NCBI GenBank assembly: GCA_902363835.1
Contig: CABJBM010000002.1
Location: forward strand, 124,001 to 188,000
Direction of reading: 5' to 3'
DNA length: 64,000 bases
DNA from: Lachnospiraceae bacterium
GTDB taxonomy: Bacteria; Bacillota; Clostridia; Lachnospirales; Lachnospiraceae
Shown here: positions 1 to 64,000 of the stretch, one piece after another
Layout of the letters: each line of letters begins with the position of its first letter
Numbering within the stretch: position 1 is the first letter of the stretch
Notes under the pieces: model-generated
Seen by the model: the letters and a program-made list of their open reading frames with translations, nothing else
Databases searched by the model: none
What the model was told of the DNA's origin: nothing
Position numbers and translations under genes: made by a program

Positions 1-559
1 AATATACCACACCGGTAGGGTTATTGGGGGTATTGATGATCACTGCCTTTGTCTTAGGAGTGATCCGCTTTTCAAATTCCTTTAAATCAGGCTGAAAGCT
101 GTCTGTATCAGGAGGCACCGCCACAAGCACACCGTCGTAATTGCGGACATAAGAACCATATTCCATAAAATAAGGGGCAAATGCCAGCACCTCATCACCG
201 GGATCCAATATGGTTTTTAATATCACGTTCATGCCGCTGGCAGCTCCGACAGTCATAAGAATATTTTCCAGATGAAAATGAGTCCCAAACCTCCTGTTTA
301 AGGACTGGGCAACTGCAGATCTGGCATCCTCAAATCCTGCGTTGCTCATGTATCCGTGGATTAAAGTGGTTTCTTCTTCCCTGATAATGTCAAGAATGGC
401 CTGGTTCACCGCCGGAGGAGCCGGCACATTGGGATTTCCAAGGCTGAAATCATAGACATTCTCCCTGCCATACAAAGCAGCCATCTTCTTTCCTTCCTCA
501 AACATGGCACGGATGGCAGAATTGTTCTCTACAAGGGGTCTCATCTTGTCTGCTATCAT
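1..559 (-). CDS. PLP-dependent aminotransferase, class I/II (N-terminal part)
   Basis: The gene runs off the left edge, so only about 186 N-terminal residues are visible. The reading frame shows a fold type I aminotransferase: an FSLGNPNVPAP segment near the N-terminus, a TVGAASGMN segment, and the substrate-binding motif NTPNNPTG close to the window edge. These are typical of AspC-like enzymes that transfer amino groups to 2-oxo acids using pyridoxal phosphate. The PLP lysine lies beyond the window. The ATG at 559 is preceded by AGGAAAGGGAT. It is downstream of the GGDEF/EAL gene in the same direction, and a repeated hairpin element (583-623) sits just before its ribosome binding site. It does not resemble the N-terminus of DapL, so a diaminopimelate role is not claimed. 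Substrate unknown. Confidence 0.85.
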   Translation of the reverse strand, partial: MIADKMRPLVENNSAIRAMFEEGKKMAALYGRENVYDFSLGNPNVPAPPAVNQAILDIIREEETTLIHGYMSNAGFEDARSAVAQSLNRRFGTHFHLENILMTVGAASGMNVILKTILDPGDEVLAFAPYFMEYGSYVRNYDGVLVAVPPDTDSFQPDLKEFEKRITPKTKAVIINTPNNPTGVVY

Positions 560-582
560 AATCTTATCCCTTTCCTTGTTGC

Positions 583-623
583 TGCCCATGTTTCTTGGGC
601 ATAGTGGTATGCCTGTAAGGCAT
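583..623 (-). repeat. Four-segment hairpin element, copy A (before aminotransferase)
   Basis: On the minus strand this stretch holds four short segments: a (ATGCC), b (GGCAT), c (ATGCCC) and d (GGGCA). Segment a can pair with b, b with c, and c with d, so a:b plus c:d excludes b:c. Related copies occur at 5641-5679, 19202-19241 and 19253-19290. The last paired base lies 24 nt before the start codon, next to the ribosome binding site, and copy B has the same spacing. Confidence 0.7.
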
Positions 624-681
624 TTTTATCCTGAAACGATTTTATGAGGATTATATCACAAGTGCCGGAAGCGGTCTATTC

Positions 682-3600
682 TTATTTCACACTTTCATTA
701 ACAGAAGACTGCCTTGCCTGCAAAAGAGCTTCTCTTGCCCTGTCACAGCAGGAGGCAAAATCCTTATCCTGTACCTCTATCATAACAAAGGCGGAATTCA
801 TCCAATACAGGGATTTTTCCTCATTTTCCGCCAGTTCCCGGGTTAATGCACTTACCACCCGTTTCAGCTTATTTTCCATATCGTTTTTCCGGATATTTTT
901 ACACAGCACCATTGCTTCATATACGTCATTTAAGCAGATAATATCATCTTCCCTGAAAAAGCGCTTCAGGCATTCCATATAGGGCGCAAAAAACGGCTTT
1001 CCTGCCTTGCAGACTCCTTCTGCTTCCTCTTCCGGTCCTGAAATCTCCAACAGGACCAGAGCCGAAGGCTGGAATCTGCGACGGGCCAGATAAGCTTCTG
1101 CCATGGAAGCTGCGGCCTGACGGTCAGGAAGCCCATGAATGGAATCGGGCATTCCCAGGGTCATGCGCTCCATCTGATTTAACATCTTTCTGCTGCATTC
1201 TATCTGCCTGCGCAGCTCCACGATCTCGTCTATGTGGAGCATGACTCCGTACAGAAAGCTGCCGTCTGTTTTCACCGACATCCTGGAGTGACACACAACC
1301 CAGATATAGCCATTCTTTGAAAGGATACGGAATTCCACTCCTTTTAAGTTTTCCTCCGGCTTTAAAGACGTTGTAACCTCATAAACCTTTTCACGGTCTT
1401 CCGGGTGGATCATGGCCATAAACCGATTGCCAAACTGTTCTTTCAATTCCTCTTTTGTATAATCCAGGATTTCCATGAAACGGAGGCTGGTATAAAGCAG
1501 CTCCATCTGTTCCGATCTTTTGCACCGGAAATACCCTCCCGGCATTCCTGAGCCTAAAAACTCCAGCTCATCATTTTTTAACTGAAGAATCTCATTGGTA
1601 TCCTGGAGCTTTTTCTGGGCCAAAAGAGTATCACTGATATCCATACAGACATTCACCACTGCCAGCCTTCCATCCTCAGCCTGAACCACACGGCTTTTCG
1701 TCATGATCCACAGCCAGCTCCCATCCCGTTTTTTGACGCGGTGCCGGAAGGCATACTCCATGCCAGGGGATATGTAGTGGAAAATGGATTCCTGTATCCG
1801 CCTTAAATCCTCCGGGTGAATAAGATTGGCTATCTTTCCATCCACAGACTTTGAAAATATCTCGTAAGTATCATATTCCAGAAGGCGGAGCAGCTCATTG
1901 TTTACAAAATACAGCGGCAGTCCTTTTTCACAGTAAACACCAATAAGCACGCCCGGGGCGATCTGGGCAAATATGGCACCGGCAGCCCATTCATTTTCCT
2001 GGGCAATATTTTCAAAGGAAAGATTTCTTCCTGAAAGACGTAATACATCTCCCAGAATTTTCTGGGAGTCCTCCAGCTTCTGACGCTGCTCCATCTGTTC
2101 CGTGGCATCCCTCACCGATCCGTAGTACAAACGGCGGTCATCCTGCTCTCTTAAAAAGAACGCCCTTAAATGGACCCATACCAGCTCACCGCCTGGACGG
2201 TACTGCCGGAAAATCCCCTCTCCTCCCCGGAGGGGATTGCTGTATGCGTTTTCAAAGATATTCAGCACCCAGTCCATGTCATCTTTATAGACCCTGTTTA
2301 ACAAAAACCACCTGCGCTCTTCCATTTCCGCCGGATTATCCCCTGTAATGCGGTAATATTCCTGGTTTACCCGAAGAACCTCACACTGGTCTTCATATAC
2401 CTCGTAAAGGGCAATGGCTCCCAGCATATTATTCAGCATGGCCTCACTGGTGATATTTTCATTAAATAAGTCTTCCAGCTTCAGCTGTCCTGGCTGGCGG
2501 GCCTGGATTCCCCCGTAATCCACATTTCCCTCCTGCATCAGGAGCAGTTCCGCCTCTTCCACGGGAATGGGTTTGTAATAATAATATCCCTGCCCGTATA
2601 TACAGCCGATATTTCTTAAAAAATCAACCTGTTCCTTCCTTTCAACTCCTTCGGCAATGATCTTCATCTGCATGACCCTTGCCATTCTTACAATGGTCTC
2701 CAGAATCCCCATTCCACGGCTCTGGCTGTTCTCATTCATATCCAGGAACTTGGTATCGATCTTAATCACATCCACATTGACATCCTTAAGCATGTTAAGG
2801 GAAGAATATCCGCTTCCAAAATCATCCATGAACACCGGAAAACCGGCCCTGCGCAGATCCTCCAGAACGCTTCGGATCTTATCATCATCCTCTGCATAAG
2901 CGCTTTCCGTAATCTCGATTTCCAAGTATTTGGGATCAATCCCGTACTTGCTCACCAATTCCTTGAACTTCTTCGCCACATTAATGGCATAAATATCCAT
3001 GCGGGACATGTTGACGGAAATGGGGATCAGCTTTTTTCCTGCCTTAATCCAGGTATTCAGCAGCCTGCATACCATCTCCCAGATATAAATATCCAGATTG
3101 GTGATAAACCCGCTCTGCTCCAAAAGGGGGATGAACTCTCTCGGAGAAATAATCCCCCGATGAGGATGGTGCCATCTGACTAAGGATTCCAGGCCGATGA
3201 TTTTTCCCGTAAGCATATTGCACTGGGGCTGGAGGTAAAAAATAAACTCCCTTTTTTCCAGAGCGCGCTGGATTTCCGAGAGAAGAAGCTGATCCTTTTC
3301 CATCTTCTGTTTCATGCCCGGATCATACCAGCCTATGCGTTTGGTATAATTGCCCTTTACGGAGTTCAGCGCAATGGCAGCCCTGTCATACATCATGCTT
3401 ACCGAAAGGCTGCTGTCCTCTATCCGGTAAATACCGAAAGCCGGAAGAAATCCCGCATTTCCGCCATACTGCCTGACATAGTTATTGATCTCCTTTTCCA
3501 GACCCTTCAGGATAGAAATGTCCTCGGGAAGGATGATAACAAAATCGTCTCCTCCCATATACCCTGCAATGGAGTCATAAAGAAGTTCTACGGATTTTAA

Positions 3601-4530
3601 ATGCTTTCCGATCTTGATCAGGAAGCGGTCCCCTTCCTCTTCCCCATACCATTCATTAAAAAGCTTAAAATGCTCGATATCAATGGCTACCATCATATAC
3701 TCTGCATCAGGCCGTTTTTCCAAAAGCTGTTCCGCCTTCTCAAAAAAAGGGCCGTAACGGAAAAGCCCTGTCATGGAATCTGTTTCCTCCCGCTTTTCCT
3801 GAAGCCTTTTCTGCTCTTCCACTTCCTTTCGCTTCCAGCTGTCAATATCCTGGACATAACACATGACAATAGGGTCCGCACAGTCCCCGCACCGGAACAA
3901 AACGGCGATCACCCTGGCCCAGCAATAGTTCCCATTGACCAGCAGCTTGCGAAATTCCCCTTTTACGATCCTTCCGTTGGTGTGGAGGCGGTCCAGCAGG
4001 GTGGATTCATCCCAGAATTCCAAAAATCTTTCCCTGTCTTCCGGGTGGATTATAAGATCCGCCGCCTCCATGCACATGGAATCCAGCCGCCCTTCCGTCT
4101 TTGGGATCCTGAATTTATCTTTCTGGTAAAACAGGACTTTAAAGACATTTGCAGCAATATTCAATTCAAACAGTTCATCATAAACGGTGTTGTCTGTCAG
4201 ATGATAAAAAAGATTCTTGTTCTTCTCATCAACGGGCCGGAACATGATGAGCCTGCCCCCCTTGTGCCCGGGCCAGTCGATGGTAGCGGAAGACACATCC
4301 ATCCACATCTCCAAAGCGCAATTATAAAATATCACATGCTCGGACTTCTGACTTATACCCGGACAGTCTTTGCAGGGCGCCAGTCCTTTCCCAATCCCCT
4401 GATAACAGTACATTCCCACTTTCAAATCCGGATAATATGACTTAGCCGCATCATTGAGATAAATGATCCTGTAATCCTGGTCAACTATGTAAATACCGGC
4501 CTCTCCGCTTTCATCCGACATACGATTCAT
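682..4530 (-). CDS. Multidomain PAS-GGDEF-EAL cyclic-di-GMP signalling protein
   Basis: A protein of about 1282 residues. The start at 4530 (MNRMSDES) is preferred over the ATG at 4551 because GGAGAGG lies about 9 nt upstream of it. Domains in order: a short PAS-like module with a CKDCP pair (about 10-60); a second sensory module (100-220); a GGDEF domain with GGDDF near residue 325 and no obvious RxxD inhibitory site before it; an EAL domain (about 410-655) with ESLVRW, NMSRMD, EITES, DDFGSGYSSL, IKIDTKF and AEGVER; three more PAS modules (about 700-810, 845-960, 1000-1100), two with HPEDRxx motifs; and a C-terminal GGDEF-like remnant without the signature. There are no membrane segments, so it is cytosolic. 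EAL catalytic positions look complete, so c-di-GMP hydrolysis is likely. Synthesis is possible but the third signature residue is Asp. Confidence 0.9.
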   Translation of the reverse strand: MNRMSDESGEAGIYIVDQDYRIIYLNDAAKSYYPDLKVGMYCYQGIGKGLAPCKDCPGISQKSEHVIFYNCALEMWMDVSSATIDWPGHKGGRLIMFRPVDEKNKNLFYHLTDNTVYDELFELNIAANVFKVLFYQKDKFRIPKTEGRLDSMCMEAADLIIHPEDRERFLEFWDESTLLDRLHTNGRIVKGEFRKLLVNGNYCWARVIAVLFRCGDCADPIVMCYVQDIDSWKRKEVEEQKRLQEKREETDSMTGLFRYGPFFEKAEQLLEKRPDAEYMMVAIDIEHFKLFNEWYGEEEGDRFLIKIGKHLKSVELLYDSIAGYMGGDDFVIILPEDISILKGLEKEINNYVRQYGGNAGFLPAFGIYRIEDSSLSVSMMYDRAAIALNSVKGNYTKRIGWYDPGMKQKMEKDQLLLSEIQRALEKREFIFYLQPQCNMLTGKIIGLESLVRWHHPHRGIISPREFIPLLEQSGFITNLDIYIWEMVCRLLNTWIKAGKKLIPISVNMSRMDIYAINVAKKFKELVSKYGIDPKYLEIEITESAYAEDDDKIRSVLEDLRRAGFPVFMDDFGSGYSSLNMLKDVNVDVIKIDTKFLDMNENSQSRGMGILETIVRMARVMQMKIIAEGVERKEQVDFLRNIGCIYGQGYYYYKPIPVEEAELLLMQEGNVDYGGIQARQPGQLKLEDLFNENITSEAMLNNMLGAIALYEVYEDQCEVLRVNQEYYRITGDNPAEMEERRWFLLNRVYKDDMDWVLNIFENAYSNPLRGGEGIFRQYRPGGELVWVHLRAFFLREQDDRRLYYGSVRDATEQMEQRQKLEDSQKILGDVLRLSGRNLSFENIAQENEWAAGAIFAQIAPGVLIGVYCEKGLPLYFVNNELLRLLEYDTYEIFSKSVDGKIANLIHPEDLRRIQESIFHYISPGMEYAFRHRVKKRDGSWLWIMTKSRVVQAEDGRLAVVNVCMDISDTLLAQKKLQDTNEILQLKNDELEFLGSGMPGGYFRCKRSEQMELLYTSLRFMEILDYTKEELKEQFGNRFMAMIHPEDREKVYEVTTSLKPEENLKGVEFRILSKNGYIWVVCHSRMSVKTDGSFLYGVMLHIDEIVELRRQIECSRKMLNQMERMTLGMPDSIHGLPDRQAAASMAEAYLARRRFQPSALVLLEISGPEEEAEGVCKAGKPFFAPYMECLKRFFREDDIICLNDVYEAMVLCKNIRKNDMENKLKRVVSALTRELAENEEKSLYWMNSAFVMIEVQDKDFASCCDRAREALLQARQSSVNESVK

Positions 4531-4585
4531 ACACTCCCGCCTCTCCTGCATTACATTATCTACTCACCATTTAAATTATTGTAAT

Positions 4586-4615
4586 ATTATAGTATGAAAA
4601 CTCTGTTTCCGTCAA
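4586..4615 (-). promoter_or_regulatory. Sigma-A-like promoter for the GGDEF/EAL gene
   Basis: On the minus strand, TTGACG (4615-4610) is followed 18 nt later by TATAAT (4591-4586), about 55 nt before the start codon at 4530. Both hexamers are close to consensus. Confidence 0.6.
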
Positions 4616-4753
4616 CAGGTTAAGACCCTCCCTCCAAAAACAGGCGAAAATGCAAAAGGCACTTCAATCCCCCGCTTTTCCCAGACAGGGCGGTATTTCC
4701 CTGTTCCGGTTTAACGGCTGACTGTCATGCCCATATTGCCAATCTATGATATT

Positions 4754-5617
4754 CTATTCCCCAAGTGCCCGTACCTGCTCTGTCATCTCATGGGAAAGAA
4801 TGAATCTGCCTACATAACCCACTTCCCCTGTCATCAGCACACTGCCGTTATTTTCGATTTCCACCTCAAGCACACCTCCAGGCATGTGCACATACATCTT
4901 AGGATCCGTAAGCCCCATGCGGTAGGCGGCGCCTGCTGCCGCACAGCCGCTGGTTCCCGACGCCAGGGTATACCCTGCTCCCCGTTCGTAAATCTCAATT
5001 TCAATATTAGTCCTGTCCAAAACCTTTAAAAGCTCTGTATTGATCTTTTCCGGAAAATAATCGGCAGCTTCCGAATGCTTCCCGATCCGGCAGGCCAGTT
5101 CCTTTGATATGTCGTTTAACCAAATGACGCAGTGAGGATTTCCAATGGATACACAGGTGACCCTGTAAGGAATGCTTCCAAACATCATGGTTTCATTAAG
5201 CACTTCCCGCCTTGGGCCTGTCACAGGAATTTCATCGCTGTAAAAGTTCAGTTTTCCCATGGAGACCTTTATTTTTGTCCCGTCTTCATTTAAATACTGG
5301 ATGGTCTGCTGCCCGCTTAATGTGTTGACAATAAAGCGGTTCTTCTGCACATATCCCGCATCCTTTAAATATTTTCCAAAGATTCGGACACCGTTTCCGC
5401 TTAACTCGGCTTCACTTCCATCGGGATTTAAAATCTTTACCTCCAGCTTATCCTGCCCCAGAATAGGGCCTACCAAAAGCCCGTCAGACCCAACTCCGAA
5501 ATTTCGGTTGCAGATTAAGCGGACGCTTTCCTCTGTCAGTTCCAATTCATTTTTATTGGGATCAAAGATCAGATAATCATTTCCCAGCCCGTGATATTTT
5601 TCCAAAGTGATATTCAT
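4754..5617 (-). CDS. DapF-family epimerase homologue with both catalytic Cys replaced by Ser
   Basis: 287 residues from the ATG at 5617, chosen because GGAGAGGAAAGGAG precedes it; an in-frame ATG at 5659 lies inside a repeat element. The fold markers of diaminopimelate epimerase are present: HGLGND near the N-terminus, NPDGSE, GNPHC and ERGAG. The two Cys-containing loops differ from the family: the usual CGNG is SGNG (codon AGC), and the usual ACGTG/ACGSG is ASGTSG (codon TCG). In DapF these two Cys are the acid and base that invert LL- to meso-diaminopimelate. Substrate-contact residues are kept. It may bind a DapF-like ligand, with weak or different catalysis. It follows ddl by 66 nt, suggesting a cell-wall precursor context. 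Calling it an active DapF would be unsafe. Confidence 0.85.
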   Translation of the reverse strand: MNITLEKYHGLGNDYLIFDPNKNELELTEESVRLICNRNFGVGSDGLLVGPILGQDKLEVKILNPDGSEAELSGNGVRIFGKYLKDAGYVQKNRFIVNTLSGQQTIQYLNEDGTKIKVSMGKLNFYSDEIPVTGPRREVLNETMMFGSIPYRVTCVSIGNPHCVIWLNDISKELACRIGKHSEAADYFPEKINTELLKVLDRTNIEIEIYERGAGYTLASGTSGCAAAGAAYRMGLTDPKMYVHMPGGVLEVEIENNGSVLMTGEVGYVGRFILSHEMTEQVRALGE

Positions 5618-5640
5618 GATTAAACTCCTTTCCTCTCCAT

Positions 5641-5679
5641 TGCCCACGTTTTTTGACATAAGGGTATGCCCTTAAAGCG
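5641..5679 (-). repeat. Four-segment hairpin element, copy B (between ddl and dapF-like)
   Basis: This is the most diverged copy of the element seen at 583-623 and 19202-19290. The b segment GGGCAT and d segment GGGCA are kept, while c is ATGTCA, so b:c and c:d pairing need G-U pairs or are weak. It begins right after the ddl stop codon and ends 24 nt before the dapF-like start, the same distance as copy A. It adds an in-frame ATG (5659) that could mislead start prediction. Confidence 0.6.
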
Positions 5680-5683
5680 TTCC

Positions 5684-6727
5684 TTATTTCTGTCCATCCT
5701 TAGGACAAAAAGGTGTGCCCTGAGGGTGTCTCACAATGTCCTCACATAATTCATGATATGAAATTCCGGCAGCCTTAGCTTCCTGGGGAAGAAGGCTGAA
5801 AGGTGTCATCCCCGGCAAAGTATTTGCCTCCAGGCAGTAAATGCTTCCATCCTTTTTCATGATGAAATCCACTCTGGAATAATACCCAAGCCCCAGAATG
5901 CGGTGAACCTTCAAAGCCGTTAAGCCCACGGCTTCCTCCTCTTTTTCCGTCAGCCTTGCCGGACAGATCTCCTCTGTCATGCCTGCCTGGTACTTATTTT
6001 CATAATCATAAAACCCTGCCTTTGGTATGATCTCGATTGCAGGAAGAGCTCTTTCTCCCAATATCCCCACAGAAAATTCCCTGCCAATAATTTTCACTTC
6101 CGCCAGGGTCCTGTCTTCATAAGCAAATGCAAGGTCAAGGGCCTGCTCCCATTGTTCCTTCCCATCAGCCATGGCAACGCCTACGCTGGATCCGCAGCCG
6201 CATGGTTTTACCACACAGGGGAAAGAAAAAGGTTCCAAAGGCTCCCCCCTGGTATAAATACGCCAATCCGGAGTCAGTATGCCGGCATCCTTCATCAGCA
6301 GTTTTGCCATGGGCTTATCCATGGCTTTTAAACACCCTTCATAACCGGTTCCAGTATAGGAAATGCCATGGGCATCAAGAACAGCCTGTATTTGACCGTT
6401 TTCTCCTGCACCTCCGTGTAATGCCAGAAATACCACATCTGCCTTTCCGCAGATTTCAATGACCCGGTTCCCAATATACCCCTTTCCCTTCCGATCTTTG
6501 GCCAGGCGGTCAAGTTCCGGTACACTCCTGCCGATTTCCCAGGAAAAGTCCGCTCCATCTTTCGGGCTTTTAAAACAGACCTCCTGGCCGTCATCTGCTC
6601 CCAAATAAGAATCCAGCAGGAAAACCTCATGCCCGTTTTTTATCAGAGCGTTTGTGATCATGGCTCCTGAAGATAATGATACTTCTCTTTCCGGGCTGAA
6701 GCCGCCCGCTAACACTACAATTTTCAT
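5684..6727 (-). CDS. ddl: D-alanine--D-alanine ligase
   Basis: 347 residues from the ATG at 6727, preceded by AGAAGGAAG. An ATP-grasp enzyme that joins two D-alanines with ATP for peptidoglycan precursors. Visible markers: MKIVVLAGGFSPEREVS at the N-terminus, FLALHGGAGENG, VVKPCGCGSSVGV (ATP binding), GREFSVGILG, the omega-loop YDYENKY typical of D-Ala-D-Ala rather than D-Ala-D-Lac ligases, VDFIMKKDGSIYCLEANTLPGMT (metal and product site). Length is normal for Ddl. It is first in a run with the DapF-like gene and has a good promoter upstream. Specificity is inferred from the omega loop only. Confidence 0.9.
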   Translation of the reverse strand: MKIVVLAGGFSPEREVSLSSGAMITNALIKNGHEVFLLDSYLGADDGQEVCFKSPKDGADFSWEIGRSVPELDRLAKDRKGKGYIGNRVIEICGKADVVFLALHGGAGENGQIQAVLDAHGISYTGTGYEGCLKAMDKPMAKLLMKDAGILTPDWRIYTRGEPLEPFSFPCVVKPCGCGSSVGVAMADGKEQWEQALDLAFAYEDRTLAEVKIIGREFSVGILGERALPAIEIIPKAGFYDYENKYQAGMTEEICPARLTEKEEEAVGLTALKVHRILGLGYYSRVDFIMKKDGSIYCLEANTLPGMTPFSLLPQEAKAAGISYHELCEDIVRHPQGTPFCPKDGQK

Positions 6728-6770
6728 TGCCGTCTTCCTTCTATCCATACGCATTTGTTTTATATTTTTA

Positions 6771-6799
6771 ATTATATACAGCACTTTTTATCATTTCAA
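6771..6799 (-). promoter_or_regulatory. Sigma-A-like promoter for ddl
   Basis: On the minus strand, TTGAAA (6799-6794), a 17-nt spacer and TATAAT (6776-6771) lie about 44 nt before the ddl start at 6727. It would drive ddl and the DapF-like gene. Confidence 0.7.
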
Positions 6800-6872
6800 T
6801 CAATATAATGCTTTTTTTATTGCAAATTATGTTATATTATAAGAGACAGCTAATAGGAGGAAGAAAACCAAA

Positions 6873-7724
6873 ATGGACAACTACGAAAAACGGGGATATT
6901 TAAACAGCGATTTCCGGCTGTTTCACTTAACCGATACAAAAAAACAGGATTTTGAATACCACTATCATGATTTTGACAAGATCATCATCTTCATCCGGGG
7001 ATCAGTCACCTACCGGATCGAAGGCTGTGCTTATAAACTGAAACCATATGACATCATACTGGTTGGCCATAATGATATTCACAAGCCTGACATTGATCCG
7101 TCGGTGCCTTATGAAAGGATCATCGTCTATCTATCCCCAGGTTTTTTGCTGGCCTACGGCTCCGACAGCTATGATTTAAGCACCTGTTTCCAAAAATCAA
7201 AAGAGCTTCATTCCCATGTCCTGCGGATCCACTCCATGGAAAAAAGTGACTTGTACCGCACATTGGTGAACTTAGAATACGCCTGTACCCATGACGGCTA
7301 TGCCAGGGACTTATACTGCCAGGTAGTCTTTCTGGAATTCATGATCCAGTTAAACAGAGCTTCCCTGGCCAACCGGGTGCAATACTTACCTCCTTCCACC
7401 GGGGACCGGCGCATAATAAACATTATGGACTATATAAACAGCCACTTAATGGAAGAGATAACCGTGGATGCCATTGCAGAGGCCTGCTACATCAGCCGTT
7501 ATCACCTGATGCACCTGTTTAAAAGGGAAACCAGTTATACTCTTTTTGACTATATCACGGAAAAGCGCCTTGCTTTGGCAAGGGATCTTTTAAAAACAGG
7601 AATGCCGGTTACCGAGGCCTGCTTTGGCAGCGGCTTTAAAAACTATTCCACATTTTTCAGGGCCTATAAAAAACACTTTCACGTTTCCCCTTCGGAAGCC
7701 GTAAAAGACCGTGGAAATCTATAA
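6873..7724 (+). CDS. AraC family transcriptional regulator with cupin sensor
   Basis: 283 residues, with AGGAGG about 12 nt before the ATG. The N-terminal half reads as an AraC-binding cupin (YHYHDFDKIIIFIRGSVTYRI, then DIILVGHNDIHKPD), the usual sugar or small-ligand pocket. The C-terminal 100 residues hold the two helix-turn-helix motifs: ITVDAIAEACYISRYHLMHLFKRE and TEACFGSGFKNYSTFFRAYKKHFHVSP. It is divergent from ddl and lies upstream of the DUF4349 lipoprotein, which has its own promoter. The ligand and targets cannot be read from the sequence. A cytosolic DNA-binding protein. Confidence 0.9.
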   Translation: MDNYEKRGYLNSDFRLFHLTDTKKQDFEYHYHDFDKIIIFIRGSVTYRIEGCAYKLKPYDIILVGHNDIHKPDIDPSVPYERIIVYLSPGFLLAYGSDSYDLSTCFQKSKELHSHVLRIHSMEKSDLYRTLVNLEYACTHDGYARDLYCQVVFLEFMIQLNRASLANRVQYLPPSTGDRRIINIMDYINSHLMEEITVDAIAEACYISRYHLMHLFKRETSYTLFDYITEKRLALARDLLKTGMPVTEACFGSGFKNYSTFFRAYKKHFHVSPSEAVKDRGNL

Positions 7725-7750
7725 GTTTTTCTTAAGCTTCCCCGCTTTTG

Positions 7751-7779
7751 TTGAAATGGTCTGTGCGTCATGCTATTCT
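7751..7779 (+). promoter_or_regulatory. Promoter for the DUF4349 lipoprotein gene
   Basis: TTGAAA (7751-7756), a 17-nt spacer and TATTCT (7774-7779), the latter preceded by TGC as an extended -10. It lies about 50 nt before the start at 7829. Confidence 0.65.
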
Positions 7780-7828
7780 AAGGATATCACATGATCAGTG
7801 AAAATATGATGATAAAAGGAGGGGTTCA

Positions 7829-8803
7829 ATGAGAAAAAGAAAATGGGGATTCATTCTGTCTCTTCTGGCAATTCTCTGCCTAAGCGCCTGTTCCAACAAG
7901 TCCATGACAACGGCCCAGGATGCTGCATCAGGTTATGGGGCAGCCATGCCGGCAGAGGTAAATGCCTTGGAGACAGCAGTCAGCCAATCGGAAAATTCAG
8001 AGAGCAAAACAGCTGATTCCTCACTTACAGGCGAAACCGGGAACAGTACGGTTCTGCCTGCCGGAAGAAAGCTTATACGAAACATATCAATGAACGTGGA
8101 AACTGATGCATTCGAAACCCTGGTTTCAGAACTGCAGGCCAAAATCACCCAACTGGGCGGGTATGTGGAGCAGTCGGATATGTCAGGAAGCCGCATAGAT
8201 TACAACGGAAAGCCGGTCCCAAGACTTGCCAATATGACCATCCGGATTCCCGCAAACCAGATTAACAGCTTTGTAAGTGAGGTGGAGACCAACGGAAATG
8301 TAACGGATAAGTCTGAATCCACCCATGATGTTACACTTCAGTACAGTGATCTGGAAAGCAAAAAAAAATCCCTGGAAATCGAACAGGAGAAGCTGTGGGA
8401 ATTTCTTGAAAAAGCAGAATCCATTGACACGGTCATTACCCTGCAGCAGCGGCTTTCTGAAATACGCTACCAATTGGAATCCATGGAATCCCAGCTCAGG
8501 CTTTACGACGATCAGGTGGATTACAGCACAGTTCATTTAAACATAAGGGAAGTAACCATATTCACTCCTGTCGCAGCAGAATCAGCCCTTACCCGTATCA
8601 ATAAGGGATTGTCAAACAATTTCATGGCTTTTAAAAACATAATAACGAACTTTTTGATCGGTATGATTATAACCATTCCTTTTTGGATTCCCATTGTTCT
8701 GATAGCGGGAATCATTATTTTCTTCTCCCGCAAGAACAAAAAGAAAAAAATCCCTGCCCCTTTGCAGCCCCAAAAAGAGAAGGAGGACACAACCTCTTCC
8801 TGA
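7829..8803 (+). CDS. DUF4349 family lipoprotein
   Basis: 324 residues preceded by AAAGGAGGGG. An N-terminal signal peptide ends in a lipobox (CLSAC), so the mature protein should be lipid-anchored outside the membrane. The middle carries the DUF4349 pattern: RKLIRNISMNVETDAFETLV, GGYVEQSDMSG, a MTIRIPANQINSFV segment, and a predicted coiled coil (about 165-220: QYSDLESKKKSLEIEQEKL and the following 40 residues). One membrane helix (about 268-292) is followed by a Lys-rich cytosolic tail. The family has no established biochemical function. It has its own promoter and a strong terminator behind it, so it is probably a single-gene unit. Confidence 0.85.
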   Translation: MRKRKWGFILSLLAILCLSACSNKSMTTAQDAASGYGAAMPAEVNALETAVSQSENSESKTADSSLTGETGNSTVLPAGRKLIRNISMNVETDAFETLVSELQAKITQLGGYVEQSDMSGSRIDYNGKPVPRLANMTIRIPANQINSFVSEVETNGNVTDKSESTHDVTLQYSDLESKKKSLEIEQEKLWEFLEKAESIDTVITLQQRLSEIRYQLESMESQLRLYDDQVDYSTVHLNIREVTIFTPVAAESALTRINKGLSNNFMAFKNIITNFLIGMIITIPFWIPIVLIAGIIIFFSRKNKKKKIPAPLQPQKEKEDTTSS

Positions 8804-8835
8804 AATGTTTTCTCCCCGATCCCAGACATGAAGCA

Positions 8836-8866
8836 ACGCAGGGCCTATCCCGGCCCTGCGTTTTTA
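8836..8866 (+). terminator. Rho-independent terminator after the DUF4349 gene
   Basis: ACGCAGGGCC and GGCCCTGCGT form a perfect 10-bp stem with a 6-nt loop, followed by TTTTTA. It faces the plus strand and separates this gene from the convergent PTS gene. Confidence 0.85.
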
Positions 8867-8877
8867 ATCCCCTCATT

Positions 8878-10920
8878 TTATAAAATATCAATAAAATCCT
8901 TTTCCAGTAATTTAATTTGTTTTCCTGTCTTTTTCACATTCACGTTTTCTCCGGTAGTAAATACAACAGGCGATATCATTGCTTTTCCCTGCTTTTTTAC
9001 ATACTCCAGATCCACACATGCCAAAATATCTCCTTGTTTCACATGATCCCCTTGTTTCACACGTATATCAAATCCCTTTCCCTGTAATTCCACCGTATCG
9101 ATTCCAATATGAATCAGAACCTCCATACCGTTATTCGTGCGGATTCCATATGCATGTCCTGTGGGGAATACGGAAACCAGTTCTCCTGAAACCGGTGCCG
9201 CAACTATTCCATCTTTCATCTCAACGGCAAATCCGTCTCCCATGGCTTTTGAAGAAAAGGCCGGGTCCGGGACATCTTCCATTGCAATTAATTTGCCTGT
9301 CATTGGAGACAAAAACTCCTCTTTTCCCTGACTTTCCTTTGCCCCTGACCGATAACTCCTTTTTAATTCAAAAGCCACTTTTTCCACTTTTGTTCCATAG
9401 ACCACCTGGATATTGTGCTCGTCAATCTTAATTACGCCCAGGGAACCGGTGGCTTTCAGCTTTTTTTCATCTGCAAGCTTTGTATTATTCAGTACAAGTC
9501 TCAGCCGGCTGATGCAATTATCAATCTCTTTAATATTGCTCTTTCCCCCTAACGCTTCCATAACCGCATTGCCGAGTTCTCCTGCTGAAATCTCTTCAAT
9601 TTCTTCCGACTCGTTCTCATCTTCCCGTCCCGGGGTTTTTATATTGAATTTTAATATGGCAAATTTAAATACATGATAATATATAATTGCATAAACAACG
9701 CCAACCAGAACATTCAGATACCATTTCGTTTCCGTTCCTCTTAAAATGCCAAAAATTGTAAGGTCAATCAGACCGCCTCCGGCATTGCCGATCATCACTC
9801 CCAGCAAGGTATTAATCAGAAAAGACAATCCTGCCATAAAGGCATGAAAGAGAAACAGGATTGGGGAGATAAAAATAAAGGAGAACTCAATAGGTTCTGT
9901 GATGCCAGTTAAAAAGCTGGTTAAGGCAGCAGCAAATAAAACACCTTTTACCTTATCTTTATTTTTAGGCAAAGCAGTCTTATACATGGCATAACAGGCA
10001 GCAGGCAGGCCAAATACCATAAAGGGATGGGTTCCCTGAGTCAGGAATCTTGTGGCTTGACGCATGGTGCCAAGGTCAGGATCAGGATTCATCAATAATG
10101 TATTAAAAATTGTCAAAGCTCCGGAAACCTGTTCACCGTCAATTACAGCAGTTCCGCCAATGGGTGTAAAACGCACCAGCTGATTTAAGATATGATGAAG
10201 TCCGGTAGGAATCAGCAAACGCTCCAGAAAACCGTAAATAAAGGTTCCAAATGCCCCTGAACCCTGAATAACAGAGTCCATGGCATTGATGCAGGTGCTA
10301 AACAGCGGCCATACAAAAAACATAAAAACTGATAATACAGGAATTGTTACCGTAATCATAATAGGCACAAACCGTTTGCCGCTGAAGAAACTAAGGGCCA
10401 CCGGAAGCTGGGTCCGGTGAAAGCGGTTGTGGATTGCCGCTGTCCATATTCCCGTAATAATACCTCCGAAAACGCTCATGCGATAAGTAAATATGCCAAA
10501 GGTAGTCTCATACATGGAATTTACCTTTACAGCAGCTTCCTGAGTGGCCCCATTTGCAGTCAGATAATCAACGCTGACCGTCTCTCCTGTTATTCCTTTT
10601 AAAGAAAGAAAATACTGAATTGTTACGTGGAACAATACAAATCCAATAATTGCCGAAAAAGCTGAAATTTCTTTATCATCTCTTGCCATACCGATGGCGA
10701 CTGATATGCAGAACAAGATTGGAAGCAGGCCGAACATCTGGCCAACCAAAGAATTTACAAGCCCTATAAAGCCGGATATTGCGGGAATACCGGAAAGAGT
10801 ATTCCCAAATATCAACGGATTTTTTAACGTGGAAGCTATTCCAAGAAGCAGCCCGGCTGCTACAATAATGGACAGCGGCGCCATCAATGATTTCCCCAAC
10901 TTTTGTATAAAAATTTTCAC
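8878..10920 (-). CDS. PTS alpha-glucoside-type transporter, EIICBA
   Basis: About 680 residues. A GTG start at 10920 gives 7-nt spacing from AGGAGG; the adjacent GTG at 10923 is the alternative. The N-terminal 430 residues are the membrane EIIC domain of the glucose/alpha-glucoside superfamily (LMAPLSIIVAAGLLLGIAS, LTGITEPIEFSFIF). Then EIIB (about 455-530) with its phosphocysteine in IDNCISRLRLVL, and a full EIIA (about 545-680) with the phosphohistidine in VLIHIGIDTVEL. It imports and 6-phosphorylates the sugar using HPr-P. It is 20 nt downstream of a GH4 6-phospho-alpha-glucosidase, so maltose or another alpha-glucoside is the likely substrate. Many relatives (MalP, GlvC) lack the fused EIIA; here it is complete. 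Confidence 0.9.
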   Translation of the reverse strand: MKIFIQKLGKSLMAPLSIIVAAGLLLGIASTLKNPLIFGNTLSGIPAISGFIGLVNSLVGQMFGLLPILFCISVAIGMARDDKEISAFSAIIGFVLFHVTIQYFLSLKGITGETVSVDYLTANGATQEAAVKVNSMYETTFGIFTYRMSVFGGIITGIWTAAIHNRFHRTQLPVALSFFSGKRFVPIMITVTIPVLSVFMFFVWPLFSTCINAMDSVIQGSGAFGTFIYGFLERLLIPTGLHHILNQLVRFTPIGGTAVIDGEQVSGALTIFNTLLMNPDPDLGTMRQATRFLTQGTHPFMVFGLPAACYAMYKTALPKNKDKVKGVLFAAALTSFLTGITEPIEFSFIFISPILFLFHAFMAGLSFLINTLLGVMIGNAGGGLIDLTIFGILRGTETKWYLNVLVGVVYAIIYYHVFKFAILKFNIKTPGREDENESEEIEEISAGELGNAVMEALGGKSNIKEIDNCISRLRLVLNNTKLADEKKLKATGSLGVIKIDEHNIQVVYGTKVEKVAFELKRSYRSGAKESQGKEEFLSPMTGKLIAMEDVPDPAFSSKAMGDGFAVEMKDGIVAAPVSGELVSVFPTGHAYGIRTNNGMEVLIHIGIDTVELQGKGFDIRVKQGDHVKQGDILACVDLEYVKKQGKAMISPVVFTTGENVNVKKTGKQIKLLEKDFIDIL

Positions 10921-10940
10921 CACATTTCCTCCTCACACTG

Positions 10941-12296
<1,356 letters not shown>

Positions 12297-12380
12297 TTAT
12301 TGCACAAGCAGGCACGGGTGAAATGTTTTTCTTCCACCTTTCCTTTTTACGGTTTCCGGATTCCGTATTTTCCAAACAGC

Positions 12381-12398
12381 TGTTATGACAACATTATA
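12381..12398 (-). promoter_or_regulatory. -10 region and operator half-site of the malA-PTS operon
   Basis: On the minus strand TATAAT (12398-12393) is followed at once by a TGTCATAA half-site (12390-12383), inside TGTTATGACAACA with short inverted ends. The same half-site makes up both arms of the palindrome at 12465-12488. A protein bound here would block the start of malA transcription. The -35 is weak (TTTTAA at 16 nt spacing). Confidence 0.5.
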
Positions 12399-12464
12399 CA
12401 AAAAAATATTGAAATTAAAATAGTTTTTGTGCAATCAGTCAGGAATGTCTGCGAAAGTTAAAAT

Positions 12465-12488
12465 TGTCATAATCTGAAATTTATGACA
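12465..12488. promoter_or_regulatory. Palindromic operator candidate for the RpiR regulator
   Basis: TGTCATAA, 8 nt, then TTATGACA: perfect 8-bp inverted arms between the malA operon and the rpiR-type gene, 20 nt upstream of the regulator -35. A third half-site overlaps the malA start region (12383-12390). Confidence 0.55.
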
Positions 12489-12508
12489 GGTCATGTTTTA
12501 TCTTCTAC

Positions 12509-12537
12509 TTGTAATGAAATTCTTTCTTTGATATACT
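12509..12537 (+). promoter_or_regulatory. Promoter for the RpiR-type regulator gene
   Basis: TTGTAA (12509-12514), 17 nt, TATACT (12532-12537). Transcription would begin near 12544, which makes the ATG at 12546 an unlikely start and supports the ATG at 12567. Confidence 0.6.
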
Positions 12538-12566
12538 GAAAATAAATGATGAAAAGAGGCGTTTTT

Positions 12567-13322
12567 ATGAATCTGGATGCCCTTATTAACGAAAATTATG
12601 ATAAGTTAAATAACAACGATTTTTATATTCTCCAGTATGTAAAAGAACATATACCCTTATGTTTAAATTTCAGTATTTCGGAATTATCGGAAAAATGTAA
12701 TGTTTCCACAGCCTCCATTCTTCGTACTGCTAAAAAGCTGGGATTCTCCGGTTACAGCGAATTTAAGTATTATTTGCGGCAGGAAAAAACAATTGAAAAA
12801 CATATCAGTATAAAAAAAGAGCTTGTCAGCGAATTAAATAATGATATCCAACAGACAATCAAGCTCTTTGAACAAAATACGGTAAAAAGCGTAATATTTA
12901 AAATGATGAAAGAGGCAGATGTTATTTACGCTTACGGAACCGGCCATGGCCAGCGGTTAATTCTCAGCGAATTTGCCAGATGTTTGTTGAACGTAAAAAA
13001 GAATCTGATCGTGATCCCTGCTTCCACCGAATTGAATATTGCTATGGATACTATGAAAAAGAATGACCTCCTATTTATTGCTTCTCTGTCCGGTAATTTA
13101 AAATTTACAAAAGAGGTGATTCTTAATTTAATGCTTAAAGAAATCCCTACAGTTTCTATTACTAATTTAAGCAATAATGAACTGGCATCGCTTGTAAAAT
13201 ATAATTTTTATTACCAATCCTCAAGCATTAGCAAAGACAAAAACTTAAATACTTCCTCTTTTCTGACGCTGCACCTGCTTTTGCACCTGATTTATGAAGA
13301 GTATACGGATTATATTTCCTGA
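12567..13322 (+). CDS. MurR/RpiR family transcriptional regulator (SIS domain)
   Basis: 251 residues from the ATG at 12567, preceded by AAAGAGGC; the ATG at 12546 has no ribosome binding site. The N-terminal 75 residues form an RpiR-type helix-turn-helix (FSISELSEKCNVSTASILRTAKKLGFSGYSEFKYYL). The C-terminal part is a sugar-isomerase (SIS) domain (ADVIYAYGTGHGQRLILSEFARCL, and LFIASLSGNLKFTKEVI), which normally senses a phosphosugar. It is divergent from malA and the alpha-glucoside PTS and probably regulates them in response to the 6-phospho-sugar. Whether it represses or activates is not visible, though a half-site over the malA start favours repression. Lower GC than its neighbours. Confidence 0.88.
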   Translation: MNLDALINENYDKLNNNDFYILQYVKEHIPLCLNFSISELSEKCNVSTASILRTAKKLGFSGYSEFKYYLRQEKTIEKHISIKKELVSELNNDIQQTIKLFEQNTVKSVIFKMMKEADVIYAYGTGHGQRLILSEFARCLLNVKKNLIVIPASTELNIAMDTMKKNDLLFIASLSGNLKFTKEVILNLMLKEIPTVSITNLSNNELASLVKYNFYYQSSSISKDKNLNTSSFLTLHLLLHLIYEEYTDYIS

Positions 13323-13438
13323 ACACTTTTATAATGATCTTATCTCTTCTCATGACGTATATCGTTTGTAAAGAATATTTTCAATATCATCATATAACCA
13401 ACCATATAGCTTATAACCCATCTGTGACTTTGGGAAAT

Positions 13439-13500
13439 TAATAAAACAAGCAGCAGGCATGAGGATAACCCCTTGAAAATGCCTGCTGCTTGTTTTATTA
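13439..13500. terminator. Bidirectional terminator between convergent genes
   Basis: Perfect 22-bp inverted arms (13439-13460 and 13479-13500) around an 18-nt loop, with a GC-rich core AGCAGCAGGCAT and T-rich outer ends on both strands. It would end both the RpiR gene and the convergent membrane-protein gene. Confidence 0.85.
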
Positions 13501-13555
13501 CAATGGAACTTTCGTTTGCTTATTCTGCCGGATCTATGAAAATAATCGTATGCAC

Positions 13556-14848
13556 TCATCCATGCCTTCCATTATTCTTCCACGAACAAAAGGCAAACAA
13601 AACCCCTGTCATTCCAAAATAAAACCAGGTGGAAGGATTGCTGAACCAGGTGGTGAAAAAGGAAAGAATCATGTACATGGCAAACTGGGCATAGAACAAA
13701 TAGCCTATGGGATTGCGCGTGCGCTTTGCCATCCGCATAAGGAAAAATGCGGTCCCGCCGAGAATACAGCCAAAGAGCAGGACGCCAACAATGCCGAAAT
13801 CATAAAAAGAATCATAAAACAGGGTAACAGTAGTCAGCTCCTCTTTCGTCACATAGATTGGGAAATCCACAAGTGCGGGAACCAGGAACTTAAGCCCGGT
13901 AAGAGCCCATAATGGGAAAAGCATCCGAAGGCCAAAGGTATGGGATGGAAGCCACTCCACCAGACAGTTAAAATTGTCATAGTTGTTTGCAATGTACATA
14001 TAAGGCTGAGTGATGAATATGGGCATCTGGCTGTTCTTCATCTGGAAAATGCCATTTAAGTAAGAAACATCATGGCCTCTGGCAATGGTGAGAACCACGT
14101 AAATGGGGATCATGCCCAACGCCAGTCCCACTCCATAGGCAATTTTCAGCCTGTGCTCCATTGCAATATAAGTAAGGACGGCTAATCCTACGGCCAGTAT
14201 CAGCTGGAAGCGGGATACGCACAAAACAGGAATCACACATGCGATGACATCCATGAGCACGGCCAGTATCAGCCTTAAGCCGTTTCTCCCCTGTTCTACA
14301 CAAAGATAAAGGACCGACAGGGCAGGCACAAGGACACAGGATACGGTAAAATAATGAATTCCCGTTATGTGGAACGTTGAGTAAGCATGAGGCACTCCTT
14401 TCACAAAGAAGGGAATAAACCCCAGCACCGCTGCTTCAATGATAAAACCGGCAAGGGATACAACCGTGACAAAAACCATGGACAAAAAAAGAGGCCTTTC
14501 ATATCCCTTAAAGCTGAACCAGCTGGACCGCTGTCCCCCTGATTCTCCCTGGAGTTTTGCGAAAAATTCAAAGGTGACCCAAAATCCCAGAAATGCCACC
14601 AGAAAACAGAGCCACGTAATAATATTCCAGTCAAAGGAAAGCTCTGAAAGCTTTAAACAGGCAATGCCTTCCCCTCCTACCCAGAATAAGGAAAACAAGC
14701 CCCTTAAATGAATAATATTCTCGGTTCGTCTGTAATCCCGCCAGTACAGGAAAAGGGCTGCCAGTATTAAAGTAATACCGGACAGCCAGTAAAATCCTGC
14801 TCTTGCAAATAAATAAGATGCCCCATAGCTGATCAGATAAACACTCAT
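13556..14848 (-). CDS. Wzy-like polysaccharide repeat-unit polymerase family membrane protein (probable)
   Basis: 430 residues, about 12 hydrophobic segments, with larger polar loops around TIARGHDVSYLNGIF and VKEELTTVTLFYDSFYDFG. The pattern of many helices, a large outer loop and the late FYDFGIVGVLLFG segment resembles oligosaccharide repeat-unit polymerases (Wzy / O-antigen polymerase superfamily), which join lipid-linked repeat units outside the membrane. There is no short catalytic motif, so this is a family-level guess. GGAAGGGAG lies about 13 nt upstream of the ATG. It follows ptsI but is separated by a terminator, and no other polysaccharide genes are adjacent, which is odd for a Wzy. 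It could be another polytopic membrane protein. Confidence 0.6.
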   Translation of the reverse strand: MSVYLISYGASYLFARAGFYWLSGITLILAALFLYWRDYRRTENIIHLRGLFSLFWVGGEGIACLKLSELSFDWNIITWLCFLVAFLGFWVTFEFFAKLQGESGGQRSSWFSFKGYERPLFLSMVFVTVVSLAGFIIEAAVLGFIPFFVKGVPHAYSTFHITGIHYFTVSCVLVPALSVLYLCVEQGRNGLRLILAVLMDVIACVIPVLCVSRFQLILAVGLAVLTYIAMEHRLKIAYGVGLALGMIPIYVVLTIARGHDVSYLNGIFQMKNSQMPIFITQPYMYIANNYDNFNCLVEWLPSHTFGLRMLFPLWALTGLKFLVPALVDFPIYVTKEELTTVTLFYDSFYDFGIVGVLLFGCILGGTAFFLMRMAKRTRNPIGYLFYAQFAMYMILSFFTTWFSNPSTWFYFGMTGVLFAFCSWKNNGRHG

Positions 14849-14890
14849 CGTATTTCAATCCGCTCCCTTCCTGCGAAGAAAGAATTTACA

Positions 14891-14923
14891 GAAAAAGGCA
14901 GCCGCCGCCCCTGCGGCAGCTGC
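14891..14923 (-). terminator. Rho-independent terminator after ptsI
   Basis: On the minus strand GCAGCTGCCGC pairs with GCGGCGGCTGC (one G-U pair), followed by CTTTTTC. It lies about 20 nt after the ptsI stop. Confidence 0.8.
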
Positions 14924-14943
14924 ACTTCCTCTCTGCGAGTCCA

Positions 14944-16659
14944 TTATGTTCGGCTGATAAACTCTCTCATATAATCTTCTACTTCTTTTACAGTGGCATA
15001 GGACATAGCCTTTTCTGCCACTGCCTGAAGCTCTTTGGTGTCGTAGCCGGTGATCAGCTTTCTGGCGTTTAAGATCGCTGATGCGCTCATGCTGAATTCA
15101 TTTAAGCCAAATGCCAAAAGCAAAGGAATGATCATGGGATCGCTGGCAGCCTCTCCGCACATACCTACCATAATCCCTTCCCTGCGTCCGCATTCAATGA
15201 CATGGCGGATGCTTCTTAAAACCGCCGGATTTAAGGGAGAATACAGGTAGGATACCTTATCGTTTCCTCTGTCCACGGACATGGTGTACTGGGTTAAGTC
15301 ATTGGTTCCTATGCTGAAGAAGTCCACTTCTTTTGCAAATACATCGGCCATCAGGGATGCAGCAGCCGTCTCCACCATAATTCCAACCTGAATATCCTTT
15401 TTATAGGCAATTCCCTTTTCATCCAGTTCCTTTTTAAGCTCTTCAACCAGGGCCTTTGCCTCCCTGAATTCCTCCAGACAGGTCACCATGGGAACCATGA
15501 TGCGGATGTTGCCAAAAGCGCTGGCTCTTAAAAGAGCCCGGAGCTGAGGTTTGTATACATCTTCCTTCCGATCCAGACAGAACCGGATGGCACGGTATCC
15601 TAAAAACGGATTTTCGTCTTTTTTAAGGCCCATGTATGGGATTTCCTTATCTCCTCCAATATCCAGAGTCCGGATGATCACCGGCTTGCCGTTCATGGCA
15701 ACCGCAACCTTTTGATAGGCTTCAAACTGCTCGTCCTCTGTTGGCATTGACGTCCGGTCCATGAACAGGAATTCCGTCCGGAACAGCCCGATCCCCTCTC
15801 CGTCATAATGGAGAACCTTCTCCACATCCTCAGGCTTTCCAATATTGGCAACCAGTTCAATGGAGACTCCATCCTTTGTTACCGTAGGCTTTCCGATGTA
15901 TTGTTCCAGTTCCTTCTTTTCCTTTAAAAATACTTCTCTCTTTGCGGCATATTCCGCTTTCACCGAATCTTCCGGGTTTACTATAACAAGTCCTTCGGAG
16001 CCATCCAGTATAATATCATCTCCGTCGGAGGCCTGGCTTAAAAATCCCTCAAGGGCAACCACGGCGGGGATCTCCAAGGCCCTGGCCAGAATCGCGCTGT
16101 GGGAAGTTTTTCCTCCCAGCTCTGTGACAATGCCAACTACCTTGTCCGGATTAATTCCTGCTGTCATGGAAGGGGTTAAGTCTTTGGCAACGATCACGCT
16201 TCCCTCCGGAAGAGCAGAAATATCCACAGAGTTAATTCCCATCAATATTTTCTGTACACGGGTCTTAATATCCCTCATGTCCGTAGCCCTCTGCTGCATC
16301 AGCTCGTCTCCCATGGAAGCAAACATATCGGCATAGGTATTGCATACATTTTCAATGGCATATTCGCTGTTGACATTCTCCCCGTCGATCGTATTCTCGA
16401 TCTCACCTGTCAGCATCGGATCAGAAAGCAGCAATAAATGACCATTTAAAATCTCCGCTTCCTTTTCTCCCACTTTTGTTGCCAGATCCTTTGCTAAGGC
16501 ATCGATCTCTTCCATCGCCTGCTTTGCAGCCTCCTGAAAGCGGATCTTTTCAGCCGCCGGATCTGCAATGGACTCCCTCCTGATCTTAAGCTCCGCCTCT
16601 TCCACGCTGACAACTTTTCCGATGCCGATTCCCGCAGATGCACTTGTTCCTTTAAACAT
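14944..16659 (-). CDS. ptsI: Phosphoenolpyruvate-protein phosphotransferase (PTS enzyme I)
   Basis: 571 residues, the normal EI length, preceded by AAGGAGGAC. It moves phosphate from phosphoenolpyruvate to HPr in the cytosol, feeding all PTS transporters. Visible: the N-terminal GTSASAGIGIGKV, the phosphohistidine in GGKTSHSAILARALEIPAVV, the PEP-binding GLFRTEFLFMDR, RTLDIGGDKEIPY, and the C-terminal GIMVETAAASL and DFFSIGTNDLTQYTMSVDR with CGEAASDP. It lies 35 nt downstream of ptsH and downstream of cdaA-cdaR with no clear terminator between, so it may be read from the same transcript. Confidence 0.97.
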   Translation of the reverse strand: MFKGTSASAGIGIGKVVSVEEAELKIRRESIADPAAEKIRFQEAAKQAMEEIDALAKDLATKVGEKEAEILNGHLLLLSDPMLTGEIENTIDGENVNSEYAIENVCNTYADMFASMGDELMQQRATDMRDIKTRVQKILMGINSVDISALPEGSVIVAKDLTPSMTAGINPDKVVGIVTELGGKTSHSAILARALEIPAVVALEGFLSQASDGDDIILDGSEGLVIVNPEDSVKAEYAAKREVFLKEKKELEQYIGKPTVTKDGVSIELVANIGKPEDVEKVLHYDGEGIGLFRTEFLFMDRTSMPTEDEQFEAYQKVAVAMNGKPVIIRTLDIGGDKEIPYMGLKKDENPFLGYRAIRFCLDRKEDVYKPQLRALLRASAFGNIRIMVPMVTCLEEFREAKALVEELKKELDEKGIAYKKDIQVGIMVETAAASLMADVFAKEVDFFSIGTNDLTQYTMSVDRGNDKVSYLYSPLNPAVLRSIRHVIECGRREGIMVGMCGEAASDPMIIPLLLAFGLNEFSMSASAILNARKLITGYDTKELQAVAEKAMSYATVKEVEDYMREFISRT

Positions 16660-16694
16660 AAATTGTCCTCCTTATTAATTATTGAATAACTAAT

Positions 16695-16958
16695 CTATTC
16701 GCCAAGACCCTCTTCAACAGCCTTGACCATGGTTGCCAGAGCTTCCTCCTCATCTGCTCCCTCACAGACAAAAGTAATCTCATCCCCGCTTTTTACGCAG
16801 GCACCCAATACGCTAAGTACGCTTTTCGCATTGGCAGTAGTATTCTTAAACCGAAAACTCACCGAAGATTTAAAGTTCATGGCTTCCTTACAAAGAATCC
16901 CTGCCGGCCTTAGGTGCAGGCCGGTAGGATTCTTTATAACAACTTTCGCACTGACCAT
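16695..16958 (-). CDS. ptsH: PTS phosphocarrier protein HPr
   Basis: 87 residues. HPr carries phosphate from EI to the sugar-specific EIIA domains. The active-site His is in NPTGLHLRPAG. The regulatory Ser of Gram-positive HPr is in NAKSVLSVLGA, so HPr kinase control of catabolite repression is expected. It is directly upstream of ptsI, and 57 nt after cdaR. A second, more diverged HPr occurs at 60194-60451. Confidence 0.95.
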   Translation of the reverse strand: MVSAKVVIKNPTGLHLRPAGILCKEAMNFKSSVSFRFKNTTANAKSVLSVLGACVKSGDEITFVCEGADEEEALATMVKAVEEGLGE

Positions 16959-17015
16959 AATGAATTCCCTCCCTCTATTCTTTCATCATTTGCCTTCTTC
17001 CGGAAAACAGCCTCT

Positions 17016-18317
17016 TTATTGTGACTCAGACTCTTCCGTGGTAGAGGCTGTGGCACTTTCCTCTGTCCCGGGGCCAGGATTTTTATGGGTGACCGTCACA
17101 TGGAAAGGCGTGTAACCAACCACCTCAAATCCTCCTGAAACTTCAAATGTCAACACCCCAGGATGGGCGCCGGGCCCCTGGTCTGATAGGTTAAGAACCG
17201 CATTTAAATCCGTTTCCGTCAGAGCATCCAAGTCTTCCTTCAGCCCCTTTATGGTAACATCAGAAGTCTCCTTATCAAAACTGTAATCGTAATCAGCCTC
17301 TTCCCCCTCCATATTCAGGCCTTTTAGCTTTAAAGTGAACACCCTGGTAGTCAGCGGCTCTACCTTCAGCTTCACGGTTACATTCTTATATTCTTCCCCT
17401 GCCACAGTGGTGCTGGGCGGCAGATACTGGCTTAAATCCAACTGAATCACCTTATCAGAGGTGGCGCCGTCAATATTCAGCTTATCCGAAGCAACAGAAA
17501 GGGTGGTCAAGGATGCCAGAACAGACTTTGTGCCCACCACCGGCACGGATTTAACCTTGCATTCCACTCCCGTATACCGGTATCCCTTTGCCACTTGTCC
17601 TGAAACCTCAAAGTTAAGGGTAAGGTTCTTGGCCTTTAACACGGATACATTGTATTCGATTTCCTTCCCGCTGACTGTCACCTTGTTTCCTAAGTCCAGC
17701 TTGTTGCCATTGGCATCATAAAAGATCGGAGAAGCCACAGAATTCAAATCTGCGTTTTTATTATCCACATCAATTTCTATTCCCATATGATTGATCTGAC
17801 CGATCTGAGACTTGGGACCTTCCACCGTCACATAATCAGGCGACAGGCTGACAATGCCAAGGGCATACCCGTCCTCAACGGTCCCTGTTGTCTTAAACTG
17901 AAGGTCAAACTTCTTGCGCTGAAGTTCTTCCGTAATGATCCTGATCACCATGGGCTTTGCCGTAATGGCGTCGCTTTTGACCAGATTTTCCTTATCCCTG
18001 TTAATCTCCACTGTGATGGGAATAGCTCCTGTCACATTGTAATCCTTCAAATCAACATAGGCATGAAAGTCCGAAGCCTTCACCAGGGAACGGTCTCTTG
18101 TTCTCACCTGATAGCTGACTGTCACCGAATCCTTTCCATCAATCTTATAGGTTAAATTGGCGGCTTCCAAAACCTCCTCATTGCGAACCTCCACCGGTAC
18201 CAGCTGAGAATCGTCAATGACGGGATTGGAAATGTTGACAACAGCCATCCATACTGCACAGGCAAGAACCAGAGACGCAACTTTCAGTCCAAGATTATTT
18301 AAGAGCTTTTCCTTCAT
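17016..18317 (-). CDS. cdaR: YbbR-domain regulator of c-di-AMP synthesis (CdaR)
   Basis: 433 residues with one N-terminal membrane helix (LGLKVASLVLACAVWMAVVNIS) and an outer region of about four YbbR-type beta repeats (for example PVEVRNEEVLEAANLTYKI, KFDLQFKTTGTVEDGYALG, LTLNFEVSGQVAKGYRYTG, RVFTLKLKGLNMEGEEADY). In Firmicutes CdaR binds and modulates the CdaA cyclase. The C-terminus is Ser/Thr/Glu-rich. Its start overlaps the 3' end of cdaA by 23 nt, consistent with translational coupling. The usual third partner glmM is not in this window; ptsH-ptsI follow instead. Confidence 0.93.
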   Translation of the reverse strand: MKEKLLNNLGLKVASLVLACAVWMAVVNISNPVIDDSQLVPVEVRNEEVLEAANLTYKIDGKDSVTVSYQVRTRDRSLVKASDFHAYVDLKDYNVTGAIPITVEINRDKENLVKSDAITAKPMVIRIITEELQRKKFDLQFKTTGTVEDGYALGIVSLSPDYVTVEGPKSQIGQINHMGIEIDVDNKNADLNSVASPIFYDANGNKLDLGNKVTVSGKEIEYNVSVLKAKNLTLNFEVSGQVAKGYRYTGVECKVKSVPVVGTKSVLASLTTLSVASDKLNIDGATSDKVIQLDLSQYLPPSTTVAGEEYKNVTVKLKVEPLTTRVFTLKLKGLNMEGEEADYDYSFDKETSDVTIKGLKEDLDALTETDLNAVLNLSDQGPGAHPGVLTFEVSGGFEVVGYTPFHVTVTHKNPGPGTEESATASTTEESESQ

Positions 18318-19167
18318 TCTTACGCCTTCCCTTCAAAATTCGAAATCTGTTTCCTTCCTCTGCCTCCTGTTTTACACCTGTAAGAACCAGCCGGAGCATA
18401 TCCGCATCCGTGATCCGTTTTAAACCGCCCTCTAAAGCTACTGTCACACGTCCGGTCTCCTCCGATACCACGATGGTAACGCTGTCGCTGACTTCACTGA
18501 CCCCTACAGCGGCCCTGTGCCTTGTGCCCAGGTCCTTGCTGATGGTCATATTGTCGGACAGCGGCAGATAACAGGTAGCCGCTGCCACACGGTTTCCCCG
18601 GATCACTACCGCTCCATCATGCAGCGGCGTGTTATGCTCAAAAATATTAATCAGAAGCTGGCTGCTGACAACCCCTCCTATTTCAATTCCGGTACGCTCG
18701 ATCTCTTTTAGGGAATCCCCTCTTTCAATTACCACAAGCGCTCCGGTCTTCACCTTTGCCATTTCAAAAGTAGCCTTCACCAGTTCATTGATGGTCTTAT
18801 CCGTAAAACTGGAATTGTCCCTTCCATCGTCAAAAGTAAGGATCCCTGTAAATGGATTCTTGCTTCCCAACTGCTCTAAAGCCTTCCGAAGCTCAGGCTG
18901 GAAGATCACAATGGCCATGGTCACTGCAGGCGTAGCAATTTTATTAAGAATCCAAAAAATGTTATCCAGCCGGAATACGTATGCAAAGACATAGAAAAGA
19001 AGAATTACAATGATTCCCTTTAAAAGAGTCCATGCCCTTGTATTCATGATCCAGGTCAGCAGCTCATACAGCAGAACGGCTATAATAATAATTTCAACCA
19101 GGTTTGTTTTCGAAATTCTGGGCAGAAATGATACCCAGGAGTACATTCCGTCTAAAAAATCTGCCAT
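18295..19167 (-). CDS. cdaA: Diadenylate cyclase CdaA
   Basis: 290 residues. The ATG at 19167 (MADFLDG) is preferred because GGGAGG lies 8 nt before it; the upstream GTG at 19176 overlaps that site. Three N-terminal membrane helices are followed by a DisA_N domain with the DGA motif (PLHDGAVVIRGNRV) and the RHR motif (LGTRHRAAVGVSE), both needed to make c-di-AMP from two ATP. In Firmicutes c-di-AMP controls potassium and osmolyte uptake. Two copies of the hairpin element (19202-19290) lie directly upstream. It follows two uncharacterised membrane-protein genes in the same direction. Confidence 0.95.
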   Translation of the reverse strand: MADFLDGMYSWVSFLPRISKTNLVEIIIIAVLLYELLTWIMNTRAWTLLKGIIVILLFYVFAYVFRLDNIFWILNKIATPAVTMAIVIFQPELRKALEQLGSKNPFTGILTFDDGRDNSSFTDKTINELVKATFEMAKVKTGALVVIERGDSLKEIERTGIEIGGVVSSQLLINIFEHNTPLHDGAVVIRGNRVAAATCYLPLSDNMTISKDLGTRHRAAVGVSEVSDSVTIVVSEETGRVTVALEGGLKRITDADMLRLVLTGVKQEAEEGNRFRILKGRRKNEGKALK

Positions 19168-19201
19168 GTCGTCCACCTCCCTTTTATCTTTTCCTTATTC
19201 T

Positions 19202-19241
19202 TGCCCACGATTTTTGGGCATCCAGGTATGCCCGCAGGGCG
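19202..19241 (-). repeat. Four-segment hairpin element, copy C (before cdaA)
   Basis: The best-formed copy. Minus strand: a (GCCC), b (GGGCAT), c (ATGCCCA), d (TGGGC). Possible stems are a:b with a 3-nt loop, b:c with a 6-nt loop and 6 bp, and c:d with a 7-nt loop. The ATG in c opens an 8-codon frame reading MPKNRGQE followed by a stop. It ends 35 nt before the cdaA start. Confidence 0.75.
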
Positions 19242-19252
19242 TTCCCTATTCT

Positions 19253-19290
19253 TGCCCACGATTTTTGGGCATTAAGGTATGCCACAGGGT
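19253..19290 (-). repeat. Four-segment hairpin element, copy D (tandem with copy C)
   Basis: Tandem neighbour of copy C with about 51-nt spacing. Segments c and d and their loop are identical to copy C over 19 nt, including the short MPKNRGQE frame. Segment a is degenerate, so only b:c and c:d pairing look strong. It begins right at the 3' end of the upstream membrane-protein gene. Confidence 0.7.
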
Positions 19291-19294
19291 ACTT

Positions 19295-20242
19295 CTACCT
19301 CTGCGGTCTTTGGAGTTTTCTGGCATTGATTTTCTGAACTTTCACGTCAGGCGCGCTGACCGTCAGCTTTGGAACCGCCTTGACGTAATAATAATAATCA
19401 TCATCTTCAAATTGTACGTATTCTGTCCGGGAATAATCCACTGCAAAGACAAAAAATGTATAAATTCCTGCGATAAGGAGGGAAACCAGGATTCCCACCA
19501 GGAGCCTGATCACCGATACGGACACATCCGCAACAATATCTCCGATAAAGATTACACTAAGCTGCGCAATGGTGCCTGCCACAATAGCAATGATCCAGGA
19601 ATAATCCATTGATAAGTTCCTGGTAATTGCCACCACCACAAGAGAAAGGGCAAAGGCCGTAACCATCACAAGCATCAGCTTATTAGAAAGCAGGCTCTTC
19701 ATGAGCTGCATGAATTTCTGCACCTCATCCACTGACATATCGTTGGTCAGAACCCCTGCATTCTGTTTCACATATAAAAGGGCATAATAAATAAATACAC
19801 CGCAGCTTACCGGTATCACAGAGATGACACTTCCTGACAGCCCTACGATCAGAGGGATGGCATAAGGGATCTTTAAAAGGAAAAATACCGGGGTCAGCAC
19901 CAGCAAATAACTGTCACCCGGCTGGAATCCATAATAAAGAAGTCCTACCACTACAATAAAAACAGCCATAACCAGCGTGATCTCAAGGGAAATTCCCGAC
20001 AGATGGGCAAGCATAAAACCTGCCGCCAGAAAGGAGATGGCTCCATAGGGCAAAAAGGAGCATACCAGAGCCAGCACCAATGGGATATAGGCTTCCGTCA
20101 GCTTCGTCATAAAGCCGATATTCTTATTCATCAGGGAAAACGCCAGTAAGCTGAAAATGAACTTGATTACAGGCGTTATATAGATGTCAAATCTCGCATA
20201 AAATTCTTTTAATCGTTCTTTAAATACAAGAAGGCCCATCAT
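19295..20242 (-). CDS. Uncharacterised polytopic membrane protein upstream of cdaA
   Basis: 315 residues with about 7-8 hydrophobic helices spread over residues 15-275 (for example FIFSLLAFSLM, LALVCSFLPYGAISFLAAGF, ITLVMAVFIVVVGLLYYGF, LLVGILVSLLIAGIYTFFVF) and a charged C-terminal tail rich in Tyr and Lys. I do not recognise the family. Its ATG overlaps the stop of the upstream gene (ATGA), with GGGAGG 9 nt before it, so the two are translationally coupled. cdaA follows after the double hairpin element. The context suggests a membrane or envelope function linked to c-di-AMP, which is inference. Confidence 0.85.
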   Translation of the reverse strand: MMGLLVFKERLKEFYARFDIYITPVIKFIFSLLAFSLMNKNIGFMTKLTEAYIPLVLALVCSFLPYGAISFLAAGFMLAHLSGISLEITLVMAVFIVVVGLLYYGFQPGDSYLLVLTPVFFLLKIPYAIPLIVGLSGSVISVIPVSCGVFIYYALLYVKQNAGVLTNDMSVDEVQKFMQLMKSLLSNKLMLVMVTAFALSLVVVAITRNLSMDYSWIIAIVAGTIAQLSVIFIGDIVADVSVSVIRLLVGILVSLLIAGIYTFFVFAVDYSRTEYVQFEDDDYYYYVKAVPKLTVSAPDVKVQKINARKLQRPQR

Positions 20243-20667
20243 GATGTCCGTCCTCCCTTAGTTCTTTTTAAAGGTCTGGTATTTCCTTCGTACCGCTTGT
20301 CCAGCCGTTTTAATTTGGCCAGATACACTTTTATTCCACGGCTGGCATATTCATACCGCTTCACATATACGATAACGCTGATTCCCAGATAAATTACCAG
20401 TCCCACAAGATAACCCCCGCCGATCCGAAAGCCCGCTGCTGTCAGGCCCTTCAGTTCCATGGTGGTCATCCACCGTTCCATATCATATAATACCCATAAA
20501 ACCAGACATAAGACAAAGCTCAGGGTGTAGCTGAAAAAAGAACGGAACAGCTTGCTGCTGATGTAATCACTTTTGAAGTACCGGCTAATGGGAAATATCC
20601 GCTTTCCTTCATGTTTTTCAAACATCGCAAGGCTGGTCATAATTTTAATTTTTTCTTCACTAAGCAT
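20239..20667 (-). CDS. Uncharacterised small membrane protein, first gene of the cdaA cluster
   Basis: 142 residues, preceded by GAGGAAACCAT. Two hydrophobic helices (about 43-62, FFSYTLSFVLCLVLWVLY; about 82-103, GGGYLVGLVIYLGISVIVYV) with positively charged N- and C-terminal cytosolic parts; the last 40 residues are Lys/Arg-rich. No family recognised. It overlaps the next gene by 4 nt. An extended -10 promoter lies about 35 nt upstream, so this is probably the first gene of a transcript reaching cdaA-cdaR and perhaps ptsH-ptsI. Confidence 0.8.
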   Translation of the reverse strand: MLSEEKIKIMTSLAMFEKHEGKRIFPISRYFKSDYISSKLFRSFFSYTLSFVLCLVLWVLYDMERWMTTMELKGLTAAGFRIGGGYLVGLVIYLGISVIVYVKRYEYASRGIKVYLAKLKRLDKRYEGNTRPLKRTKGGRTS

Positions 20668-20701
20668 ATGGTTTCCTCACTATACCATAAGATATCACCC
20701 T

Positions 20702-20710
20702 ATTATAGCA
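20702..20710 (-). promoter_or_regulatory. Extended -10 promoter for the membrane protein-cdaA cluster
   Basis: On the minus strand TGCTATAAT (20710-20702) is a perfect extended -10. The -35 position is poor (TCGCAA). It lies 35 nt before the start at 20667. Confidence 0.55.
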
Positions 20711-20810
20711 TAGAAACTTTTACTTTGCGAGCCTAATACGGAATTTTTATTTTTTTATATCGTACAAGATATTAGAGCACAGCTGTTATACCAGGCTCAG
20801 ACGGCAGAAA

Positions 20811-20845
20811 AATCGGTGCCCGGGACGCAAGTCCGGGCACCGATT
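20811..20845 (-). terminator. Rho-independent terminator after the ABC exporter gene
   Basis: Perfect 13-bp arms (AATCGGTGCCCGG and its complement) with a 9-nt loop, followed on the minus strand by a T run. It ends the long polysaccharide operon. Confidence 0.8.
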
Positions 20846-20848
20846 TCT

Positions 20849-22636
20849 TCATCTTAAAGCCATCTGGAGCCGTTCCATTTCATAGAATTCTCCCTTTTGG
20901 GCCATAAGCTCCTCATAGCTGCCTTCTTCTCTTATTTTTCCCTTGTCCAGCACCACAATCCGGTCCGCTCCTCTGACCGTGGATAGCCTGTGAGCCACAA
21001 TAAAGGTAGTTCTGTCCTTAATAAGGCGATCCAGCGCATCCTGAATCTCCTTTTCCGATATGGTATCCAGAGCTGAAGTGGCCTCATCCAGTATAATGAC
21101 TTTCGGGTCACGTATAATTGCCCGGGCAATGGAGATCCTCTGTCTCTGCCCGCCGCTTAAATTGGCACCGTGCTCACCGATCATGGTATCAAGACCCTTG
21201 GGAAGCTTCGCAATAACTGACTTTAAATTGGCCGCTTCTATGGCGTGCCCGATCTCCTCTTCCGAAACACGCTCCAGACCGTAAACAATATTTTCCCTTA
21301 CGGTTCCGGTAAAAAGGACCGGAGACTGGGGAACCACGGAAATAAACTTACGGTAGCTTCTTAAGTTAATGTCGTTGACATCCATGCCGTCAATCAAAAG
21401 CCTTCCGTCAGAGGGCGCGATGAATCCGATGATCAGGTTAAGGACTGTCGTCTTTCCGGAACCGGATTCTCCTACCAGGGCAATGGTTTCCCCTGCCTTT
21501 ACCTCCAGCTGGAAGCCATCAAGCACCTGTTCTTGGGAATCCTTATAAGAAAACTGCACGTTGCGAAAAGAATAGCTTCCATCCAGCGCCTTCATTTCCC
21601 TCTTTCCATCATTATGCTCCACATCGTCTGAAGCTAAAATCTCACCGATAGAAGTAACGGATTCCAGCCCCTTTGTCAGGATGGGAAGGAGGTTTATGAG
21701 AGCAGTGAACTGATTTACCACAGTTGTAAAGCTGGACTGATAAAAGGTCACATCCCCGATCCTTATGAGGCCCTTTAAAGCCATAAAACCGGAAAAGCCC
21801 AGGCAGAGAGCCTGAAACACCTGGAACACGCACCAGCTGACTGCGCCGAAATGAGCCTGTATCATATCCAGACGATATCCCTTATCCGCAGTTTCTTCCA
21901 GCTGCTCCTTGATTTTTTCCACTTCCCTCTGCTCCAGGGCATGGGCCCTTGTTACAGGAACCAGCTCCACCATCTCCATGACCCGGGCGCTGGTTTCCTC
22001 CATTTCCTGACGGAATGCTCTGTTTTCTCTGTGTATTTTCTTCCGGAATGCAATCACGGTCACAGAGGTCACAGGAGCTACCAGGAGAAAGAACAAAAGG
22101 ACAATTCTGTTTTTTACGGCTGTAATGGACAGGGTGATCACCAGATTCATCATAATGTTCATCAGGTTTACAAAAAGCTGGGATGACAGGGTTTCTACCG
22201 CTTCCACATCCCGGATGATTTTTGACTGAAGACGTCCTGACTGGATTCCCGTGTGGTAAGGGATAGAAAGTTCCTGAAGCTTCCTCACCAGGGCTCCTCT
22301 TAAACCTGCCTCGGTTTTTCGTATGACCTTGTTTTTGTATTTATTATGAAGCCAGTTGGCAGGAAGATGGATGACAAGCAGCCCCAGCCAGACCGCCACA
22401 TTTATGTAAATGGCCTGTTTTCCGGCCTCTCCTCCTTCCAAAGCTCCATTGATCACATTGGCGGTCAGCAGTGCCGAAAAAAGACTGGGGGCATGCTTGA
22501 TCACGAAAAAGAAGGTGGAAATCAGAAATTTGTGATACTGGCCCTTGTAAAAACCAAGAAGAACCTTGACGGAATGATTCCCGTATTTTTCATAACACCG
22601 GACAAAACGGCGTTCAATTTCTTCATAATGATCCAT
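20849..22636 (-). CDS. ABC exporter, fused membrane and ATPase domains
   Basis: 595 residues from the ATG at 22636, with AAGGAGC before it and the upstream esterase stop 10 nt away. An N-terminal six-helix ABC exporter domain (about 40-315) is followed by an ATPase: Walker A GESGSGKTT, signature [15 protein letters not shown], Walker B VIILDEATSALD, switch HRL. Catalytic Glu is present. It probably acts as a homodimer, since no partner is adjacent. It is the last gene of the GH43/esterase operon, which is an odd place for an exporter; its substrate is unknown. Confidence 0.9.
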   Translation of the reverse strand: MDHYEEIERRFVRCYEKYGNHSVKVLLGFYKGQYHKFLISTFFFVIKHAPSLFSALLTANVINGALEGGEAGKQAIYINVAVWLGLLVIHLPANWLHNKYKNKVIRKTEAGLRGALVRKLQELSIPYHTGIQSGRLQSKIIRDVEAVETLSSQLFVNLMNIMMNLVITLSITAVKNRIVLLFFLLVAPVTSVTVIAFRKKIHRENRAFRQEMEETSARVMEMVELVPVTRAHALEQREVEKIKEQLEETADKGYRLDMIQAHFGAVSWCVFQVFQALCLGFSGFMALKGLIRIGDVTFYQSSFTTVVNQFTALINLLPILTKGLESVTSIGEILASDDVEHNDGKREMKALDGSYSFRNVQFSYKDSQEQVLDGFQLEVKAGETIALVGESGSGKTTVLNLIIGFIAPSDGRLLIDGMDVNDINLRSYRKFISVVPQSPVLFTGTVRENIVYGLERVSEEEIGHAIEAANLKSVIAKLPKGLDTMIGEHGANLSGGQRQRISIARAIIRDPKVIILDEATSALDTISEKEIQDALDRLIKDRTTFIVAHRLSTVRGADRIVVLDKGKIREEGSYEELMAQKGEFYEMERLQMALR

Positions 22637-22646
22637 AGTCTGCTCC

Positions 22647-23327
22647 TTAAGAAACATCAAGCCCCGCATTTTCCCTCTGCTCTGCCCTTTTTTCCAGGAG
22701 GTCCCTGTAAGGGGAGCCCAGCTTTTCCAGCTCATCGCAGAGAAAACCGGCCATAAGAACTGCTCCCTCAGGCCTTAAATGGGTATTGTCCTTAGGCCAC
22801 ATAAAATAGGCCTTAGAGGCAAGGTCCCCCAGAGCTGCCAGATAGTTTTCTGTGATTGCCGTCATATCGATTACAGGCACACCTGCCTTACTTCCTGTCC
22901 GCTTAACCGCCTCCGGATAAGCACCATGGCTTCCCCGCCGGAAGGTTCCACTGTCATCAAAAAGCCTTCTCCCAATGGGGGTTATGAGGACCGGCCAGGC
23001 TCCCTTATCCCTTGCTGCGTCAATAAAACGCATGAGGTTCTCCGGAAATGTGGTGTCCGGATCCGTATGTCTTGCCGGATCGTCTTTCTCATCGTTGTGT
23101 CCGAACTGGATAAAGAGAAAATCGCCTTCCTTTATCTCTTTTCCGATCAGATCCAGGAGTCCCTCGTCAATAAAAGATTTTGTGCTGCGTCCATTCTGGG
23201 CAAAGCTTTTCATTTCCACGGAATCCTTTAAGTATAACAACAATGCCTGGGAAATCCCGGTCTGGGGATAGGCGGATATTTTATTGAATTTCACTGTGCT
23301 GTCTCCAGCATAAAAGATTGCTGCCAT
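22647..23327 (-). CDS. SGNH/GDSL esterase, rhamnogalacturonan acetylesterase-like (CE12)
   Basis: 226 residues, no signal peptide, so probably cytosolic. Block motifs: AGDST (nucleophile Ser), AQNGRST (Gly/Asn oxyanion part), FGHND (Asn), and DNTHLRPEGA (Asp-x-x-His). This set matches RhgT/YesT-type deacetylases of plant cell-wall oligosaccharides. The start overlaps the 3' end of the GH43 gene by 47 nt, with GGAG 9 nt before the ATG inside that gene. It likely removes acetyl groups from imported oligosaccharides before or during GH43 action. Confidence 0.85.
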   Translation of the reverse strand: MAAIFYAGDSTVKFNKISAYPQTGISQALLLYLKDSVEMKSFAQNGRSTKSFIDEGLLDLIGKEIKEGDFLFIQFGHNDEKDDPARHTDPDTTFPENLMRFIDAARDKGAWPVLITPIGRRLFDDSGTFRRGSHGAYPEAVKRTGSKAGVPVIDMTAITENYLAALGDLASKAYFMWPKDNTHLRPEGAVLMAGFLCDELEKLGSPYRDLLEKRAEQRENAGLDVS

Positions 23328-25062
23328 TTACGTACACTCCATACATGGCTCCTGTAAAGCGCTTGCCTTTTACAAGGCCCTCGGAACAGATGGAGGTCAC
23401 ATCTGTCCATTGCCACAGAAGCTTACTGTTTAATAGAAAGGTTCTTATAAGCCCGTTTGTATCCACCCGGAATGTTACCGGACCTTGAAACAGGAACGGT
23501 TTTGATTCTGTTCTTACATAGGTGTCGTCAATATATTCAGATACAAATACCCTGTCTCTTGTTACGCCGAATTTTATATAAGTATTCTCATCATAATAAA
23601 GGATCACCCCTGCGTCCGAAGCAAACTCCTCTTGTCCCTCTTTGGGAAAACTCATTTCAAATTCCAGGGAAAAGCGGAAATCAGGCTGACTCTTCACTAA
23701 AAGGCTCTTACAATCCCTATCATATAAGTCCAGCCCATCTCCTCTGATCCATATGGTTCCATCAGCGGCTTCGCCGGTGATCTGCGGATCTTTTGTTCTG
23801 GGGGAAAGCCATTCCCCGGCCGGCCTCTCCCCAAAATTCTGCTCCCAGGTTGCCGAAAAGGGCAAAGCTGCCATATAGGATGGCCCTTTTCCCCGGTTAA
23901 TGACCGGCCAGCCGTCAGTTGACCAGGTCATTTCATCCAGGCAGGTTTCCCTGCCCAGCATCCCCCACCGGCCTTCTGAGAAACGGGAACATAAGTATAC
24001 GATGAACCATCTTCCGTCCGGAGTCTGGACCGGCTTTCCGTGGCCGCAGCACTGGATGCTCCCGATCTCATCACTTTGCTGCATAATGGGATTATAGGGG
24101 CAGTCTTCATATGGGCCAAACAGGTTTATTGACCTTGCCACAGTGATCATGTGCCCCTTTCCCGTTCCTCCCTCCGCAAGAAAACAGTAATAGTACCCAT
24201 CCTTTTTTATTATATGGGGCCCCTCCGGCGCATGGCCGGAATGACCGTACCATATAAGGGACGGCTCTGAGAGAATCTGCTTTCCATCCTCTGATATCTC
24301 CATGATACGGGCTCCCCGGTTTAAAAGCATGTACCGTTTTCCATCATCATCGGTAAAGATAGAAGGGTCGATGCCAAGTACATTGTGGATGACCGGCGTT
24401 TCATAAGGTCCCTCCGGATTCCCGGAGCTGGTGATCATCTGGGTCTGGATAAAGGGAGCGTCGTCATTCCTTCTCAAGGTAGCACAGATATAGAACCTTC
24501 CGTTGTGATAGCTGATATCCGGAGCCCAAAAGCCTCTTCCGCCCTCCAGCTCTCCTAAGTATTCCTCTGCCCATTTCCGGTCAGTCACAGCATATCCGAT
24601 GGTTTTCCAGTGTACCAGATCCCTGGAATGGGAAATGGGGATGCAGGGAAAGTAAATAAAGCTGGAGTTGACCATATAATAGTCCTCCCCCACCCGGACA
24701 ATGCTGGGGTCCGGATGCATTCCCCTGCAAACCGGATTCCGGTAACATTCCTCATAGGAAAAGCCGCAGACCGACTGAAAGTAGTCTTCCATGGGAGAAA
24801 TGCCCCTTGCCAGGTCATAAGGCGTTACCATGTTCTGATTGGCCCAGGCAGGATCCATACCGCATTTTTCCACTAAATATTTTACAAGGTCCGGATTTTT
24901 TCCTTTTACTGCATAGTGAAGCAGGCTGTTGCCCTCTTCATCGCAGTCTTCCGTATTAAAGGAGTGATCGATCAGGCGGATGACCCTTTCCAGATCTCCC
25001 CTTTTTGCGGCTTCAAAGGCCTGTTTCGCAGCTGCTTCTGTCTTCGATGTGTATAAAATCAT
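23281..25062 (-). CDS. GH43 glycosidase with N-terminal ankyrin repeats
   Basis: 593 residues, no signal peptide. Residues about 10-85 read as ankyrin repeats (EAAKRGDLERVIRLID, then NSLLHYAVKGKNPDLVKYLVEK and TPYDLARG). A GH43 five-bladed propeller follows (about 105-400): base Asp in HPDPSIV, the pKa-tuning Asp in GIDPSIFTDDDGKRYM and acid Glu in EGPHIIKKDGYYY. A C-terminal beta-sandwich (about 420-590) resembles the GH43 accessory domain. GH43 enzymes cut xylosides or arabinosides. The start overlaps the previous GH43 gene by 50 nt, and the ribosome binding site is weak. The ankyrin fusion is unusual; it may hold the enzyme to a partner. Confidence 0.88.
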   Translation of the reverse strand: MILYTSKTEAAAKQAFEAAKRGDLERVIRLIDHSFNTEDCDEEGNSLLHYAVKGKNPDLVKYLVEKCGMDPAWANQNMVTPYDLARGISPMEDYFQSVCGFSYEECYRNPVCRGMHPDPSIVRVGEDYYMVNSSFIYFPCIPISHSRDLVHWKTIGYAVTDRKWAEEYLGELEGGRGFWAPDISYHNGRFYICATLRRNDDAPFIQTQMITSSGNPEGPYETPVIHNVLGIDPSIFTDDDGKRYMLLNRGARIMEISEDGKQILSEPSLIWYGHSGHAPEGPHIIKKDGYYYCFLAEGGTGKGHMITVARSINLFGPYEDCPYNPIMQQSDEIGSIQCCGHGKPVQTPDGRWFIVYLCSRFSEGRWGMLGRETCLDEMTWSTDGWPVINRGKGPSYMAALPFSATWEQNFGERPAGEWLSPRTKDPQITGEAADGTIWIRGDGLDLYDRDCKSLLVKSQPDFRFSLEFEMSFPKEGQEEFASDAGVILYYDENTYIKFGVTRDRVFVSEYIDDTYVRTESKPFLFQGPVTFRVDTNGLIRTFLLNSKLLWQWTDVTSICSEGLVKGKRFTGAMYGVYVNGSNLLCWRQHSEIQ

Positions 25063-26545
25063 ATTCCCCGTACCCTTCTGAAATTACATTCTTATTGTTG
25101 GAACTCCAGAGACAGAGCTTGGCCCCGGTCCAGGTAGCTCTGCGCAGGGGATAGTCCCCTCCTATGGATGTATAGCGTATTCCATCCTCAGACCAGAAAA
25201 ACCGATAAGTCTTGTTTCGGAACACGTCTACTTTAAGATAAGCCCCGTCGTTCTCAAAGGGGAAGGAAACTTCCCGGATCTCCCTGGCTTCCCCCTCGTA
25301 TTCCTTCTGTATCACAGTTCCGGAATAGAGAACCAGCTGATTGCCTGTCTCCGTCTTCATCAGCCCCATGTATGCATAAGAATGGCCGATCATGCCCATA
25401 ACTGCCATGTCCCCTGTCATCTTTCCCTTAAGCGTTACCTTTGTCACCGCAGAAAAGGCCTGGTGCTGAGGTATCTGGGTCATGGCGTTGGGGGCATACC
25501 ATAAAAGGTTTTCTCTTGCCGGATTTGCAAGACAGTACAGCCGTATGCCGGAATGCCCCTTTGTGGAATAAAAGAAATCCTGAGGGTTCGCCTGCCACTG
25601 CCACTGAAGTCCCAGGCGGCTGCCGCAAAAATCATCGGACTGGACAACCCGGTACTCCGGCTGTCCCTGAACCGGGAGATCCCATTCCTTCACCGGTTCT
25701 CCGATCCCATCTCCGTTCTGCTCACTTCCTATAAAGGGCCAGCCTGCATGAAAGCACAGTGGCTGGAGATGGGTGATCCTCCCCAGCTCGGTCACATCCT
25801 GGAAATGAATAAACCAGTGTCTGCCGTCGTTCGCCGTTACCCAGCCTCCCTGATGAGGACCATTTATCTCCGTATTTCCCTGGTGCATGACGATCCGGTA
25901 TTCATATGGCCCTGTGACAGATTTTGCGCGCAGAGCGGACTGCCAGCCGGTTGCCACACCTCCGGAAGGCATCAGTATGTAATAACAGCCCTGGTATTTG
26001 TAAAGCTTCGGCCCTTCCGTGGTGGGCGCCAGCTGCTTCCCGTCAAAAACAGTGACCGGCTCTCCCAAAAGCTTTGTGCACTGGGAGTCAATTTCCACCA
26101 GATCCAGCCGGTGCTTGATTCCGCTGCGGCTATTTGCATAAGCAAATACCATGTAGGCCTTCCCATCGTCATCCCAGAAGGGACATGGATCGATCCAGCC
26201 CTTTGCAGGATGAAGGCAGTTCAAAGTAAACTCTCCGTAAGGATCTGCGGAACGGGCTACAAAGATTCCTTCATCCGGCAGAGGAACGAACACGTAAAAT
26301 ATCCCGTCATGGAAGCGGATGGAGGGAGCCCAGGTTCCGGAACCATGGGAAGGCTTGTTGTATTTTTCAAAGGGAAGTGAGCGGACGCAATAGTTGATAA
26401 TTTCCCAGTGGACCAGGTCTCTGGAATGAAGAAGGGGAACCCCTGGCAGATAAGTAAAGGAAGAGGCCACCATATAGTAATCCTCTCCCACCCGGATGAC
26501 ATCCGGATCCGAATAATCTGCATACAAAACCGGATTTTGATACAT
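25013..26545 (-). CDS. GH43 family glycosidase (beta-xylosidase/arabinofuranosidase type)
   Basis: 510 residues, no signal peptide, preceded by GGGGGT. Catalytic trio: Asp in YSDPDVIRVGEDYYMV, Asp in GWIDPCPFWDDDGKAYM, Glu in TTEGPKLYKYQGCYY. The C-terminal 180 residues are a beta-sandwich of the kind found in GH43 beta-xylosidases. It probably releases pentoses from imported oligosaccharides. It follows the ABC importer genes after a short gap that contains a terminator-like hairpin, so expression from the importer promoter may be partial. It has no ankyrin part, unlike its neighbour. Confidence 0.9.
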   Translation of the reverse strand: MYQNPVLYADYSDPDVIRVGEDYYMVASSFTYLPGVPLLHSRDLVHWEIINYCVRSLPFEKYNKPSHGSGTWAPSIRFHDGIFYVFVPLPDEGIFVARSADPYGEFTLNCLHPAKGWIDPCPFWDDDGKAYMVFAYANSRSGIKHRLDLVEIDSQCTKLLGEPVTVFDGKQLAPTTEGPKLYKYQGCYYILMPSGGVATGWQSALRAKSVTGPYEYRIVMHQGNTEINGPHQGGWVTANDGRHWFIHFQDVTELGRITHLQPLCFHAGWPFIGSEQNGDGIGEPVKEWDLPVQGQPEYRVVQSDDFCGSRLGLQWQWQANPQDFFYSTKGHSGIRLYCLANPARENLLWYAPNAMTQIPQHQAFSAVTKVTLKGKMTGDMAVMGMIGHSYAYMGLMKTETGNQLVLYSGTVIQKEYEGEAREIREVSFPFENDGAYLKVDVFRNKTYRFFWSEDGIRYTSIGGDYPLRRATWTGAKLCLWSSNNKNVISEGYGEYDFIHIEDRSSCETGL

Positions 26546-26581
26546 TGTTATTACCCCCGTTTTTATTTTATTTATATAGAG

Positions 26582-26609
26582 AAAAAGGGACAGACAGTCT
26601 GCCCCTTTT
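26582..26609 (-). terminator. Terminator-like hairpin between importer and GH43 genes
   Basis: On the minus strand AAAAGGGGCAGAC pairs with GTCTGTCCCTTTT (one G-U) with a minimal loop and a T-rich 3' end. It lies just after the permease stop and could partly terminate, lowering expression of the downstream enzymes. Confidence 0.6.
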
Positions 26610-26620
26610 CCTGCCAGGCA

Positions 26621-27457
26621 TCATTCCTTAACAGCTCCGATGTTGACGCCCTGAATAAAGTATTTCTGGCAGAACGGATATATGATCATAAAGGGCAGGA
26701 TTGCAACAATAACCGCAGCATTCTTTACCGTATTCTCCGTGGCTCCTCCAACTGCAGTGGGCAGATCACTTCCCATTATAACAGACCTTAACTTCATTTG
26801 GAAGTTGTAAAGATTTTCATTGGTGATGTACAGCTTATAATTGGTGTAGTCATTCCAGTAACCAACGGCATACATCAGACCAATGGCTGTAAGAGCTGCT
26901 TTGGAAAGAGGCAGGACAATTCCGAAGAAAATCCTCATAGGGGAACAGCCGTCTATTTCCGCAGATTCAAACAGGCTTACCGGGATTCCTTCAAAAAAGT
27001 TTCTCATCAGTACCATATTGTAAACATTGATGGCAGGAAGAAGGATTACCACAAATAAGGTATTGGTCAGGTGAAGCCCCCTCATCACTAAATAGGTGGG
27101 GATCATACCGCCGTTAAATATCATCGTAAACAGCAGAAGGTTTGCAAAAAAATTTCTGCCGGGCATTTTCCACTGGATCAGGACATACGCTCCCAAAGTG
27201 GAAATGGTAAGTCCGATAAAAGTGCCTGCAACCGTGGTAAAACAGGATACCAGAAATGGCCGGTACAGAGTGGGGTTTGTGAATACGGAAATGTATCCCT
27301 CCAGGCCAAACTCCTCTGGAAACAGTTTCATACCGTAAGCTGTTTTTAAATCCAGAGAATCGATAAGGACTTTGTATATGGGGATAATCATGACAAGGCT
27401 TATGAACACGAATATCAACACCAGCACATAGTCAAATGCGGTCGCTTTCTTTTTCAT
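26621..27457 (-). CDS. ABC sugar importer permease, LplC/MalG type
   Basis: 278 residues from the ATG at 27457, with GAGGGGAGAAAG before it. Six membrane helices and the EAA loop (SLFESAEIDGCSPMRIFFGIVLPLSKAAL) that contacts the ATPase. This is the second permease of a carbohydrate-uptake (CUT1) importer. No ATPase gene is in the operon, as is common for this class, which share a general MsmX-type ATPase. It overlaps the ribosome binding region of the preceding permease gene end. Confidence 0.92.
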   Translation of the reverse strand: MKKKATAFDYVLVLIFVFISLVMIIPIYKVLIDSLDLKTAYGMKLFPEEFGLEGYISVFTNPTLYRPFLVSCFTTVAGTFIGLTISTLGAYVLIQWKMPGRNFFANLLLFTMIFNGGMIPTYLVMRGLHLTNTLFVVILLPAINVYNMVLMRNFFEGIPVSLFESAEIDGCSPMRIFFGIVLPLSKAALTAIGLMYAVGYWNDYTNYKLYITNENLYNFQMKLRSVIMGSDLPTAVGGATENTVKNAAVIVAILPFMIIYPFCQKYFIQGVNIGAVKE

Positions 27458-27470
27458 TTCTTTCTCCCCT

Positions 27471-28430
27471 CTATACAATTCCTCTTCCGCGGACCTTGTG
27501 GCTTGCCTTGTTGCAGATCAGAACAAGAAAGCAGCCTACCAGCGAAGAGGTGAGACCTACCGCCGTGGTATAGCCGTAGTCAGGAAGAGCCCCGGAATTA
27601 AATGTTTGTGTGTATATGTAAGTCTGAAGTACATCCGCCTTCTGAACAACCGCATCATTCTGCAGTACGAATACGGATTCAAATAAGTTCATGACCTTTG
27701 CAAGATTTAAGATCAGAACCGTGATAATGGTATTGGAAAGTCCAGGCAGGGTAATGTAACGCATCTGATTCCAGAGTCCTGCCCCGTCCATGGAAGCAGC
27801 CTCGTAAAGCTCCGGGCTGATTCCGGAAAGCGTCGCCATGAAGATGATCGTTCCCCAGCCGGTGTCCTTCCAGACGTTGATGACATAAAACATGGGACGC
27901 CACCAGTTCTGGTTTCCCAGAAAATAGATTCCTTCTTTTACAATGCCAAGCTTCATTAATATGGAGTTGACCAGTCCGGCACTTGTGGGAGACAGAATCA
28001 GGGTAAAGACGGAGGCAGTAACTACCCATGACATGAAATGAGGAAGGTATACCACTGTCTGGGAGAACTTTTTAAATATCAGGGATTTCAGCTCATTGAG
28101 CATAAGAGAAAGTACAACTCCCATGAAAGTATTTAACAAGAGCTTCGTGACACTTAAGGTTATGGTATTGCCGAAGGCGTTCCAAAACCCGGGCATGTTT
28201 ATCATCTTCTCAAAATTTGCCAGGCCTACGAATGCAGGATCCTTGATGCCTTTGTAGGAATAAAAAGCAAGCCGGATTCCGAACATGGGAAGATAATGAA
28301 AGACCACTGCAAAAATAAGAACAGGAAGAAACATCATGTAAAATCCTCTGTAATAATAAATCGAAACAAGCAGAGGCCGTTTATTTTCGCCTGCAGCATT
28401 TGCTGCAGGCCTTTTCTTTATTTTACTCAT
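27471..28430 (-). CDS. ABC sugar importer permease, LplB type
   Basis: 319 residues, preceded by GGAAGG. Six membrane helices, a Lys/Arg-rich N-terminus and the EAA loop (ELYEAASMDGAGLWNQMRYITLPGL). This is the first permease partner of the CUT1 importer with the gene at 26621 and the binding protein at 28447. LplB/YtcP-type permeases usually serve oligosaccharides of plant polysaccharides (rhamnogalacturonan, xylan-type), which agrees with the downstream enzymes. Confidence 0.92.
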   Translation of the reverse strand: MSKIKKRPAANAAGENKRPLLVSIYYYRGFYMMFLPVLIFAVVFHYLPMFGIRLAFYSYKGIKDPAFVGLANFEKMINMPGFWNAFGNTITLSVTKLLLNTFMGVVLSLMLNELKSLIFKKFSQTVVYLPHFMSWVVTASVFTLILSPTSAGLVNSILMKLGIVKEGIYFLGNQNWWRPMFYVINVWKDTGWGTIIFMATLSGISPELYEAASMDGAGLWNQMRYITLPGLSNTIITVLILNLAKVMNLFESVFVLQNDAVVQKADVLQTYIYTQTFNSGALPDYGYTTAVGLTSSLVGCFLVLICNKASHKVRGRGIV

Positions 28431-28446
28431 ACTCTACCTTCCTGAA

Positions 28447-30018
28447 CTATTTTGCAGATGCCTGTTCATTCAGGGAATCAACGATCATCTGGGACCATTT
28501 TGCCCCGTTTTCAGCTTCAAAGCGCTTATACCCTTCTTCAATGGAGATCCCCTGTACCACAACGTCCGCAATGATGGAGTTCTTTAACGTGGTCAAGTCT
28601 CCGTTATAGGTTGCCATCACCTCAGTGGAAGGCACGATCTGGGCCTGGCGGCAGTTTTCATTAAACATGGTCTGGGATTCCCTGGCTGATTCCTCCACAG
28701 TATCTTTCCCTGGATTACTATCCCATTCCGCTATGGAAAGCATGGGATCCATGTGCTGTTTTGTGTACTGGGTACCTGGGAACTCCAGGCTTTCTTTTAA
28801 ATGGAACACGCCTTCCTCATATGAATTGTCCAGCACGGACTCTGCCTTTGCTGACCAGTGGATATCTTCCACTCCATAGGTCCACAAAGTCTGCATATCC
28901 CCTCCATCCAGCATGGATTCAATGAGATACTTGTACACGCCTTCCGGATTCTCACAGGCAGATGTAATCGCCCATACAGGAGGAATTCTCTCGATATAGC
29001 TGCCTGTTTCCTTAAGAGGCTTTAATGCAACCAGCTCCCCGTCTTTCCCGTTTTTCTCCAGATTGCTCTTTAAATTGGTTGCCCATGTACCTGCCCAGTA
29101 AGTAAATACACCGAACTTATCCTCATAAAACTTATTGCGGCAATCCTTGCTTCCGTTGGTCAGGGTTTCTTTATCAATATAACCGGCTGCATAGGCTTCC
29201 CGCAGCCTTGTCAGGGCTTCCTTAAAGTTGTCCTTTGCAAAACCGTCGTACCATACGCCGTCATCTCCCTTTATAAAAGAAGGATATGCATCCTGGTAAA
29301 ATTCCGGCAGATAGTTTACATAAGGAGCCTCTGTTCCAACGATTCCAGGTGCGGAAACGCCGTAGGTGTCCCCATTGACTCCGTTTCCGTCCGGATCACC
29401 CTCTGTAAATGCTTTCAGCATGTTCAAATACTCGTCATAGGTTTCAGGAACCTCTAATCCGCAATTGTCCAGCCATGCTTTCTTAACATAAGTGATGCAG
29501 CCATTTCCTCTGGTAACCGGAAGTCCATATAAATGTCCGTCGATCTTCATATTATCAATTACATCCTCACCTGTTACACGCCCGGAAGCCTTTAACTGAG
29601 AATTCTCCCAGGTATCTGTCATGTCCCACAATGCACCCTCCTGGGCATACCCGGTATAATAGGAGGAAGACAGGATTATTGCATCCGGCCAGTTATCAGG
29701 ACCCGAAGCAAAGGTCTGTCCAACCACATCATAATAAGCGTCATGATCCGGCTGTATAAATTCCAGATCAATACCGGTAAGCTCCTCCCACCTTTTTTCA
29801 AAGGCATCTCTGTTGTTAATCTTGGTGGTTACCGTTCCGTCTACTAAAACGGTAATCTTTTCCGGCTTTTTGATCTCATTTTCCGCTGTTGTTTCACCGG
29901 CAGATGATCCGGAACCGGTGGTTGGCGTTTCTGCAGTCTTTGAGGAACATCCGCTTAAGATGACAGAGGCCGCCATTGTCACGGCCATTCCAGCTGCAAG
30001 CATTTTCTTAATTCTCAT
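28447..30018 (-). CDS. Extracellular solute-binding lipoprotein for oligosaccharide import
   Basis: 523 residues from the ATG at 30018, with GGGAGG before it; an earlier in-frame ATG lacks this. The lipobox is LSGC after a hydrophobic signal, followed by a Ser/Thr/Gly/Glu linker. Body: KKPEKITVLVDGTV, WEELTGIDLEFIQ, DAIILSSSYYTGYAQEGALWDMT. It is a family 1 binding protein of the large LplA-like type. It would capture the sugar outside the cell and pass it to the two permeases. First gene of the operon, with a good promoter and palindrome upstream. Confidence 0.92.
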   Translation of the reverse strand: MRIKKMLAAGMAVTMAASVILSGCSSKTAETPTTGSGSSAGETTAENEIKKPEKITVLVDGTVTTKINNRDAFEKRWEELTGIDLEFIQPDHDAYYDVVGQTFASGPDNWPDAIILSSSYYTGYAQEGALWDMTDTWENSQLKASGRVTGEDVIDNMKIDGHLYGLPVTRGNGCITYVKKAWLDNCGLEVPETYDEYLNMLKAFTEGDPDGNGVNGDTYGVSAPGIVGTEAPYVNYLPEFYQDAYPSFIKGDDGVWYDGFAKDNFKEALTRLREAYAAGYIDKETLTNGSKDCRNKFYEDKFGVFTYWAGTWATNLKSNLEKNGKDGELVALKPLKETGSYIERIPPVWAITSACENPEGVYKYLIESMLDGGDMQTLWTYGVEDIHWSAKAESVLDNSYEEGVFHLKESLEFPGTQYTKQHMDPMLSIAEWDSNPGKDTVEESARESQTMFNENCRQAQIVPSTEVMATYNGDLTTLKNSIIADVVVQGISIEEGYKRFEAENGAKWSQMIVDSLNEQASAK

Positions 30019-30046
30019 TTCATACCTCCCATAAGAGTTTTTGTTG

Positions 30047-30059
30047 TGCGAATTTCGCA
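30047..30059. promoter_or_regulatory. Palindromic operator candidate at the importer start region
   Basis: TGCGAA-T-TTCGCA, a perfect 13-bp palindrome just downstream of the -10 at 30071-30066, about where transcription should begin. Confidence 0.5.
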
Positions 30060-30065
30060 TTGCCT

Positions 30066-30094
30066 ATCATAGCATCTGATCTCCGGCATATCAA
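30066..30094 (-). promoter_or_regulatory. Promoter of the polysaccharide importer operon
   Basis: On the minus strand TTGATA (30094-30089), 17 nt, TATGAT (30071-30066), the latter with a TGC extended -10. It lies in the 321-nt divergent region (30019-30339) shared with the AraC-type regulator. Apart from the two promoters and the palindrome, I see nothing else in that region. Confidence 0.7.
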
Positions 30095-30281
30095 CGCACA
30101 GTTTTTCCTGTCATTGTTCACTTTTTTCTACAGCAGTTTATTTTTCAAAAATCCATTGTGCAAATGGTACCATTTTTCTTTTCGATCATGGAGCAAAACA
30201 AATAATATGACAAAACAACGGTTATTTTTGAGTACATTTCTTATTATCAGTGTGCAGATTTTATCCGGTTGTCCCAATTTG

Positions 30282-30310
30282 TTGATTTTGATAATGATTC
30301 ATACTATAAT
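30282..30310 (+). promoter_or_regulatory. Promoter of the membrane-bound AraC regulator gene
   Basis: TTGATT (30282-30287), 17 nt, TATAAT (30305-30310). It lies about 30 nt before the start at 30340. Confidence 0.7.
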
Positions 30311-30339
30311 TTCTTCATACGAAAAAAGGAATGGTAAAC

Positions 30340-32577
30340 ATGAAAAAACAAAACAACAGCATCCCATTTAAAAATCAGCTGATGTTGTCCTACATTATGA
30401 TACTGGCAATAATTCTTATTATCGGAGTGGTCCTGTATTACATCTCCTGCTGTCAGGTCAAAAACGGCATCAACAAGCAGAACCGGCTCACCCTCTCCTC
30501 CTCTGTCACTCAGCTTGATTACACCATGAAGCTGATGAATGCGGCGGCGAGGCAGACCTCTTCCAATATCCTGTTTAATGACCTTTCCCATCTCACAGGA
30601 GAGGAAGGATCCGATTTTTACCATCTGGCCTATCAAACCCAGCTGAGTTTAAAATCCATTACTCCGGTAGAGTTTCTGCTTCCCATCAGCAATTCTTTTA
30701 TTTATATGAAAAATTCCAAATATGCAGTTTCCTCCACCTTGTTTTCGGATTATAATTTTTATATCCGGCACAATACAACGTATCAGATCGAGCCCAAACA
30801 GTTTTCCGAAGCCCTTTTAAACAGCGTGTTTTGGAACAAATTCATTCCCTTCGGACATTTGCAGAGCACAGCCAGGAGCTTTCTCTACATCCAGCCTCTC
30901 TCCGCCTCAGTTGTTAAAGCGGGAGCAGATTCTGTCCTGTGTTATGAATTTGACTACGATCTGATCACAGCATATTTTTCAGACATGAACTTATACGGAG
31001 AAGGATACCTGGTTGCTTACGACAAGAACGGCTCCCAGGCATTCCTTCTGTCAGGCGCAGAGGAAGTAAGCAGCTTTGACACCTTAAAAGGACTGGATTA
31101 CAGTAACCAGACCGCCCACTTCACCCCAAAGGAAAACCGCAGGGAAATGTTAGTGACCACGGTTTCCTCTTCCTATAATAACTGGACCTATTATCTGGTC
31201 CAGCCTGCGGACAAAGCTTATTACTCGATCCTCCCTTACCAGCGTTTTTTTACGGCCATTACCATTGCCTCCTTTGTCATCGGCGGAATCATAGCAGGAG
31301 TTTTTTCCTCCTTCGGCAGCCGCTGCCTGACCCAGCTGGCAAATGAACTGACCGTAACGGAGTCCATGGCCACCTCTTTAAACCTTCTGGTGGAAAAGCA
31401 GAAGCCAATGGTCATTGAATCCTACATGAGAAGGATCATGGAAGGAAGCATCACCACCAACGATGAAATGCAGTACATCATAGGTGAGCTTTCCTTAGAC
31501 CGGCCGGATACGAAATTCCACGTTTTATATACCGAGGTATCCCCTTCCGAGGATTCCATGATCCGCTCCAATGATCTGGAGCTGTGCCTTCAGAACTATG
31601 ACATGCTGGTAAGGGAGGCTCTGCGCCGTTACTATCCTGATACCGGGTATATATACAAGCCGTCTGACCGGGTATTTGCCGTTTTAATTTCCTCCGACAA
31701 ATCTGTCCCCCCAACACAGGCCATCAGCCGGGACATGGATATTTTTATTGCCCTGCACAAAGAGCTTCTGGAAAAGTACGGAATCTGGATCAGCGGAGGA
31801 TTAGGCGGCAGAAACGGTTTCATCTCTTACACATGGAAATCCTACCAGCAGGCAAAGGAAGCGAAATCTATTACCACTGCGGAAAAATATATTTTAAGCT
31901 GTGATTTCACTCATTCCAGCGATGTCTATTATTACCCGGAAAGCCTTTCCGTCCAGTTAAGCGGTTTTATTTCCATAGGAAACAAGGACCAGGTCCGAGA
32001 GCTGTTTAAGCTCCTTAAGAATGAAAACACCGGAAAAAGAAACCTTTCCTGCACCCAGCAGCGCTGGCTGATCTCTGATGTACGCGCTACTGTATTCAAA
32101 AAGAGGCACAACATCATCACAGACAGTCTGGCGCCTGAAAAATTAAAGCTTTTGGACATGATCGACAAGCAGTTTGAAGGAGAGATGAGCCTGGACAGCT
32201 TGAAAACCATTGCAATCCAGCTGTGTGATGTATGCGGCTCCGAAGGAAATGAACTGATTCTTAAAATACAGGAATACATAAACAGCAACTATCACGATGC
32301 CAATTTGTGCCTGACAAAAATTTCCGATGAGTTCGGGATTTCAGAAAATTATTTCAGTTATCTGTTTAAAAAAGAGGTATCAGAAAACTTTTCCACCTAC
32401 TTAGAGCGGCTGCGCATGGCCAAGGCAAAGGAAATGATCCTGGAATCTGACACAAGCCTGTCGCTCCTGTACCAGTATCTTGGATACAACAATGCCGCCT
32501 CTTTCCGGCGGGTATTTAAAAAGAATTTTGGTGTATCACCAAAGGAAATGAGGGATAAAGTCAATGCAAAACAGTAG
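30340..32577 (+). CDS. Membrane-anchored AraC-type regulator with extracellular sensor
   Basis: 745 residues. The ATG at 30340 has AGGA 10 nt before it; the ATG at 30331 abuts the site. One membrane helix near the N-terminus (LSYIMILAIILIIGVVLYYI), an outer sensor region (about 40-300), a second helix (ITIASFVIGGIIAGVF), a cytosolic linker, and a C-terminal AraC double helix-turn-helix (LTKISDEFGISENYFSYLFKKE and YQYLGYNNAASFRRVFKKNFGVSP). This layout matches the regulators that control LplABC-type importers in related bacteria. It is divergent from the importer and likely activates it. The stop overlaps the next gene by 14 nt. Confidence 0.9.
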   Translation: MKKQNNSIPFKNQLMLSYIMILAIILIIGVVLYYISCCQVKNGINKQNRLTLSSSVTQLDYTMKLMNAAARQTSSNILFNDLSHLTGEEGSDFYHLAYQTQLSLKSITPVEFLLPISNSFIYMKNSKYAVSSTLFSDYNFYIRHNTTYQIEPKQFSEALLNSVFWNKFIPFGHLQSTARSFLYIQPLSASVVKAGADSVLCYEFDYDLITAYFSDMNLYGEGYLVAYDKNGSQAFLLSGAEEVSSFDTLKGLDYSNQTAHFTPKENRREMLVTTVSSSYNNWTYYLVQPADKAYYSILPYQRFFTAITIASFVIGGIIAGVFSSFGSRCLTQLANELTVTESMATSLNLLVEKQKPMVIESYMRRIMEGSITTNDEMQYIIGELSLDRPDTKFHVLYTEVSPSEDSMIRSNDLELCLQNYDMLVREALRRYYPDTGYIYKPSDRVFAVLISSDKSVPPTQAISRDMDIFIALHKELLEKYGIWISGGLGGRNGFISYTWKSYQQAKEAKSITTAEKYILSCDFTHSSDVYYYPESLSVQLSGFISIGNKDQVRELFKLLKNENTGKRNLSCTQQRWLISDVRATVFKKRHNIITDSLAPEKLKLLDMIDKQFEGEMSLDSLKTIAIQLCDVCGSEGNELILKIQEYINSNYHDANLCLTKISDEFGISENYFSYLFKKEVSENFSTYLERLRMAKAKEMILESDTSLSLLYQYLGYNNAASFRRVFKKNFGVSPKEMRDKVNAKQ

Positions 32578-33898
32578 ATTTAAGAATATTCCGGAACTAA
32601 CAGAAGCCCTTTGGCTCAGGCTTAAAAAAAGCGGGCTGCCCATCCACAGCTTTCTTGCCCAACAGGGAGGCACGATTTTGAAGGAGACTTATAAAGCCCC
32701 CTACACTGCCTCGGATCTTCACCGCATGTTTTCCATTACAAAAAGCTTTTGTTCCCTTGCCACAGGCTTTCTTTATGCAGATGGAAAACTTTCTCTGGAT
32801 GACAGGATCACGGATTATTTCCCGGAATACTGTTCCTGCGGAGAGATTCATCCCTGGCTGAAAGAGATGACCATACGCCATATGCTTTCCATGGAAACCT
32901 GCCACTCCGCTACCACATACAAAGCGGATCCAGGCAAAAACTGGGTGGAAAGCTTCTTCACCACGCCTCCCACCCACAGAAGCGGTCAGATATTTCTTTA
33001 CGACACCTCTTCCAGCCATACGCTGGCTGCCCTTGTAATAAAGCTGACAGGAAAAGGGGTTCTGGATTATCTAAGGGAAAAATGTCTGGATGAAACCGGT
33101 TTCTCCAAGGATGCTTACATCATCCCTGATCCATTTGGTTCAGAAATGGGAGGCTCCGGCCTTATGGCCCGCCCCATGGACTTATTAAAGCTGGGCCGGT
33201 TTTGTATGGATACCATTAAAAATGGAACCGGGAAATTTGCAGAGTATTTAAGAGAGGCGGTTGCCTTTAAGGTTCCTACCATTCATTTTGGTCAGACTAC
33301 AGATGAACAGCAGGGATACGGATATCAGTTCTGGCGCATCCGGAATGGATTTGCTATGTATGGCATGGGGGGCCAGTATGTCCTTTTTTATCCTGATTCT
33401 GATCTGATTTTCGTTGTCACAGCGGATACACAAAATATAAAAGGCGGAAACCAGAAGATCCTGGACTTGATCCATGATGCGGTTGAAGAAATCCAAAGCG
33501 GCCCGGAACAGATAAGGAAGCAAAAAGGTCCCGGAGCCTGGGATGTCTCTTACGGGCTTTGTGCAAATCCAGGCGGTTTTTCCAGGCTTTCCCTCTCCTT
33601 TGGTCCGGAAGATGGTACCCTTGTTCTCTCCGCCCCTGACTCTGCCTTTCATATTCCATTTTCTTTTCACAGCCAGAAAGTAAGCATTCTGGAAGGATAT
33701 AACCAGAGAATAGCCGTACAGGGAGTGTGGGCCGGACCCGATTCCCTTTACTTACCGGTCCAGATCGCAGGAGAATGTGTGGGGTCCATCCATTTCCTGC
33801 TCCGGCTGTCTGATAAAAGGATCACGGTGTGGATGAAAAAAATAGAAGAAACATACTTTCATGAGTTCCAGGGATTTCTGGAAGGGATAAAAGAATAA
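32564..33898 (+). CDS. Serine hydrolase, beta-lactamase/esterase (class C-like) family
   Basis: 444 residues, no signal peptide. The class C/EstB-type catalytic core is visible: SITK (nucleophile Ser and Lys) in HRMFSITKSFCSLATG, and a YDTSSSH segment in place of Tyr-x-Asn/Ser. A C-terminal beta-rich domain (about 310-444) is present. In this superfamily such proteins act as esterases or peptidases; antibiotic resistance is not implied. GAGGGA lies before the ATG inside the upstream regulator gene, and the two reading frames overlap by 14 nt, so the two are coupled. It may deacylate sugars in this locus. Confidence 0.8.
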   Translation: MQNSRFKNIPELTEALWLRLKKSGLPIHSFLAQQGGTILKETYKAPYTASDLHRMFSITKSFCSLATGFLYADGKLSLDDRITDYFPEYCSCGEIHPWLKEMTIRHMLSMETCHSATTYKADPGKNWVESFFTTPPTHRSGQIFLYDTSSSHTLAALVIKLTGKGVLDYLREKCLDETGFSKDAYIIPDPFGSEMGGSGLMARPMDLLKLGRFCMDTIKNGTGKFAEYLREAVAFKVPTIHFGQTTDEQQGYGYQFWRIRNGFAMYGMGGQYVLFYPDSDLIFVVTADTQNIKGGNQKILDLIHDAVEEIQSGPEQIRKQKGPGAWDVSYGLCANPGGFSRLSLSFGPEDGTLVLSAPDSAFHIPFSFHSQKVSILEGYNQRIAVQGVWAGPDSLYLPVQIAGECVGSIHFLLRLSDKRITVWMKKIEETYFHEFQGFLEGIKE

Positions 33899-33925
33899 AA
33901 AACAATCTGTATCAAATATGCAAAA

Positions 33926-33966
33926 ACAGGTTGGAAAGTCTGTATCCATAAGACTTTCCAACCTGT
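33926..33966 (-). terminator. Terminator at the end of the MacAB-like operon
   Basis: Perfect 16-bp arms (ACAGGTTGGAAAGTCT and its complement) with a 9-nt loop, followed on the minus strand by TTTTTG. It lies after the tandem repeats at 33968-34173. Confidence 0.8.
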
Positions 33967-33967
33967 A

Positions 33968-34173
33968 ATAATATAACTTATCTGAACTTGCAAAGCAAGT
34001 GAAGATAAAAGGGCTGTTTTTCAGCCCGTCCATCCGATTATGAAAACATCTTTTGTTTTCATAATATAACTTATCCGAGCTTGCAAGGCAAGTGAGGATA
34101 AAAGGGCTGTTTTCAGCCCGTCCATCCGATTATGAAAACATCTTTTGTTTTCATAATATAACTTATCCTCACT
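33968..34173. repeat. Two-unit tandem structured repeat (92-93 bp) with a partial third unit
   Basis: Units at 33968-34060 (93 bp) and 34061-34152 (92 bp), then a partial third to 34173. Each unit holds three inverted repeats: TTATGAAAAC/GTTTTCATAA, GGGCTG/CAGCCC (on the minus strand followed by TTTTAT, terminator-like), and an outer TTATCC..CTTGC/GCAAG..GGATAA hairpin. Between units the outer hairpin changes from TTATCC/GGATAA to TTATCT/AGATAA, a compensatory pair of changes. It fills most of the 303-nt gap 33899-34201. Confidence 0.85.
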
Positions 34174-34201
34174 CTGGGCTCATCAGGTCTCCCGCAATTC
34201 T

Positions 34202-35413
34202 TTATTCATACCTCAGGGCATCGATGGGATCTGCCTTTGCCGCCTTGGAAGCAGGGTAAATGCCGAAGAACAAGCCAACCAACGCCGAGAAGCCAACTGC
34301 CACCAGAACAACCCCCGGTTTTATCACCACCGACAGGCCAAAAAGCGCTCCTCCTGCCAGCACAAGTCCTCCGCCGACCACAACTCCCAGGATCCCGCCA
34401 AAGGCGGAAAGAATGGCTGATTCGGTTAAAAACTGGATCAGAACATCCCTTGTTCTTGCTCCCAGAGCCTTTCTGATCCCGATTTCTCTTGTTCGTTCCG
34501 TAACGGATACCAGCATGATGTTCATGATCCCGATTCCTCCTACCAGAAGGGAGATGGCTGCGATCCCTCCCACGGCAGCGGACAGGCCTCCCATAAGTGT
34601 GTCCGCACTTCCCATTTCACTGGACACAGAATAAAAGGTGACATCTTCCTTGTTCCGGTTCTTAGCCTTTGCCACATAGGAAGTGAACCTTTCAGAAAAG
34701 GAATTCATGTCGGTTCCCTCCTTTGCATAAAGGCGCAGGCTGTAAATGTTGTCATTGGGCCAGGTCAGCAGGGTATCCGGCACATATCCTGCCTTGGTCT
34801 CGCTGGCCCCGGACATCATGGCTTCAAAGGGATTCTGGTCCAGCCGGTAGATACCCACAACGTTGTAATCGTCCGTAACTCCGTAAATGGTGGTGCGGAA
34901 GGTTTTTCCCACCGCATTTTCCATTCCGAACAGAGCCTCCGCCCCCTTTGCCTCCAGCACGACATTGTTTTTTCTTCCTTTAATATCAGCCTCATTTAAA
35001 TTGCGGCCATAAATGATGTCGATCTTCTGGACCTGGGGATAATTGGCGTAGATTCCTTCAAACCGGTACTTGATCTTATTGCGGCCAAAGACAGCCTCTG
35101 CATTGACGCTGGCATTGCTGTCTAAGTAGGTGATATCGTCTCCGAATACCTCTTTCACCCGATCCATTTCGTCCAGGGTAAAGTAATCGCTTTGCCTCAT
35201 ATCCTCCCCATCCTTTGGCCAGACATAGACATAAGCCAGGGTAACTCCCACATTTTTATAAAGGTCAGATACCATAAACCGCATGGTGTCTCCGATTGAT
35301 ACAATGGCAATGACGGACCCAATGCCTATGATAATCCCAAGCATGGTCAGAAAGGACCTCATCTTGTTGGCCTTGATGGCATGTATGGCCATACTCATAT
35401 TTTCCAGCAGCAT
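34202..35413 (-). CDS. MacB/FtsX-type ABC exporter permease (second of tandem pair)
   Basis: 403 residues, preceded by AGGAGGGG. Membrane helix near residues 20-42 ([22 protein letters not shown]), a large outer domain (about 45-280), and three C-terminal helices with the FtsX-family signature [34 protein letters not shown]. It is the paralogue of the gene just upstream, sharing the first 11 residues almost fully and the whole layout. The pair probably forms a heterodimer with the ATPase at 36625. The exported compound is unknown. Confidence 0.9.
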   Translation of the reverse strand: MLLENMSMAIHAIKANKMRSFLTMLGIIIGIGSVIAIVSIGDTMRFMVSDLYKNVGVTLAYVYVWPKDGEDMRQSDYFTLDEMDRVKEVFGDDITYLDSNASVNAEAVFGRNKIKYRFEGIYANYPQVQKIDIIYGRNLNEADIKGRKNNVVLEAKGAEALFGMENAVGKTFRTTIYGVTDDYNVVGIYRLDQNPFEAMMSGASETKAGYVPDTLLTWPNDNIYSLRLYAKEGTDMNSFSERFTSYVAKAKNRNKEDVTFYSVSSEMGSADTLMGGLSAAVGGIAAISLLVGGIGIMNIMLVSVTERTREIGIRKALGARTRDVLIQFLTESAILSAFGGILGVVVGGGLVLAGGALFGLSVVIKPGVVLVAVGFSALVGLFFGIYPASKAAKADPIDALRYE

Positions 35414-35425
35414 GACGTTCCCCTC

Positions 35426-36634
35426 CTATTCATATCTTAAGGCTTCAATGGGATCTTTTTTCGCTGCCTTGGAAGCCGGATAAAGCCCAAAGAATATGCC
35501 CACTAAAGCCGAGAATCCTACTGCCAGGACCACTACAGAGGGCCTGATGACCACTGTCATTTGAAAAGCGGCTCCCCCTGCTTTCACAAGAGCGACTCCA
35601 AGAAGGATTCCGATGATTCCTCCGCAGGCCGACATAAAGGCAGACTCTGTCAAAAACTGGATCATAATATCTCTTGTCCTCGCGCCAAGAGCCTTGCGGA
35701 CCCCGATTTCCCTGGTTCGTTCCGTGACGGAAACCATCATGATATTCATGATCCCGATCCCTCCTACCAGCAAAGAAATGGCGGCAATTCCGCCGACAGC
35801 GGCCGCCATGCCGGAAAGGCCGGCATCTACGCTTCCCATCTGTTCGGCAACGGACATGGTCCGGATTTCCGATTCCGGGCGGCCCTTTAATTTTGCCACG
35901 TACCTGGTAAGTTCCGTCAGAAATGCATTCATATCTACTCCATCCCTGACATAAAAGTTCAAGTCCTGAAAAAAATCATTGGATTTTGTTAGGACCGTAT
36001 AGGGCAGAAACCCTGACTGAGTCTGTCCGTTTCCCAATAACATGGCCATCATGGGAGAAATATCCTTATGATAGACTCCAACAACCATATACTCCTGGGT
36101 GTCTTTATTAATGGTCATGCGGAAGGTTCTGCCAACACAGTCGGCGGTGCCGAACAGCTCCACCGCCCCCTTATCCTCCAAAACCACATGATTTGCCGCT
36201 CCTTTTACATCCGCCGTATTGATGGCTCTTCCGTAAATGATATCCAATGGCTGTACATCGGTATAATTGGAATCAATCCCCTGGAATTGATACTTAACCT
36301 TTCTCCGCCCATTGACAGCCTCTGCATCGGCACTGGCATCGCTGTCAATATACTGGATCTTATCCTGGTACACGTCCCTGACCCGGTCCATTTCATCCCT
36401 GGTAAAATAATCTGACATCCGGAAATCCGTCACATCCCAGGACACCATAATGATGGCCCGGTTAAAGCCCACATCCTTATAGGCATCGGAAAATAAATTC
36501 CTCATGCTGTCTCCTACGGATACAATGGCGATCACCGCCCCAATGCCGATGATGATTCCCAGCATGGTCAAAAAGGATCTCATTTTATTGGACCGTATGG
36601 CGTGAAGCGCCATACTCATGTTTTCTAACAGCAT
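35426..36634 (-). CDS. MacB/FtsX-type ABC exporter permease (first of tandem pair)
   Basis: 402 residues, preceded by GAAGGGA inside the ATPase gene, which it overlaps by 10 nt. Same architecture as the downstream paralogue: N-terminal helix, large outer domain, and three C-terminal helices with [23 protein letters not shown]. Tandem duplication is clear because both begin MLLENMSMA and keep identical FtsX motifs, while the outer domains have diverged. Membrane location. Confidence 0.9.
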
Positions 36635-37419
36635 GGCGTCCCTTCTTTCTCCATATTTTCAGACTCTTCCTGTTCCTGGATCTGAGGAACATTGAGCTCA
36701 TCGCTGACCATCTGTCCATCCCGAAAACGTATGATCCTCTCTGTAAAAGCAGCAATATCCTCTTCATGGGTTACCAGCACCACAGTAGCCCCCTCCTTGT
36801 GAAGCTTGGAAAACAGCTCCATGATCTCCTTTGAAGAGGCGGTATCTAAGTTTCCCGTAGGTTCATCGGCCAGAATCAGGGGAGGCTCATTTGCCAGCGC
36901 CCTGGCAATGGCAACCCTCTGCCGCTGTCCTCCGGAAAGCTCATTGGGCATGTGCTCATACCGGCTTCCAAGACCTACCCGTTCCAGAAGCATTAAAGCC
37001 CGCTCCTCCCTGGATTTTTTGGATATATGGGCATAAGTCATGGGAAGCTCCACATTTTTTAATGCAGAGGTCCTTGATATGAGATTAAAGGACTGGAATA
37101 CAAATCCTATTTTGCGGTTTCTGATGGCTGATAAATCATCGGCCGGAAGCTCCGCCGTATCAATGCCGTCAAGATAATAATGCCCCATAGTAGGCCGGTC
37201 TAAGCACCCTAAAATGTTCATGAGGGTTGACTTTCCTGAGCCGGACTGTCCCATAATTGCCACAAATTCTCCCCGCTTAATGGTTAAGTTTACCCGCTTT
37301 AATCCCAGCACCTTAATGGAGCCGGTATCGTAAACCTTTACCACATCCACCAGTTTTATCAAATCTTCCTTAACATACTCTGTTACGCGGGCAGGAAGCT
37401 TATCCTTTTTTTTCCACAT
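36625..37419 (-). CDS. ABC exporter ATPase, MacB/LolD type
   Basis: 264 residues, preceded by GGGGGAGG. Walker [10 protein letters not shown], signature [16 protein letters not shown], Walker [13 protein letters not shown], switch His in VLVTHE. The first 18 residues ([18 protein letters not shown]) are an extension beyond the usual LolD/MacB start. It energises the tandem permeases in a MacAB-like exporter. Confidence 0.93.
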
Positions 37420-37431
37420 ACTTCCTCCCCC

Positions 37432-38814
37432 TTACTGAACCGGTGAAATCACGGTTACTGCCATTCCTTCTGTAAGCATAGGAGTCGGGGCATCAATCAC
37501 CTGCATCCCTTCCGTCAAGGCTCCCTCTTCTTCCGGAATGATCTCTGCCTGGATATCGCTCTCCACTCCGGTTTTCACAGGAATAAAGGTTACTGTTTTA
37601 TCCTTTACACAGGCAATGGCCGTGCTGCCGTCAGGCTGCTGGATCACTGCTGAAATTGGAACAACCCATACATCCTCCGCCTTCTGAAGCTCGATCTTTG
37701 CCTTGGCGGTAATTCCTGCAATCAGCTTGGTGTTCTGGTCAATGATCCGTATGGTGGTGGGAATGACCCTTTCCGTGGAACCATTTCCCTTCTCCTCTCC
37801 GGTTGGAGAAATGGCGGTCACTTCCCCTCTTGCTGTTTCACCGTTTAAAATATCCGCACTGATTTCCACCGGCTGTCCTATGGCAACCTTTCCTATGGAA
37901 TACTCGCTGACATTGATCTTCATTTCCAGCACATCCAAATTGTTGATGATGAACATGGGTTTGTCATCATCGGTTTTATCTGCAAAACGGCCCACCTTGC
38001 AGTTGACTCTTACTACAGTTCCCGCAATGGGGCTGGTGACCTTCGTATTATTTAATGCTTCCTTCTTCTGTTCCAGTTCAAAGGCCTCTTTTTCGATCTG
38101 AAGGGCATAGGATTCATTTGCCACCGGCTTTCCATTTTTTAAGGTATATGTACTCATTTCCCGCTGCGCGTCATTCATGGTGTTGGATGCAGTCTCAAGC
38201 TCCACCTGGGAAGCGCTTCCTCCCTGGTAAAGAGCCAGGGTCCGGTTATAGTTGGCTCTGGCAGTGTCATAATCCTGCTTTGCCTTTGCATATCCGTTTT
38301 CCGCTTCCCTCTGCTTATCTCCATAGGTGCTCACAGCCAGGTCATAGGCATTTTGGGCGATGTCCACTTCCTTTTTTGCATCCTTGTCATCAAGGGTAGC
38401 CAAAACCTGTCCCTTTTCCACCCGGTCCCCTTCCTTTACAAGAAGCTCCAGGATCTCCGCATGAAGACTGGATACCACCTCCACGCTGTCCGTTCCCTGA
38501 ACAGGCCCGCTGACTGAAAGCATTTCCACCACCTCTCCTTTGGCAAGGGGCGAGGCAGTCACCGGCATAGCCACACTGCCTCCGCCTGCCAGAACCTTAA
38601 AGGCAACAAAAAAGGCCCCAATGGCCGCTGCTCCAATGGTTATGATCTTTCTCTTTTTGCTCCACTTTTTACGCAAGCCTTTTTTCTTTTTCTTTTTTCC
38701 TCCATTTTCCTCCTCCATCAGGCCTTGCAGCTCTTTATCAAATACTTCATCAGACATTGGCTCCATTTCCGCCGCTTCGCCCGTTTCTTTTTCAGTGTGC
38801 ATAAATTTGTTCAT
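37432..38814 (-). CDS. MacA/HlyD-type membrane fusion protein
   Basis: 460 residues, preceded by GGAGGG. An acidic N-terminus, a Lys-rich stretch (about 40-57) and one membrane helix (about 58-75) place most of the protein outside. Then a biotinyl-lipoyl half (SLHAEILELLVKEGDRVEKGQVLATLD), a coiled-coil hairpin (about 145-240), the second lipoyl half (TKVTSPIAGTVVRVNCKVG), and beta-barrel domains. It links the ABC exporter to the outside in MacAB-like systems. First gene of the four-gene operon. Confidence 0.9.
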   Translation of the reverse strand: MNKFMHTEKETGEAAEMEPMSDEVFDKELQGLMEEENGGKKKKKKGLRKKWSKKRKIITIGAAAIGAFFVAFKVLAGGGSVAMPVTASPLAKGEVVEMLSVSGPVQGTDSVEVVSSLHAEILELLVKEGDRVEKGQVLATLDDKDAKKEVDIAQNAYDLAVSTYGDKQREAENGYAKAKQDYDTARANYNRTLALYQGGSASQVELETASNTMNDAQREMSTYTLKNGKPVANESYALQIEKEAFELEQKKEALNNTKVTSPIAGTVVRVNCKVGRFADKTDDDKPMFIINNLDVLEMKINVSEYSIGKVAIGQPVEISADILNGETARGEVTAISPTGEEKGNGSTERVIPTTIRIIDQNTKLIAGITAKAKIELQKAEDVWVVPISAVIQQPDGSTAIACVKDKTVTFIPVKTGVESDIQAEIIPEEEGALTEGMQVIDAPTPMLTEGMAVTVISPVQ

Positions 38815-38859
38815 GCCCGTTTCCCTCCTGTATTGGTACCACTTCTTTTTTCCTTATTA

Positions 38860-38888
38860 ATTATAACGGGTTGATATAACATTTTTAA
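38860..38888 (-). promoter_or_regulatory. Promoter of the MacAB-like operon
   Basis: On the minus strand TTAAAA (38888-38883), 17 nt, TATAAT (38865-38860), about 46 nt before the start at 38814. It lies in the 340-nt gap 38815-39154, which is AT-rich; beyond it I see only a possible -10 (TATACT, 39117-39122) for the SOD gene. Confidence 0.55.
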
Positions 38889-39154
38889 GTATAAAATTCT
38901 TATAATTTTCTAAACTTTTCCACCTTTTAATGTTTTTTTCCGGAATTAATGGCGTAAGCAGATCTTTTTTCATTTTATATTTCAGGCATAATAATTCCAA
39001 TGCCCTTTGTCAAGGATTGCTGTCACGGTATTTCCATGGACTTCAATTTTCAGACAAACCCCAAATAAAAATTATATAAATTCTTTTTTAACTCTCACAT
39101 GCCCCATTTTTCTGAATATACTTATACAGACAATAGAAACAGGGAATCACCTAA

Positions 39155-39790
39155 ATGAATGAGCATTATCCTTTTGTAAATCCACCTCTTCCTTATGCTT
39201 ATGATGCCTTAGAGCCGTGTATCGACACAAAGACAATGTGCCTTCATCATGACAGGCACTTACAGACCTATGTGAACAACCTGAATGCTACCTTAAAAGA
39301 CTGTCCTGATCTGCAAAGCTGGTCTTTAAGAAAGCTGCTCTGCAACATGGACTGTATGCAGAAAGACGTTCAAAAATCCATCAGAAATAACGGCGGCGGA
39401 GTTTACAATCACATCTTTTACTTTAACGGTATGTCAAATTCTGAGACCCGATGCCAGGCCGGAATGCTCTATTATGCCCTTGTCGTGGATTTTGGATCTG
39501 TAGAAGACTTTTACAAGGAATTCAAGGAAAAGGCGCTGTCCGTTTTCGGCTCCGGTTATGCGTGGCTGGTGGTGGATCAAAACTGCAAGCTGAAAATCGT
39601 GACCACAGCAAATCAGGATACCCCCATCGTTCAAAACCTCTGTCCGGTCCTTACCATAGACGTTTGGGAACACGCCTATTATTTACTGCATTACAATGAA
39701 AGGGACGCATACATCCAAAACTGGTTCCAGGTAATAGACTGGGAACAGGCCAATAAAAACTACCGGAAATGCCTGGCATGCAAGAAGTAA
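39155..39790 (+). CDS. Fe/Mn superoxide dismutase family protein
   Basis: 211 residues, preceded by AGGGAATC. It removes superoxide in the cytosol. The four metal ligands are recognisable: His in MCLHHDRH, His in YNHIFYF, and Asp and His in DVWEHAYYL. The N-terminal PPLPYAYDALEP is typical. The residue usually Trp after the second His motif (FYW) is Phe here, and there are several extra Cys, including the C-terminal KCLACKK. It has a terminator behind it and stands alone. Metal choice cannot be told. Confidence 0.88.
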   Translation: MNEHYPFVNPPLPYAYDALEPCIDTKTMCLHHDRHLQTYVNNLNATLKDCPDLQSWSLRKLLCNMDCMQKDVQKSIRNNGGGVYNHIFYFNGMSNSETRCQAGMLYYALVVDFGSVEDFYKEFKEKALSVFGSGYAWLVVDQNCKLKIVTTANQDTPIVQNLCPVLTIDVWEHAYYLLHYNERDAYIQNWFQVIDWEQANKNYRKCLACKK

Positions 39791-39860
39791 CGAATAAAAA
39801 CACTTGATAAAATAAGCAAGAACTGTCTGCAATTTCCGCCGTGAAAGGAAAAAGCATTTT

Positions 39861-39930
39861 AAAAAATGAAAGGACTTATCAAGGATGGCGCAGCCGCTGG
39901 TGGAATCCTTGACATATCCTTTCATTTTTT
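39861..39930. terminator. Bidirectional terminator between SOD and YcaQ-like genes
   Basis: AAAAAATGAAAGGA pairs with TCCTTTCATTTTTT, and an inner CAAGGAT pairs with ATCCTTG. The ends are T-rich on both strands, and the neighbouring genes are convergent. Confidence 0.8.
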
Positions 39931-39935
39931 CTGCT

Positions 39936-41141
39936 TTAACAGACTTGGCCAAAATCAATCTCATGACATTCATTGAATTTTGCAAACCGTTTTATGCAGC
40001 CCTTAACAGCTGCCTGAAGCTTTTTTGTTTGTCTTATTCCATCTTCATACCAGATATTTTTCACAATCAAGGTGCTGTTCTTTATGTCAGCCACGGTTTC
40101 CACACGACCGACCAACTTACTGCCATAAAGTACCGGCAAAACATAAAATCCGTATTTACGTTTGTCTGCCGGGGTATAGATTTCCCAGGTGTATTCAAAG
40201 TCAAATAATGCGCGGATCAGCTTTCTGTCCCACATCATACAGTCCAGGGGTGCAATCAGTTCACAGCGGGGTTTAAAGGTATCGGACTGCAAAACCATTT
40301 CTATTAGAAATAAATCCTCAGCCTGGCAAAAAAGCATATCCTTTAAGCCTTCTACCTTGATCTGGAGAATGTCTCCTTTTGCAAGCAATTCCTGGAACAC
40401 CTGGGTTCTTTGCGGGGTTTTAAGTCCCCAGATATTCAGCCATGCGTCGGATGGACGATTCCACAGAAGCCCTACTGCGCCTATTCTCCGAAGGACACGC
40501 CATTTTTGATGCTCAAATTCATCCGGCAAAGGGTCAGGAGCGTCAAGGAATCCGGCAGATAGATGTTTATGAGTGAGGTCATAATACTTCCTGGCGCCTT
40601 TTTTGTGATGGATGATCAACTCGCCGGTAGAATACAGCTGTTCCAGCACCGCCCGTGACGCATTGGTGCTGCCGCTCCAGTTACCGCTCCAATGAATGGC
40701 GGAATGCCAGTGTATACTGCCCTGTATGGGTAAATCATCGGAGCCCACCGCTCCGTTTGCCCGGATGTAATCCTTTGTGTCTGCTTCCAGCTCCGCCAGC
40801 TCTTTAAAACGCAGCCCGCCTTCTCGTGCAGCTTTACGGTAGCGTTCAAAATACGGCCAGTCTTCTGTTGGAATAATGGAAAGGTTTTTATCGGGATAAT
40901 CCACAAGCTTACGGTCCTTATACAAAAGTTCGTAAAGAGTCTGCTTTGTAAAGCCCTTGACACGGGATTGCAGGGTAAGCTCCGCATTCTTTCCGCAGGA
41001 ATCAACCGGATCAAACTGAATGCAGCCTGCCTGGCGCACAAAATCAAAGGCCCCCTGCTTACCCGTAAATTTGTGTTCCCCAAGAAGCCCATGCTTGAGA
41101 AGCATAAAATCTCTTGCCTGTCTGTTAGTTAAGGTGATCAT
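39936..41141 (-). CDS. Winged-helix DNA glycosylase-like protein, YcaQ/AlkX family
   Basis: 401 residues from the ATG at 41141, with GGGAG 8 nt before it. The protein has the three-winged-helix HTH_42 layout. The QxD signature of this family appears as GCIQFDPVDSC near residue 40, followed by LTLQSRV. The C-terminus has PLDCMMWDRKLIRALFDFEYTWEIYTPADKRKYGFYVLPVL, the family hallmark. Characterised members remove bulky alkylated bases and unhook interstrand DNA crosslinks. It sits directly downstream of the DUF3795-GNAT gene and a 17-codon frame, with overlapping starts and stops, so co-expression is likely. Confidence 0.85.
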   Translation of the reverse strand: MITLTNRQARDFMLLKHGLLGEHKFTGKQGAFDFVRQAGCIQFDPVDSCGKNAELTLQSRVKGFTKQTLYELLYKDRKLVDYPDKNLSIIPTEDWPYFERYRKAAREGGLRFKELAELEADTKDYIRANGAVGSDDLPIQGSIHWHSAIHWSGNWSGSTNASRAVLEQLYSTGELIIHHKKGARKYYDLTHKHLSAGFLDAPDPLPDEFEHQKWRVLRRIGAVGLLWNRPSDAWLNIWGLKTPQRTQVFQELLAKGDILQIKVEGLKDMLFCQAEDLFLIEMVLQSDTFKPRCELIAPLDCMMWDRKLIRALFDFEYTWEIYTPADKRKYGFYVLPVLYGSKLVGRVETVADIKNSTLIVKNIWYEDGIRQTKKLQAAVKGCIKRFAKFNECHEIDFGQVC

Positions 41142-41178
41142 TGGTTTTCTCCCGGTAAATTTCAAACTTCATCATCAT
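41125..41178 (-). other. Possible 17-codon coupling ORF (MMMKFEIYREKTNDHLN)
   Basis: The strong AAAGGAGAAC site precedes ATGATGATG at 41178, whose first ATG overlaps the upstream stop as ATGA. The frame runs 17 codons and its stop (41127-41125) lies 17 nt inside the YcaQ-like gene. It could couple translation of the two genes or be an annotation trap. The product has no family. Confidence 0.4.
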
Positions 41179-42080
41179 GTTCTCCTTTTGATATAATAAT
41201 GTTCCCACTCCCATTTTTCATTTGAGGGATAGGGTATGTAACCGTTCTGAATTAAGGCGTTAATGCGCTCCACACCATTGGGAACAGCTTTTGTAGCAAT
41301 TTTCTTACAATCAAAATCATTAAAAAAATTATCGGCCATATGCAGCAGTTCGTCAATAGGTTCTGCGCTTTCATAAGCGGATAATAGATCCATGCGCAAA
41401 ACGCTGTGGCCTCTGCGTCCGCCATCAAATATTTCCATTGTTCCCATTGCCCTGTTGTCCTCTTTATTTATGATGCTGAAACGGACAAAGTTCTGACGGC
41501 AGTATTCTTCAAGCCATTGTTCAATGGCGTTTTGCATCTCTTCCAAGGTCTGTGAACCGTAACCATAACTACAATTTTCAGAGTTGGCCTGTACGCTGGC
41601 AGCAGGATTTTTATAACATTCCAGAAGGTCAGCTGCATCGCCTGCTGATACCTTTCGCAGGATAAAGTGTCTGCTTTCGTATGTCGGACATACATCATAG
41701 GGGTTTTTCCTGCCGTTTTTAAGCAGATCAATTACCTCTTCCTGGTTTTTGCACTTATCATAGTCGCCGGACAACTTATCCTCTCTGTGATAAACAATTC
41801 CGCGGTTATCATTCATATATAAATATTCCGCCAGTTTGTCCAGCCCCTCCTCTTTTGCAACCGTATTGAATGCCCTCATCCGTATTCCTTTGTGCATATC
41901 CCTATTACATGGCCATTGGTCACACTGGAAGCAATAATCCAGGCCTTTTTTATGGCAGCAAGCTTTAATCCCGCAAGAATCCTCCTTACCTTTGCAGCCT
42001 GCACATACCGTGCGGCAGCTGCAAAGGCCACATACCAGCCCGCAGATTCCGTACCTTTGTTTAATATCCTGTATGGTCAT
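41175..42080 (-). CDS. DUF3795-GNAT acetyltransferase fusion protein
   Basis: 301 residues, preceded by AAAGGAGG. The first 70 residues are a Cys-rich DUF3795-type region (YGICGLVCGLCSCRTVCAGC, CGIKACCHKKGLDYCFQC), likely metal-binding. A GNAT-type N-acetyltransferase follows (about 135-300: FILRKVSAGDAADLLECYKNP, AMGTMEIFDGGRRGHSVLRMDL, CKKIATKAVPNGVERINALIQNGY). GNAT proteins move acetyl from acetyl-CoA to an amine. The typical RxxGxG/A loop is poorly kept here, so activity is uncertain. Next to a DNA-repair-like gene and a WYL regulator, which suggests a stress-related unit. Confidence 0.8.
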   Translation of the reverse strand: MTIQDIKQRYGICGLVCGLCSCRTVCAGCKGKEDSCGIKACCHKKGLDYCFQCDQWPCNRDMHKGIRMRAFNTVAKEEGLDKLAEYLYMNDNRGIVYHREDKLSGDYDKCKNQEEVIDLLKNGRKNPYDVCPTYESRHFILRKVSAGDAADLLECYKNPAASVQANSENCSYGYGSQTLEEMQNAIEQWLEEYCRQNFVRFSIINKEDNRAMGTMEIFDGGRRGHSVLRMDLLSAYESAEPIDELLHMADNFFNDFDCKKIATKAVPNGVERINALIQNGYIPYPSNEKWEWEHYYIKRRT

Positions 42081-42109
42081 AAATAATACCTCCTTTTTTA
42101 GATATTTCT

Positions 42110-42146
42110 ATTATACGGAAGTATCTATGACAACATTATGTCATAG
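42110..42146 (-). promoter_or_regulatory. -10 element and inverted repeat before the DUF3795-GNAT operon
   Basis: On the minus strand TATAAT (42115-42110) lies downstream of CTATGACA-ACATTA-TGTCATAG (42125-42146), a perfect 8-6-8 inverted repeat over the -35 region. It is directly after the WYL regulator stop codon, making that regulator a candidate binder. Confidence 0.5.
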
Positions 42147-43055
42147 TTAACCATACAGCAAAATAATCTTTTTCGCTGCTTCAACCACCTGCTTCCTGAT
42201 ATGCTCCGGCTCCACAATTTCTATTCCATCGCCCAGGGAAAGCAGGGTTCCAAGCCATAAATGCTCACTTTCAATTACGTGCAAGGTCATTTCGCATTCG
42301 TCATTTTCATACTCCACAGTGACTTTTCCGTTGAGGTACTCCATAGCTTTTGCCCTTGCTTCAGGCTTACAGCGGACGATTACCTGTGTGCAGGGCTGGG
42401 GACTTTTTCTATCATTTTCACGAAGTATGGCTTCTGCGGAATCATGTTCTTTTGTAAACGGTATGCCCATAAGCTCCACGTTCCTCATACGGACCAGCTT
42501 ATATGTTCTGTAATCATCTTTTACAACCGAGTAGGCCAGCAGATACCAGGCATACCAGCGATAAACCACTGCCACAGGCTCAACCGTATGCATGCGGGTT
42601 ATGTTATCCGCATTTGTATAGGTAAAGCTAACCGGGCGCTTTGCCCGTATTCCGGCCTGCAGCGTTTGAAGAAGCGTTCCATCATCTTCCCGAAGTACGG
42701 AAAAGTCCAGAATGATACTGTCATCTTTGTCTCTGGTAAGTGCCGAAAGCTTTTCCAGGGTTGCATTAATCCTGGAGTTATTCATTGCAGATGAAAAACC
42801 TTTTAAAGCGGTAAGTATGAACGAATAGTCCTCTTGTGTCGCTGTATGCCCATCCATATGAAACGTGTCCGTAAGATAATAACCTCCAAAGGGACCTGTT
42901 TCTGCAACAATCGGAATGCCTGCCTGACAGAGTGCGTCCATATCCCGCTGCACCGTGCGCACTGAAACTTCAAATCTTTTTGCAAGCTCAGAAGCAGATG
43001 TTTTTCCGTGATTAAGGAGATACACGGTTATTGCGTATAATCTGTCAATTTTCAT
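42147..43055 (-). CDS. WYL-domain transcriptional regulator (YafY type)
   Basis: 302 residues. N-terminal winged HTH (about 5-60: RLYAITVYLLNHGKTSASELAKRFEVSVRTVQRDMDAL), then a WYL domain (about 140-220: RPVSFTYTNADNITRMHTVEPVAVVYRWYAWYLLAYSVVKDDYRTYKLVRM) and the C-terminal WCX extension. WYL proteins sense a ligand, sometimes single-stranded nucleic acid, and often regulate DNA-damage or defence genes. It is upstream of the DUF3795-GNAT/YcaQ-like pair in the same direction, and an inverted repeat lies between. GGGG about 11 nt before the ATG. Confidence 0.9.
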   Translation of the reverse strand: MKIDRLYAITVYLLNHGKTSASELAKRFEVSVRTVQRDMDALCQAGIPIVAETGPFGGYYLTDTFHMDGHTATQEDYSFILTALKGFSSAMNNSRINATLEKLSALTRDKDDSIILDFSVLREDDGTLLQTLQAGIRAKRPVSFTYTNADNITRMHTVEPVAVVYRWYAWYLLAYSVVKDDYRTYKLVRMRNVELMGIPFTKEHDSAEAILRENDRKSPQPCTQVIVRCKPEARAKAMEYLNGKVTVEYENDECEMTLHVIESEHLWLGTLLSLGDGIEIVEPEHIRKQVVEAAKKIILLYG

Positions 43056-43255
43056 ATATTACATTTTCCCCGCCTTCACCTGGCCAACTTGTCCCGAAAT
43101 CTCCTTATGTTTTTATTCTACCACAATACGAAACTTTCTGCTATCTTCTATGGCCTTTTACCACGTATGTATCTCAGATTTTTCAGAAATTCAGATTTAC
43201 TGGGCGCTTTTAACAATAACTGGATTTCCCCGGCAGTCAAATCCCGCCTCATAAT

Positions 43256-43322
43256 AAAAACACCGTCTTGTGTACATGCCTGGCTTTGCAAAAGCCATTT
43301 CATTACAAGGCGGTGCTTTTTT
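43256..43322. terminator. Terminator after the cupin gene
   Basis: CACCGTCTTGT pairs with ACAAGGCGGTG, with an internal TGGCTTTTGCAAAGCCA hairpin. On the minus strand it ends in a T run; T-rich on both sides. The rest of the 43056-43326 gap shows nothing recognisable. Confidence 0.7.
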
Positions 43323-43326
43323 CAGT

Positions 43327-43680
43327 TCAGTCTTTATAAAGGATCAATGCGATCATTTCAACCGGCTCTTCCCCAATTGCTTCTATGCTATGGCCTTCTC
43401 CGGCCCCGGTAAATGTCACATCACCTCCGGTTACGGTAACAATTGTCCCATTATCATTAAACCGTCCGGTTCCGCTTAAAATATAATAGGTTTCTGATTC
43501 ATTCTCATGAATATGATATCCCAGCCCGGCTCCTGGATACACCGTGGTATGGGCGAACACCCTGCCTTTTTCATAAAGCTCCTCAGGCCCTTTTAAGAGG
43601 CTTCGCACGGTAATCTCTCCAATTCCTCCAAAAGGGCTTTGCTTAAGCTCTGACGGTACGTCTTCTTTCCTTCTGACCAT
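43327..43680 (-). CDS. Single-domain cupin protein
   Basis: 117 residues from the ATG at 43680, since AGGAG is 9 nt before it but abuts the ATG at 43689. A single cupin barrel with the metal-binding His/Glu set: GYHIHENESETYYILSGTG and the later GEGHSIEAIGEEP. Such proteins range from sugar isomerases to sensors; the function is not readable. It stands alone after a truncated binding-protein gene and has its own terminator. Confidence 0.85.
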   Translation of the reverse strand: MVRRKEDVPSELKQSPFGGIGEITVRSLLKGPEELYEKGRVFAHTTVYPGAGLGYHIHENESETYYILSGTGRFNDNGTIVTVTGGDVTFTGAGEGHSIEAIGEEPVEMIALILYKD

Positions 43681-43776
43681 GGTTTTCATCTCCTGTCATT
43701 ACTTTTTGAAGTCAAATATCCAGCAGCATTCCTGCCTCCGGCTCATTGCCTGGAAAAATAAACCTGTTGAGCGTTT

Positions 43777-44259
43777 TCATAGTATAGAGATCTGCACCAG
43801 GGCAGAATGCACGGAATCCGCATCCATGTTAATGGTAATAACCGGGATTCCGGCTTTCTCCGCCTCAGTTACAGAAGCGGCAAGGGCCGAGTTGTCGCTG
43901 GCCTGGAGAACGATGGCATCATATTTTTGAGTGATGACCTCTGGCATGATCTTAACCTGTTCCTCTGCACTGCTCTTTCCGTCAAACCCCTGGATGGTGA
44001 TGTTGGGATAATAAGAGCATTCTCTCTCCATTCCTTCCAGCCATGCCTGGTTCACCGGAGTCCCGATGTCATGCGCCACATACGCAATTTTAATGGGATC
44101 TTCATATGGCTTTTTTGCAGTTTTGCTGCTTGTTACGGCTTCCGTGGTTTTTACGGACGCTTCAGCGGGAGCCGCTTCCTGGCGGGCGCCGCCGGAACAT
44201 GCCGTTAAGGAAATTACGGCTGCCAGAGTAGTAACCAATGCCAATACCTTGTTCTTCAT
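43777..44259 (-). pseudogene. Truncated sugar-binding lipoprotein (ABC type)
   Basis: 160 residues from the ATG at 44259, with GGAGAAGGAAG before it. Signal peptide with lipobox LTAC, then the first half of a ribose/xylose-type binding protein: KIAYVAHDIGTPVNQAWLEGMERE, YDAIVLQASDNSALAASVTEAEKAGIPVITINMDAD. Family members are about 320-360 residues; the frame stops after HSALVQISIL, losing the C-terminal lobe. No permease or ATPase genes are adjacent, and the sequence beyond the stop does not resume the domain in another frame that I could see. It is a deletion remnant rather than a working receptor. Confidence 0.75.
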
Positions 44260-44379
44260 ACTTCCTTCTCCTTTGTGTTTTATGCTTATTTTATACATAA
44301 AGTATACAACATGCTTATTTCTTTTTCAATTGATAAATATAACAGTTAGAACGTTATCTTTTTGTCAGTTTTTACTCAC

Positions 44380-44429
44380 TTGCTCTTTGAGTGGATTGGG
44401 TATATAATAGATACATTGTATACTACAAT
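44380..44429 (+). promoter_or_regulatory. Promoter and palindromic operator of the GntR gene
   Basis: TTGCTC (44380-44385), 17 nt, TATAAT (44403-44408). ATTGTA-TAC-TACAAT (44415-44429) lies at the expected start. A second GTTGTATACT element faces the other way at 44310-44301, before the truncated binding-protein gene. This is the usual style of FCD-type GntR operators. Confidence 0.6.
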
Positions 44430-44470
44430 AAGAGATTATCAGAAATCAATATTAAAGGTGAAAAGTGATT

Positions 44471-45169
44471 ATGGCTAATAAAACAACTGCTAACCGGGAT
44501 TTGAAAAATCACGTTTACGGCATATTAAAGGAACGGCTCATTAATTGTATCTATCCGCCAGGCACCATGCTCAATGAAGCCCAGCTGGCTTTGGAGCTGG
44601 GCTTTAGCCGCACTCCCATCAGAGAGGCAATAAGCCGCCTGGAGGTGGAGGGATTTGTGAAGATCATGCCGAAAAAGGGGATCTATGTGACGGATATTCT
44701 GTTAAGCGATGTAATGCAGATTTTCCAGGCCCGGTCAGAGATCGAATCCATTGCCCTCCGGATGGCAGGACCCCACCTTCCGGAAAAAGAGCTTCTTTTG
44801 TTCCGGGAAAAGCTTGCAGAAAAGACCATTGATGTACAGAATGGATTCAGGCTGGATACAGCCATGCATCTTTTCATCATCGAACACTGCGGAAACAGGT
44901 TTATCATTGATATGATGCACAAGGTATTTGACGAAAATACCAGGATCATCATATCCAGCAAACAGAACCAGATTCAGATCCATGATGCCAGAAGGGAGCA
45001 TCTGGACATTATTGATACCCTCCTTAAAAAGGATTATGAAACAGCGGCGCAGCTGATGTGCGTTCATATTGAAAACTGCCGGAGAGCTGCCCTGGATTAT
45101 TTCTATTCCCTCCAGTCTTATACGGCTGCTCCGCCGAAAACTTATCAAAACTGCCTGAAGGATTTATAA
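44471..45169 (+). CDS. GntR family regulator, FCD subfamily
   Basis: 232 residues from the ATG at 44471; a GTG at 44465 is the alternative, with AAAGGTGAAAAG upstream. N-terminal winged HTH (about 10-75: LKERLINCIYPPGTMLNEAQLALELGFSRTPIREAISRLEVEGFV), then an FCD ligand domain (about 85-215: ARSEIESIALRMAGPHL, DTAMHLFIIEHCGN, DARREHLDIIDTLLKKDYETAAQLMCVHIENCRRA). FCD regulators respond to small organic acids or sugars. It is divergent from the truncated sugar-binding gene, which may once have been its target. Confidence 0.9.
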   Translation: MANKTTANRDLKNHVYGILKERLINCIYPPGTMLNEAQLALELGFSRTPIREAISRLEVEGFVKIMPKKGIYVTDILLSDVMQIFQARSEIESIALRMAGPHLPEKELLLFREKLAEKTIDVQNGFRLDTAMHLFIIEHCGNRFIIDMMHKVFDENTRIIISSKQNQIQIHDARREHLDIIDTLLKKDYETAAQLMCVHIENCRRAALDYFYSLQSYTAAPPKTYQNCLKDL

Positions 45170-45246
45170 TTTAGTTAATAAACCTCCGATAATTCGGTAT
45201 AATTTCTTTGGTATATTAATTTACTTGACATATCTTATTATGCCAT

Positions 45247-45284
45247 GAATGGCAGGTTCCGAAGAACCTGCCATTCGCATTTTA
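45247..45284 (+). terminator. Terminator after the GntR gene
   Basis: GAATGGCAGGTTC and GAACCTGCCATTC form a perfect 13-bp stem with a CGAA loop, followed by GCATTTTAG. Confidence 0.75.
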
Positions 45285-45321
45285 GAACAAGAAACGAGCG
45301 CTGCTCCCATAGATATTTTGA

Positions 45322-45345
45322 TGTGCCCCCAATAAGTTAGACTTT
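45322..45345. mobile_element. Solitary IS3-like terminal repeat remnant
   Basis: The sequence TGTGCCCCCAATAAGTTAGA followed by CTTT looks like the terminal repeat of IS3-family (IS150-like) elements, whose ends often read TGTCTAACTT..TTGGGG on the other strand. No transposase or opposite end was found nearby. It lies between the GntR gene and the low-GC licD gene. Confidence 0.4.
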
Positions 45346-45375
45346 ATAACGGAATAGTTTTCTTATTTATCTACT

Positions 45376-46245
45376 TTACCACACTTTAATATCTCCATGA
45401 AAATGATACGGTTGTCTCTCATCTTCCGGAGGAAGTTTATTATAATCGCCATACAATACGGTTAATACTTCCTTATAATGCAGTGGAGCCATTAACTTTG
45501 TATCCTCAAAAACCAGTTCTGTGACTTCTTCGGTCCATTCCTTTTTACTTTTAATGTAAAAATAATTTGGTATATAGGAGCTAAAAAATCTCTTATCACT
45601 ATTATCTTTCTTATTCATTGTGGCAGCATACTGTTCCCACTTATATATGATTGGAAGTGGTATTCGTTTTCCTATTGCTGATAATATGGCAATAACGATT
45701 CGCTCATTCGGTTTATATTTTTTATAATTTAATCCAAATCTATGTCCAAAGCCCAAACCAAATAAGATTGTATTCAATCCCAGATTAACAGCACTCATCA
45801 CTTTATTTTCTGATAGCTTATCAATTACAAATATATCCACAAAAATACGGTTCAATTTCTGAGCATCAACTGCCATTTGATGAATCCGAAGCAATTTTTT
45901 ACCTTTACTTTTTGCAGCCAGTTCTTCATAATTAACATCGTCTAATATACATCGCTTTGATGCGCTGTTTCTATAATAAACTCTTGTTGTAAAATCCAAA
46001 AAGAAACTCCCATTATCTTTCGGTTCAACAAACTCCATCTCCGATGTCAATTCTTCTCTTACCACTCTCTGAAATTTATGAAAGTTATTTCTTGTCATGG
46101 CAATATCTGCATCATCATCCCAGGGAATAAAACCATTGTGGCGCACTGCGCCTAAAAGGGTTCCGGAATCCAACAAATAACATATATCATGTTTTCTGCA
46201 AATTCTATCTATCTCTTTTAATATTTTTAAACTTGTTTTATGCAC
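45376..46245 (-). CDS. LicD-family phosphotransferase, start possibly frameshifted
   Basis: About 289 residues from a GTG at 46245. LicD proteins transfer phosphocholine or related groups onto cell-surface glycans. Core motif: [29 protein letters not shown] with the DDD. Base composition is clearly lower in GC than neighbours, suggesting transfer. Start problem: the only good ribosome binding site (AGGAGATAAATA) precedes an ATG at 46268 whose frame stops after five codons (MNSNE). One missing base near 46252-46256 would join MNSNE to [12 protein letters not shown], the expected N-terminus. So the gene may be frameshifted, or use the weak GTG. Confidence 0.75.
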
Positions 46246-46268
46246 TTCATTTATTCATTACTATTCAT

Positions 46269-46864
46269 TATTTATCTCCTCATAGCTTCATGAAACACTT
46301 TACTCACAAAGTAATCATCTCATCCGTCATTCCCGGATATACGGTCACGGCCCCAATCCCGGAAAGATCGCATTATTGTGAGTTGTTCGTATTAACTGCA
46401 CCTCCCTCTCCCATTGTTATAAGGTGAGGCGATAAAAGCTGGAGGTTCCATCACATGCTTGGAAGGTGGAGAATGCCGCACGTCCGTCGAAAAAAAGACC
46501 TGACATTCAAAAGGAAATACTTACTCCTCCAATATGCTAATTATGATCTGGCTATGATTATGCCATAAAAACCGCAAAATATTCCACCATAATCATTATT
46601 CTTATTCTGAAAGAATCTAAGTATCAGGTTAAACACCTGGAGTCAAATGTCATGTAACGCCGACTCCATGAAGTATATACAGGCACGGATAAGCGTTTCC
46701 AGGCGAAAAAAGTACGAGAGCATATCCAATGGATAAACCGAATGGATATGCTCCCGATTTTTAACTTATATAGGGCAGTTCATTTCTCATCTATTTTGCA
46801 ACGCACCCTTTTGCGCACTATTCTGCAAAAATACTATTTTATAACAGCCCCATCCTATTCCAGC
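46269..46864. other. Long gap without a convincing gene
   Basis: About 600 nt between licD and the adaptor gene. I see no ORF with a credible ribosome binding site and product. A minus-strand stretch near 46300-46370 reads GIGAVTVYPGMTDEMITL, faintly like part of a NUDIX ADP-ribose hydrolase, flanked by stops. A terminator-like hairpin lies at 46718-46753. The region may be a scar of past insertion or deletion. Confidence 0.5.
46718..46758. terminator. Terminator-like hairpin after the exporter operon
   Basis: GAGCATATCCA and TGGATATGCTC form a perfect 11-bp stem with a 14-nt loop. A T run follows on the plus strand (CCCGATTTTT), and T-rich sequence follows after 6 nt on the minus strand. 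Confidence 0.6.
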
Positions 46865-48037
46865 CTACTTTACAGTCAGCACCTGTACCTTTTTACCGTC
46901 TTCCAAAGGACTGCTGCTCTGCATCACCACTTCATCTCCTTCAGAAAGCCCCTGGGACACCTCATAATAAGCGTTCTTTTTCTTTCCTTCTGTGATCGCC
47001 GTCTTGACAATGCTTCCATCGGAAACCTTGTATACAAAAGTCCCGGAGTCGTCGGACTGGATACACTTTGCAGGAATGTATACGGAACTGTTTTCCTTAT
47101 TATCAGATACCCTTAAATCTGCTGTCAGGCCGATATAGCTGACCTTGCTTGCCTCTTCCAGCTGTACGGTTACCGTAAACATTCCTGTTGAAGCATTGCT
47201 GACTGCGGATATTTCGGAAATGCTTCCCTGGCAGCTTTCTCCCAGGGGCTGAAGATTGACCTTCATTGCCATCCCGGTTTTCAGCTGGTCAATATCCATG
47301 TCAGCCACCTGGATCTTCACCTTTTTGCCGCTGTCATCAATGACTGTTATTGCCTTGACCTGAGGGGAAACCATCTGGCCCACTTCCGCATAAACGTTTG
47401 TCACCATTCCGGATATTGGGGAAGTGACCTTACAGTCGTCATATTTCTTCTGCACAATATCCAGGGAAGCCCTGGCGCTGTCCAGCTGGGCCTTTGTAAC
47501 ATCGTAATTGCCGGTCTGCCCGTTCCTTGCCGCCTGAAGCTGTGCGGCTGCAATATCCATCTGGGCCTTTGCCCCTTCATACTCTGCCTGGGAAACGGCG
47601 TCCCCGGCGTATAAGGCTTCCATGCGGCTGAAATTATCTCTGGCTGTGTTAAAGGTAATTTCTGCCGGCCTTACACTTGTATTCTGCTGGCTTGCCTTCT
47701 CTGCATTTTTAAAAGCGGCTTCCGCTGCCTGATAACCTGCCCTTGCCTGCTCCAGCTGCAGTTTCACATCCTGATCGTCTACCTGAAACAAAATGTCTCC
47801 CGGATTTACATGATCCCCTTCCTTTACCGGAATCTCTAAAATCCTCCCATTGCTGTTTGGCATTACATCAATGCTGCTGAGGGCTTCCACGGTTCCCTGC
47901 CAGACCATGGTGGACAAATCCTTCCCTGATTTGGCCACTGCCACAGTCACCTCTGTCTGTTTACTTTCTGCCGCACATCCCGTAAGCAAGCCCAACAGTA
48001 TTGCCATTGCCGTAAAACCTGTGAACAATTTCTTCAT
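46865..48037 (-). CDS. RND/HlyD-type efflux adaptor lipoprotein
   Basis: 390 residues from the ATG at 48037, with AGGAGG before it. Signal peptide with lipobox LTGC. Adaptor domains in order: lipoyl half (MPNSNGRILEIPVKEGDHVNPGDILFQVD), a coiled-coil hairpin (about 95-190), the second lipoyl half (DCKVTSPISGMVTNVYAEVGQMV), then beta-barrel and membrane-proximal domains. It is last in the operon with a heterodimeric ABC exporter and another short adaptor, so it probably links the exporter to the cell surface. It has no RND pump partner in the window. Confidence 0.88.
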   Translation of the reverse strand: MKKLFTGFTAMAILLGLLTGCAAESKQTEVTVAVAKSGKDLSTMVWQGTVEALSSIDVMPNSNGRILEIPVKEGDHVNPGDILFQVDDQDVKLQLEQARAGYQAAEAAFKNAEKASQQNTSVRPAEITFNTARDNFSRMEALYAGDAVSQAEYEGAKAQMDIAAAQLQAARNGQTGNYDVTKAQLDSARASLDIVQKKYDDCKVTSPISGMVTNVYAEVGQMVSPQVKAITVIDDSGKKVKIQVADMDIDQLKTGMAMKVNLQPLGESCQGSISEISAVSNASTGMFTVTVQLEEASKVSYIGLTADLRVSDNKENSSVYIPAKCIQSDDSGTFVYKVSDGSIVKTAITEGKKKNAYYEVSQGLSEGDEVVMQSSSPLEDGKKVQVLTVK

Positions 48038-48063
48038 ATTTTCTGACCTCCTGTAAGCCCTTT

Positions 48064-48744
48064 TCATTTCAGATGTATTTTAACAGATGCGTTCATGCCA
48101 AAAACCAGGGGAAGACTTTCTTCGTTTTCAATCGTCACCTTAATTGGAATCAACTGGGTCACCTTTGTATATTCCCCGCTGGTGTTAAAGCTGGGGCTGT
48201 TGGAAAAATAAGTCTGGGTGGCCGGATCAATCTCCGTCACCTGGCCTTTAAAGTTTTTTCCGGGATATGCATCTATTTTCACATCCACCCGCTGTCCTAA
48301 GCGGACCTTCATGATATCTGTTTCTTCCACATTCACTCCAATATATAAGTCCGAGGTATCGGCTACCAGGGCCAGCTCAGATCCCAGGGCAACGGTCTGA
48401 TTGATGGCCCCGTCATTTTTTACCACTGTTCCTGTAATGGGGGAAGTGATATAAGGAAGGACTTCCTGCCGTCCCAGCACCTGGTCCTGTTCCACCAGAT
48501 CACCGTTTTCCACATCCCATGACAAAAGCTTTCCATTGGTTACCGCTTTCACGGAATACAGCTTTGCCGTCACCTTTGCATTGTTTGTTTTAAAATAGGA
48601 TACGTTTGAATCATAGACATAATATCCGGCCACGCATCCGGCAAGCACCAGCAGGATCAGAAGGGGAGCTATGATTTTTTTCAGTTTTCCTGCTCCTGTC
48701 TTTATTTCCTGATCCTCAACATTCATATGTTTGTTTTCCTGCAT
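48064..48744 (-). CDS. Short HlyD-family membrane adaptor protein
   Basis: 226 residues, preceded by GGAGAGGAAAG. One N-terminal helix (about 24-46, IIAPLLILLVLAGCVAGYYVY), then a lipoyl-like domain without the usual long coiled-coil hairpin (AKLYSVKAVTNGKLLSWDVENGDLVEQDQVL; SPITGTVVKNDGAINQTVALG) and a beta-barrel domain. It is shorter than EmrA or HlyD because the hairpin is missing. It is between the ABC exporter pair and the second adaptor. The 116-nt gap before it holds a small hairpin (48787-48812). Confidence 0.85.
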   Translation of the reverse strand: MQENKHMNVEDQEIKTGAGKLKKIIAPLLILLVLAGCVAGYYVYDSNVSYFKTNNAKVTAKLYSVKAVTNGKLLSWDVENGDLVEQDQVLGRQEVLPYITSPITGTVVKNDGAINQTVALGSELALVADTSDLYIGVNVEETDIMKVRLGQRVDVKIDAYPGKNFKGQVTEIDPATQTYFSNSPSFNTSGEYTKVTQLIPIKVTIENEESLPLVFGMNASVKIHLK

Positions 48745-48860
48745 ATTCTTTCCTCTCCGTTCTGTTATTCTCGCGAAGGCAGCGGTCCAAGGTCAGGAGG
48801 TCCTGACTTTGGCGGCTGCCCATGGGGCAAATATCCCATAGCCTGTTGCGGGGTATTTGG

Positions 48861-50696
48861 CTAATCTGCAAACTGGCTGTGATACAGATCTGCATAAAAT
48901 CCTTTCTTCTCCAGCAGCAATTCATGATTTCCCTGTTCAATGATATCGCCGTCCTTCATTACCAGGATTAAATCTGCATCCCGAATGGTGGAAAGGCGGT
49001 GGGCGATTACAAAGCTGGTTCTGCCCTGCATTAATTTGCCCATGGCCTTTTGGATCAACACTTCTGTTCTTGTATCAATGGAGCTGGTGGCTTCATCCAG
49101 GATCAAAATCCTGGGATCAGCCAAAATTGTCCTTGCAATGGTCAAAAGCTGCTTCTGTCCCTGGGATAAGTTGCTGGATTCCTCGTTGATCACCATGTGA
49201 TAGCCGCCAGGCAATGCCCGGATGAATTCATCACAGTGAGCCGCTTTTGCCGCCTCTATGACTTCTTCATCTGTTTTATCAAAATTTCCATACCGGATAT
49301 TATCCATGATGGTGGCATTGTACAGCCATGTTTCCTGAAGCACCATGCCGAACATGGAGCGTAAGTCCCCTCTTGTAAAATCCAGGGTGTCATGACCGTC
49401 GATGAGAATGTGACCGGAATTTAATTCATAAAACCTCATCAGCAGTTTCACCACCGTTGTTTTACCCGCTCCTGTGGGACCTACAATAGCCACCATCTGG
49501 CCGGCATTTATGGCGGAGGAGAAGTCATGAATGATCAATGTATCCGGCTCATAGCCAAAACAAACATTTTTAAATTCCACATTTCCATGAACCGACTGGA
49601 GCTGGATGGGTGTACCGCACTCCGGCACCTGTTCCTGCTCATCTAAAAACTCGAATACACGCTCTGCCGCCGCTGCTGTGGACTGCAGGGTATTGGACAC
49701 GTTGGCGATCTGGGAAATAGGCTGCATAAATGACCGCATGTATTGGATAAACGCCTGGACATCTCCAATCTCAATCACCTTTTCCACAGTCAGATATCCG
49801 CCCAGAAGACAGACACAAACATAACCCAGGTTGCTGATAAAGGACATGATAGGCATCATCATGCCTGATAAAAACTGGGATTTCCAGGCCGATCCGTACA
49901 GCTTGCTGTTGATCTTTCCGAACTTTTCAATGGCTTCCTTTTCTCCGTTAAATATCTGCACCACATTATGGCCGCTGTAAATTTCCTCAATATGGCCGTT
50001 TAAATATCCCAGGCTTTCCTGCTGCTTCTGAAAATATACCTGGGATTTTTTCACCACAAACATGATGAGAACCATGGAAACGAAAAGTACCAAAACAGCC
50101 ACCAAGGTCATCCGGATGCTGATGGATATCATCATGATGACGATTCCCACCAGGGTTGTCACGGAAGTGATGATCTGCGTCAGGCTCTGATTTAAGGTCT
50201 GGCTCACCGTATCCACATCATTGGTGATCCTTGACAATATCTCACCATGGGTCCTTGTATCATAATAATTAAGAGGGAGACGGTTCATTTTCTCCGAAAT
50301 ATTCTTTCTCAGCTCATAGGTGACCTGCATGCTGATGCCGGACATAATATAACTCTGTAAATAAGAGAATACGGCTGATACCAGATAAAGCACTACCAAA
50401 AGCAGCAGCCGGTTTCTGATATAGCGGAAATCCGTTAATAATCCGGTTCCCATCATCCAGGCAATCAGGCCTTCAAACAGCTTTGTGGTGGCCTTTCCTA
50501 AAATCTTTGGCCCTGCAATGGAAAACACAGAGGAACAGCTGGCAAAGAGGATCACCACAATTACAGAGCGTTTATAAGGCTCTAAGTAACGGGCCAGGTG
50601 AAGCATGGTTCCTTTAAAATCCTTTGCGCTCTCTCCTTTGCCCTGAATTGGGCCTCCTTTACCCACGGGGGAACTGGATGGTTTTTTCTCTGTCAT
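48861..50696 (-). CDS. ABC exporter subunit of heterodimeric pair, canonical ATPase
   Basis: 611 residues; the ATG at 50696 overlaps the upstream stop (ATGA), with GAGGAGGAA before it. Six-helix exporter domain, then ATPase: Walker A GPTGAGKTT, signature LSQGQKQLLTIARTIL, Walker B ILILDEATSSID with the catalytic Glu, switch HRL. Pairs with the gene at 50693, whose Walker B Glu is Asp. Such heterodimers (TM287/288, BmrCD-like) export drugs or lipids. An acidic and Gly-rich N-terminal extension of about 25 residues precedes the first helix. Confidence 0.92.
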   Translation of the reverse strand: MTEKKPSSSPVGKGGPIQGKGESAKDFKGTMLHLARYLEPYKRSVIVVILFASCSSVFSIAGPKILGKATTKLFEGLIAWMMGTGLLTDFRYIRNRLLLLVVLYLVSAVFSYLQSYIMSGISMQVTYELRKNISEKMNRLPLNYYDTRTHGEILSRITNDVDTVSQTLNQSLTQIITSVTTLVGIVIMMISISIRMTLVAVLVLFVSMVLIMFVVKKSQVYFQKQQESLGYLNGHIEEIYSGHNVVQIFNGEKEAIEKFGKINSKLYGSAWKSQFLSGMMMPIMSFISNLGYVCVCLLGGYLTVEKVIEIGDVQAFIQYMRSFMQPISQIANVSNTLQSTAAAAERVFEFLDEQEQVPECGTPIQLQSVHGNVEFKNVCFGYEPDTLIIHDFSSAINAGQMVAIVGPTGAGKTTVVKLLMRFYELNSGHILIDGHDTLDFTRGDLRSMFGMVLQETWLYNATIMDNIRYGNFDKTDEEVIEAAKAAHCDEFIRALPGGYHMVINEESSNLSQGQKQLLTIARTILADPRILILDEATSSIDTRTEVLIQKAMGKLMQGRTSFVIAHRLSTIRDADLILVMKDGDIIEQGNHELLLEKKGFYADLYHSQFAD

Positions 50697-52423
50697 TTCA
50701 ATTCCTCCTCGCTAAGCTGTGATAATGCAATTTCCCGGTAAACCTCGCAGGTTTTCATCAATTCCCGGTGGCTTCCCATTCCGGCAATCCTGCCGTGCTC
50801 CAAAACAATGATCTGGTCTGCGTTCATAATGGTGCTGATGCGCTGGGCCACTAAAAAGATGGCGCTGTCACCGGTTTTTTCACGAAGGGCGGCCCGAAGC
50901 TTTGCATCCGTTTTAAAGTCCAGGGCGGAAAAGCTGTCGTCAAACACATTTACAGGTGCTCTTTTTACAAGTGCCCTGGCAATGGAAAGCCTTTGTTTTT
51001 GTCCGCCTGATACATTTCCTCCTCCCTGGGCAATGGAGGTTTCAAAGCCCTCTGGCTTTGAATGGATAAATTCCATAGCCTGAGCCGTATCCGCCGCGTC
51101 TTCCACCTGTTCTTTGGTGGCCTCCCGGTCTCCGTACATTAAGTTGCTTTCAATGGTTCCTGAAAATAAAATCCCCTTTTGGGGAACAAATCCTATGATA
51201 TCCCGCAGCTGATGGACCGGCCAATCCTTAATATTGATCCCGTCAATGAGGATTTCTCCTCCTGTCACATCATAGAACCTGGGGAGTAAGTTCACCAGGG
51301 TGCTTTTTCCGCTTCCCGTAGCGCCGATAAAAGCTGTGGTACGCCCTGGAAGGGCTGTAAACGTAATGTTATGTAAGACATCTTCATCTGCATCCGGATA
51401 CCGGAAGGATACGTTGCGGTACTCCACAACCCCTTTGGAAACCTCCGGGATTTCAGCTGCAGCCTCAGGGTCTGCAATGGAAGGTTCTGTCTGAAGCACT
51501 TCCACAACACGCCTGATGGACACAATGGCTCTTGGAATCATGATGAACATCATGGTCATCATTAAAAACGCCATGATAATCTGCATAACATACTGCATGT
51601 AGGCCATCATATCCCCCACTTCCATCCGGAAGGAGGACACTGCCTTTGACCCTACCCATATGATCAGTAAATTGGTCAGATTCATGATCAGCATCATGGC
51701 AGGCATCATGCCGGAGGTAACCCGATTGACAAACAAATTGGTCTGAGTCAGCCTTGAATTCACCTTTTCAAACCGGTTTTCTTCAAACTTCTGGGTATTA
51801 AAGGCCCTGATCACCAGGGTTCCTTCCAGGCTTTCCCTTACCACCAGGTTTAAACGGTCAATGAGCTTTTGAACAAACTGAAAGCTGGGCATGACAACCG
51901 CCAGCATGCTGAAAACCACCACCAGCAGTAATCCTACGGAAAGAGCAATGACCCATGACATTGATTTGTCTTTATCCAGGGCGTGTATCACGCCTCCGAT
52001 TCCCATGATGGGAGCATAAAATACGATGCGGATTATCATGACGATCAGCTGCTGGATCTGGGTGATGTCGTTGGTCGTCCTTGTGATCAGGGAAGAGGTG
52101 GAGTATTTCTCCATCTCCGCATTGGAAAAGCTTTCCACCTTGGCGAAAATGTCCTTCCGCAGGTCCCGGCTGACACCGGCCGCGATCCTGGCTGCAATAA
52201 GGCCGACTAAAATCGTGCAGCAGGCACTGATCAAAGCGATTCCTAACATCTGAAATCCAATTTTAACGATATACGAGGTATTGCCCGTTGTAATTCCCTT
52301 GTTTACAATATCAGACATGAAATCAGGAAGTGACAAATCGCATGTTGCCTGACCAAACAGCAGCGCCACTGACACTGCTAAAAATAAAAAATACGGTTTA
52401 AAATACCGGAAAAATGTTTTCAA
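50693..52423 (-). CDS. ABC exporter subunit of heterodimeric pair, degenerate ATP site
   Basis: About 576 residues. A TTG at 52423 (MKTFFRYFKPYF) is preferred as start, because AAGGAGGGAATCAG lies just before it; the ATG at 52447 lacks a clear site. Six-helix exporter domain, Walker A GATGSGKST, signature VSGGQKQRLSIARAL, Walker B VNVFDDSFSALD, so the catalytic Glu is Asp, and the switch is QRI instead of HRI/L. Both changes mark the degenerate half of a heterodimeric exporter. It is downstream of the MarR gene in the same direction. Confidence 0.9.
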   Translation of the reverse strand: MKTFFRYFKPYFLFLAVSVALLFGQATCDLSLPDFMSDIVNKGITTGNTSYIVKIGFQMLGIALISACCTILVGLIAARIAAGVSRDLRKDIFAKVESFSNAEMEKYSTSSLITRTTNDITQIQQLIVMIIRIVFYAPIMGIGGVIHALDKDKSMSWVIALSVGLLLVVVFSMLAVVMPSFQFVQKLIDRLNLVVRESLEGTLVIRAFNTQKFEENRFEKVNSRLTQTNLFVNRVTSGMMPAMMLIMNLTNLLIIWVGSKAVSSFRMEVGDMMAYMQYVMQIIMAFLMMTMMFIMIPRAIVSIRRVVEVLQTEPSIADPEAAAEIPEVSKGVVEYRNVSFRYPDADEDVLHNITFTALPGRTTAFIGATGSGKSTLVNLLPRFYDVTGGEILIDGINIKDWPVHQLRDIIGFVPQKGILFSGTIESNLMYGDREATKEQVEDAADTAQAMEFIHSKPEGFETSIAQGGGNVSGGQKQRLSIARALVKRAPVNVFDDSFSALDFKTDAKLRAALREKTGDSAIFLVAQRISTIMNADQIIVLEHGRIAGMGSHRELMKTCEVYREIALSQLSEEELK

Positions 52424-52488
52424 ACTGATTCCCTCCTTTCCTTTCATCTCTCATATTTTCTTTAAAACCCCTTCTTAACTGCCGTAGT

Positions 52489-52995
52489 CTATTGTTTTTT
52501 TTCCTCACCTGCGTCCTTATCCTTCATGATTAAATTCACTTCTTTTTCCATCAGTTCGGAAAACCTTTTCCATAATTTTATTAATTTGCACGCGTCTTCT
52601 TCTCCCATGCCCATGATCACCCGCTCCAGAAGCTCGCTCATCATTCCAGAACATTTCTTCCACATGTTCTCCCCTTCTTGTGTTAAGAAAACGCAGATGT
52701 TCCTGCGGTTTTTGGGATCTATTTCCCTGTATACCAGGCCCCTTTCCTCCAGTGTATTCAGCATCCGGGATGCTGCCGATAATGCGATATTCAGGCTCTT
52801 TGCCAAATCAGAGACATGAATTCCCTTGTTTTCCGGGTTTTCATTCATTCCACCCCGTATTTGATGCAGCGCAAAAAATTCGCTCCGCGTGATTCCTTCC
52901 GGCATACAATTTTTATGGACCTTTTGTTTGCTTCCCATCATCATAGCCAGTTCCTCTTTAAATTTCTTTATGTATTCTTCCTGCCCATCCTTCAC
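52489..52995 (-). CDS. MarR family transcriptional regulator
   Basis: About 168 residues from a GTG at 52995, with AGGGGGA 8 nt before it; a GTG at 53019 is the longer alternative without a site. Winged HTH of the MarR type (about 55-125: TRSEFFALHQIRGG, IHVSDLAKSLNIALSAASRMLNTLEERGLVYREIDPKNRRNICVFLT), with N- and C-terminal dimer helices. It is first in the operon with the heterodimeric exporter and adaptors, and probably controls them. A palindrome lies just upstream. Confidence 0.9.
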   Translation of the reverse strand: MKDGQEEYIKKFKEELAMMMGSKQKVHKNCMPEGITRSEFFALHQIRGGMNENPENKGIHVSDLAKSLNIALSAASRMLNTLEERGLVYREIDPKNRRNICVFLTQEGENMWKKCSGMMSELLERVIMGMGEEDACKLIKLWKRFSELMEKEVNLIMKDKDAGEEKKQ

Positions 52996-53024
52996 AACAA
53001 AAATCCCCCTATTTTTCACTTAAC

Positions 53025-53036
53025 ATTGTTAACAAT
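53025..53036. promoter_or_regulatory. MarR-type palindromic operator candidate
   Basis: ATTGTTAACAAT, a perfect 12-bp palindrome about 30 nt before the MarR start. Palindromes with TTGTTAACAA-like cores are typical for MarR autoregulation. Confidence 0.55.
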
Positions 53037-53157
53037 TTTCAATGTTTATCATTCTACATCCGTTTAAATGGAGTGTCAATTATCTTTTTATTAAATTTTT
53101 ATGCATTTTCTGGAAATCAGCCAGGATTATTCTGGGATCAAAACCAGAGAAACCTCG

Positions 53158-53209
53158 CAAAAATACCGGTGGAATGCCCTCTTTTTCAAGAGCATTCCAC
53201 CGGTATTTG
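53158..53209 (-). terminator. Terminator at the end of the cellobiose-type PTS operon
   Basis: AAATACCGGTGGAATGC pairs with GCATTCCACCGGTATTT, a perfect 17-bp stem with a 14-nt loop and TTTTTG on the minus strand. It also separates this operon from the MarR gene. Confidence 0.8.
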
Positions 53210-53221
53210 ATTCCATGATTC

Positions 53222-54682
<1,461 letters not shown>

Positions 54683-54717
54683 TTATCAGATATTTCCGTC
54701 AGTCCATGGCCTTAGAA

Positions 54718-56157
54718 TCAGTCAAAGTCTTCCCCCTTTGATTCAATCAGTTTTTTATACCAGAAGAAGGAATCCTTTCTGATCCTCCTGCATTCCTTAG
54801 GATCATCGTCAGTGCGGTCAACATACACAAATCCATACCGTTTCTTAACGCCGTTGCTGGTGGACAGAAGATCAATGGCAGACCAGGGGCAATAGGTCAG
54901 AACCTGGACGCCAGAATCCATGGCCTTTTTTAAAGACTTTATGTGATCTCTTAAGTATTTGATCCTGTAAGGATCATGGATTTTGCCATCTTCTGTCAGG
55001 CTGTCGTAAGCCCCCAGGCCATTTTCCGTAATCATCAAAGGTTTATTGTAGCGCATGTAAATGTCCCTCAGCAAATATTCCAGGCCAATGGGATCAATGG
55101 CCCAATCCCAGTCCGTGGTATCCAGCATGGGATTTGGGCACATCTGGAAAAATCCCGGCTGGTGCTCATGGCCATCCATGGCTCCCTTTACGCCGGTCCA
55201 GTTGACTCCGGCAAACCTAAGCTCATCCTCCTCTGAACATGCTTTTGCGCATTCGCTGGAATAGTAATTCAAAGCAAGGAAATCCGAATACCCTTCCTTA
55301 ATCAGTTCCATATCGCCAGGCTCTATATTTGGCGCAAGCCCCTTTGATTCAAGGTAAACCATGGCTGATTTTGTATAAAATCCTTTAAAGTAAATGTCAA
55401 GATAATATCCATTATGTAAGTCATGAGCGTTCTGGGCCGCCATAACATCCTCAGGCCTGCTGGTAAGGGGATACACCGGCGCGTAGCCGATGGCTGCTCC
55501 CACCTGTCCTCCCGGCACTTTCTCGTGAACCAGCTTGCAGGCAATGGCATGGGCCAGATTCATATGATGATTGATCTGGTATCTTAACTGATGGTTTGAC
55601 TGCAGCTCCTGGGGAATAAAGCATTTCTGGGTCCAAAACTGCACGATAATGCTTTGCTCGTTAATTGTTGTCCAGTATTTTACCTTATCCTTAAATTCCT
55701 CAATGATGTAAGCTGCGTAATATTCAAAATCCCTGACAACTTCCCTGCTCAGCCAGCCGTTGTATTTTTCCACAAGAGCCCAGGGCAGGTCATAATGATA
55801 AAGGGTTACAATGGGCTCAATGCCGTGAAAAAGCAATTCATCAATCAAATCCCTGTAAAACTGTATCCCTTCTTCATTCACTTCCCCAACGCCATCAGGG
55901 AAAACTCTGCTCCATGCAATGGAGAAACGGTAAGCCGTAAATCCCATTTCCTTCATTAAGGCAACGTCTTCCTTAAAATGATGGTAATGATCGCTTGCGA
56001 TCTGGGCTGTTGCAAAACCTCTTTTTTCATAATTATCTTTATTGATAACATCCTGCTGGGATGCCTTTTTCCCATGGGAAAGTGCCGCTCCCTCCACCTG
56101 ATAGGCAGAGGTTGACGCACCCCATAAAAAATCATCCGGAAAACCTTTTTTAAGCAT
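54718..56157 (-). CDS. GH1 6-phospho-beta-glucosidase
   Basis: 479 residues; the start overlaps the EIIA gene by 8 nt. N-terminus DFLWGASTSAYQVEGAA; acid/base Glu in YWTTINEQS; nucleophile Glu in MITENGLGAYD; phosphate-site pattern in TSNGVKKRYGFVYVD. It cleaves imported 6-phospho-beta-glucosides such as cellobiose-6-phosphate. It is directly downstream of the EIIB-EIIC-EIIA genes, 47 nt before the Gln-variant GH1. Catalytic residues are complete, so this is probably the main hydrolase of the locus. Confidence 0.93.
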   Translation of the reverse strand: MLKKGFPDDFLWGASTSAYQVEGAALSHGKKASQQDVINKDNYEKRGFATAQIASDHYHHFKEDVALMKEMGFTAYRFSIAWSRVFPDGVGEVNEEGIQFYRDLIDELLFHGIEPIVTLYHYDLPWALVEKYNGWLSREVVRDFEYYAAYIIEEFKDKVKYWTTINEQSIIVQFWTQKCFIPQELQSNHQLRYQINHHMNLAHAIACKLVHEKVPGGQVGAAIGYAPVYPLTSRPEDVMAAQNAHDLHNGYYLDIYFKGFYTKSAMVYLESKGLAPNIEPGDMELIKEGYSDFLALNYYSSECAKACSEEDELRFAGVNWTGVKGAMDGHEHQPGFFQMCPNPMLDTTDWDWAIDPIGLEYLLRDIYMRYNKPLMITENGLGAYDSLTEDGKIHDPYRIKYLRDHIKSLKKAMDSGVQVLTYCPWSAIDLLSTSNGVKKRYGFVYVDRTDDDPKECRRIRKDSFFWYKKLIESKGEDFD

Positions 56158-56518
56158 AATGATCTCCTATTCCTAAACAGTCTGTATGGATCTTTTTTAA
56201 TACCACTTCAAACAAATCGATCAGCTTTTCCGACAGCAAAACTTCGGAATTAATGGTCATCAGCGTATCCTGGGCATGGGCAAAAAGAAGGCATGGCTGA
56301 TACGTTTTCCCCCTTGTCTCATTTTGTATCACCTCTGTCTGGGATACATGTGCCAATCGAATGCACTCCTTTGCTTCCAGCATCTTTTCTTTTGCTTCCG
56401 TAAAATTTTCTTCCTTGATGCAGTCAAGTGCACGTCCTACAGCCGTTCTGGCATCGCCTGCATGTAAAATGATCTGCATGGCAACTCCTGCCAACTCATT
56501 TTCCATAATATCTTCCAT
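56150..56518 (-). CDS. celC: PTS EIIA component, lactose/cellobiose family
   Basis: 122 residues, preceded by GGAAGGAAG. All-helical EIIA with the phosphohistidine in LLFAHAQDTLM and the N-terminal MQIILHAGDARTAVGRAL pattern. It takes phosphate from HPr and passes it to EIIB (57791). It is between EIIC and GH1 genes, the usual gene order for these operons. The symbol is by family. Confidence 0.92.
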   Translation of the reverse strand: MEDIMENELAGVAMQIILHAGDARTAVGRALDCIKEENFTEAKEKMLEAKECIRLAHVSQTEVIQNETRGKTYQPCLLFAHAQDTLMTINSEVLLSEKLIDLFEVVLKKIHTDCLGIGDHYA

Positions 56519-56531
56519 AAATACTTCCTTC

Positions 56532-57767
56532 CTAACTATTCAATTCTTCCTTTATGCACTGCCCTTCGTATGCCTTGAAAAACGGCATCCAGGTTACAAA
56601 ATACACCGCAAATAGAATCACATAAAATATAATCGCCCTGACATCCTGAGTGATCATAACAGAGGAAATGGGGGCCGGAACCTGGCCAACCTGAATCATT
56701 TTCCCCGGAATATTCAGCCAGCCAAACTTCATGGCAACGTAAATGATCGTGGGACCTGTAAAGGAATTGATCCACATTGGCAGCATGAGTAAGGGATTAA
56801 ATGCAATGGGCGTGCCATAGATCACCGGTTCATTAATATTAAAGATGCTGGGAGCAATACAAACCTTTCCAAGGGTTCTCATCTTTTTTGATTTTGAACG
56901 CAGCATCTGAACAACCAGAGGCAAGGTGGCTCCCATACCGCCCATGGTAATCAGTGCGGCAGTAAAAACAGTTTCACTGGTAACAATATTGGTTGCAGTC
57001 CCTCCGGCAGCGATTGCAGCGATATTGGCGTTGATGCCTGCCATAAATACGGGAGTGGAAATTGCGCCGAATGCCCATGACGATACGCCGCAGGAATACA
57101 GGATCGCAGGAGTCAGGCACATAAAAATCATGCCCGGATAAGACTGGCCAAAGGAGGCAATTGGCTTAAATACCGCATTAACGGCAGATACAACATCCAC
57201 TCCGCCCTTAGATACAACCACCATGATCACCAGCAGGGTGATAAAAATAGGAATGATGCTGTTGATCCAGTTTGCCAGAAAACTTGGAATGGTGGTACTG
57301 TCTTCCAGGAAACCAAACCGGGTCCATAAATCAAATACAAATGCAACAAAAAGTCCTGTAACAATGGCAACCATGATTCCGCTGGGACCGAACACCCCAA
57401 AATTCACGTTCATAAAAGAATTCTCATCAAAGGTGGGATTTAAGCACATGATAAATGCGGAAAAGCCCAGCAGGCCTGCGGGAACCTGGAATTTATTCCT
57501 TTTCTTCAGTTCCATCAGATTATAAGGGATCAAAAAAGAAATAAAAATTCCTATGAACATAAAGGAATAACTGGCAATTGGAAATATATCCGGAAGAACA
57601 GGGATATAATCCTTAAAAACATTGTAGAAAAACACCACCGACCCCACCAGTATAAACGGCAGCACTCTCATCATTGCCTGGGATACGGCTGCCACCCATG
57701 GGTTTTCCACTAATTTATTCATTGCCGGTGCAAAGGAATCGATCAGCCACTTCATAAATTTTTTCAT
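56532..57767 (-). CDS. celB: PTS EIIC component, lactose/cellobiose family
   Basis: 411 residues from the ATG at 57767, preceded by GGAGAAGGAAG. About 9-10 membrane helices with the family stretch FNINEPVIYGTPIAFNPLLMLPMWINSFTGP, where the NEPVIYG motif forms the sugar site. It is the membrane channel for the beta-glucoside, working with the EIIB and EIIA neighbours. Confidence 0.93.
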   Translation of the reverse strand: MKKFMKWLIDSFAPAMNKLVENPWVAAVSQAMMRVLPFILVGSVVFFYNVFKDYIPVLPDIFPIASYSFMFIGIFISFLIPYNLMELKKRNKFQVPAGLLGFSAFIMCLNPTFDENSFMNVNFGVFGPSGIMVAIVTGLFVAFVFDLWTRFGFLEDSTTIPSFLANWINSIIPIFITLLVIMVVVSKGGVDVVSAVNAVFKPIASFGQSYPGMIFMCLTPAILYSCGVSSWAFGAISTPVFMAGINANIAAIAAGGTATNIVTSETVFTAALITMGGMGATLPLVVQMLRSKSKKMRTLGKVCIAPSIFNINEPVIYGTPIAFNPLLMLPMWINSFTGPTIIYVAMKFGWLNIPGKMIQVGQVPAPISSVMITQDVRAIIFYVILFAVYFVTWMPFFKAYEGQCIKEELNS

Positions 57768-57790
57768 ACTTCCTTCTCCTATTCTTCTCA

Positions 57791-58108
57791 TTACTTATTG
57801 AGATACTGAATGATATAATCCAATAATCCTTCACCGTCCAAGGTCCCGTAAATATCCTTTGGGATCACCATGACTTCTGTTCCATATTCCGAACATAATT
57901 CCTTATACGTATCATACCTTGATGCGTAATGAGGCCCAATGCAAAGAATGTCTGCCCCTTCTTTTATTACGGACATTACATTGCTTTCTGCATGGGCAGC
58001 TACCATAACATCCATTTTTCTCTTTTTGCTGGCTTTCTTTACGGCGTTGGCAAGAAAACCGCTTGACATGCCTGCGCCGCAGCACAATATAATTTTTAGG
58101 TCGCCCAT
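57791..58108 (-). CDS. celA: PTS EIIB component, lactose/cellobiose family
   Basis: 105 residues, preceded by AGGAGGAGG. Phosphocysteine in KIILCCGAGMSSGFLAN near the N-terminus. It phosphorylates the sugar carried by EIIC. It is the first gene of the operon; the regulator gene at 58244 lies upstream in the same direction with a terminator between. Confidence 0.93.
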   Translation of the reverse strand: MGDLKIILCCGAGMSSGFLANAVKKASKKRKMDVMVAAHAESNVMSVIKEGADILCIGPHYASRYDTYKELCSEYGTEVMVIPKDIYGTLDGEGLLDYIIQYLNK

Positions 58109-58181
58109 CCTTTCCTCCTCCTTTCATTCAAATGTAAATCCCCATACATCTTCTTTACACTACTAATTATCGTAAAAGAAA

Positions 58182-58240
58182 AGAGAAAAATCAAATCACG
58201 TTTTGCACTCCCCCATGCAATCCGTCACTGATTTTTCTCT
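58182..58240 (-). terminator. Terminator after the LicR-type gene
   Basis: AGAGAAAAATCA pairs with TGATTTTTCTCT around a 35-nt loop, AT-rich, ending in T-rich sequence on the minus strand. The distal arm abuts a possible -10 (GATAAT near 58166-58171) for the EIIB operon, so regulation may act here. Confidence 0.5.
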
Positions 58241-58243
58241 TCT

Positions 58244-60151
58244 TCATCCAATGATTGATCTTAATGTATTTTCAAATTCCTCATAGGATTTGCAGTCACG
58301 AAACAGCTCAATATTTGTTTCCTCAGAAAATATCATAACCAATGACTCATATAATTCCTTAAAAACATGATTATCCAGTTTATTAATTGCAATCATTAAA
58401 ACCACATATACCAGCTGGTTTTCCCATCGTATGCCCTTGCTGCAGATCATCACGGAAGCACAGGTCTTATATGCATTCATTTCAACGGAATGAGGGATGG
58501 CAATCTTCCCAAATGCAGTGCTGGCGGCCCTTTCTCTCATGAGCACGTTTTCCCTGTAATCTCTCCGCACGTATTCCTTATAGTATAAATTATTTGTCAA
58601 TATATCAATTGCCTCCATTTTATCCAGGGGCACATTGGATACAAAAAACAATTCCTTTTCAAAGTAATCATTAAAATGCCTTGTCAGCATTTTGTTTTTC
58701 TTATTATTCAGGGAGCTTTCTATTTTTTCCTGTATTTCCAGCTTATCCACTGAGGTCATGAACGGGGATATGACGGCGGTTTCACAGGCCCCAGGCGTTT
58801 TTACCCGCACAGTGGATATGAGTAAGTCAAAATTCAATTCCTCCAGCTGGTTGGAATCCCTTACCGATGCCACAATGTTGATGTCATTGCTGAAATTGAT
58901 CAAAAGCTCATTATAAAGCCTGGATTCTATGTTCATATAGCTTGGACACAACAGGACCACCCGTACCTTTGGATTATTATTTTTCTGCCGCTCTATTTCT
59001 CCCCCTATGTGCAGGGCAATAAACGCCACCTCATCCTGGCTGATATATATTTTATGCTTTTTTTCCAGCTGCAGGGAAACGTACAGGGCCATATCAAATA
59101 ATATAAGATGCTGGGACTGGATGGATTCCAGCATGGGATTTTTTATGTTGGTGCTGTTTTTTGCTCTCAGCATGAGATTTTTTAAATGCAGGGCAAATGG
59201 AATGATAAAGTTTTCCGTGTCCAGATTAACGGCATAGGCCTGCTGTATCAAATAGACCAGCTCCTTTGTCTCCTCCACAATCTCATTTCCCACTAAAGCC
59301 CGCACCTCCTGCATGCCGCCGGTAACAACAAAATTTGTGCTGGACTTAAATAAAATAGAGATTTCCTGCCTTTCTTCTTCATTAATTACAATGGAAAACT
59401 GCTGCTCCAGCTTTTTGCACAGCTCCAAAACGCAGGGATTTTCCCCGTCTTGATCCTCCAGCCCTTTTGCAAGGCCAGAAATGGTCTTTCCTTCCTGTAT
59501 CCGCTCTATAATGATGACCAGGTGCAGCAGCATATTTCTAAGGGCCAGATCATTGATGTAATAATCGTTCTTTGAAAATATCTGTTTTATGGCAGGAAGC
59601 ATGGAATCAATATCAATATTTTTAAAATTTCTTTTTAATATCTGTAAATCCACGTAATGGTTATCCACTTCTTCATAGAGAATGTAGCTGAACAGCTTTC
59701 TGATGTTTTTTTCCGGTCCCTGAAGCTTGATCTGGTCTTTTTCGATTGCAAACACAATATTAAAGCTTTTGAACCTCATATTCATCTTTTTAATGTCAGC
59801 CTTTAAAGTGGAATCACTGACAAACAATTCATCCGCCAGGACATAGAGATCCAGACTGTTGGTGTGCTGCAGAAAAAATGCCTTGATCACATACGTGGAC
59901 CTTTCCTCATATGTCTGAGGTATGACCATATTCTCCTGGGCAAGCAGGCTCTTTGCCACCGGAATGTTTAAGGTGTATCCGTTTTTGTTTGATATAATGG
60001 CTTTTCCTTTTCCGATTTCATTGATCTGGGAAATATAGGTTTTCACGGAACGCATGGAAATATTTAAAACATCAGCCAGCTGCTGGGAAGTCAATACCCT
60101 GGCCTTGTTTTCCATCATATAGTTAATCAGTTCTATCTGCTTGCTCTGCAT
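58244..60151 (-). CDS. LicR/CelR-type PRD-containing transcriptional activator
   Basis: 635 residues, preceded by GGGGTG. Order of domains: HTH_11 (about 1-60: LTSQQLADVLNISMRSVKTYISQINEIG), second HTH (about 90-150), PRD1 (about 185-290), PRD2 (about 300-400; IYISQDEVAFIALHIGGEIER), an EIIB-like domain with Cys in RVVLLCPSYMN (about 405-490), and a C-terminal EIIA-type domain with His in GKIAIPHSVE. Such proteins activate cellobiose or lichenan operons depending on HPr and EII phosphorylation. It lies between the second HPr gene and the EIIB operon, which is its likely target. Confidence 0.92.
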   Translation of the reverse strand: MQSKQIELINYMMENKARVLTSQQLADVLNISMRSVKTYISQINEIGKGKAIISNKNGYTLNIPVAKSLLAQENMVIPQTYEERSTYVIKAFFLQHTNSLDLYVLADELFVSDSTLKADIKKMNMRFKSFNIVFAIEKDQIKLQGPEKNIRKLFSYILYEEVDNHYVDLQILKRNFKNIDIDSMLPAIKQIFSKNDYYINDLALRNMLLHLVIIIERIQEGKTISGLAKGLEDQDGENPCVLELCKKLEQQFSIVINEEERQEISILFKSSTNFVVTGGMQEVRALVGNEIVEETKELVYLIQQAYAVNLDTENFIIPFALHLKNLMLRAKNSTNIKNPMLESIQSQHLILFDMALYVSLQLEKKHKIYISQDEVAFIALHIGGEIERQKNNNPKVRVVLLCPSYMNIESRLYNELLINFSNDINIVASVRDSNQLEELNFDLLISTVRVKTPGACETAVISPFMTSVDKLEIQEKIESSLNNKKNKMLTRHFNDYFEKELFFVSNVPLDKMEAIDILTNNLYYKEYVRRDYRENVLMRERAASTAFGKIAIPHSVEMNAYKTCASVMICSKGIRWENQLVYVVLMIAINKLDNHVFKELYESLVMIFSEETNIELFRDCKSYEEFENTLRSIIG

Positions 60152-60193
60152 ATGATCACCCCGTTTAAGAACATTGTAACCTATTTTCCCTTG

Positions 60194-60451
60194 CTATAAA
60201 TTCTGCCGGCAAAATACTTCAAGCTTATCTGCTGCCGCATCTTCATCTTCCCCCTCAATGACAAATCTCACTGTTTCCGAACATTTCACCCCTAATGCCA
60301 TAATGGACAGCATTTTTTTTGCATCCGCTTTCTCCTTGTCCCTGCAAATCAGGACCGTGCTTTTATATCCGGAAGCTTCCTTGGCCAGCAGGCTTGCAGG
60401 CCTTGCATGAATGCCTACGGCTTCCTTTATGACATATTCAAATTCTTTCAT
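60194..60451 (-). CDS. HPr-family phosphocarrier, second paralogue
   Basis: 85 residues, preceded by GAGGGAG. Active His in AVGIHARPASLL, regulatory-type Ser in AKKMLSIMALGV. It differs from ptsH at 16695 over most positions. It is directly upstream of the LicR-type activator (42 nt), which suggests a locus-specific phosphate donor or a signalling HPr. The EI it uses would be the ptsI product. Confidence 0.9.
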   Translation of the reverse strand: MKEFEYVIKEAVGIHARPASLLAKEASGYKSTVLICRDKEKADAKKMLSIMALGVKCSETVRFVIEGEDEDAAADKLEVFCRQNL

Positions 60452-60566
60452 ATGATTTCTCCCTCATTCCTTATCAATAATAAGCCCTTCCTGTAAATTT
60501 CAAATTCTTTTCCCTTATGAGGCTTGGAATCATTATAATGGTACTTAAGGCCCATTACAAATATAT

Positions 60567-60595
60567 ATTTGCACTCACTACGTGCAAATATTATA
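60567..60595 (-). promoter_or_regulatory. -10 element and palindrome before the second HPr gene
   Basis: On the minus strand TATAAT (60595-60590) is followed by ATTTGCAC-7 nt-GTGCAAAT (60589-60567), a perfect 8-bp inverted repeat at the expected transcription start. The -35 is weak (CTTAAA, 17 nt). About 120 nt before the HPr gene. Confidence 0.5.
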
Positions 60596-60626
60596 AATAT
60601 TCTATTTCATCTTTTAAGTATATCAG

Positions 60627-60676
60627 AAAAACCATGGAAGCAACCTGACCTTTCTCCGGTTACTTCCATGGTTTTT
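60627..60676. terminator. Terminator after the beta-glucoside locus, bidirectional
   Basis: AAAAACCATGGAAGCAACC pairs with GGTTACTTCCATGGTTTTT (one mismatch) around a 12-nt loop, T-rich on both sides. It separates the EIIBC-EIIA-GH1 genes from the HPr-regulator genes. Confidence 0.8.
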
Positions 60677-60719
60677 TAAGCTTGTAAAAATTAAATTTAC
60701 CCAGTTGAATCCATATCTC

Positions 60720-60917
60720 TTACTTTTTCCCGGTTCCCTTCTTTATGATGTCAATCTGTCCCCGGCAGGTATGCCCAAACAAGTCCGCTTCATCTCTTAT
60801 GTCTTTTTTTATGGCTGACACATAAGCCTTTAAAAACTCCATCCTATAATCCCCCTCAGCAGTGTCATCCTCTGATTCGTCAACCGTTTTCTGCGATGAA
60901 GATCCATTGGTTTTCAT
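60720..60917 (-). CDS. Short ORF derived from a GH1 C-terminal region
   Basis: 65 residues from the ATG at 60917, with a good site (AAGGAGAAAGAT). About 50 residues align with the GH1 gene directly upstream: GDYRMEFLKAYVSAIKKDIR with [40 protein letters not shown] with [20 protein letters not shown]. The aligned part begins just after the GH1 nucleophile Glu and stops before the Lys-Arg-Tyr phosphate motif is complete, so it cannot be catalytic. It lies 14 nt after that GH1 gene and before the terminator. It is either a decaying tandem duplicate or a small protein made from a GH1 fragment. Confidence 0.7.
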   Translation of the reverse strand: MKTNGSSSQKTVDESEDDTAEGDYRMEFLKAYVSAIKKDIRDEADLFGHTCRGQIDIIKKGTGKK

Positions 60918-60931
60918 TTTATCTTTCTCCT

Positions 60932-62877
<1,946 letters not shown>

Positions 62878-62888
62878 ATTATGCTCAC

Positions 62889-64000
62889 CTACTGTGCAAT
62901 CGTTGAATCGTCAAATCCCAGGATTACAGTTGCCGTAACAGAAACTGCAAAGGTCACCCCAATGGCAATGATGATCGCCATCATGGTATCCATGAAAATC
63001 GGGATGGCCAAAATACTGGAATAGCCTAAGGTATAGGCTTTTGCTCCCATAACTCCTGCTGTTGCTCCTCCTGCAAGGCCGCCGGCAACCACTGCATAAA
63101 GGGGTTTTTTCAGCCTTAAGTTGATTCCGTAAATTGCCGGTTCGGAAACTCCTGAAACAACTGCGCCAATGGCCGCAGAAATTGCCTCAGAGCGAAGCTT
63201 TTTATTCTTTGTGCGGATGGCAACTCCTGTACAGGCTCCTCCTTCTGCAATATTATGCAGGATCCATGCAGGCCGGAAAAAGTTATCATAACCGGTATTT
63301 GCCAGCAGCTCTGTCATGGGCGCTACAAACAGCATATTCATGCCGCCCATTACAATAAACGGCCACACTGCAGCCAATAATCCAATGGCAACACCGCCTG
63401 TCACATCGTAAATCCCCACAAAAATGCTTACAATATAATTGCCTGCAATGGTTCCAAGGGGAGCCAGAACAACCATGACAATGGGCATTGCAACAGCCAG
63501 GGTCAAAAGGGGGGCAAATACGGACCGCAAAACCCCGGGTATCACTTTATAGAAGAATTTTTCCAGACGGGCAACCAGCAATGCGGATAAAATTGCCGGA
63601 AGCAGGGTATTGGAATAGCTCACTAAGGTAACGGGAAGGCCAAAGATCGTCACCGCCTGGTCTCCGCCGATCAGCTGGACAAAATTAGGGTAAAGGAGCA
63701 TCAATGCCATTGCCATTGCAAACGCCGGGTTTGACTTAAGGGTGCGTGAGGCGCCATAGGCGATAAACACCGGCATAAAGTAAAACGGCACATTGGACAT
63801 AAAGTTGAACATCATATACGTGGTATTTCCAGTCACATCAGGCCAGAAGTATGCACTTACGCCCAAAGCAACCTTCAGCATACCGGCCCCGTACAGCACC
63901 GTAATAAACGGAGTTAATGAGGCTGATAAAAATTGTATGACCTTTCCCAGGTAATAACCAAAACCGGAAGCTTTTGCAGGAGCCACATCTTCCTTATGGT
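62889..64000 (-). CDS. PTS beta-glucoside EIIBC, C-terminal part
   Basis: The gene enters from the right edge; about 370 residues of the EIIC domain are visible, with the frame open to base 64000. Membrane helices and motifs match the beta-glucoside family (BglF/BglP): PFITVLYGAGMLKVALG, FNFMSNVPFYFMPVFIAYGASRTLKSNPAFAMAM, GVSEPAIYGINLRLKKPL. The sugar-binding GVSEPAIYG is complete. The EIIB part with its Cys would be beyond the window. The EIIA is a separate protein here (62368), not a C-terminal domain as in BglF. Confidence 0.92.
   Translation of the reverse strand, partial: HKEDVAPAKASGFGYYLGKVIQFLSASLTPFITVLYGAGMLKVALGVSAYFWPDVTGNTTYMMFNFMSNVPFYFMPVFIAYGASRTLKSNPAFAMAMALMLLYPNFVQLIGGDQAVTIFGLPVTLVSYSNTLLPAILSALLVARLEKFFYKVIPGVLRSVFAPLLTLAVAMPIVMVVLAPLGTIAGNYIVSIFVGIYDVTGGVAIGLLAAVWPFIVMGGMNMLFVAPMTELLANTGYDNFFRPAWILHNIAEGGACTGVAIRTKNKKLRSEAISAAIGAVVSGVSEPAIYGINLRLKKPLYAVVAGGLAGGATAGVMGAKAYTLGYSSILAIPIFMDTMMAIIIAIGVTFAVSVTATVILGFDDSTIAQ

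What the first reader, a model, noticed from the sequence alone, without database searches (positions are those of the whole stretch)
19202..19290. Repeated intercistronic element with three mutually exclusive stems, before three unrelated genes
Four related copies (583-623, 5641-5679, 19202-19241, 19253-19290) lie between same-strand genes, just before the ribosome binding sites of an aminotransferase, a DapF-like gene and cdaA. Each has segments a, b, c, d where a can pair with b, b with c, and c with d. The b:c stem excludes the other two, the geometry of attenuators and RNA switches. Two copies end 24 nt before the start codon. The tandem pair sits before the c-di-AMP cyclase gene. Seen directly: the segments and positions. 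Inference: a switch, or a mobile REP-like repeat that settles between genes. I do not know of a described family matching it.
Basis: partly seen in the sequence, partly recalled or inferred. Interest (0 to 1): 0.7.

Follow-up and report, generated by a model that had tools for sequence, protein, structure and literature searches.

The report
Repeat that lands in ribosome-binding sites
A 52-letter repeat with two small hairpins sits at about a hundred places in some Lacrimispora genomes, mostly in the ribosome-binding site just before a gene, and each copy ends in a fresh ribosome-binding site; it looks like a spreading repeat and not a gene switch.

Summary
In detail: four copies plus a decayed fifth lie on the minus strand, upstream of an aminotransferase, a dapF-like gene and cdaA. 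They belong to a large repeat family. The nearest held genome, G001, has at least 148 units in 105 clusters; all 25 congeners searched have 5 to ~140. It is patchy elsewhere in the family (30 of 200 genomes).

Stems a:b and c:d are supported by compensatory changes within and across genera. Stem b:c is not, so the exclusive-stem switch lacks support.

A unit is a ~42-nt two-hairpin core plus a ~10-nt purine tail. In 99 of 105 clusters an ORF start follows (median 14 nt); at 44 of 96 sites the tail is the only good Shine-Dalgarno (SD) sequence. Empty orthologous sites show insertion into the SD or a similar AGGAAA run, often with short locus-specific direct repeats. Arrays differ by whole units between sister species.

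Best reading: a spreading, hairpin-bearing interspersed repeat that enters SD-like sites and rebuilds the SD. How it moves is unknown. Rfam and eight paper searches gave no matching family.

The parts
567..626 (-). Copy 1: single unit before the aminotransferase; hairpin I about 621-611 (GCCTTACAGGC), hairpin II about 601-583, tail 582-570
   Evidence: R1 575-633, 68.1 bits and R2 567-626, 67.5 bits (it is one of the copies the models were built from); ATG at 559 read; the same site is filled in G001 at 6290555
5625..5683 (-). Copy 2: gene-proximal unit before the dapF-like gene (ATG 5617); hairpin I about 5678-5668, hairpin II about 5658-5641 with one arm letter lost; tail carries the SD GAGGAAAGGAG
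   Evidence: R2 53.4 bits; filled in G001 at 6295652, empty in G223 and G224
5681..5738 (-). Decayed distal unit in tandem with copy 2; encodes the last codons of the upstream D-Ala-ligase-like ORF (stop 5686-5684)
   Evidence: alignment; translation; not recovered as a separate match
19186..19245 (-). Copy 3: gene-proximal unit of the tandem pair before cdaA (ATG 19167); hairpin I 19240-19230, hairpin II 19220-19202; cdaA keeps its own GGGAGG SD downstream
   Evidence: R2 74.3 bits; orthologous site filled in 5 and empty in 20 of 25 congeners, by eye
19238..19296 (-). Copy 4: distal unit of the tandem pair, starting at the stop codon (19297-19295) of the upstream ORF; hairpin II 19271-19253
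   Evidence: family D4, alignment; not reported separately by the model search, probably because its ends overlap copy 3

Best explanation
This is a family of small interspersed repeats of Lachnospiraceae. One unit is a ~42-nt core, which as RNA folds into two adjacent hairpins (a:b and c:d), followed by a ~10-nt purine tail that reads as a Shine-Dalgarno sequence. Shown: units lie head to tail in arrays of 1 to 4 or more, co-oriented with the next gene; the last tail is followed by a start codon; orthologous sites are empty in other species; arrays gain and lose whole units. Shown in part: insertion falls in the SD or a similar AGGAAA/GGAAAC run, and flank and tail share a short direct repeat more often than mismatched pairs do. 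Inferred: because the tail restores the SD, insertion and later loss are nearly neutral for the gene, so the repeat is tolerated before housekeeping genes. Also inferred: single units are copied into new sites by microhomology at GGAAA (template switching or illegitimate recombination), while arrays change length by slippage or recombination between tails. It is not a switch and not a regulon.
For: Copy number and orientation: 148 matches in 105 clusters, all 36 multi-unit clusters of one strand. Structure: (0 of 500 shuffles reach the double-change count), b:c negative. Position: 99 of 105 clusters followed by an ORF of at least 50 codons, median 14 nt; 28 of 105 on the opposite strand. SD: 44 of 96 sites have no good SD beyond the tail. 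Empty sites: cdaA empty in 20 of 25 congeners by eye; of 35 G001 sites, no sense-strand unit before the gene in 30 of 32 compared in G224 and 33 of 35 in G223 (by eye; R2 finds rplB and pcrA in G224 and a weak mutL unit in G223; the mnmA remnant in G223 is by eye). Direct repeats read: def AGAGGATA, leuS AAGGAGGAA, rsmE GGAAGAGGAA, rnz, dapB and rnpA 7 nt; rplB of another genus TCCACAATGAA. Permutation: longest shared run 5.73 against 4.98 in G001 (n=73) and 6.50 against 4.93 in 16 other genera (n=18), both p<=5e-5. Whole-unit differences: 17 of 26 G219 sites differ from G220 or G205 by gaps of 50-54, 101-104 or 155-156 nt. Decay with distance: proximal unit scores higher in 30 of 36 arrays. 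Microhomology: dapF-like site and a rplW-rplB spacer in genus g115.
Against: No insertion was caught between near-identical strains; the cleanest absence (L303 in G205) is a loss, since G001 also holds the unit. Direct repeats are absent or very short at some sites (runs of 3-4 nt at 4 of the 18 cross-genus flanks without a partial unit, counted from its list with L148:8528) and the dapF-like site shows none. A decayed upstream unit could mimic a direct repeat; I removed only those a simple pattern caught. The random-place control for start codons is weak (mean 66.9, maximum 77 of 105). The tail resembles any SD, so SD targeting and selection of survivors before genes cannot be told apart. One insertion is at a non-SD site and one unit in G224 lies antisense to aroB. 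Strong stem covariation means the hairpins matter for something, which a purely passive repeat does not explain.
Confidence: 0.72

Rival explanations
1. A transposase-mobilised non-autonomous element (MITE-like): an unknown enzyme recognises the two hairpins and inserts the core into SD-like DNA with a 7-11 nt target duplication.
For: Flank and tail share locus-specific direct repeats (read); copy number differs 20-fold within one genus; hairpins covary.
Against: No terminal inverted repeat beyond the ~4 letters shared by arms a and d; no Y1_Tnp in high-copy G001 and G205 (other transposase families were not searched); some junctions show microhomology and no duplication.
Confidence: 0.33
2. 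A cis-regulatory RNA module: the two hairpins are bound by a protein or the ribosome and set translation or mRNA stability of many housekeeping genes.
For: Covariation across genera; c:d stem has 38 G.U against 14 A.C cells, as expected for selection on the sense strand (the a:b stem is 30 against 33 with its outer pair, 24 against 12 without); the gene-proximal unit is best kept; slightly more open start region with the element (0.541 against 0.502, 55 of 96 higher, Wilcoxon p=0.002).
Against: Most sites are empty in congeners and unit number varies freely; target genes are of mixed function; the accessibility effect is small.
Confidence: 0.2
3. The first reader's switch with mutually exclusive a:b, b:c and c:d stems.
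For: b:c complementarity exists in most copies (89.4% of cells pair in 138 copies).
Against: That equals the shuffled level (89.1%), with no excess of paired changes, and 0 double-change cells across genera; pairs 17:34 and 20:31 break often where a:b compensates.
Confidence: 0.04

Closest known systems
BOX elements of Streptococcus pneumoniae (PMC3049150, passages seen)
   Same: Small interspersed repeat, modular with variable numbers of an internal unit (boxB), predicted RNA stem-loops, orthologous inserts that vary in length between strains
   Different: The paper's passages give BOX terminal inverted repeats and target duplications; here there is no clear terminal inverted repeat, the whole element is the repeated unit, it is fixed in orientation before start codons and its tail is the SD
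TAACTGA direct repeats of Beggiatoaceae (PMC4679880, abstract and outline seen)
   Same: Over 160 sets, arrays of a few copies, mostly a few nucleotides upstream of start codons, before unrelated and essential genes, patchy distribution
   Different: Seven-letter unit without hairpins; its outline has a section headed that canonical ribosome binding sites are rare there, whereas here the unit carries one
REP elements with RAYT (Y1) transposases (recalled)
   Same: High-copy hairpin repeats between genes, tandem clusters
   Different: No fixed orientation before start codons in REP; Y1_Tnp absent from two high-copy genomes here
MITEs, ERIC, Correia and RUP repeats (recalled; PMC3049150 passages)
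   Same: Short non-coding repeats that insert next to genes and can form RNA hairpins
   Different: No inverted termini found here; insertion point is the SD itself

Membership tests
Riboswitch or attenuator with exclusive stems | Alternative b:c stem conserved by compensatory change | tested here: not met
   double-change cells 5 vs 2.8 and 0 vs 0.9 shuffled
Riboswitch or attenuator with exclusive stems | Target genes form a pathway or regulon | tested here: not met
   one search list (names by eye) and (30 of the 33 targets sampled by every third; 20 of 30 with an NCBIfam match at 1e-20): RNase Z, RibF, Der, ObgE, PolA, PcrA, ACP, ScpB, TreR and others
Rfam family | Match to a curated covariance model | tested here: not met
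   0 at gathering score in the window; 4 weak matches up to E 5 in 5 element-bearing loci, none at an element
REP/RAYT | Y1 transposase present in carrier genomes | tested here: not met
   20 of 25 congeners have PF01797, but high-copy G001 and G205 have none
MITE / BOX-like interspersed repeat | High copy, dispersed, empty orthologous sites | tested here: met
MITE / BOX-like interspersed repeat | Terminal inverted repeats | tested here: not met
   unit ends read from alignments A3 and A4: GAAACAC at the 5' end, purine tail at the 3' end; only arms a and d could pair, over about 4 letters
MITE / BOX-like interspersed repeat | Target-site duplication | tested here: inconclusive
   excess of shared runs (p<=5e-5 in both sets), but lengths vary (3-12 nt among the 18 cross-genus flanks without a partial unit) and some junctions show microhomology only
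MITE / BOX-like interspersed repeat | Mobilising transposase | tested here: inconclusive
   only PF01797 was searched
Beggiatoaceae-type start-codon repeats | Tandem repeats just upstream of start codons of many unrelated genes | tested here: met
   99 of 105 clusters

The most novel reading that the evidence does not exclude
A dedicated, still active mobile element whose target is the ribosome-binding site itself: it recognises SD-like purine runs, inserts a two-hairpin core and leaves a duplicated SD, so that it can settle before essential genes without harm, a bacterial analogue of a SINE with a built-in safe landing, moved by a machinery not yet described.
Probability: 0.3. Interest if true: 0.82.

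Novelty: new variant of a known kind. Interest (0 to 1): 0.62.

Why it matters
Small bacterial repeats are usually found where they do least harm. This one sits at one of the most constrained short sequences of a gene, the ribosome-binding site, and keeps it working by carrying a replacement. If confirmed, it shows how a parasite can invade more than a hundred housekeeping leaders, gives a natural series of 0, 1, 2, 3 or more hairpin units before the same gene in sister species for testing how leader structure affects translation, and warns annotators that an ATG inside hairpin II (as at 5659 in this window) is a false start.

Tried and rejected
Switch with b:c stem: tested on 138 Lacrimispora copies and on 29 cross-genus rows and dropped. 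REP with Y1 transposase: dropped as a requirement. Known Rfam family. Phage or virus origin: one exact-pattern scan of viral contigs gave 0; only this pattern was tried. SD-opening function: the folding difference was small. Paper searches that led nowhere or to parallels only. The cdaA loci of 80 named genomes gave names but only 2 weak matches (E 0.0016 and 0.038), none in the six Lacrimispora-like ones. The script oriented several - strand loci wrongly; I used it only where the orientation is plain.

Rows dropped before counts: 10 low-scoring or odd clusters of 105 and then those with a partial unit upstream (74 left, 73); 13 of 148 G001 matches and one duplicate before alignment A3 (134 kept, plus 4 window copies, the decayed fifth left out); 5 of 26 non-window matches before the cross-genus flank test; negative start offsets (96 of 99 kept); 3 of the 33 sampled targets were not scanned. 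In one search the G220 partner of L151 is only 83% identical and may not be its orthologue, and two sites lack a G205 partner.

Full report
1. What is in the window. The copies at 583-623, 5641-5679, 19202-19241 and 19253-19290 are real and lie on the minus strand. A fifth, decayed copy lies at about 5738-5681 in tandem with the second. Downstream starts are at 559 (aminotransferase, cut by the window end; its name rests on the reading of the sequence), 5617 (dapF-like, PF01678) and 19167 (cdaA, PF02457 and PF19293). Rfam gives no match in the window.

2. A repeat family. The window's own assembly is not held; the nearest genome, G001, shares 22% of sampled 31-mers. A covariance model of the five copies finds 148 matches at E<=1 there (150 of 1374 candidates scored, so a lower bound). 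They form 105 clusters: 69 single, 31 double, 3 triple and 2 quadruple, each cluster on one strand, at about 52-nt steps. In 800 kb of evenly spaced sequence there are 11 matches at E<=1. A second model, R2, finds the family in 25 of 25 congeners searched, with 5 to 10 matches in G201, G209, G210, G211, G222 and G223, 21 to 38 in eleven others and 104 to 142 in eight (150 candidates scored per genome). In the family it is in 30 of 200 genomes at E<=0.001 (27 scored per genome, stricter filters), and in the order in 6 of 295 at E<=1e-4, all six in the same family (18 scored per genome). These two scans are shallow, so absence is not proven.

3. Structure. On 138 copies the two-hairpin structure pairs in 92.6% of cells against 85.9% shuffled, with 109 double-change cells against 36.4 (0 of 500 shuffles). 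The number of pairs with any double change is not unusual (5 against 4.3; 194 of 500). Across genera (29 rows, aligned to the model, so leaning towards it) there are 33 double-change cells against 7.1; examples are hairpin II arms GCC/GGC, GCAC/GTGC and GCGC/GCGC. So two hairpins are maintained and the exclusive middle stem is not. In c:d there are 38 G.U against 14 A.C cells; in a:b 30 against 33, or 24 against 12 without its outer pair.

4. Where it sits. Of 105 G001 clusters, 99 are followed on the same strand by an ORF of at least 50 codons starting within -6 to +60 nt, at a median of 14 nt. The opposite-strand control gives 28 of 105; random places in the same loci give a mean of 66.9 and a maximum of 77, a weak control because internal starts count. 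One of the six exceptions, 5700954, precedes a 49-codon ORF (by eye). Of 96 sites, 44 have no good SD beyond the tail, so the tail serves as SD; at 31 the downstream stretch is better. The targets are mixed: by eye era, der, obgE, engB, rplB, rnpA, def, leuS, mnmA, mutL, polA, pcrA, fabF, metK and many others (names recalled). Of 30 targets scanned, 20 had an NCBIfam match at 1e-20, among them RsmE, RNase Z, PNP, TreR, MnmL, RibF, ScpB, Der, ObgE, ACP, PolA and PcrA. In 19 genomes of other genera, units stand before genes that by eye look like dnaK, rplB, rpmJ, atpF, feoA, trkA, tex and a U32 peptidase; for some (L137, L139, L143) no clear gene start follows.

5. Empty sites. At cdaA, 5 of 25 congeners have the element (G001 two units, G208 at least three, G205, G206 and G217 one long-form unit each) and 20 have none, by eye. 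G218 reads GGTAGAAAGAAATAAAAGGGAGG where G217 reads GGTAGAAA, element ending AATAATAAGGAA, GAGATAAAAGGGAGG. G219 and G220 are empty although nested among filled relatives, so loss also occurs. For 35 G001 sites I compared G224 (32 available) and G223 (35): a sense-strand unit before the gene is present in G224 only at rplB and pcrA, and in G223 only as a weak mutL unit and an mnmA remnant (by eye; with R2, which misses the remnant). The junctions fall in the SD. Shared runs on both sides of the insert: def AGAGGATA, leuS AAGGAGGAA, rsmE GGAAGAGGAA, rnz and dapB GAGGAAA, rnpA AGGAAAA (read). In another genus, rplB of G115 has TCCACAATGAA on both sides. Against chance: the longest run shared by 5' flank and tail of the same cluster averages 5.73 against 4.98 when paired at random (n=73 G001 clusters without a visible partial unit upstream), and 6.50 against 4.93 in 18 units from other genera, p<=5e-5 each. 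Some flanks share only 3-4 letters.

6. How it may move. At the dapF-like site, G223 and G224 have the ligase-like gene overlapping the dapF-like start (..KHGKGVLS and ..RHGKGALE, then ATGA). In the window and G001 the ligase-like protein instead ends in residues read from the repeat (..RHPQGTPFCPKDGQK and ..RHGITLQVCPDDQKRGQ). The left junction lies in GARACAC, the right in GGAAAGGAG, both like the unit's own ends. In genus g115 a unit sits in the rplW-rplB spacer at AAGGAAACRCCCGA, not an SD, in G501, G511 and G507, and not in G508, G115 and G503 (by eye). These junctions look like copying of one unit at short homologies; the locus-specific duplications at def or leuS would also suit a transposase. 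G001 and G205 have no Y1_Tnp match. I put microhomology-directed insertion ahead of a dedicated enzyme, without proof.

7. Turnover. Of 26 G219 sites, 17 differ from G220 or G205 by gaps of 50-54, 101-104 or 155-156 nt, 4 by other lengths (38, 61/62, 83, 85) and 5 have no gap of 20 nt or more (G205 available for 24; the 83-nt case rests on a doubtful partner). Units within an array are often near-identical. The gene-proximal unit scores higher than the most distal in 30 of 36 arrays (R1 includes 7 flanking positions, a small bias), and is closer to the consensus in 21, further in 7, tied in 6 of 34. New or maintained units lie by the gene; old ones decay away from it.

8. Against known things. 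BOX elements share modular, length-variable, hairpin-forming insertion (PMC3049150, passages). TAACTGA repeats of Beggiatoaceae share position before start codons (PMC4679880, abstract and outline). Neither carries an SD in the unit as far as I saw. Eight paper searches (open-licence PMC only) showed no description of this family; that is not proof of absence.

9. Verdict. Observation confirmed; the repeat reading supported, the switch not. A new variant of a known kind, interesting for its landing site.

Noticed in passing
window 5684-6784 (-), end at 5738-5684: The last 13 or so codons of the D-Ala-ligase-like ORF are read from a decayed repeat unit; in G223 and G224 the gene instead overlaps the dapF-like start.
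   Followed up: yes
window 5659: The mechanical ORF 4754-5659 starts at an ATG inside hairpin II of the element; the likely start is 5617.
   Followed up: partly
L260, L264, L265 (cdaA site) and G001 544540, 4951646, 5321608: A longer form of the unit (roughly 80 nt or more) has an extra hairpin of the type CACCCGATAAAGCGGGTG before hairpin II.
   Followed up: no
L425 (G224, upstream of aroB): Two units on the strand opposite to aroB, an exception to co-orientation with that gene.
   Followed up: no
G001 whole chromosome: Unit strand follows long blocks of the chromosome (mostly - at 0.4-1.9 Mb, + at 2.0-5.0 Mb, - above 5.1 Mb), as gene orientation along replichores would give.
   Followed up: no
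window 34018-34168: A 59-nt exact direct repeat with 92-nt spacing (family D10) with internal inverted repeats.
   Followed up: no
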